Shown piece after piece: positions 1-28,672 of a stretch of 28,672 bases of DNA. This DNA comes from a virus. The stretch's first letter is position 1. Every line of letters starts with the position of its first letter. The notes under the pieces were generated by a model. It was not told the origin of the DNA and ran no database searches. It saw only the letters and a program-made list of their open reading frames with translations. The DNA lies in the IMG/VR virus record IMGVR_UViG_3300042879_001629, positions 1-28,672 of that record; one strand, given 5' to 3'. The translations under genes and the position numbers were made by a program.

Positions 1-29
1 GGCTTAGAATAACAGTTTAAAATCAGTTT

Positions 30-356
30 ATGGGACGCAAGGATATATATTTAGATGCAAAACCATTTGTAAAAGGACAATCAGGCAACCCCAACGGTCG
101 CCCTAAGAAACTCCCTGCCCTTGACGTTATCATGGCAAATGTCATGGGGCAAGAAAAGGACGGTATAACCGCAGCCGAAGCCATTATCATGAAGCTAAGG
201 GAACAGGCTGCAAAGGGTGATATCAAAGCGGCTCAATTGCTTTTCGACCGTGCTTACGGGAAATCAAAGCAACAAATCGACGTAACCAGTCAGGGGGAAA
301 AAGTAACCGTGCCAACGATTATTTTCACAGACGGAAAGACAAAAGAAAATGGATAG
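30..356 (+). CDS. DUF5681-type protein, candidate small terminase subunit
   Basis: A 108-residue, cytoplasmic, basic protein. Residues 13-27 read FVKGQSGNPNGRPKK, the hallmark of DUF5681 proteins. These usually sit directly before a phage large terminase and are often taken to be the DNA-recognising small subunit. The middle (about residues 30-85) is predicted helical, with an EQAAKGDIKAAQLLFDRAYGK segment that recalls the ParB/TerS-like helices of this family. The large terminase starts 200 bases downstream, with only one short gene between, which supports the packaging role. The ATG follows an A/T-rich leader without a Shine-Dalgarno sequence. The family call comes from the motif; the small-terminase role is inferred from position. 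Confidence 0.75.
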   Translation: MGRKDIYLDAKPFVKGQSGNPNGRPKKLPALDVIMANVMGQEKDGITAAEAIIMKLREQAAKGDIKAAQLLFDRAYGKSKQQIDVTSQGEKVTVPTIIFTDGKTKENG

Positions 357-567
357 AGTTAAGGTTTTAACATTATTAAAGGTGATTCAACTAAGAAAAA
401 TAAAGCCAAGTCATAAAATGTATATGGTTGAAGAAAGAAGGTTGAACCCTTTTAACCCTTTGTCTTATTTGACTGTTACAATAGCATTTTTTTTAGGAAT
501 CATTTTATATGGAATAATTGGTTTTTGGAATGAGGTTGATTTAAATAATCCTTTTAAATGGAAATAA
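349..567 (+). CDS. Small single-pass membrane protein between the terminase genes
   Basis: A 72-residue protein that overlaps the gene before it by 8 bases and the large terminase after it by 10, so it fits the operon as a real gene. The first 38 residues are strongly basic. Residues about 40-63 form one hydrophobic helix ending in GIIGFWNEV, followed by a short polar tail, so a cytoplasmic basic N-terminus with one membrane pass is likely. I do not recognise a family. A membrane protein between small and large terminase is unusual and gives no clear clue to function. Confidence 0.6.
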   Translation: MDRVKVLTLLKVIQLRKIKPSHKMYMVEERRLNPFNPLSYLTVTIAFFLGIILYGIIGFWNEVDLNNPFKWK

Positions 568-1787
568 AAGTCAATGAAAAATATGAGCCACTTTGGAAAC
601 CAAACACCCGTTATTTTATTTTAACTGGTGGACGTGGTTCGGCAAAGTCATATACCATTGCACTTTGGGTTTGTAATATGCTATTAGCAAATAAGAATTG
701 GACAGTCCTTTACACACGTTACACCCTTTCATCTGCCAACATTTCCGTTATCCCAGAGTTCAGGGAAAAGCTGGAATTGCTCGGGGTTGGTGATGAGTTC
801 AACCTATCCAACTCTTTCATAAGCCACAAGGCGACAAAGTCAAGCATCATATTTTCAGGGATTAAAACCAGTTCAGGAAATCAAACGGCAAAGCTAAAAT
901 CAATCACAGGGTTAAACGTTTTTATCGTTGATGAGGCTGAAGAGTTTGTTGACGAAAAAGACTTCAACACCATTGATGAGTCAATTAGAATGCCTGATAT
1001 TCCTAATATTGTCATATTGGTTATGAATCCTCAGTCCGTTGAACATTGGATTTGGAAACGTTGGTTTGAGAAATCACATAAGATGGAAACAATCGATGGG
1101 GTGCAAGTGCCTATAAGTACACATCCTGATATAACGCACATACATACAACCTACTTTGACAATTACAACAACCTTAATGCTGACTACTTAGCAAAGATAA
1201 ACAACCTTAAGAAGACAAATCCTGAAGCCTACGCACATAGGTTCTTAGGCAAATGGCTTGATAAGAAACAAGGGGTTATATATCCTAATTGGGTTGAAGG
1301 TGAATTTGATATCTCATTACCGTATGCTTATGGGTTAGACTTTGGTTTCTATCCAGACCCGTTGGCATTGGTTAAAGTAGCCGTTGACAAAGGGTCAAAG
1401 AAGATATACGTTCATGAGGTTATCTACGAACAAAACCTTTCTTATGACATGGTTATTTCAAAGATTAAACATTATGTTGAACCAAACGCATTGATAGTGG
1501 CAGATACAAGTGAACCACGTTTAATCGAAGGAATGCAAAGTTCAGGGTTGAATGTTGTGAAAACGGAAAAGTATGCTGGTTCTGTTGTTGAAGGTATCAA
1601 GATAATCAACGACTACCAAATTGTTATCACGCCACAAAGTCACAACGGTAAATATGAATTAAGGAATTACGTTTGGAACGACCGTAAAAGTAGCACACCT
1701 GTTGACATGGATAATCACTTCTTAGATTCCTTTAGATATGGTTCTATTCGCCTACTTGAGGGTTCTGATTTATTAGCCTATAATTAA
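558..1787 (+). CDS. terL: Terminase large subunit (DNA-packaging ATPase/nuclease)
   Basis: A 409-residue motor that pumps DNA into the prohead and cuts the concatemer. The N-terminal ATPase has Walker A TGGRGSAKS (residues 23-31), Walker B VFIVDE (121-126, acidic pair D125/E126) and a coupling-type VMNPQS (155-160). The C-terminal RNase H-like nuclease is visible as YGLDFGFYPDP (Asp261), VADTSEP (Asp316) and HFLDSFRYG (Asp390), the expected three acidic residues. Length and motif spacing fit the PBSX/Terminase_3 type. It acts with the portal, which in this genome lies more than 16 kb downstream instead of next to it. No truncation is visible. Confidence 0.95.
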   Translation: MEIKVNEKYEPLWKPNTRYFILTGGRGSAKSYTIALWVCNMLLANKNWTVLYTRYTLSSANISVIPEFREKLELLGVGDEFNLSNSFISHKATKSSIIFSGIKTSSGNQTAKLKSITGLNVFIVDEAEEFVDEKDFNTIDESIRMPDIPNIVILVMNPQSVEHWIWKRWFEKSHKMETIDGVQVPISTHPDITHIHTTYFDNYNNLNADYLAKINNLKKTNPEAYAHRFLGKWLDKKQGVIYPNWVEGEFDISLPYAYGLDFGFYPDPLALVKVAVDKGSKKIYVHEVIYEQNLSYDMVISKIKHYVEPNALIVADTSEPRLIEGMQSSGLNVVKTEKYAGSVVEGIKIINDYQIVITPQSHNGKYELRNYVWNDRKSSTPVDMDNHFLDSFRYGSIRLLEGSDLLAYN

Positions 1788-1792
1788 AAGAT

Positions 1793-2023
1793 ATGACACC
1801 TCAAAAAAAAGCTAAATTTCTTTTCGTGCATTACCACAACCTTATTCAAAGCATTGGCGGTGAATTAGACAATGAAACCCTTATTTGCATTCTTGCAAAA
1901 CAATGTGCCTTGTTTGAGGTAAGGCAAATACTAAAAGAAAAATGGAACATTGACTTACATGGTAGCCAAGATGAATATTACTTCTGGGAAGAAGTTGAAA
2001 ATGAAATAGAAAACATATACTAA
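1793..2023 (+). CDS. Hypothetical protein, 76 residues
   Basis: A small acidic, soluble protein with no signal peptide or membrane helix, predicted mainly helical. Its C-terminus is rich in Glu and aromatic residues (EYYFWEEVENEIENIY). It starts 5 bases after the large terminase, and its TAA shares one base with the next ATG (TAATG), so it is translated in series with its neighbours. I do not recognise the family. Position between the terminase and the frameshift gene suggests a late, assembly-related role, but that is inference only. Confidence 0.6.
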   Translation: MTPQKKAKFLFVHYHNLIQSIGGELDNETLICILAKQCALFEVRQILKEKWNIDLHGSQDEYYFWEEVENEIENIY

Positions 2024-2319
2024 TGACAGATAAAGAAATGGGTTTAACTCTTTTAAAAATGCTGGAGGCAATCAATGAAAGAATCATTGACTTTCCCATG
2101 CAAAGAAGAAAATACATAATGTTACGAAGCCACATTGAAAAGGCTTTAAGGGTAACAGGGAACGGAGTAAGAAGGGAATTAAACCGTCCAGATTCTTTAC
2201 CCATTTTCCAACACGAATTAAAGACAAGCGAAATTATAACCAAGCAAGAAGAACCAAGCAGCATCATAGCAGACAATGCACCTGAACCAGTAACAAAGAA
2301 AAACAGAGGCAAGAAATGA
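2023..2319 (+). CDS. Hypothetical protein, 98 residues
   Basis: A small soluble protein with a helical N-terminal two thirds and a low-complexity tail (residues about 75-98) rich in Glu, Pro and Ser that ends in the basic run KKNRGKK. It is joined to its neighbours by a TAATG junction upstream and a 4-base ATGA overlap downstream, so it is very likely expressed in series with them. No family is recognised. The disordered charged tail is common in small phage assembly factors but is not diagnostic. Confidence 0.6.
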   Translation: MTDKEMGLTLLKMLEAINERIIDFPMQRRKYIMLRSHIEKALRVTGNGVRRELNRPDSLPIFQHELKTSEIITKQEEPSSIIADNAPEPVTKKNRGKK

Positions 2320-3212
2320 AAGTACAATTCCATTTAAGAGGGCAGAACGAACCTTACTTTTATCCAGAGACGGCAGCCGATGTAACGCTTGAAGAGTTTA
2401 TTCATTTTCAAAAGGTTTATATACCACGTTATCCAGTTGTAGAAATGGAAGCGTTGAAAATTCAACAGGAAATGGAAGAGGTGTATGAAAAGATAAAACA
2501 CTTTGCAAAGAAGTTGAAAGTTGATTTAAAACAATCTAAAGAAGGAATTATTCATGAATGCCAAGTAATAATTGATACTCAGGAAGTCAAAGACAATGTA
2601 CGTCGTTTTCTACCTTCCTTACTTGACCAGTATAACAACTTAGTTGACCAGTTTCTACAAAGAGTTGAAATCATGGATGACTTGTGGCTAAGTGAGGTAA
2701 AGTATCCATACATGGCAGATGTCGTTCACTACTTTACCAAAATACCTTTGTCAGCTTGTTACGGCAAAGTAGCGGAAAGTCTGGAGTTGAAATACCTAAA
2801 GTATTTGTTTGATAAGATTCTGAATGCCATGACAAAGCCTGAGGAATTGAAATACAAACAGATTTATGAATTTAACGGTAAGGTTTACGTTTTACCTGAC
2901 AAGCTAATGGCAAAGTCTACCTTACTTGAATTTGCTGAAGCAGCACAGTTTGATAAGGCACGGAAACAAGTAATGAATAATGAGGCAGAAGGTCTATTAA
3001 GAATGGTATCGGTTTTGCTTAGGGAGAATGGTGAAGAATATAACGAAGATGTTTTTAACAAAAACATGAATGACTTTATACATTTGCCTTTGCAAGTGGC
3101 TTATGAGGTAGGTTTTTTTTTGACGAAGTTAAGCGAGAAATACAGCTTAGATTTGCAGACCTCTATGTTACAACAGGCGATTCAAAGTCTTCCGCTGCCT
3201 CACAAAAACTAA
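2316..3212 (+). CDS. Probable tail-assembly chaperone, short zero-frame form
   Basis: A 298-residue soluble, acidic, helix-rich protein. The region around residues 190-265 (YVLPDKLMAKSTLLEFAEAA, then LLRMVSVLLRENGEEYNED, then LPLQVAYEVGFF) follows a pattern I associate with tail-assembly chaperone-like proteins of Bacteroidota phages. The decisive feature is at the 3' end: a run of nine T (3113-3121) lets ribosomes slip into the -1 frame, which stays open to 3394 and ends directly at the next ATG. This short-plus-long arrangement parallels lambda G/GT. It is not next to the tape measure, where such genes usually lie, which weakens the functional call. The start overlaps the previous stop (ATGA). 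Confidence 0.6.
   Translation: MKVQFHLRGQNEPYFYPETAADVTLEEFIHFQKVYIPRYPVVEMEALKIQQEMEEVYEKIKHFAKKLKVDLKQSKEGIIHECQVIIDTQEVKDNVRRFLPSLLDQYNNLVDQFLQRVEIMDDLWLSEVKYPYMADVVHYFTKIPLSACYGKVAESLELKYLKYLFDKILNAMTKPEELKYKQIYEFNGKVYVLPDKLMAKSTLLEFAEAAQFDKARKQVMNNEAEGLLRMVSVLLRENGEEYNEDVFNKNMNDFIHLPLQVAYEVGFFLTKLSEKYSLDLQTSMLQQAIQSLPLPHKN
3113..3121 (+). other. Slippery T9 run for -1 ribosomal frameshifting
   Basis: In the zero frame the codons are GGT TTT TTT TTG, giving the heptamer T TTT TTT (3113-3119), a textbook -1 slip site. A weak stem, TTAAGC (3129-3134) with GCTTAG (3145-3150, one G-U pair), begins 8 bases after the run, near the usual spacing for a stimulatory element. The -1 frame has a TGA at 3104-3106, so the only place to enter it is at or after this run. 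A one-base sequencing or assembly loss in a true T10 run would look the same. Confidence 0.65.
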
Positions 3213-3394
3213 GCGATAAATACGGTTGGTATTTGACCATTAGGAAAATAGCTGAGTGCGGATTGTTCAATATAAATGGATTAACGCCATTAGAGTCAAG
3301 CGAAAAGGCAAAATTGTACGAAGTATTCCAATACCTTGCGTCAAAGGCAGCCGAAGAAAACCTTTTAAATGAGTTACAAAAGTCAAGAAAGTAA
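3119..3394 (+). CDS. -1 frame extension of the tail-assembly chaperone gene
   Basis: After slipping at the T run, translation continues in the -1 frame for 91 codons to TAA at 3392-3394, giving a product of about 359 residues instead of 298. The added sequence runs FDEVKREIQLRFADLYV, then KLSDKYGWYLTIRKIAECG, then KLYEVFQYLASKAAEENLL. It looks like a real folded protein segment and recalls the C-terminal extensions of tail chaperones in Bacteroidota phages. The frame has no ATG or GTG and only a late TTG, so independent translation is unlikely. The next gene's ATG follows the stop without a gap (TAAATG), as expected if this stop is used. Confidence 0.65.
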   Translation, partial: FDEVKREIQLRFADLYVTTGDSKSSAASQKLSDKYGWYLTIRKIAECGLFNINGLTPLESSEKAKLYEVFQYLASKAAEENLLNELQKSRK

Positions 3395-5665
3395 ATGAAT
3401 ATACGGGAAATAAGCGACGTTTTTAAAAATACGGCTTCCGAAATATCAGCATTAAAAAGCTATAATTTCGGCTGGGCTTCTGACCGTGTTCGTGTTACTA
3501 ATGCAGAAGATTTTCAAGACTTAAATTTATACCCTCGTTTGTTTTTTTCCGTTCCAACAATAACGGCTTCAGACCAAACGAGGAAACAAGATACCTACCA
3601 AGTCACATTGTTTTTTGATGACTTGTTAGGCTATGACAATGAGGGCGATGAAGACGCAACCATGCAAATAGACAAATGGGCAACGTTACAAAATTACGCT
3701 ACCGCTTTTATTCAGCGTCTAAATTTAATTAAACAATCAATATTACCAAATTACATATTTATTCCTGAAGCGCCACAATTTACCTTTGATTCCTTTACAG
3801 GTTTACAAAGGTTGATAACGGTTCAAGTTAATTTTAATTTGATTGTTCCAACTAATTGCGAGGTTATAGTTCAAAGGGTAATTAATGTTATTGGCAACGT
3901 CATTGCTCAAGGGACAACGAATGCAAATATTTTCTTATCAAACAGAATATCCGCATCAGTTGAAGCAAAAACAACAATAATCGCAACTTTAACAACAGGA
4001 CAAAATGTAGTTGAAGTTGAAAGTTCTGTTACTGCCTTTGCTTTATCTTCAGGGGATATTGTTAGGGTACAGACAATTTCCTCTGATGTTAACGGTCAAG
4101 CAATTTCAGACGCATCATTACAAAAAGTATTGTTTGTCGTTGGTGACTTAAACGCATCAGGACAAGTAAACGGTAATATTCAATTAACGTTATTTGTAAG
4201 TTCATCAGTTCAGGCAAATGGCAATGTAGATGCAAATATTGACGTTATTTCTCAAGGAGTAACAACAGTTGAATCAATTGTAATAGCAAATGCTATTACT
4301 GATGCTAATATTCAACTTACAATACCTTTATCAAGTTCTTCATCTACCGAAGCAATTACGGAAGCAAATGCAACCCTGACAAAGATAATTGAGGCAAGTA
4401 GTACGGCTACGGCTCAAACTGATAGTAATGCTCAAATAACAATATCTGTTAATGCCTTTGCAATTGCAACGGCTCAAACATCCTCAGAAGCAAGTTTATC
4501 TTATACGGTAAATGCTGATGCAACGGCAACGGCAAATACAACGTCTGAAGCAAATATAATAAGGATTATTAGTGCTGATGCTTTAGCAACGGCAAATAGT
4601 ACGGCTGAAGCTGGTGTCGGTGTTACCTTTGTAGCCTCATCTGTTGCTTCTGGCTCTGTGACAAATGCTGAATTGTTTAGAACGGCAACGCTTGAAAGTT
4701 CTTTAACTGCAAATGGCACAACGACATCGGCAATAACAACGGCTAAGAATATTGCGGCAAGTGTAAGCGGAGCGGCAACGGTGACAGGTGCGACATTGAC
4801 TGTAGCTGCAACTACTGTATCGGTTGAATATCTTGTTATTGCTGGAGGCGGAGGTGGTGGTAGTGGAAGTGGAATTGGCGGTGGTGGTGGCGCTGGAGGT
4901 TATAGAAGTAGTGTTGTTGGGGAAAATTCTGGCGGTGGTGCATCTGCTGAATCAACAATTAATTTTATAAAAGGCAATACTTATACTATAGTTAGAGGTG
5001 GTGGAGGTGCTGCTCAAACACCTGGAACGGATTCATCAATATCTGGAACAGGAATAACAACAATTACCTCAACTGGTGGTGGTAGAGGTGGTGGAGGGGT
5101 TGCTGGTGTTAATCTTAATGGCACGAATGGTGGTTCAGGAGGAGGTGCAGGAGAACAAGGTGGAACAAATGGTACTATTGGATTAGCATCTCCTACAGGT
5201 CAAGGTTATAACGGTGGTGCTTCTACTGGTGCTGGAGTTGGTGGCGGTGGTGGTAGTGGTGCAGTTGGTGCAAGTAGTTCTACAGGTGCAAATCCAAAAC
5301 AATCTGGCGCTGGTGGTAATGGTGTATCATCTAGTATAACTGGTATATCTGTTACTCGTGCTGGAGGTGGTGGTGGTGCTGGATATATTGCTGCAACATA
5401 TAGCGTAAGAGGACTTGGTGGCTCTGGTGGTGGAGGTGCTGGTGGTCAAAGTGAAGGTAGTGCAGCTACAGGAGTAGCAGGAAATACAAATACAGGTTCT
5501 GGTGGCGGTGGCGGAACTTTGGCAAATGGTGGTGGTGGTGGTTCTGGTGTTGTAATAATTCGTGCTACTGTACAAGCAGTATCAACAACAGGTTCACCAA
5601 CCTATACAACATCTGGAAGTTATCATATTTATCAATTTAATGGCGATGGTTCTATAACTTATTAA
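3395..5665 (+). CDS. Tail protein fused to repeat shaft and glycine-rich adhesin tip
   Basis: A 756-residue protein in three parts. Residues 1-165 are a compact alpha/beta domain (DRVRVTNAEDFQDLNLYPRL, then QDTYQVTLFFDD) that resembles tail-terminator or tail-completion proteins; this is a tentative call. Residues 165-475 are Ala/Ser/Thr-rich degenerate repeats of about 20 residues, likely a beta-rich shaft. Residues 476-715 begin YLVIAGGGGGG and end GGGGGSGVVIIRA, the pattern of the glycine-rich domain found on phage receptor-binding tips. The last 40 residues (SGSYHIYQFNGDG) close that domain. The whole reads as a virion protein with a host-surface-binding end. It starts directly after the frameshifted gene's stop. 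Fusion of a terminator-like head to a fibre would be unusual. Confidence 0.65.
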   Translation: MNIREISDVFKNTASEISALKSYNFGWASDRVRVTNAEDFQDLNLYPRLFFSVPTITASDQTRKQDTYQVTLFFDDLLGYDNEGDEDATMQIDKWATLQNYATAFIQRLNLIKQSILPNYIFIPEAPQFTFDSFTGLQRLITVQVNFNLIVPTNCEVIVQRVINVIGNVIAQGTTNANIFLSNRISASVEAKTTIIATLTTGQNVVEVESSVTAFALSSGDIVRVQTISSDVNGQAISDASLQKVLFVVGDLNASGQVNGNIQLTLFVSSSVQANGNVDANIDVISQGVTTVESIVIANAITDANIQLTIPLSSSSSTEAITEANATLTKIIEASSTATAQTDSNAQITISVNAFAIATAQTSSEASLSYTVNADATATANTTSEANIIRIISADALATANSTAEAGVGVTFVASSVASGSVTNAELFRTATLESSLTANGTTTSAITTAKNIAASVSGAATVTGATLTVAATTVSVEYLVIAGGGGGGSGSGIGGGGGAGGYRSSVVGENSGGGASAESTINFIKGNTYTIVRGGGGAAQTPGTDSSISGTGITTITSTGGGRGGGGVAGVNLNGTNGGSGGGAGEQGGTNGTIGLASPTGQGYNGGASTGAGVGGGGGSGAVGASSSTGANPKQSGAGGNGVSSSITGISVTRAGGGGGAGYIAATYSVRGLGGSGGGGAGGQSEGSAATGVAGNTNTGSGGGGGTLANGGGGGSGVVIIRATVQAVSTTGSPTYTTSGSYHIYQFNGDGSITY
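4394..4633 (+). repeat. Four tandem 60-bp coding repeats in the fibre shaft
   Basis: Four in-frame 20-residue units lie end to end. Each carries an ATAxTxSxA-like core (ATAQTDSNA, ATAQTSSEA, ATANTTSEA, ATANSTAEA) followed by a beta-like stretch and ending at VN, VN, IS and FV. More degenerate copies extend on both sides (about 4200-4800). The units are clearly related at protein level but diverged in DNA, so this is an old shaft repeat, not a recent duplication. Confidence 0.75.
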
Positions 5666-5666
5666 T

Positions 5667-6029
5667 ATGGCACATTTTGCAAAACTTGATGAAAATAATG
5701 TTGTGATTGGCGTCCATGTCGTTTTTAATGAGGTCATTACTATAAAAGGCATAGAAAGTGAACAAGCTGGCATTGATTTTTTAATCAATTTGCACGGTTA
5801 TAATTTATGGAAACAAACATCTTATAATGGCAATTTTCGTAAAAACTATGCAGGAATCGGTTATTATTACGATAGTATTAGAGATGCTTTTATCCCTCCT
5901 AAACCTTATCCTTCTTGGACATTAAACGAAGATAGTTGCCTTTGGCAATCACCAATACCTTATCCAAACGATGGCAAAATGTATCAATGGAATGAGGAAA
6001 TAAGCAACTGGGAAGAAATAAATTTTTAA
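5667..6029 (+). CDS. Small conserved phage protein with KPYPSW motif
   Basis: A 120-residue protein starting MAHFAKLDENNVVIGVHVV. It contains LWKQTSYNGNFRKNYAGIGY and then FIPPKPYPSWTLNEDSCLW and YPNDGKMYQWNEE. I recognise this string of motifs from small proteins common in marine and freshwater phages, where it sits among structural genes but has no firmly known function. It starts one base after the glycine-rich fibre gene and precedes another small fibre-like gene, so a role in the fibre tip or its assembly is plausible. It is soluble, with no signal peptide. Confidence 0.7.
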   Translation: MAHFAKLDENNVVIGVHVVFNEVITIKGIESEQAGIDFLINLHGYNLWKQTSYNGNFRKNYAGIGYYYDSIRDAFIPPKPYPSWTLNEDSCLWQSPIPYPNDGKMYQWNEEISNWEEINF

Positions 6030-6047
6030 CGTTAAAAACTTTATAAA

Positions 6048-6440
6048 ATGAGTGCTTTTTCAAATTATTTAGAAACAGAAATCCTTGATTGGATAAATGG
6101 CAATGCTTTTGCGACGCAACCTTCAGCAACGTGGGTGCAATTGTTTAACGGTTCACCAACAGAAACTGGTTTGAGTGGAACAGCTTTGTATTCTCGTGTG
6201 GCAGTTGCTGCTGCTGGATGGACACAAACATCAGGTGCAACGGCAACCATTACCAACACGGCTGCAATTACGATTACTACATCTGCATCAAGTGCTACAA
6301 CTGCAACTGATTTTGGGGTATTTGATAATTCAACTTCTGGAAACCTTTTATTTTATGGTTCATTGACCACGACAAAAAACATTGCAAGTGGTGACGAGGT
6401 TAAATTCAATGCTTCTTCACTTACTTTAAGAGTTGATTAA
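6048..6440 (+). CDS. Small tail-fibre-like structural protein
   Basis: A 130-residue beta-rich protein. It follows a pattern seen in small structural proteins of environmental phages: an N-terminal helix (NYLETEILDWINGNAF), then WVQLFNGSPTETG, YSRVAVAAAGW, DFGVFDNSTSGNLLFYGSL and a closing SGDEVKFNASSLTLRVD. These are usually annotated as tail fibre or putative virion proteins. The gene is the last of the block before a hairpin terminator. Its ATG has an A-rich leader (TTTATAAA) and no Shine-Dalgarno sequence. The exact place in the virion is unknown. Confidence 0.65.
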   Translation: MSAFSNYLETEILDWINGNAFATQPSATWVQLFNGSPTETGLSGTALYSRVAVAAAGWTQTSGATATITNTAAITITTSASSATTATDFGVFDNSTSGNLLFYGSLTTTKNIASGDEVKFNASSLTLRVD

Positions 6441-6444
6441 ACAC

Positions 6445-6471
6445 GGTAACCCTTCGGGGTTACCTTATTTA
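6445..6471 (+). terminator. Rho-independent terminator with a UUCG loop
   Basis: A perfect 8-bp stem, GGTAACCC (6445-6452) with GGGTTACC (6457-6464), closed by the very stable C(TTCG)G tetraloop and followed by TTATTTATT. It lies 4 bases after the stop of the small fibre-like gene. The next start codon follows only 9 bases after the stem, so the hairpin may also modulate translation of that gene. Confidence 0.75.
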
Positions 6472-6473
6472 TT

Positions 6474-7004
6474 ATGGACGTAAACTTAGACCAATTAGCA
6501 AACGATATATCAACGATGGCAATTACAGCCATTGTAAACGAATGGAAGGCGCAAGGACATAACCTTTCAGGCAAGGCTATTTCAGAAATTGAAACGATTA
6601 CAAAGTTTCAAATTAACGAATTGAGGATAACTGGTTTAGTCCTTGACTACATGGCGATAAATAATCAGGGAGTACCTGCAAATAAAATTCCTTATTATCC
6701 AAATAGTGGTAGAAAAGAAAGTGAATATATTAAAGGATTAATAAAATACGCTAAAATGCGAATGGGTGCAAGTGATAAACAAGCTAAATCAATTGCCTTT
6801 GCTATTGCATCCAAACATAAGAAAGAGGGAATGCCAACTAAAAATAGTGTCGTTAAGTATTCGAGTACGGGTAAACGTACGGGATTCCTTGAAACTGCTT
6901 TGGCAAAGGTTGAGCCTGATTTATTGAAGTTAATTGAAAGAAGTATTATATACTCAATCGAATTAACGATTATGAATTTTTACAAATCAATATTGAATCG
7001 ATGA
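6474..7004 (+). CDS. Hypothetical tail-completion-like protein
   Basis: A 176-residue basic, largely helical soluble protein. The middle (residues about 90-135) has SDKQAKSIAFAIASKHKKEG followed by YSSTGKRTGFL. Small basic proteins of this size in phage morphogenesis blocks are often gp10-like connector or tail-completion proteins, but the match here is too loose to name. It is translated right behind a terminator hairpin, and its stop overlaps the next start by 4 bases (ATGA), coupling it to the downstream tail genes. Confidence 0.55.
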   Translation: MDVNLDQLANDISTMAITAIVNEWKAQGHNLSGKAISEIETITKFQINELRITGLVLDYMAINNQGVPANKIPYYPNSGRKESEYIKGLIKYAKMRMGASDKQAKSIAFAIASKHKKEGMPTKNSVVKYSSTGKRTGFLETALAKVEPDLLKLIERSIIYSIELTIMNFYKSILNR

Positions 7005-8206
7005 GTTATACGATAAATCCTGATGTCATTTCCAGTAGCCTTTACCCTATCATGTTTAGGAATGAGGATTCAACGGCAACCGTGCAACAAAAAGTAATGG
7101 TTTACGTTGATGGTTCATTGGCTGGTACGTTTAAAGCATCTAAAACAAGTAGTAATTCATCTGCATCTATATTTGATACCAACGTTCAATCGTTTGTACA
7201 AAGTGAATTAGCACCGTTTGTAGGTTCAAAAACAACGGTTTTCCCTTCTCTTGGAACGTTTACAATAACCGAAAATACGGATGTTATTAAGTCTTTATAT
7301 TGTTCGGCATACGCTGAAACAATTAATTCAAGTGGATTTTTAGTCACGTCAACAGCACCACAGCTAAGTACAACGGGGTATGTAATACCAGTCAATTTTT
7401 ACGGCTACATTTATAATCTTGGTACATTTTACCAACCGTCCGCAAATCCTTTCCAATTCCTTACAGGCTTAAATGATGCAAGGGAAATAAACGAGAATAG
7501 CAATTTGTATTTGTCCTTTTTAGGCAAAGGGGTAAATTCTGCTGAAGTTGAATTTTTTACTAAGTCAGGTTCATCTTCGGTCACCGTGGTTGATATGGCT
7601 AATAGTACGGCTAATAATAGCCTATATACGATTTCATTTGGTGCTAAGAATATCTTTGGAACAACGGCAGTATTTCACGTTGGCAACTTTCCAACAACTT
7701 CAACCGCTTACGATTATTATAAGGTTTCGGTTGGCAGATACGACGGAGCGTTTACAAGGTTAAGCGAACAGATAAGAATCAATATAAACCCAGATTGCAG
7801 CGATAACGTGGAAGTACATTGGTTTGGGGTTCATGGTGGTGCTGAATCATTTGTTTTTAAGGGATTAATTGAAGAAGAAACAAAGGTTGAAGGGGATATC
7901 ATTAATCTTTCCCAAAAATGGAATGTGGCTGGTGGTTCAACAAAAGCCAATAGCTACGATAAACAATTAATACGAAATGATACAAGAGTTAATAAATCAA
8001 TTGTAATTTCCGCAAGTGTAACACCTGAACAAGCGGATTATATTAGCACCTTGATTTCATCGCCTGAGGTTTACGTTATTTTAGATAACAAGTACGTTTC
8101 GGTTGTCGTTGAGAATCAAACGATTAATACGGCAAATAACCGTACACCTTTTATAGATGTATCATTGAAACTTACCTTTGCAAATAAACCAATTAGTCAA
8201 CTATGA
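7001..8206 (+). CDS. Putative tail structural protein, 401 residues
   Basis: A beta-rich soluble protein without signal peptide or membrane helix, in line with a virion component. The C-terminal part (about residues 300-401), with EEETKVEGDIINLSQKW and FIDVSLKLTFANKP, resembles the beta domains of distal-tail proteins. Middle segments such as YGYIYNLGTFY are Ig-like in feel. It overlaps both neighbours by ATGA junctions and precedes an 807-residue protein and the tape measure, so distal tail or tail-tip is the most plausible place. I cannot assign it to a specific family with confidence. Confidence 0.55.
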   Translation: MSYTINPDVISSSLYPIMFRNEDSTATVQQKVMVYVDGSLAGTFKASKTSSNSSASIFDTNVQSFVQSELAPFVGSKTTVFPSLGTFTITENTDVIKSLYCSAYAETINSSGFLVTSTAPQLSTTGYVIPVNFYGYIYNLGTFYQPSANPFQFLTGLNDAREINENSNLYLSFLGKGVNSAEVEFFTKSGSSSVTVVDMANSTANNSLYTISFGAKNIFGTTAVFHVGNFPTTSTAYDYYKVSVGRYDGAFTRLSEQIRININPDCSDNVEVHWFGVHGGAESFVFKGLIEEETKVEGDIINLSQKWNVAGGSTKANSYDKQLIRNDTRVNKSIVISASVTPEQADYISTLISSPEVYVILDNKYVSVVVENQTINTANNRTPFIDVSLKLTFANKPISQL

Positions 8207-10626
8207 TAAAATTATTTGTAAATAATCATGAAGTTGACATTGACCAAGACGAAACAAACGTCACGGTTAACTATTCGATTGAGGCTATTGACTTAGGAAA
8301 TATAAAAGGCGCACATTCAAAAAGAAATATAAAAGTACCAGCAACCAAAACGAATGTAGAAATCTTTGAAAACATTCAGGAAGTTGGTAGCGTGGTCACA
8401 GACGCATATAAATTGTTTGACGCAAGACTTGAGGCAAATGGGATACCTATTTTAGTTGGCAAAGGTCGGGTTGATTCTGGGGCAATTAACGCTATAAATT
8501 CAGGGTTTCAAGGTAAGGATTTTAAGTTATCATTGATAGGCAATAATGCCGACTGGTTTGCGGATGTAGGAAATACATTGGTTAAGGATTTAGGTTGGGA
8601 TTTGTTGGAGGTTAGCAGCACGGAGGTAAAAAAATACTTTGACGTTACGAGTGATGAATACTGCTACATTTTAATGAAGTGGAAAGCATGGACAAACACG
8701 GATAGCGTTAAGGTTAACGAAATGACTCCAGCTTTATTTATTTGGCAAATCATAGACAAAGCCTTTGCAACTTACGGTTATCAAGTAAACAGTATTTTTA
8801 AAACCGACCCTTTCAACCGTTTAGTAATACCTATTCCTTTAAACATTTCAGCAGACTATTTAAAAGACTTTGTAAATTTAAAAGCATCATCTCCGAGTCC
8901 CTCATTATTAAGCAATTCAAATCCTTCGCCTATTCTTATAACCTTTACAGACAAAACAACAAGCCCAAACTTTGACACGGGTGGAAATTATGTAAGTGGA
9001 GTTTATACTGTACCAATAACGGCAACATATACATTAAAGGCTGAATTAAATATTGCAACAGGTATTATTATACCTACTCCGACGGATGAAATATTAGTCG
9101 GTTGGGAAATAAACGGGGTATTTGAGGAAGGTGAAGACTTTGGACAAGAACCAAATTTTGAAGATTCTATAATTATTGAATTTATAACTGATTTAGTTGA
9201 AGGTGATTTAGTACGATTTGTAGTAAAACATAATAATCCTGGTTTTCTTATGGGTTTAAATGGCTCAATAGAAATTATAGGTAGTAAAGCAATATTTGAG
9301 GCTGGAAAAACATTTGATTTACAATATGTTATTCCTATTACATGGTATGTCCGTGATGTCATTGCAGACCTTACAACCATTTTTAATCTATCATGGGAGA
9401 CAGATGTACAAAGTAAACAAGTTTACGCATACCCTAAGGATGAATATACTGTAAGATATAAGGCTGATGCAACTGGAGTAGGTACGTTAACCACGTTTAC
9501 AGGGTTCTTTAAGGACACGGATTTATATGATTTAAATACCAGACAGTTAGAAGATTCTGAATTTCAAATATTGGATGGCTACAAATCAAGTCAAATTTTA
9601 GCATACGCAACAGATGATGATACTACAAACAAAGAAGAGGCAAGGCGAGGGGTAAATATTTATTCAGGAGGCTATAATTTCCCAACGGATAGATTTGAAA
9701 ACGGTGTTGAGTTTATATATACTAAATTCTTTGCCAAAGCAATCCACATAAACGATGTTGTCATTACTTCAGGAGGTATATATGGGGCGCAAATGCCTTT
9801 AGTCTTTGGTGATGATTATAACACCGTCACAGATGCTGAGCCTAATTACAATTTAGCACCTCGATTGCTTTATTATGCTGGAAGACGAAACGGTTATGAT
9901 GGGTATATAAGGCTTTATGATGACACGTCAAGTGCTTCAAGTGCTTTCGATTTTCCAGCAGCCTTCATGGTAAATTACAACGACCCAAGTGGTACAGATT
10001 TCAACCTATCTTTTTCAGATGAGGTGACAAACTATTCCAATGTGATGCAAGGGGTTTTTAAAACATTCCATTTGCAAACGTATAAAAGGATAGAGTTAGG
10101 CAAACTTTATACGACATTTGCCAAATGGGATAATTCGGATATAACAAATATTTCTTTTAGACGCAAGGGGTTGATAGGTTCAGGAAAGTTTATCATTCAA
10201 GAACTTGAATATAATCCTAAAAGCAAAAGACCAGCAAAGACGGTTCTATTATACGATGAAAAACCAAACACAACAGATTTGACAAAGGTAGTCAATACCA
10301 TTACTTTGGCTGGTGCAAGTCCTCAAAGTGGTACGGTAACTGGTTCAGGTTCAGGTTTGGTTGGAGCAAGTGGAGCAACGGTAAATATTCAACTATCTTA
10401 CAATCCTTTTCTTAATTCAAATACCAATGTTTTAGATTTACCAATTAATTCAGGAATAACACAAGTAAGCATTCAAAGCGCAAACGTTTTAGTTTTCCAG
10501 AACGGTCAAAAATTATTACCCTCTGTTCAATATACGATTTCAGGTTCAAAAGTAACAATTGATTCAAATACGCATTATGATGGTTCAAATTATGAAGTAA
10601 TTATAAACGGAGTAACTAAAGGATAA
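8203..10626 (+). CDS. Putative tail-tip or baseplate protein, 807 residues
   Basis: A long acidic, beta-rich structural protein. The N-terminal 150 residues (MIKLFVNNHEVDIDQDE, then GNIKGAHSKRNIKVPATKT) look like the start of tail-tip proteins found in Bacteroidota phages. Residues 240-385 hold an extra beta domain (NYVSGVYTVPITATYTLKAE). The last 110 residues form a separate small domain introduced by a Ser/Gly linker (TGSGSGLVGASGA). It abuts the tape measure with a TAATG junction. Size and place match the tail-associated hub of siphoviruses, though such genes usually follow the tape measure. No peptidase motif is visible. Confidence 0.55.
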   Translation: MIKLFVNNHEVDIDQDETNVTVNYSIEAIDLGNIKGAHSKRNIKVPATKTNVEIFENIQEVGSVVTDAYKLFDARLEANGIPILVGKGRVDSGAINAINSGFQGKDFKLSLIGNNADWFADVGNTLVKDLGWDLLEVSSTEVKKYFDVTSDEYCYILMKWKAWTNTDSVKVNEMTPALFIWQIIDKAFATYGYQVNSIFKTDPFNRLVIPIPLNISADYLKDFVNLKASSPSPSLLSNSNPSPILITFTDKTTSPNFDTGGNYVSGVYTVPITATYTLKAELNIATGIIIPTPTDEILVGWEINGVFEEGEDFGQEPNFEDSIIIEFITDLVEGDLVRFVVKHNNPGFLMGLNGSIEIIGSKAIFEAGKTFDLQYVIPITWYVRDVIADLTTIFNLSWETDVQSKQVYAYPKDEYTVRYKADATGVGTLTTFTGFFKDTDLYDLNTRQLEDSEFQILDGYKSSQILAYATDDDTTNKEEARRGVNIYSGGYNFPTDRFENGVEFIYTKFFAKAIHINDVVITSGGIYGAQMPLVFGDDYNTVTDAEPNYNLAPRLLYYAGRRNGYDGYIRLYDDTSSASSAFDFPAAFMVNYNDPSGTDFNLSFSDEVTNYSNVMQGVFKTFHLQTYKRIELGKLYTTFAKWDNSDITNISFRRKGLIGSGKFIIQELEYNPKSKRPAKTVLLYDEKPNTTDLTKVVNTITLAGASPQSGTVTGSGSGLVGASGATVNIQLSYNPFLNSNTNVLDLPINSGITQVSIQSANVLVFQNGQKLLPSVQYTISGSKVTIDSNTHYDGSNYEVIINGVTKG

Positions 10627-13600
10627 TGGCAAATAAAGTAATTGGTTTTGAAATAGTCATAGACGGTTTAGGCAAAACGGTCGAAACGGCAACCGAGTTA
10701 AAGAGGGCAATTGCTCAAGTTAATGAGGAAATAAAAAAGACGTCTGATGTTCAGGAGTTAAAGAAGCTTGAAGGCAAGTTGATTGACCTGAAGGCAGCAC
10801 AAATGGAAGTTACTAAGGTAACAAGGGAACAAATAAAGACAAGGAATGAGGAGATAACAGGCATTGATAAAGCCAATGGGGCATACCGTAAGTTAAGTAA
10901 AGAGTTAAACGACCAAAGGAATAGATACAAGGATTTAGCAGCAGCCGAACAAGATACAAGTCAAGAGGCTAAAGATTTGCTTGTATCGATTAATGCTTTA
11001 GATAAAAAGCTAAAAGGAATTGACGCCACGGTTGGACAATTCCAAAGAAACGTTGGAGGTTATACCGAAGCGTTATCAAACTTTTTCCCTAAACTTGGTG
11101 GTACATTAGGTCAAGTAACTGGTGCAATTGGTGGTTTAAAAATGGGTATAACTGACCTTGGAAAAACAACTGGTGCAGCAAATATAAGTCTTGGTGCTAT
11201 TGGTATTGCCTTAACGGCTTTTAGTGCTATTAGTGAAATATTTGCAACAATTAATCAAACGGTTGAAGAAACAAGAAAGTTATCAGCACAAGTACAAAAT
11301 TTTACTCAAGCCACAGGTTCAACTTTACAAGATTTTGTATCACAATCAAAGGCAATTGCTACAACTTATTCCAAAGATGTAAATGAAATTATTGTTGCAG
11401 CTAATACGGCAAGTAAAGAATTAGGGGTTAGTTTTCCAGAGGCATTAAATGCAATTGAATTAGGTTTTAGAAAAGGTGCAGATGCTCAAGGTGAATTTTT
11501 AGATAGTTTACGAGAATATCCATCACAACTTGGTCAAGCTGGATTTAGTTTATCTGAATTTACGGCAATTGCTATTGATTCAGCTAATCAAGGTATTTAT
11601 TCTGATAAAGCAATTGATGCAATTAAAGAATTTGGAACACAAACAAGGGAGCAGACAAAATCTGTAAAAGATGCTTTTGTTGATGCATTAGGTTCGGATT
11701 TTACAGAAAAGTTATTTTCTGATTTAAATACTAATGCCATTACTGGTAGAGACGCTCTTGCTTTAGTTACAAAAGAAATTCAAACGACTGGAGTATCAGG
11801 AAAAGAATTGCAAGGCTTGGTATCAACGGTTTTTGTAGGTGCTGGTGAAGATGCTGGAAGATATGTTTTATCCTTAGGAGATGTTCTAAATAAAACAAAT
11901 GAAATATTAGGCAGCACAAGTGAATATCAAAATCAACAAAAAGCATTATATGAGAGTAATTTAGACCTTGAAGAAAGTCAAGCAGAATTAAATGAACTTC
12001 TTGGAAATACTGCAAGTGAATTTACTTTATTAAATAATCGAGCAAAAACATTTTTTAATAATTTTTTAACTGGATTGCTTGATGTAGCTAATAAATTACC
12101 AGCAACTTTTAAGGCAATTTCTACGGGATTTACTACATTTTTTTCAACTGGCTTTAATTTAAAAGCAGCTTTAAAAGCTAATAGTGATGTTTATAGAAAT
12201 GAATTAGAAAAAATTAATAAGGAAGATAAAATTGCTTCGGATAAAAGAGCAGCACAGGAATTAATATTTAGAACTAAAACTGAAGCTGGGATTGAAAAAA
12301 CTTTATCTGAAAAAAGAGCATTAAGGAAAACCCTTATTTTTGGTGAAAGTGATTATATAAAAGTTGATAAAGAAATAAAAGTCCTTGAAAATAAATTAAA
12401 GCAATTTAGACCAATTAAAGACACAAATGACTCTACAGAATCTGGCAAAGAAGTTGCAAAGGCTTTTGTTGAAGGTTCTTTGGCTAAATTACAGGAAGAA
12501 CAAAGTAAACTTCAAAAGGCTTTTAGTGAAGCGGTTGTTGGTTCATCAACCCAAAAGGAAATAGGGGTAAAACTTACGGCTTTAAATGAACAAGTAAAAA
12601 AATCTATTGAGGCTCAAAATGAAATACTTGGTTTAAATGCTGAAAAGAAAAAACAAGATGCAATTGAAGAAATTAACCAAAATTTCAAAGTTGCTCAATC
12701 TGTAATAAATTTAGCAAGGGCAAAGGAAATAAATATTGAAGATGAAATTGATAAAATAACCAGACGTAGACAAATATTAGATGAGGATTACAATGCAGAA
12801 ATAAAAAGAATTAATGATTTATTAGCACTTGAAAAAGAAGGTACAACCCAATTTGATAACTTAATTGTAGAAAGACAAAACGTTGAAGCTAATTTTTTAA
12901 ATGCTAAAAAAAGTTTGTCTAACGAAGAAGTTAATATATATCGAAAAAACTTTGATGAAATTGAAAAAGAAACTCAAGAAAATATAAAAAAACAAGAAGA
13001 AGCTGATAAAAAACTAAAAGACCTTGATGAACAAAAATTAAAAGAAAAAAAGGAAAATAATCAAAAGTTAATAGATGCTATTGGTGAATCTATTCTATCG
13101 GTTACTGATATTATTTCTACTTTCCAACAAGCAAGGGCAGAAAAGGAGGCAGAAGCAATAAATGAACAAATAACCAATACGGAAAACAATATAGCTGAAC
13201 TTGAGGCAAAGGCTGAAAAAGCATCTGGATTAAGGAAAAAGAGAATTGAAAAAGACATTGAAAGTCAAAAGGCTTTATTAAAACAACAACAAGAAGAGGC
13301 AGAGGCAATAAGGTTAAAAGCAGCAAAGCAAGACAAAAAAATAGCAATCATTCAAGCTATCATACAAGGTGCTTTAGCGGTTCAAAGGGCATTGGCTTCA
13401 GTACCTTTCCCAGCTAATTTACTTGCAGCTATTCCAACAGGTATAGCAGCAGCAGCACAAATAGCAACTATTACCGCTCAACCACTTGCGCAAGGTGGGG
13501 TAGTAACTGGAGAGCGTGTTAATCAAAAACAAAACATTCCGACTCGTTCAAATGGGGACAATGTTCTTGCCTATGTTAAACGTGGTGAAGTTGTTTTAAA

Positions 13601-13871
13601 TCAAAGACAACAAGCTATGTTAGGTGGTTCGCCTACATTTAGAAAGATAGGAATCAAAGGATTTGCCGAAGGTGGAATTGTTCCTCCAATATCCGCACCG
13701 ATGTCAATTACCCAGTCTACAAGCGACATGCAAAATATATTAGCGATGTTAGATTCAAAGACCGATGCTATAAACTCACGAATAGACCGTTTACAGGCTT
13801 ATGTTGTTAGTGATGATATAGCAAGGGATTTAGCTGAAGGTAATAAACTAAGAATTAACGCAACTTTATAA
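10626..13871 (+). CDS. Tail tape measure protein
   Basis: A 1081-residue protein that sets tail length and is carried inside the tube. Residues 20-150 are coiled coil ending in LKGIDATVGQFQRNVGGYTE, typical of tape measures. Residues 165-205 are Gly/Ala-rich. Residues 225-370 carry the conserved helical region (TYSKDVNEIIVAANTASKEL). A second long coiled coil spans about 560-905. The C-terminus has a hydrophobic stretch (LASVPFPANLLAAIPTGIAA) and the common ending GDNVLAYVKRGEVVLNQRQQ and FAEGGI. At roughly 1.5 angstroms per residue this suggests a tail near 160 nm. No sheath gene is seen, which fits a siphovirus. Programmed frameshift genes are not found directly upstream. Confidence 0.92.
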   Translation: MANKVIGFEIVIDGLGKTVETATELKRAIAQVNEEIKKTSDVQELKKLEGKLIDLKAAQMEVTKVTREQIKTRNEEITGIDKANGAYRKLSKELNDQRNRYKDLAAAEQDTSQEAKDLLVSINALDKKLKGIDATVGQFQRNVGGYTEALSNFFPKLGGTLGQVTGAIGGLKMGITDLGKTTGAANISLGAIGIALTAFSAISEIFATINQTVEETRKLSAQVQNFTQATGSTLQDFVSQSKAIATTYSKDVNEIIVAANTASKELGVSFPEALNAIELGFRKGADAQGEFLDSLREYPSQLGQAGFSLSEFTAIAIDSANQGIYSDKAIDAIKEFGTQTREQTKSVKDAFVDALGSDFTEKLFSDLNTNAITGRDALALVTKEIQTTGVSGKELQGLVSTVFVGAGEDAGRYVLSLGDVLNKTNEILGSTSEYQNQQKALYESNLDLEESQAELNELLGNTASEFTLLNNRAKTFFNNFLTGLLDVANKLPATFKAISTGFTTFFSTGFNLKAALKANSDVYRNELEKINKEDKIASDKRAAQELIFRTKTEAGIEKTLSEKRALRKTLIFGESDYIKVDKEIKVLENKLKQFRPIKDTNDSTESGKEVAKAFVEGSLAKLQEEQSKLQKAFSEAVVGSSTQKEIGVKLTALNEQVKKSIEAQNEILGLNAEKKKQDAIEEINQNFKVAQSVINLARAKEINIEDEIDKITRRRQILDEDYNAEIKRINDLLALEKEGTTQFDNLIVERQNVEANFLNAKKSLSNEEVNIYRKNFDEIEKETQENIKKQEEADKKLKDLDEQKLKEKKENNQKLIDAIGESILSVTDIISTFQQARAEKEAEAINEQITNTENNIAELEAKAEKASGLRKKRIEKDIESQKALLKQQQEEAEAIRLKAAKQDKKIAIIQAIIQGALAVQRALASVPFPANLLAAIPTGIAAAAQIATITAQPLAQGGVVTGERVNQKQNIPTRSNGDNVLAYVKRGEVVLNQRQQAMLGGSPTFRKIGIKGFAEGGIVPPISAPMSITQSTSDMQNILAMLDSKTDAINSRIDRLQAYVVSDDIARDLAEGNKLRINATL

Positions 13872-14129
13872 ATGTGTAACTGCATGAAATCAGATTCAAT
13901 ATGGGCAGAACTTGCCTCACGAATACCCGAAGAATACAAAGAACAAGTGATGGCAACTGTTGACCGTACTTACAGAGTTATAACGATAGACCCTACCGAC
14001 ATGGATTATTTATTTCATATTTACAATAATTTTGTTAACAACTATGAGCCTGAGAGACGAAATTGTCCAGCATGTAGGACAAAAGTAGTCGGAAAAATGA
14101 GGCAAATAGTACAATATTGGAGGGAATAA
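13872..14129 (+). CDS. Small four-cysteine protein, possible zinc binder
   Basis: An 85-residue protein with a CNC motif at residues 2-4 and a CPAC motif near residue 62-65 (RRNCPACRTKVVGKM). Together these could bind one zinc ion. The middle is helical and acidic, the end basic. It starts directly after the tape measure stop (TAAATG) and is followed by a helix-turn-helix-like gene. I do not recognise a family. The zinc site is inferred only from the cysteine pairs. Position between tail and head blocks does not reveal whether it is a virion part or a regulator. Confidence 0.55.
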   Translation: MCNCMKSDSIWAELASRIPEEYKEQVMATVDRTYRVITIDPTDMDYLFHIYNNFVNNYEPERRNCPACRTKVVGKMRQIVQYWRE

Positions 14130-14130
14130 T

Positions 14131-14478
14131 ATGGCATTTGAAGAAATAAACAACGATTTAATTAACGATTTTAACTGGTCAATTTTAAATCGTTTTAACC
14201 AACATTGCAATAAAGAAGGTATTCAATTGACATTTAGCAACTTTACAAAGTACCTGATACAATGTAATGTGATTCAGCCAAAGACCGTATCTAAATATAT
14301 GGTAATGGAATTGTATCCAGAATGTTTGTATTCCAATAATTCCAAGATGGATGCAATCACCGAAATATCAGAACGGACTGGTATAAGCGAAAAGCACGTG
14401 TACAACATGGTGCAACATCCAGAGCATTTTGGGTATGCAGTCAAGCAAAAGGGCAAAAAGGAAAATAGTGTAGAATAA
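14131..14478 (+). CDS. Helix-turn-helix-like small protein
   Basis: A 115-residue protein. The second half holds ITEISERTGISEKHVYNMV, which has the spacing of a helix-turn-helix with GIS at the turn, and ends in a basic Lys-rich tail (KQKGKKENSVE). DNA binding is therefore likely but not proven. The first half (INDFNWSILNRFNQHC) is helical. It lies one base after the four-cysteine gene, and a promoter-like box for the capsid genes overlaps its end, so it might regulate the switch to head genes; that is inference. An unrelated structural role remains possible. Confidence 0.5.
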   Translation: MAFEEINNDLINDFNWSILNRFNQHCNKEGIQLTFSNFTKYLIQCNVIQPKTVSKYMVMELYPECLYSNNSKMDAITEISERTGISEKHVYNMVQHPEHFGYAVKQKGKKENSVE

Positions 14479-14483
14479 CTTTG
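14476..14483 (+). promoter_or_regulatory. Bacteroidota-type -7 promoter box before the capsid genes
   Basis: The octamer TAACTTTG fits the TAnnTTTG -7 element of Bacteroidota housekeeping promoters and ends 20 bases before the protease ATG. No clear TTTG element lies at the usual -33 distance. It overlaps the stop codon of the preceding gene and is otherwise in the only gap of this block. Confidence 0.35.
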
Positions 14484-14503
14484 ACAAATAAATTAATTTA
14501 TTA

Positions 14504-15850
14504 ATGACTTACGCAGATTATCCAGACGCAGCCAAATCAAACGCACGACGAGCCTTGAACCATAAAAAAGAGAATGGTTCAGATTGTGGAACTCGGGTCG
14601 GTTGGTTCAGGGCTGAGCAAATCAGCAGTGGTGAAGGTCTAACAGAGGATGAAATCCGTAGAACGTATTCATTCCTTAGTCGTGCGGAAGTATATGACCA
14701 AGGGAAATACATTGACGAAGATGGTTCGGAAATATGTGGTTCAGTAATGTACGATGCATGGGGTGGAAGTGCAATGAAGACTTGGGCAGAATCAAAGTTT
14801 AAAAAGATAGAAAGAGAAAAGGAAAATGATAGTTTAATGGCAAATGTTCAAATCAACATATTAGGTGAAATTTCTGACGGCTTAAACGGATTTTTAAATT
14901 TAAAGTACCGTTTGGACGAAGCCGAAGGACAAGATATTGAATTAGTTATTAATTCTGGAGGTGGCTCAGTCACCGAAGGGATGGCGATGGCTGATTTAAT
15001 TTCTTCCTACCCAAATGAAACGACCACAACAGGAATCGGACTCGTAGCGAGTATTGCAACGGTTGTACTGTTAGCTGGTAAAAAGGTTCAGATGACTGAA
15101 AATTCATTTATGATGATTCACAGACCGTGGTCTTATTCCGTTGGCAATTCCGACGAATTAGAGGCAACGGCTGAATTATTAGACAAAATGGAAGAGAAGT
15201 TACTTGATATTTACGTTAATGCGGTGAACAAACGCAAGGGAGAGGAAATGAACCTAAGAAAAAAGATTAAAAAAATGATGGCAGCCGAAACATGGATGAC
15301 TGCCGAAGAAGCAAAGGATTTTGGATTCATTGACGAAATTGTTAAGACAGACGAAAAAAAGATAGATATCTTACCGTTGCAATCGAGCCTAAACAAATTT
15401 CAGAATGTACCAGCAGCCTTATTAATTAACAAAACAAATGATGATGACATGGGTAATTCCATTTTAGAAAAAATCAAAACCTTGCTCAATAATACGGAAG
15501 AAATACAAGTAGTTGAGCCAACGGTTGAGCCGATTGTTGAACCTGAAAAGGAAGATGAGTTGGAAGTTGCTATGAACATTTTAAAGGAAAAAGGGTACAC
15601 GGTTTTAACTGCCGAAGAAATGACCGCTTTAACCGAAAAATCAAATGAGCAAACAACTTCTATTAATGAAATCGAAACCGTTCTTGAAACTTTGGGTGCT
15701 GAACTGGTAGCACTTAGAGCGCAAGTTAAAAAAGGAGTAGGTTTACCTTCAGGAGGTTCAGCAAACGAAAAAGTAATTGAAACAAAAGCAAAATTGAGTC
15801 CGTTTGATTCTTTTGCTTCTTTAGTTAAAAATAAAATATCACAAAGATAA
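14504..15850 (+). CDS. ClpP-type prohead protease fused to N-terminal domain and scaffold
   Basis: A 448-residue protein in three parts. Residues 1-105 are an extra domain (NARRALNHKKENGSDCGTRV, YDAWGGSAMKTWAESK) also seen on other phage capsid proteases. Residues 110-285 are a ClpP/S14-fold protease with INSGGGSVTEG (149-159), nucleophile Ser183 in LVASIATVVLLAG, His206 in MMIHRPW, and a closing TWMTAEEAKDFGFIDEI. The third catalytic acid is not obvious. Residues 310-448 are acidic, Pro/Glu-rich and coiled coil, as in a fused scaffold, and end in a basic SLVKNKISQR. It should mature the procapsid and template capsid assembly. The next genes are a decoration-like protein and the capsid protein, as expected. 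Confidence 0.85.
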   Translation: MTYADYPDAAKSNARRALNHKKENGSDCGTRVGWFRAEQISSGEGLTEDEIRRTYSFLSRAEVYDQGKYIDEDGSEICGSVMYDAWGGSAMKTWAESKFKKIEREKENDSLMANVQINILGEISDGLNGFLNLKYRLDEAEGQDIELVINSGGGSVTEGMAMADLISSYPNETTTTGIGLVASIATVVLLAGKKVQMTENSFMMIHRPWSYSVGNSDELEATAELLDKMEEKLLDIYVNAVNKRKGEEMNLRKKIKKMMAAETWMTAEEAKDFGFIDEIVKTDEKKIDILPLQSSLNKFQNVPAALLINKTNDDDMGNSILEKIKTLLNNTEEIQVVEPTVEPIVEPEKEDELEVAMNILKEKGYTVLTAEEMTALTEKSNEQTTSINEIETVLETLGAELVALRAQVKKGVGLPSGGSANEKVIETKAKLSPFDSFASLVKNKISQR

Positions 15851-16323
15851 TGGCATTCAATCCCACAGCCCAAAATGAAAACGGCTATTTAAGTACCAAC
15901 ACTTACGTTGGAAAATATAGCCTTAATCGCACTAACCCTTATGCTAACACAGATGGCATAAACGCAGAGCAATTATACGGAGTTGAAACATTTGAAAACA
16001 GAATCCCTGTTTCTTTTAGTTACCTTATTGCGTCGGCTGGTGACCGATTTACAGCGACACCTATTTACGGTGTAACATCTGCTTCTGATTACTTGAAGTT
16101 TACTATTTATGACGAAAGTGGAAATAGTGCAAGTAGTGTTTGGGTATCATCCGCACCAAGTGCAGCAATGGATGTGACTACAACTGCTTTAAATTCAAGC
16201 AATGACTGGAAGGTCTTATTTGCAACGTCAAAAGCTGGAAGTAAAACAGAATTTTCATTTATGATTGATGAGGCAGCCGTGTTAACCAATACAACTGCGA
16301 CAATCACTTACGCAAACCTTTAA
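15850..16323 (+). CDS. Putative capsid decoration or stabilising protein
   Basis: A 157-residue, beta-rich soluble protein with a low-charge, Ser/Thr/Ala-rich composition (for instance SSVWVSSAPSAAMDVTTTAL). It shares a TAATG junction with the protease/scaffold gene and lies 13 bases before the major capsid gene. Small beta proteins in this place are usually head decoration proteins. The N-terminal 50 residues (NENGYLSTNTYVGKYSLNRT) look extended. The role is inferred from position and composition; no family motif was recognised. Confidence 0.5.
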   Translation: MAFNPTAQNENGYLSTNTYVGKYSLNRTNPYANTDGINAEQLYGVETFENRIPVSFSYLIASAGDRFTATPIYGVTSASDYLKFTIYDESGNSASSVWVSSAPSAAMDVTTTALNSSNDWKVLFATSKAGSKTEFSFMIDEAAVLTNTTATITYANL

Positions 16324-16336
16324 AATTAATTAAACA

Positions 16337-17320
16337 ATGGCAATAGTTGAATTTAGTCAATTAGACGTAGCTTTCAGGGGTACTGAAGCTAACAATATAT
16401 TTTTAGAGCCAGTTTTCTTTGACGATGATTTACGTTCACAATTCCGTGTATTAGGAAACGTTGCGAATAAAAAGAAAATGGTTTTTGTTGCAGCTTTGGA
16501 AAACATCGTAAGAAAGTATTCAGGCTGTGGCTTTACTCCAGTTGGTAAGACAGACATTTACGAAAGGTCAATCGACGTTGAAAAAATGAAAGTTGACCTT
16601 GAAATGTGTTGGGATGAGTTTGAAGACACAGTTTTTGAAGAATTGTTAAAGACTGGTACAAGGCTTCCAGATGTTTCAGGCACATTGATTGAAAATATCT
16701 TGTTGCAAAGAACACAACAGGCAATTCGTCAAGACATTACTCGTTTGTCGTACTTTGGTAATCAGGCTTCTAATAACCCTAATTACGATTCATTAGACGG
16801 TTTTTGGACTGTTTACTACCCTGAATTAGTTTCAAAAGACTTAATTCCAAGAACAAATACGGGTTCAGGTTCTGACCTTGCTGCTGGTGATGGTTTTGCT
16901 ATCCTTAGAGCAATCTACGACCAAGCACCATTACAATTGAAAGGCTTACCAGCAAACCAAAAAGTATTCAATGTAACTGGTTCGGTATATTCACAACTTA
17001 GGGAAGACATTGAAGACGGTGGCGGAGGAGATTACGGTTTACTTCAGTTGATTAACGGAGTTGAGCAATTCACTTTCAGAGGTGTACCAGTTGTTGCTCA
17101 ATGGAGATGGGATGATATCTTAACAAGTTTAGGAACTACAAAGCCTCATTACGTTGAATATACAACACCTTTAAATAAGGTTTTGGCAACTGACGTATTA
17201 AGTCCTGAAACTGCATTGGAACTTTGGTACGACCAGAAAGACGAGAAAGTTTATATCAAGGCTCGTTTCAAAATGGGTGTTAATTATATCCATAATTCAT
17301 TAATCAGCGTAGGCTACTAA
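16337..17320 (+). CDS. Major capsid protein
   Basis: A 327-residue protein in the position of the capsid gene, after protease/scaffold and decoration genes. It has the mix expected of an HK97-fold shell protein: an N-terminal region with a helix (EEFEDTVFEELLKTG-like stretch near residues 95-115), a long spine-like helix (LIENILLQRTQQAIRQDI), then a peripheral domain with NYDSLDGFWTVYYPEL and FRGVPVVAQWRWDD, and a final beta segment VYIKARFKMGVNYIHNSLIS. The RGVPVV...W pattern followed by a strand near the end is typical of such capsids. There is no long N-terminal delta domain, in keeping with a separate scaffold fused to the protease. Confidence 0.75.
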   Translation: MAIVEFSQLDVAFRGTEANNIFLEPVFFDDDLRSQFRVLGNVANKKKMVFVAALENIVRKYSGCGFTPVGKTDIYERSIDVEKMKVDLEMCWDEFEDTVFEELLKTGTRLPDVSGTLIENILLQRTQQAIRQDITRLSYFGNQASNNPNYDSLDGFWTVYYPELVSKDLIPRTNTGSGSDLAAGDGFAILRAIYDQAPLQLKGLPANQKVFNVTGSVYSQLREDIEDGGGGDYGLLQLINGVEQFTFRGVPVVAQWRWDDILTSLGTTKPHYVEYTTPLNKVLATDVLSPETALELWYDQKDEKVYIKARFKMGVNYIHNSLISVGY

Positions 17321-17331
17321 AATAGAATAAT

Positions 17332-17880
17332 ATGAGTAGTATAACAGGAGGTTGGTTAAATCAATGTACGGACGGAACTTGTGCTGGAGGTATCGGTAAA
17401 CTTTATATTGCAAACGCAAATCAAGTTACTTCGATTTCAACGAATGCTTCAGCAGCTTGTACGGCTATTACAATGACTTCCACGGCAGCCGTTTTTTATG
17501 AAATAGAGTTCAGGGATAATTCAGGTGCATTTACCGAGACGGTAACGGTAGACCCAGATACTTTATCGGTAGCGATTGAACAATCCTTGACAGGTGTAAT
17601 CAATTGTCGTGACCAAGAGTTGAGAAACTTAATTGAAGACATGGCAAAACAGGCTTGTGGTTTAGTTTGCGTTCACGTTGAAAATACTGGATTGTATTAT
17701 GTTTGGGGTGTTGAGACAATCGGAGGCAAGAAAAGACCAGCAAGGTTGACAAATGCCGAAGGTTTATCAGGAACATTATTTACCGATTCTAATCAAGAGA
17801 CTTTAACAATCACTTGCCGTACAATAAACAAAGCAAGATATATTGTCAATGGGGAAACGGTAATGGCAGCATTAGACTAA
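17332..17880 (+). CDS. Hypothetical structural protein, 182 residues
   Basis: A mixed alpha/beta soluble protein lying 11 bases after the capsid gene. It starts MSSITGGWLNQCTDGTCAGG and has six cysteines, many for a phage virion protein. Segments YEIEFRDNSGAFTETVTVD and LTITCRTINKARYIVNGE are beta-like. Size and composition could suit a tail tube or a head-associated protein, and no other clear tail tube gene was found in the window, but I cannot decide between them. No signal peptide. Confidence 0.55.
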   Translation: MSSITGGWLNQCTDGTCAGGIGKLYIANANQVTSISTNASAACTAITMTSTAAVFYEIEFRDNSGAFTETVTVDPDTLSVAIEQSLTGVINCRDQELRNLIEDMAKQACGLVCVHVENTGLYYVWGVETIGGKKRPARLTNAEGLSGTLFTDSNQETLTITCRTINKARYIVNGETVMAALD

Positions 17881-17890
17881 ATAATTATTT

Positions 17891-18124
17891 ATGATAGTTA
17901 GAGAAAAAAGCAAGTTTATGATGTATGTTGGTTCAGACCCAACAGGCAAAGCTGGTGTAATTCGCAAGACTATCGGAGATTTTACGCAAACAGAACTTAG
18001 GGCATGGTTTAATTCCAACCCTAAGTCTGTTTCGCAACACGTTATTTTTACTCCTGAGAAAACGGTTTATGAGCCAATTAAAGAAAATACAAGCAGTCCC
18101 GAACAGGAACAGCAGACGACCTAA
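17891..18124 (+). CDS. Hypothetical protein, 77 residues
   Basis: A small soluble protein with SKFMMYVGSDPTGKAGVIRK, a short helical middle (TQTELRAWFNSNPKSVSQHV) and a disordered tail rich in Glu/Gln (SSPEQEQQTT). It overlaps the portal gene by 56 bases in another frame, so the disordered tail coincides with the portal's basic N-terminus. No family is recognised. Its place between capsid and portal genes suggests a head or neck role. Confidence 0.5.
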   Translation: MIVREKSKFMMYVGSDPTGKAGVIRKTIGDFTQTELRAWFNSNPKSVSQHVIFTPEKTVYEPIKENTSSPEQEQQTT

Positions 18125-19478
18125 AAGAGGCGAAAGTCCTTTATTAGCTTCTGTGACTTTAGATACCTCGAACACTATGTTAGTGCAAGAGGATATTTTT
18201 AATGAACCTTCAAGGGAAAGGCTTGATTTTACAGGCGCAAAATGGGTTAGATTTTTTACCCAAAAAGACGATTTTCTTAAAAGTTTAATAGCGATTGTAA
18301 ATAATTCTCCGACACTCAGGCGAATAGTTGAGGATAAAACTAATATGGTGGTGGGTGATGGCTTTATACCAATTAAAGGCAAATCCACTACCTTATTAAC
18401 TACCTCCCAAAAAGGCGAAGTAATTATAGATGATTCATTGACTGAGATTGAAGATGTTATTTCTTCAGTCAATTTACATAATCAAAACCTTCAGGAAGTT
18501 TTAGGTGCATTGGCATTTGATTATGACGCTTTTGGCAATTGTTTTGCTGAAATAGTTAAAGGAAGAGTTGGCAGTCAACCGTTTAGCTACATTTACCATG
18601 TACCAGTTTACAATATTGGTATTAGAAAAGCTGGGCAAGACCAGATAGTAAAATCTGTTGGTATATATGATAACTGGGAAGAAGTACCGTTAACGACTGA
18701 CGGTTCTTTTTACGTTAACGAGGGGTTTAGGGAAGTACCGATATATCCTGAATTTAAACAATTTGAAGACGGCACGGAACGTTCAATTATTCACGTTAAA
18801 CAGTATAGTGCTGGATATTTCTATTTTGGTTTACCTGAATGGATAGGGGCTAAGATGTGGGCAGAAATGGAATACCGCATTCAAAGATTCAATACTTCAA
18901 AGTTTGAAAACGGTTTTATGCCTTCAGGCTTAATGCAGTTTTTCGGTTCGATGACAAAGGATGAGGCTAAGAAGTTAGTAGACGGAATTGAAGCGAAATT
19001 TACAGGAATGGGAAACAATCATAAATTGTTTGTTCAGGTGCTAAGAGATGAAAAATTAAAAGCTAATTGGATACCAACTTCAAAAGAAAATGAAGGCGAA
19101 TTTTTAAACCTTCAGAATTTAGCTGCAAGTGCGATTGTAGTTGCTAATCGTTGGTCTAAGTCATTAGCTGGTTTTGCAACAAGTGGACAACTGGGAAGCA
19201 ACCAACAAATACGGCAAGAAATGGAATACTTGCAAAATACGGTTATTAAACCACGTCAAAACCTTTTATTAAGTAGAATCATAAATCCCTTTTTACAAGA
19301 GATTTCACAATATAATAATGCCTTTACAGATGTTACGTTTGGCATTTCAAACACATTACCCGTTTCATTTATGGGAGACATAGCCGTAGAAAACAATTTA
19401 ACCGTAGATGAAAAGCGAGAGATATTAGGTTATTCACCCTTAGAAATAACAAATGAGCCAACTAATACAACCGAGTGA
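18069..19478 (+). CDS. Portal protein
   Basis: A 469-residue protein that forms the dodecameric ring at the head vertex through which DNA enters and leaves. Typical features: a basic N-terminus, the early helix FLKSLIAIVNNSPTLRRIVE, a region with DYDAFGNCFAEIVKG and YHVPVYNIGI, then LPEWIGAKMWAEMEYRIQRF, and the characteristic late segment LAASAIVVANRW followed by SGQLGSNQQIRQEMEYLQN and IKPRQNLLLSRIINPFLQE. Length fits. The first ATG lies inside the preceding gene (56-base overlap); a start further downstream is possible. It is far from the large terminase, its usual neighbour. Confidence 0.85.
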   Translation: MSQLKKIQAVPNRNSRRPKRGESPLLASVTLDTSNTMLVQEDIFNEPSRERLDFTGAKWVRFFTQKDDFLKSLIAIVNNSPTLRRIVEDKTNMVVGDGFIPIKGKSTTLLTTSQKGEVIIDDSLTEIEDVISSVNLHNQNLQEVLGALAFDYDAFGNCFAEIVKGRVGSQPFSYIYHVPVYNIGIRKAGQDQIVKSVGIYDNWEEVPLTTDGSFYVNEGFREVPIYPEFKQFEDGTERSIIHVKQYSAGYFYFGLPEWIGAKMWAEMEYRIQRFNTSKFENGFMPSGLMQFFGSMTKDEAKKLVDGIEAKFTGMGNNHKLFVQVLRDEKLKANWIPTSKENEGEFLNLQNLAASAIVVANRWSKSLAGFATSGQLGSNQQIRQEMEYLQNTVIKPRQNLLLSRIINPFLQEISQYNNAFTDVTFGISNTLPVSFMGDIAVENNLTVDEKREILGYSPLEITNEPTNTTE

Positions 19479-19995
19479 GGTCATTAGCGGTGGAGTTGCA
19501 AGACCGACACCAGCCGATATACGTTTGGACAAAGCCTTAATTAGTCCACATATTCAGGATGCTGAGTTTAGATGGGTTGTTCCAGCCATTGGTTTGTCTT
19601 TATATGATGCAATGGTTTTAGACAAAGGAAATAGTACAGCTTTTACATCAACGGCTTATCAGCAACTTTGGGACAATCAATTAAAGGCATTATGTGCTAA
19701 TGCTGTTTTGTATGAGGCTTCGCCTTTCATGGTTATGCAAATGGGTTCAAATGGTTTATATACATTGGATAATGAATACGGTCAAAATGTAGGTGTTGAC
19801 GGTTTAAAGTTTTATCAAGATACATTGCTTCAAAGGATTCAGGTAAAGGCAAAGCGAATCAAGGATTATTTATGTGATAATTACCTTTCTTTTACTGCTT
19901 TTGTACCTTCGTCTATTGGTTGTCCAGATTCAACTTGTGATGACGATGAAGAAATTAATAACGATATATATACATCATTGGGAGTAGTTTTATAA
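19453..19995 (+). CDS. Head-tail adaptor (connector) protein candidate
   Basis: A 180-residue, mainly helical soluble protein directly after the portal, with a 26-base overlap. The segment DKALISPHIQDAEFRWVVPA followed by YQQLWDNQLKALCANAVLYE resembles the gp6-like head-completion adaptors that bind beneath the portal; I recall a Bacteroidota-specific family of this type (DUF6712), but did not check it. The tail CPDSTCDDDEEINND is acidic with two cysteines. The portal neighbour is the main support. Confidence 0.6.
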   Translation: MSQLIQPSEVISGGVARPTPADIRLDKALISPHIQDAEFRWVVPAIGLSLYDAMVLDKGNSTAFTSTAYQQLWDNQLKALCANAVLYEASPFMVMQMGSNGLYTLDNEYGQNVGVDGLKFYQDTLLQRIQVKAKRIKDYLCDNYLSFTAFVPSSIGCPDSTCDDDEEINNDIYTSLGVVL

Positions 19996-20000
19996 AAAAT

Positions 20001-22835
20001 ATGGAAGAAAACATAAAAAAACCACGAAGATTTCTTAAAATGTTGGGAAAAGTTGGCGAAATCATAGCGCAAGAGGCATTATTAAAAATATTAAGGGGAG
20101 TAGTTAATCGGATTGGAGGCAAAAAAAATTTACCTTCAATCCTTTTTTTATTTCTTTCCGTTAGCCTATTTGCGCAATACCCATCGACAGGCAATAAACA
20201 AAGATTGGGTTACCAAACGACTGGAGATGGATTGGTTTGGAGAGGTCGTGCAAGTGACACGGTAAGTCTAAAATCATCTACCATTAATAATGCCTATATA
20301 ATTATTGATACGTTGACAAATGTAATGTATAATTACATTAAGACTAAAGGTGGTTGGTTGTTTAATAATGCAGATACAGTTATCATTAATAACAACTTTA
20401 GCCAACCTGTTGACTCATTATTTTTTAAAACAAGTGTCTCGACAAATAATGTAGACACGGCTAAAATGCGATGGGATTCTGATTTAGGTACGGTTGTTTT
20501 AGGAATGTATGACAAAGTCCCAAACGAATTAGGTTTTAAAAACTTTTGGTTGGTTAAAAATCAAACAGGCTCAACTATTACAAAAGGAAGCCTTGTATAC
20601 GCTTCGGGCACAGTTGGTTCAAGTGGTCGTATATCAGTATTAAAATTTATAGCAAACGGCACAATTGACCCTATCTATCTATTAGGTATTACGGCTCATG
20701 ATTTGACCGATGGCGAAGATGGCTACGTTATTTCTTACGGTAAAATAAGGCAAGTTAATACGGATACTTTTGCTGCTGGGGCAATCCTTTACCCTTCACC
20801 AACTACGGCTGGTGTTTGGACAGATGTTGAGCCAGTTGCACCTAACATTGATTTACCTATTGGATTTTGCGTTAATTCATCTTCAAATAACGGTACTATT
20901 GCCATTCGTGTGGCTTCTGGTTTTAGTTTAAGCGAATTACATGATGTTGCTATTTCCTCACCTGTTGCAAATGCTTCTTTGTATTATTCAGGTGGTTTAT
21001 GGCGAGACACAACATCCGCACTTTTGGTAAGTGACACGGCTTCCATGCTTACGCCTTATTTTAAAAAATCAGATACCACGTCATTAAACCTTGTTTCAAG
21101 ATTTGCGGCTAAATTAAATATTTCCGATACCTCTTCCATGCTCACTAACTACCTTCGTACAGGTGTTGCAGCATCTACTTATTTACCCTTGACAGGTGGG
21201 ACATTAAGTGGTGATTTAGTTGTCAATGATACTTTTAAAGCTAAAGATTTTGGTAGTCATACATTTGTAAATTATATTCAAAATGGTGATTTTGATTTAA
21301 CATCAACAATAGATGCAAGTGCTTTTAATTATGGATATCCTCATTATATACCATTACATTGGAAATCAGCTGCAACTGCCAAATATGTTTCAACATGGAG
21401 TTCAACAGGTGGATATAGTAGTCCACAACACTTTAAACAATATGATGGTGATGCTTCAACAGGTGGAGCATTGTATCAAGATGTTACTAATTGGCAAGAT
21501 TTAAAAGGTAAAACAGTTACTGCTTGTGGTTGGTTTACAAAAGGTACTTTAATAGGTAGTGGTAATCATGCTGAAATACAAATAAACGATGGACTTACTA
21601 CTACAACAACATCTATAGGAACTACAACATCTTGGCAAAGAGCTTGTGTTACAAAAACAATATCTGCGAGTGCTACAAGAGTTAGAGTTATTGTAGGTTG
21701 TAATTTAGCCGTTTCAGGTGAAGGTGGTGCAGTATCTGATATGGATGCTATAAGTTTAGTTATTGGTGAGGGTAAACATGAATTTAGTCCTAAACCTTTG
21801 TTTGATAGGGATACTCAAAGATTGTCAGGAACATTATTAATAGGATATGATAGTGAAAATAATTTAGCTTATAATCCTTCCGCTACATCTAATTTAAAAG
21901 TTGCTGGAAGTACAAATTTAAACGGAACGTTAGGTGTTACAGGTGCAACAACATTATCAAGCACACTTGGTGTAACCTCTACAACGACATTGTCTGGCGC
22001 ATTAACCGTAAACAATGCCACGGTGTTAAACGAAGGTTCAGGAGATTTTGATACAAGAATTGAAAGTGATGCAAACGCAAACATGGTTTTTGTCGATGCT
22101 TCAACAGATAGGGTTGGCATTGGTACAAATACACCTTCAAAGACACTTGATGTTATTGGAGATGCTAATATAAGTGGAAATTTAACAGAAGGTGGTAACA
22201 ATGTAATGACAAATCTTGATACAGTTAGTTTAAGTAGTCGAATTGATGGCAAAGTAAGTTTAACTGGTAATGAAACTATTGCTGGAAATAAAACTTTTTC
22301 AAATCAAGTAAATATGTCAAGCACTTTAGCGGTTACAGGTGCAATAACGGAAAATGGTGTTGATGTTATTAAAGGTTCAGGAACGGCTTCTTACATACCA
22401 AAATTTACAAGTACCGATGGCATTGGTAATTCAAGTATTCTTGATAATAGCGGAACAATTATTTTTGATTCAAGCATAGTTGTGAATGATGCCTTAACAG
22501 TTGCTGGTGCTACATATTATTCAGGTTATCAAAAAGAAACTGGGACAAGTTTAGGTGATTTTGATGTTATTGCGGCTGGAACATCAATATATATATTTGA
22601 ACAAACAAGTGCTGGAAGCGGTACTACAACAAAAGAATTTTTAGGTTCAGCAGCATCTAATACAGGCAGAGTTATAACAATTGCTAATATTAGTGATAAT
22701 GCTTGGGATATGGCATTTACATCTATAAAACCTTATACAAAAACAAGCACGACAATTAATCAGGTATCATCAGGACAAAGCATAACTATTTTATCAGATG
22801 GTTCTAAATGGTTAGTAATATCAAGAAATTTCTAA
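20001..22835 (+). CDS. Long tail fibre with internal signal-like segment and sugar-binding-like insert
   Basis: A 944-residue beta-rich fibre. Residues 1-40 are a basic amphipathic helix. Residues 41-59 (KKNLPSILFLFLSVSLFAQ) look exactly like a Bacteroidota signal peptide, yet lie inside the frame. Residues 60-395 form beta domains. Residues 396-410 carry the fibre motif LPLTGGTLSGDLVVND. Residues about 416-595 (FVNYIQNGDFDLTSTI, then GKTVTACGWFTKGTLIGSG) look like a carbohydrate-binding jelly roll. Residues 640-735 are GxLGVTGATTLSS-type shaft repeats and VGIGTNTPSKTLDVIGDANI. The end is a beta domain (GQSITILSDGSKWLVISRNF). It likely binds the host surface. No self-cleaving S74 chaperone is seen. 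Confidence 0.8.
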   Translation: MEENIKKPRRFLKMLGKVGEIIAQEALLKILRGVVNRIGGKKNLPSILFLFLSVSLFAQYPSTGNKQRLGYQTTGDGLVWRGRASDTVSLKSSTINNAYIIIDTLTNVMYNYIKTKGGWLFNNADTVIINNNFSQPVDSLFFKTSVSTNNVDTAKMRWDSDLGTVVLGMYDKVPNELGFKNFWLVKNQTGSTITKGSLVYASGTVGSSGRISVLKFIANGTIDPIYLLGITAHDLTDGEDGYVISYGKIRQVNTDTFAAGAILYPSPTTAGVWTDVEPVAPNIDLPIGFCVNSSSNNGTIAIRVASGFSLSELHDVAISSPVANASLYYSGGLWRDTTSALLVSDTASMLTPYFKKSDTTSLNLVSRFAAKLNISDTSSMLTNYLRTGVAASTYLPLTGGTLSGDLVVNDTFKAKDFGSHTFVNYIQNGDFDLTSTIDASAFNYGYPHYIPLHWKSAATAKYVSTWSSTGGYSSPQHFKQYDGDASTGGALYQDVTNWQDLKGKTVTACGWFTKGTLIGSGNHAEIQINDGLTTTTTSIGTTTSWQRACVTKTISASATRVRVIVGCNLAVSGEGGAVSDMDAISLVIGEGKHEFSPKPLFDRDTQRLSGTLLIGYDSENNLAYNPSATSNLKVAGSTNLNGTLGVTGATTLSSTLGVTSTTTLSGALTVNNATVLNEGSGDFDTRIESDANANMVFVDASTDRVGIGTNTPSKTLDVIGDANISGNLTEGGNNVMTNLDTVSLSSRIDGKVSLTGNETIAGNKTFSNQVNMSSTLAVTGAITENGVDVIKGSGTASYIPKFTSTDGIGNSSILDNSGTIIFDSSIVVNDALTVAGATYYSGYQKETGTSLGDFDVIAAGTSIYIFEQTSAGSGTTTKEFLGSAASNTGRVITIANISDNAWDMAFTSIKPYTKTSTTINQVSSGQSITILSDGSKWLVISRNF

Positions 22836-22845
22836 AAACAAAAAC

Positions 22846-23448
22846 ATGAAAAAAATATTAATTATTTTATGCTTATTGCCAAGTTTGATATTTAGCCAAG
22901 ATACGGTTATAATATTTAAGACATTTGGTGAGGATACATTATGGAATGTCAAAAAGATATACGCTAATGAAGATGTTCAAATTAAATCCTTTGAAGATTC
23001 TTCTGCCATTTACTATTACATTTTAAACGATGTTGTAGATGAGGCAAGAAAAATGACAGATGCTTTTAATTTGTACGAAAACCGAAACAAGTTTATAAAT
23101 TCTTTATACAAGCTGGATAAAAGCATGGTTAACGGCAAGATTGAAGGTGCTTTTGATTATCTAAATCAGTTATATTCTTCCTTCTGGATTGGCAATTACA
23201 ATGCAACCGCAAACGGTGTTAAGGTTTTGGCTGGAGCGGAAATATTTTGGAATAAAAATGATGAGTTAAGGATTAAAATTGGTGAAAGTATAAATAAGCC
23301 TTTTATTGCTATTGCAGATACTTATGGTATTATTGCCAATTATCCAAACACTGGTGACCGATTTGTTATTTACAAAACAAATGATAAGTCATTTAAAGAT
23401 TTGGATAATAAATTAATCCTTAAGAAACAAAAGCAATTATACAGATGA
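22846..23448 (+). CDS. Secreted protein of unknown function
   Basis: A 200-residue protein starting with a clear Sec signal peptide (MKKILIILCLLPSLIFSQ, likely cleaved after Gln18, no lipobox). The mature part is charged and mixed alpha/beta, with DTLWNVKKIYANEDVQIKSF and a helical LYENRNKFINSLYKLDKSMV. It should reach the periplasm or the outside of a Gram-negative host. The holin gene starts inside its stop codon (ATGA), so it belongs to the lysis block. Possible roles are outer-membrane disruption at lysis or exclusion of other phages; neither is shown by the sequence. No family was recognised. Confidence 0.65.
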   Translation: MKKILIILCLLPSLIFSQDTVIIFKTFGEDTLWNVKKIYANEDVQIKSFEDSSAIYYYILNDVVDEARKMTDAFNLYENRNKFINSLYKLDKSMVNGKIEGAFDYLNQLYSSFWIGNYNATANGVKVLAGAEIFWNKNDELRIKIGESINKPFIAIADTYGIIANYPNTGDRFVIYKTNDKSFKDLDNKLILKKQKQLYR

Positions 23449-23849
23449 AAGCAATAATATTAAATATTTTAAAACTTGGTTATGATGGCATCGCTTTTGC
23501 GGTGTGTTGCGGTTTGATTGCCTCGTTTTTTATACCAATCAAAGGCTTTCTTTTATTTACAGTGTTCGTTGTTTTTGCTGATACAGTCACAGGAATCATG
23601 GCAGCAAACAAAAGAGGGGAAAGGATAACAAGCAAAGGATTATATCGTACATCGCAGAAAATAGTTGTTTACTATGTTGGCATCATGATTTTTGAAGGTG
23701 CAAGAAATACTTTTTCATTACCTTTAAATATTACATATATGGTTGCCTTTACCATTGCCACAACTGAGCTTTATAGCATTTCAGAAAATATAAAGTCGAT
23801 GACTGGTGTAAATATTGGAACATTAATTTTAAGATTTTTTAGACGTTAA
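23445..23849 (+). CDS. Holin, phage_holin_4 type
   Basis: A 134-residue inner-membrane protein that should open the membrane so that the endolysin reaches the wall. Several hydrophobic helices are visible (about 14-30, 33-48, 68-82 and 92-108). The hallmark is FADTVTGIMAANKRGERITS, followed by KGLYRTSQKIVVYYV, the conserved core of the phage_holin_4/TcdE family. The C-terminus is basic (LRFFRR). It is coupled to the upstream secreted-protein gene and is followed by the amidase after one small gene, a standard lysis order. Confidence 0.9.
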   Translation: MKAIILNILKLGYDGIAFAVCCGLIASFFIPIKGFLLFTVFVVFADTVTGIMAANKRGERITSKGLYRTSQKIVVYYVGIMIFEGARNTFSLPLNITYMVAFTIATTELYSISENIKSMTGVNIGTLILRFFRR

Positions 23850-23860
23850 AAACAAATAAA

Positions 23861-24160
23861 ATGATTGAAACAAATTTAAAAAGTGCGTTAAAAAACGCAG
23901 ACACTCCTAAAAGTCCAATTGGAGATATCGCTTGTTTTTCAATGAATTTTGCCGAATTAGCTGGAGAGGTAAATGTATTTCTTGAGGATAATAATAGGGT
24001 AAAATTTACATGGCGAGAATATATTAAATTGGCACAAATAATTTGGGACAAAATTAAAGAGACCAGCAAGGAATGTGCTAACAAACAGATAGAGGTAAAT
24101 TTACCTCCCAAATTTTCTTTGATTTCCGCAGCTTTTGCCCTTATAGGATTTCGTTTGTAA
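23861..24160 (+). CDS. Hypothetical protein in the lysis cassette
   Basis: A 99-residue protein without a signal peptide. Residues 30-70 are helical and charged (FAELAGEVNVFLEDNNRVKF, TWREYIKLAQIIWDKIKE). The last 20 residues are hydrophobic (FSLISAAFALIGFRL) and may associate with the membrane. It lies between holin and amidase. No match to a spanin (no lipobox, no N-terminal helix) is seen, so its role in lysis is open. Confidence 0.55.
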   Translation: MIETNLKSALKNADTPKSPIGDIACFSMNFAELAGEVNVFLEDNNRVKFTWREYIKLAQIIWDKIKETSKECANKQIEVNLPPKFSLISAAFALIGFRL

Positions 24161-24201
24161 AGAAATAGGCGCAGACAGAATCGCTACCTTATGCACCTGA
24201 G

Positions 24202-24229
24202 AAGGGGGTCTATTGATTTAGACTCCCTT
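24202..24229 (+). terminator. Hairpin before the amidase gene
   Basis: An 11-bp stem, AAGGGGGTCTA (24202-24212) with TAGACTCCCTT (24219-24229), contains one G-U pair and a 6-base loop. It is followed by only a short T run, then A-rich sequence up to the amidase ATG 14 bases later. It may terminate weakly or tune amidase expression. The rest of the 83-base gap holds no gene that I can see. Confidence 0.5.
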
Positions 24230-24243
24230 TAAAAATATAAAAT

Positions 24244-24906
24244 ATGAAAGTAAATAAATTTTGCGTTTTCCTCGATGCTGGTCACGGTGGTATTAACCCT
24301 AAGTTAAAAGTACCAAACAATTACACGACGTATCCTTCCAAATGCTTCCAGCATACCAATAGCCTATTTCATGGTTACGGTTGGTTCTTTGAAGGTGTGT
24401 TTAATCGTAATGTAGCCGTTTTAATTGAGAGATATTTAAAAGACTGGGGTTTTTCGGTTATGAATGTTTACGACCCTGTTTTAGATTTACCATTGGGACA
24501 AAGGGTTAAGAAAGCTAATTTTGCTGCTTCCAGTTATTCCGATTCATTATACCTTTCCATTCATGGTAACGCTGCGGAAAACAAAGCTGCAAGAGGTTGG
24601 GAAGTATATACCAGCATTGGACAAACAAAGTCAGATATATATGCTTCATTCCTTTTTGATGAAGTCAAAGAATCCTTTCCTAACTGGGTATTCAGGAAAG
24701 ATACTCAGGACGGAGACAATGACAGAGAAGAAATGTTTTATGTGTTGACTAAAACGACGATGCCTTCTGTCCTTTCCGAAAATGGTTTCTTCACCAATTA
24801 CAAAGATACGTTAATGATGTTTGACCCTAAATTTCAGGATACATTGGCTTTATGTCATGCAAGGGCGGTTGTTGATTATGCAAAGCAATTAGGTTATGAG
24901 TTTTGA
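24244..24906 (+). CDS. N-acetylmuramoyl-L-alanine amidase (endolysin)
   Basis: A 220-residue Amidase_3 enzyme that cuts the bond between muramic acid and the stem peptide at lysis. The zinc site is complete: His14 in FLDAGHGG, Glu50 in GWFFEGVFNRNVA and His107 in SLYLSIHGNA. The catalytic Glu179 lies in PSVLSENGFFTNY. LPLGQRVKKANFA also fits the family. There is no signal peptide, so release depends on the holin just upstream, and no separate wall-binding domain. It is the last + strand gene, facing a terminator and the opposing operon. Confidence 0.93.
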   Translation: MKVNKFCVFLDAGHGGINPKLKVPNNYTTYPSKCFQHTNSLFHGYGWFFEGVFNRNVAVLIERYLKDWGFSVMNVYDPVLDLPLGQRVKKANFAASSYSDSLYLSIHGNAAENKAARGWEVYTSIGQTKSDIYASFLFDEVKESFPNWVFRKDTQDGDNDREEMFYVLTKTTMPSVLSENGFFTNYKDTLMMFDPKFQDTLALCHARAVVDYAKQLGYEF

Positions 24907-24907
24907 A

Positions 24908-24938
24908 ATAAAAAAGGGTTGACGCAACTGCCAACCCT
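24908..24938 (-). terminator. Terminator of the minus-strand operon at the convergent junction
   Basis: A 7-bp stem, AGGGTTG (24915-24921) with CAACCCT (24932-24938). Read on the minus strand it is followed by a T-rich run (complement of the A run at 24908-24914), a proper rho-independent terminator for the leftward genes. The hairpin alone may also slow rightward transcription from the amidase. Confidence 0.65.
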
Positions 24939-24977
24939 GAACGATTTCACAAACTACATTAACAAATTAAAATCAAA

Positions 24978-25265
24978 CTAACCTACTAAAACCCTTAATA
25001 ATTTTAGACACAATTCCTTAACTCCGTCGCTATCTCTGTTGTTGTATATCATATAAGCAATTGCTATCATTCTACCCTTTTCCATTGTCATATAAGCTGG
25101 TTTCCCATTAGGCACAAGTTCGTTTAAATAAAAATTTAAAATTGCTATTTTACTTGATACCGTTTCTGAAAACCGAATAGGTCTTGGATATTGAGCAGCT
25201 ATTGTTTCTATTTCATTCCATTTTTTAACAGAAAATCCATCAATGATTATATTACCTTTTGCCAT
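24978..25265 (-). CDS. Hypothetical protein, 95 residues
   Basis: A small soluble, helical protein, last gene of the leftward operon before its terminator. It starts MAKGNIIIDGFSVKKWNEIE and has a helical second half (EKGRMIAIAYMIYNNRDSDG, then VKELCLKLLRVLVG). It overlaps the resolvase gene by 14 bases, so the two are co-transcribed. No family recognised. The pairing with a resolvase suggests DNA metabolism, as inference only. Confidence 0.55.
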   Translation of the reverse strand: MAKGNIIIDGFSVKKWNEIETIAAQYPRPIRFSETVSSKIAILNFYLNELVPNGKPAYMTMEKGRMIAIAYMIYNNRDSDGVKELCLKLLRVLVG

Positions 25266-25743
25266 TTTTAATATATTTTTTTGCCATAAGTGCTAAGAAA
25301 AATGCGTCTATCATATCCTGAGTCACTTTGGCTGGTTTAAAATTAGGTTCAAATTTTAGCCGTTCTTGTTCAACGACCTTAAAAAAAACTTCTTTACCCC
25401 ATTTTCTACCTTTACCTTCAGGTGAAATATTAAATGCATTGTATCCATTTTCCTTTATCCATTCATAAGCTATGCGACTTGCTCCCTGATTCATTCCCAC
25501 GTTTCGGGACATTCGGGAAAGGATAGCACGGTTAATAGATGAATTAAAAGTAATGTTCTGAAGGCTGGAGTCTTCCACAAGGATAATCGGATTGTGGTAA
25601 TCATTCCACGTTGGGACATCTTTAATAAAATCAACAAAGCGTTTGTATTTTTTAAAGATAATTACTTTGTCAGCAATTACACATGATGCCATTCCGTTTA
25701 TCCTTATGGCTGGGTCAACCCCGATTAGTGTTATGCTATCCAA
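25252..25743 (-). CDS. RuvC-like Holliday-junction resolvase
   Basis: A 163-residue RNase H-fold nuclease. The catalytic acids are visible at the family's places: Asp10 in TLIGVDPAIRINGMA, Glu57 in PIILVEDSSL, and Asp143/Asp146 in TQDMIDAFFLAL. The section RNVGMNQGASRIAYEW and ISPEGKGRKWG fits the RuvC-type middle. Phage versions cut branched DNA before packaging. The start is probably TTG (25743), since no ATG precedes the conserved beta strand, and it lies inside the end of the upstream 56-residue gene, which suggests coupled, modest translation. Not likely to be the host's own ruvC, given the phage context and divergence. Confidence 0.75.
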   Translation of the reverse strand: MDSITLIGVDPAIRINGMASCVIADKVIIFKKYKRFVDFIKDVPTWNDYHNPIILVEDSSLQNITFNSSINRAILSRMSRNVGMNQGASRIAYEWIKENGYNAFNISPEGKGRKWGKEVFFKVVEQERLKFEPNFKPAKVTQDMIDAFFLALMAKKYIKNGKR

Positions 25744-25901
25744 TTGTAGTCCTTTAGTTGTGGGTGTTTCTCAAAGATATAATCTTCTTCGTTATATATC
25801 TTTAAACACCTTTTATAATCTTCATCAACTATTAGGTTGGCTCTAAACAAAGCCTTTTTCCCCTCGTAATTTGACTTTAAATAAATACTGAAATATTTCA
25901 T
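25731..25901 (-). CDS. Small protein, 56 residues
   Basis: Starts MKYFSIYLKSNYEGKKALFR and ends QLKDYNWIA. It is charged, soluble and rich in Tyr, Lys and Glu. Its ATG overlaps the stop of the membrane-protein gene upstream by an ATGA junction, and its end overlaps the resolvase start by 13 bases. This tight packing, together with protein-like composition, argues that it is a real gene. The function is unknown. Confidence 0.6.
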   Translation of the reverse strand: MKYFSIYLKSNYEGKKALFRANLIVDEDYKRCLKIYNEEDYIFEKHPQLKDYNWIA

Positions 25902-26437
25902 AGTGTTATCGTTTTGAATGATGAAACAAATGGTTTAAACGTTGTATTTTCTTTTGTTACTGGTTCAGTTTTTACCTTTACCGTTCTTCTTCTGTGTTTG
26001 ATAATCTTTTTTTCATTGATACCGTAAGCCTCAACCCCTTTGTCAACAAAGTTTATTTCCAAAAGGTAACCAAAAACTACAATTGTGCCAACAAAAAAGA
26101 ACATAGTTATAAATTCTGCTCCAGAATACTTTTCAGATAAGCCAAAGAAAACTTCGATTAAGGCTATTAGCGTTGCTCCTAATGCTATTTTAGGTGGATA
26201 AGGACTTCTACCCTTAGTTGGGTTGAGAAAGTCCATAAAAACGACTGCAAATCGTCCGAGTTGTAAAATGGTTGATGCTATGATAGCAATCCAAAAGTCA
26301 ATCGGTAAAAAGATAGCGGTAAGGTAGGCATTAATGCCATAAGTAAGGACAATTGTAGTAAGCATGATTGTAGGAATGTTGTCGCTAATGCTTTCAAATG
26401 TCCATTTAAATTGTGTGTTTGTGAAATTCTTTTCCAT
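25898..26437 (-). CDS. Four-helix membrane protein
   Basis: A 179-residue inner-membrane protein with hydrophobic segments PTIMLTTIVLTYGINAYLTA, FWIAIIASTILQLGRFAVVF, KIALGATLIALIEVFFGL and FITMFFFVGTIVVFGYLLEI, and a basic cytoplasmic tail (IKHRRRTVKVK). I chose the ATG at 26437 rather than one 54 bases upstream because it follows the AAAACAACC leader shared by neighbouring genes and avoids overlap with the 45-residue gene. No family recognised. A role in host takeover or superinfection exclusion is possible but only a guess. Confidence 0.65.
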   Translation of the reverse strand: MEKNFTNTQFKWTFESISDNIPTIMLTTIVLTYGINAYLTAIFLPIDFWIAIIASTILQLGRFAVVFMDFLNPTKGRSPYPPKIALGATLIALIEVFFGLSEKYSGAEFITMFFFVGTIVVFGYLLEINFVDKGVEAYGINEKKIIKHRRRTVKVKTEPVTKENTTFKPFVSSFKTITL

Positions 26438-26441
26438 TGTA

Positions 26442-26450
26442 GGTTGTTTT
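26442..26450 (-). promoter_or_regulatory. Shared leader motif AAAACAACC, copy 1
   Basis: AAAACAACC on the minus strand, exactly 4 bases before the ATG of the membrane-protein gene, and overlapping the stop codon of the gene before it. The same motif at the same spacing precedes two other genes here. It contains no Shine-Dalgarno sequence. Confidence 0.5.
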
Positions 26451-26586
26451 AAAAAATGTTTAATACTTTGAATGAGTAACTCGTGTACCAATTATTCATA
26501 AATTGGCTGCATGATTTTTTGCTTCTAAAAACTCGTACGGATACTTTGCCAGTTTTCTTGTCGGTTAATTCTACTTTCTGTTTCAT
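26449..26586 (-). CDS. Small basic protein, 45 residues
   Basis: Starts MKQKVELTDKKTGKVSVRVF and ends YTSYSFKVLNIF. It is basic, with one cysteine and a beta-like first half. The ATG is preceded by the AAAACAACC leader at 4 bases, as for its neighbours, which supports it as a translated gene. Its stop lies 11 bases before the next start. The function is unknown; its small basic character would suit nucleic acid binding, but nothing specific shows this. Confidence 0.55.
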   Translation of the reverse strand: MKQKVELTDKKTGKVSVRVFRSKKSCSQFMNNWYTSYSFKVLNIF

Positions 26587-26590
26587 GATT

Positions 26591-26599
26591 GGTTGTTTT
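26591..26599 (-). promoter_or_regulatory. Shared leader motif AAAACAACC, copy 2
   Basis: AAAACAACC on the minus strand with 4 bases (AATC) before the ATG of the 45-residue gene. Identical in sequence and spacing to copies 1 and 3. Confidence 0.5.
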
Positions 26600-26606
26600 A
26601 AAGGTT

Positions 26607-26634
26607 AAAAATTTGCAGTTGTTCGGATGCTGCA
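26607..26634 (-). terminator. Weak possible terminator
   Basis: On the minus strand a 5-bp stem, TGCAG with CTGCA (26614-26618 and 26630-26634), is followed by AATTTTTAA. It lies after the 125-residue gene's stop. The stem is short, so this is a tentative call. The rest of the 70-base gap shows nothing else. Confidence 0.3.
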
Positions 26635-26656
26635 CCCCCGTTTTAGTTAATTATTA

Positions 26657-27034
26657 TTAATAATCTATTCCTTTTACTCCCATTATATTATGGTCTGATT
26701 GTCTTTCCTCAAGTTCATTTTTAACATCTACTCTAATCATAGAACCGTTATCTTTTGTAAAATATGAACTAATAAAATATTGAATTCTATTTTTACCATA
26801 ATTCGTATTTTTAACATAGTCTTTTCCATTGTCAATTAAATCTCTATTATCAATGTGTTTGTAAGCCATCATTTTAGATTTAGGCAACCATCTGTTAGCC
26901 TTATTGCCAATGCTTTCAAAGTATAAAGAAACTAATAAAGCTTTTTCAGTTTCCATTACAACATCTTCACTGTAAAAACTGGCATAATTTGAATTTTTGC
27001 CAATTGGTCTTTCGCTTTGTGTTATCTCTTTCAT
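26657..27034 (-). CDS. Hypothetical protein, 125 residues
   Basis: A soluble, charged protein with alpha/beta character (for example KALLVSLYFESIGNKANRW and NRIQYFISSYFTKDNGSMIR). The ATG at 27034 is chosen over one 24 bases upstream because it follows the AAAACAACC leader at exactly 4 bases, as in the two genes downstream. It is preceded by an A/T-rich gap likely to hold its promoter, though no perfect TAnnTTTG box was found there. No family recognised. Confidence 0.6.
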   Translation of the reverse strand: MKEITQSERPIGKNSNYASFYSEDVVMETEKALLVSLYFESIGNKANRWLPKSKMMAYKHIDNRDLIDNGKDYVKNTNYGKNRIQYFISSYFTKDNGSMIRVDVKNELEERQSDHNIMGVKGIDY

Positions 27035-27038
27035 AATA

Positions 27039-27047
27039 GGTTGTTTT
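27039..27047 (-). promoter_or_regulatory. Shared leader motif AAAACAACC, copy 3
   Basis: AAAACAACC on the minus strand with 4 bases (TATT) before the ATG of the 125-residue gene. The enzyme gene further upstream has a looser version, AAAACATAACC, 2 bases before its ATG. Confidence 0.5.
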
Positions 27048-27084
27048 GTTATTTTCAATACGTAAATTTAAAAACAAATTTTGA

Positions 27085-27112
27085 TATAAAAAAATATTTT
27101 CACAAATATTTT
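27085..27112 (-). terminator. A/T-only hairpin with T run, possible terminator
   Basis: A 9-bp stem made only of A-T pairs (27091-27099 with 27104-27112, loop of 4) is followed on the minus strand by a T run. It lies 10 bases after the stop of the glucosaminidase-like gene. An A/T-only stem is weak, and the same 87-base gap probably also holds a promoter for the next gene. Confidence 0.3.
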
Positions 27113-27121
27113 AAAAAAAAA

Positions 27122-27958
27122 TCAAAATTCTTCCTTTTGCCCATCTTTTGGAAAGTTATCCCGTTTTATTTCCCAGTATTCAGCCATCAAGGAAGCACGG
27201 AATTTGTAATCACGGTCGGTGTGATACCCATTTTCATAGATACATTTGCAGATAGATTCATATAAACGTTTGCCTTTTAACTTGTAGTTGGCTTTTTTGC
27301 ATTCGTAGTACCTTCCAGAGTTAAGGATTTGAGCCCAAAGTTTTAAGCCTTCTTCGGTATTATCAGCAGAAAAAAACTTGGCTTTTATATAGCGGTTCTT
27401 TCCCCTTATAACTTCCCTTGTTTTATAGGTTACATGGTCATAACCTTTTAATGCTTTGCCTCCTCCAGCGTTTGCATGAATGCGCCAAAGGTCGGTTTCA
27501 ATGCCGTTGTTTGTTGCCTCAATGATGAAGAATGAATAAATCATTGATACTGGAAAATCGGTCATGTAGTGAACGTTCATAAGCATATCATTGTATTTGT
27601 ATGCTAACCAAATACGTCTTAATCTGGAATGGTTTTCTCCTTGCAAATTACGAAAGCCAATACCCGTTAAATAATCCCTGAGTTGATTCTCTGACATTTT
27701 ACGCAACTGCCAACCGTACTGCCTTGACCCAAAAGCCGATGCCTTGATATTATCAGCCTTGACTTCCAAAGGTTCAATTGTTTTTTTTACAAAGACCGTT
27801 TCGACCTTGATAATCGGTGCAACTGACTGGGTGACGTATTCTGTTTTAACAGGTGAATACTGTAAGCCTAAAATAAAGGCAATGGTTAATCCGCTACCTA
27901 CCAAATAAGGAAGGCTTTTGTTTTGCGGAACATAGATAATTTCTTCTTTCTTTTTCAT
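27122..27958 (-). CDS. Membrane-anchored glucosaminidase-like wall enzyme
   Basis: A 278-residue protein. Residues 16-37 form one N-terminal membrane helix with a basic start (MKKKEEIIYV), so the rest should face the periplasm. Residues 125-222 resemble the glucosaminidase/lysozyme-like fold: FPVSMIYSFFIIEATNNG with candidate catalytic Glu147, then IHANAGGGKALKG in place of the usual NNxFGIK, and FFSADNTEEGLKLWAQILNS before GRYYECKK, matching the family's closing pattern. It would cleave peptidoglycan sugar chains. It is on the opposite strand from holin and amidase, so it may act at another time. The call is by pattern and not certain. Confidence 0.6.
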   Translation of the reverse strand: MKKKEEIIYVPQNKSLPYLVGSGLTIAFILGLQYSPVKTEYVTQSVAPIIKVETVFVKKTIEPLEVKADNIKASAFGSRQYGWQLRKMSENQLRDYLTGIGFRNLQGENHSRLRRIWLAYKYNDMLMNVHYMTDFPVSMIYSFFIIEATNNGIETDLWRIHANAGGGKALKGYDHVTYKTREVIRGKNRYIKAKFFSADNTEEGLKLWAQILNSGRYYECKKANYKLKGKRLYESICKCIYENGYHTDRDYKFRASLMAEYWEIKRDNFPKDGQKEEF

Positions 27959-27978
27959 CTGGTTATGTTTTAATATTA

Positions 27979-27986
27979 CAAATATA
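27979..27986 (-). promoter_or_regulatory. Bacteroidota-type -7 promoter box
   Basis: On the minus strand TATATTTG matches TAnnTTTG and lies 20 bases before the ATG of the glucosaminidase-like gene. It sits in a very A/T-rich gap behind a strong terminator, which is where a promoter is needed. No clear -33 TTTG was found. Confidence 0.45.
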
Positions 27987-28030
27987 TAAATATTTTAAAT
28001 ATAAAAATATATTTGTTAAAAAAAATGTAA

Positions 28031-28059
28031 AAAAAACCCCGTACCAGAGAGATACGGGG
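28031..28059 (-). terminator. Rho-independent terminator after the dcd gene group
   Basis: On the minus strand a 7-bp stem CCCCGTA with TACGGGG (28037-28043 and 28053-28059, 9-base loop) is followed by a run of T (complement of the A run at 28031-28036). It lies 10 bases after the stop of the 50-residue gene and separates this group from the enzyme gene downstream. Confidence 0.85.
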
Positions 28060-28069
28060 CAAAAACAAC

Positions 28070-28222
28070 CTAAATACAATTATGCAACATTCCAAAAGTA
28101 GATATCTTTATTTCTTTATTCTCAACGTGTATTCCAAGTCTTTTAAACTCTTCAATCGCTTCTTCAACCGTGTCACCGTGAACAATTATTCTCTCATTAT
28201 TATATTTTATCTCCCATCTCAT
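28070..28222 (-). CDS. Small protein, 50 residues
   Basis: Starts MRWEIKYNNERIIVHGDTVE and continues EAIEEFKRLGIHVENKEIKI. The pattern beta-beta-helix with a VEEAIEEFKRLG helix looks like a compact folded domain. Its ATG overlaps the stop of the upstream 43-residue gene by an ATGA junction, and a strong terminator follows, so the gene is well supported. The function is unknown. Confidence 0.65.
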   Translation of the reverse strand: MRWEIKYNNERIIVHGDTVEEAIEEFKRLGIHVENKEIKISTFGMLHNCI

Positions 28223-28350
28223 TTGTTAAAGTCTTTTATCAAGTCAACAATGTAGTAAATAGCGAAGGACAAAGTTAACAATCCTCCAGCTGCAACAATT
28301 AAATTAAGCATAAATTTAGTTGCTTGTTCTCTTTCCTTTTGATTCAACAT
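28219..28350 (-). CDS. Single-pass membrane peptide, 43 residues
   Basis: Starts MLNQKEREQATKFMLNLIVA and has one hydrophobic helix (residues about 14-36, ending in FAIYYIVDLI) flanked by charged ends. It lies between dcd (2 bases upstream) and the 50-residue gene (ATGA overlap), so it is most likely translated. The function is unknown. Confidence 0.6.
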   Translation of the reverse strand: MLNQKEREQATKFMLNLIVAAGGLLTLSFAIYYIVDLIKDFNK

Positions 28351-28352
28351 GG

Positions 28353-28672
28353 TTAAAAGTTTTTATAGTTTTTCGAGGCAACAGGGTCTTTACCCTGATT
28401 GGAATACTTAGCATCTGCTTTTGAGGCATAATCGGTGTATGGCATTTCAGATATATCATGGTAGCAAATTTGTGCTATTTTCATACCAGCATATATCCTT
28501 ACTGGTTGAATACAAGCCAATTCCAAAGTCCAATGTCCTTTAAATCCTACGTCTCCAAATCCAGCCGTTATGTGAACAAATAAACCAAGCCTTCCTAATG
28601 ATGATTTGCCTTGAATAATTGGAACGTGTCGAAGTGTCTCCGTATATTCGACAGTTGATGCAAGGTAAAGGA
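28353..28672 (-). CDS. dcd: dCTP deaminase, partial (5' end beyond the window)
   Basis: The C-terminal 105 residues of a dCTP deaminase, which makes dUTP from dCTP on the route to dTTP and so shifts the nucleotide pool during phage replication. Visible landmarks: GKSSLGRLGLFVHITAG, the segment GFKGHWTLEL with the catalytic-position Glu, VRIYAGMKIAQICY, and the closing DAKYSNQGKDPVASKNYKNF, which parallels the end of E. coli Dcd. The N-terminus lies past the right edge. The trimeric dCTP deaminase/dUTPase fold is shared, so a bifunctional enzyme cannot be excluded. Confidence 0.88.
   Translation of the reverse strand, partial: LYLASTVEYTETLRHVPIIQGKSSLGRLGLFVHITAGFGDVGFKGHWTLELACIQPVRIYAGMKIAQICYHDISEMPYTDYASKADAKYSNQGKDPVASKNYKNF

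Follow-up and report, generated by a model that had tools for sequence, protein, structure and literature searches.

A recurrent A-rich leader before the start codons of unrelated genes in a phage clade that appears to infect Bacteroidota

In the phage clade described here, which appears to infect Bacteroidota, unrelated genes are preceded by one and the same A-rich string at a nearly constant position relative to the start codon. We believe, with a probability of roughly 0.75, that this arrangement, AAAACAACC-N(2-4)-ATG, is the clade's standard 13-nt translation leader, a strong A-rich initiation region that doubles as a recombination seam. Bacteroidota ribosomes use an A-rich region in place of Shine-Dalgarno pairing, and the leader would be a strong version of that region, with an adenine run set around -13 to -10, in most cases an A at -3, little structure and almost no G. 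Selection for the fixed position of the A-run would keep the leader in place, its reuse would make it a convenient joint, and small genes and upstream elements (promoters, hairpins) would be recombined there; as it reaches up to the start codon and is shared by many genes, the leader could serve as both signal and seam. Stronger translation, early expression and recombination at the seam are what we infer from these patterns, and the description of the leader genes as early derives from their position.

The window, the whole stretch of 28,672 bases that was analysed, is a complete IMG/VR record, although a virus record may itself be a fragment. Its plus strand carries packaging, structural and lysis genes (terminase large subunit, head maturation protease, portal, endolysin), and on its minus strand the stretch from 24,978 onwards is occupied by small genes without assigned function, along with part of a dCTP deaminase gene. 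Of the best 15 matches to the terminase, 14 come from Riemerella phages and one from a record labelled Shigella phage, each with about 46% identity; gene A has no match in other viral contigs, and genes C and D have none among sequenced phages. A longer, TTG-start alternative frame for gene A, from 27058, would include leader A.

The first-pass annotation had reported AAAACAACC exactly four bases before the ATGs of three unrelated minus-strand genes, with a looser form before a fourth. These observations are borne out (Table 1): each of the three genes belongs to a protein cluster of its own, and the looser form precedes gene D, though at a spacing of 2 from its ATG; in its full string, AAAACATAACCAG, the run begins at -13, as in the other leaders. 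The overlapping downstream starts (25901, 25743 and 25265), said to lack the leader, indeed lack the exact 9-mer, but the first of them does have an A-run close by, in AAAACGATAACACT-ATG. The leader observation in the window is genuine: three copies of AAAACAACC-N4-ATG lie on the minus strand and none on the plus, the control pattern (the motif reversed) is absent altogether, and first-order Markov simulation of the window (400 runs) averaged 0.0175 copies, with no run exceeding 1. In total the 9-mer is present five times, two copies (20492, minus; 28062, plus) having no nearby start downstream. With one mismatch allowed it occurs 28 times against 20.0 expected, and since this enrichment of the loose form is mild, it is the exact motif positioned before starts that carries the signal. 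As a separate observation, UAGGUUGUUUUUG, which lies just before the minus-strand terminator, is complementary over 11 nt to leaders A and C, and the terminator's stems are changed but still paired in relatives.

Table 1. Positions of leaders, genes and upstream elements in the window
Feature	Position	Strand	9-mer or looser form	ATG	Remarks
Leader A	27035..27047	minus	27039-27047	27032-27034	AAAACAACC-TATT; A-run -13 to -10, A at -3
Leader B	26587..26599	minus	26591-26599	26584-26586	AAAACAACC-AATC
Leader C	26438..26450	minus	26442-26450	26435-26437	AAAACAACC-TACA; first bases overlap gene B stop codon
Leader D	27959..27971	minus	27961-27971		looser form, AAAACATAACC-AG; A-run also -13 to -10
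Gene A	26657..27034	minus			125 aa, ATG at 27034; weak PHROG match only (phrog_28803, E 0.0085)
Gene B	26449..26586	minus			45 aa, unknown function
Gene C	25898..26437	minus			179 aa, unknown function; 180 relatives in IMG/VR
Gene D	27122..27958	minus			278 aa, unknown function; 206 relatives in IMG/VR
Promoter-like stretch TTTTTAAATTTACGTATTGAAAATAAC	27048..27075	minus			upstream of leader A; resembles that of 8 other unrelated clusters in relatives
TATATTTG	27979..27986	minus			fits Bacteroidota -7 element TAnnTTTG
Short inverted repeat TGCAG...CTGCA	26614..26634	minus			before leader B
Terminator region	about 28020-28070	minus			

Relatives of the window were sampled through genes C (80 of 180) and D (80 of 206), and the loci of both, together with the window, made up 154 sequences with some overlap between records. 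Frames were non-overlapping, at least 40 aa long and read from the first ATG, and so are not curated genes; one was kept per identical 120-base start region, and starts less than 60 bases from a sequence end were dropped, leaving 1,805 distinct starts in 163 protein clusters. The motif lies at spacing 2-4 before 93 of the 1,805 starts and in 23 of the 163 clusters, which are unrelated to one another; because the sequences are related and their starts not independent, the cluster count is the safer figure. No start has the motif at spacing 0 or 1, 7 have it at 2, 37 at 3 and 49 at 4, and spacings 5-44 together account for 3. The exact spacing claimed earlier therefore does not hold, and a fixed spacing of 4 is rejected in favour of 2-4. 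What is held is the start of the A-run near -13: it begins at -13 or -14 in 80 of 96 motif starts, and its length and the spacing compensate for one another (for example, A4 at spacing 4 in 28 starts, A5 at 3 in 25, A5 at 4 in 18, A6 at 3 in 7). Absence of the motif from the rest of the genome and from relatives had been named as grounds for refuting the original observation, and here the outcome is mixed, as the motif is absent from the window's plus-strand, partly structural genes but in relatives stands before the 23 unrelated clusters.

Among the 84 arrangements of six A and three C at spacing 2-4, the leader string is the commonest (the same 23 clusters and 93 starts), and the next two are the leader string shifted by one and two bases. 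Other A/C-rich strings are also common, AAAAACAAA preceding 27 clusters and AAAACAAAC preceding 23. Within families, five of the six members of the gene B cluster carry the motif; it is rare in the clusters of gene C (3/90) and gene D (3/79), whose members use other A-rich leaders, A/C-rich ones in the case of gene C in most of its 80 sampled relatives. The same genes also occur with alternative leaders in which an A-run lies at a similar position in a different sequence, and so many members of this kind indicate that the exact string is dispensable. In most relatives (L004-L080) gene C is preceded by a GGGCAG...CTGCCC hairpin and a T-run, followed by CACCACTTAAAAAACAAAACAA or ACACACAACAAAAACAAA.

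The leader agrees with the A positions published for a host of this phylum. In Flavobacterium johnsoniae, whose phylum is naturally without Shine-Dalgarno sequences, A-3, A-6, A-12 and A-13 stimulate translation, with loss of reporter expression when they are changed, and the same positions mark well-translated genes (PMC6847099). A-6 is described there as a quantitative enhancer, whose change to C or U costs about 15% in F. johnsoniae, and not as a strict requirement (PMC6847099). Leaders A to D all have AAAA at -13 to -10. At -3, A is present in all three exact leaders of the window and, family-weighted, in 90% of the clade's motif starts, leader D having C; at -6, the three exact leaders have C, and A reaches 42%, family-weighted, in the clade set. 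The leader thus departs from the ideal published sequence, with C at -6 in the spacing-4 form and C at -3 in leader D. The predicted unpaired probability over -15 to +6 is 0.715 for motif starts (60 of the 93 sampled) versus 0.628 for other starts (150 of 1712 sampled; p = 0.0003). The earlier idea of a translation signal standing in for Shine-Dalgarno agrees well with this placement, with the A content and near-lack of G, and with the lower predicted structure.

The position rule is wide in the phylum, and the exact string belongs to this phage clade. In 34 other families of the relatives, each with at least five members and without the motif, A still makes up 57-72% at -13 to -10; in 332 frames of at least 100 aa from 400 kb of a Salegentibacter genome, it makes up 54-60% at these positions, and the exact motif precedes a single frame, at spacing 2. 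Four cultured Bacteroidota phages all have an A peak at -13 to -11, and in none of the four does the motif stand 2-4 bases before an ATG. In 25 long clade records, picked by length from the sampled loci, the motif at spacing 2-4 occurs 34 times versus 2 for the control; these copies sit in 13 of the records, up to six in one, and 12 records have none. A scan of viral contigs with AAAACAACCAATYATG returned at least 119 stretches, treated as 118 loci and all examined. In the 38 loci with at least two clade gene families, all 63 extended-motif matches listed precede a frame of at least 40 aa, as do 39 of the 81 listed in the other 80 loci; the remaining 42 of these 81 precede shorter frames, and among the matches listed outside the clade some turn up repeatedly within conserved genes. 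Chance accounts for part of the extended-pattern matches in viral contigs that lie beyond the clade.

A general host signal was also considered and is rejected: in 148 Bacteroidota genomes the pattern AAAACAACCNNNYATG has 64 matches against 50 for its reversed control, both summed by eye. A scan of a genome collection with TTTAAAACAACCAATYATG gave 11 matches, five of which, all in Bacteroidota, precede frames of 57-465 aa; these five frames start in the manner of genuine proteins, which means that single copies do exist in hosts. In the open-licence literature, judged by titles and the beginnings of abstracts, we found no described leader of this kind, nor the string itself.

The leader also coincides with sharp boundaries of sequence identity. 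For 269 pairs of related genes with unlike upstream sequence (11 clusters), identity is about 20-60% up to -14, rises from 48% at -14 to 94% at -13, stays at 94-100% from -13 to -3, and is 84% at -2 and 71% at -1, these values being fixed by the selection of the set at the 9-mer positions themselves, and free of it at -13 (spacing-3 form) and at -4 to -1 (spacing-4 form). Nineteen pairs of unrelated genes that share similar upstream sequence (11 clusters) show mostly high identity as far as the ATG and a drop within the first few bases beyond it. Identity therefore breaks in both directions at a shared sequence, as a boundary sequence should have it.

What lies upstream of this boundary varies: of the 93 clade leaders, 29 follow a promoter-like element, 11 a hairpin of one of two listed kinds, and 53 neither. 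The recurrent promoter-like element AATTTACRTATTGAAAATAACA, found before leaders of nine unrelated clusters, reads TACRTATTG rather than exactly TAnnTTTG and is possibly a clade-specific promoter. Elements of the kind of the inverted repeat before leader B (GCAGCATCC) precede nine of the 93 leaders; an inverted repeat GGGGTGCAGCATCC...ACTGCA stands before leaders of several unrelated genes, its stem being weak for a terminator. If TATATTTG is a -7 element, gene D would have a 5' UTR of about 16 nt. More generally, with a promoter directly upstream, transcripts would start about 14-17 bases before the ATG and the leader would be approximately the whole 5' UTR, an estimate that follows from the -7 box placement of -12 to -5 given for F. 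psychrophilum (PMC9723704).

These boundaries could also suggest that the leader is mainly a recombination joint, a short homology for cassette exchange in which translation is secondary, and we regard this as possible, if doubtful. The same gene is found behind different upstream elements (mean identity over -40 to -15 of 0.31-0.57 in 9 of 12 families tabulated), one promoter-like element is common to nine unrelated clusters, identity has sharp edges at -13 and at the ATG, and a published, disputed model of phage mosaicism has short conserved boundary sequences as targets of recombination (PMC3233612). At the same time, the alternative leaders that keep an A-run at a similar position before the same genes point to translational constraint, and random joining followed by selection for function would leave the same picture. 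A stretch of 13-16 bases is, moreover, short for homologous recombination. The favoured reading has its own difficulty in CAACC, whose constancy is outside what the published A rule explains. If the leader were a site recognised by sequence, bound by an RNA-binding protein of phage or host origin or by bS1 and coordinating early genes, this would accommodate a CAACC more fixed than the A rule needs, the first rank of the string among the 84 arrangements, and the confinement of matches to one strand in each of the 13 motif-bearing long records. Nonetheless, A-run length and ATG spacing vary together, which suits ribosome geometry, the motif is missing from many orthologues, and no candidate binding protein came to light, so that we consider such a site quite improbable. 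A gene for a phage-encoded bS21, as a candidate partner of the leader, was found in none of the 25 long clade records. Both properties might also be combined in a standardised, interchangeable 13-nt 'plug', a landing site read by sequence (CAACC and A-run, perhaps recognised by bS1 or a phage factor) that provides docking homology at once; this we think unlikely. If it were true, any small gene could be joined to any upstream promoter or hairpin, and, once acquired, be expressed immediately at a preset level.

Two further explanations carry far less weight. An antisense RNA from the terminator region (minus strand) could pair in trans with the leaders through UAGGUUGUUUU, which in the window complements leaders A and C perfectly over 11 nt; the near relatives L003, L039 and L210 have 11-nt complements as well, but in relatives intact leaders also stand next to mismatched versions such as GGTTGATTTTG. 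Across 125 loci, the mean length of the longest complement was 8.72, compared with 8.40 for shuffled segments, with 5 of the 125 loci exceeding all 20 of their shuffles, and an antisense RNA, very improbable on these figures, is rejected. Chance, or the plain A-rich composition of a low-GC genome, might draw on the mild enrichment of the one-mismatch form, but it is refuted by the simulations, the spacing scan, the contrast between the clade and other loci, and the permuted 9-mers, and its probability is negligible.

Regardless of how the two roles are divided, a probable translation leader that may also be a seam bears on the question of how Bacteroidota ribosomes locate starts without Shine-Dalgarno pairing. 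Its reuse before 23 unrelated clusters provides a natural set of matched constructs for testing which bases matter. It offers a simple marker of true start codons in small phage genes, and could serve as a compact expression leader for Bacteroidota. In this context, the phage clade would present a case in which translation signal and gene-exchange seam coincide.

The leader has counterparts in several known systems. Like the boundary sequences of the mosaicism model, it is a short shared sequence that edges single-gene modules; unlike them, as that model is outlined in PMC3233612, it doubles as a start signal and occurs behind upstream elements of several kinds. With the Bacteroidota A-rich (Kozak-like) region it shares A at -12/-13 and -3, low structure and the lack of a Shine-Dalgarno sequence, but whereas that region is a loose statistical preference, the phage leader is a nearly fixed 13-nt string before unrelated genes, and its CAACC part is not called for by the A rule. 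The PeSLs of T4-like phages, in turn, are cassettes of an early promoter and a stem-loop that lie between swapped small early genes. The phage leaders resemble them as repeated units of a hairpin or promoter and a start signal, and differ from them in belonging to other phages and hosts and in comprising a leader without Shine-Dalgarno sequence that comes with or without a hairpin.
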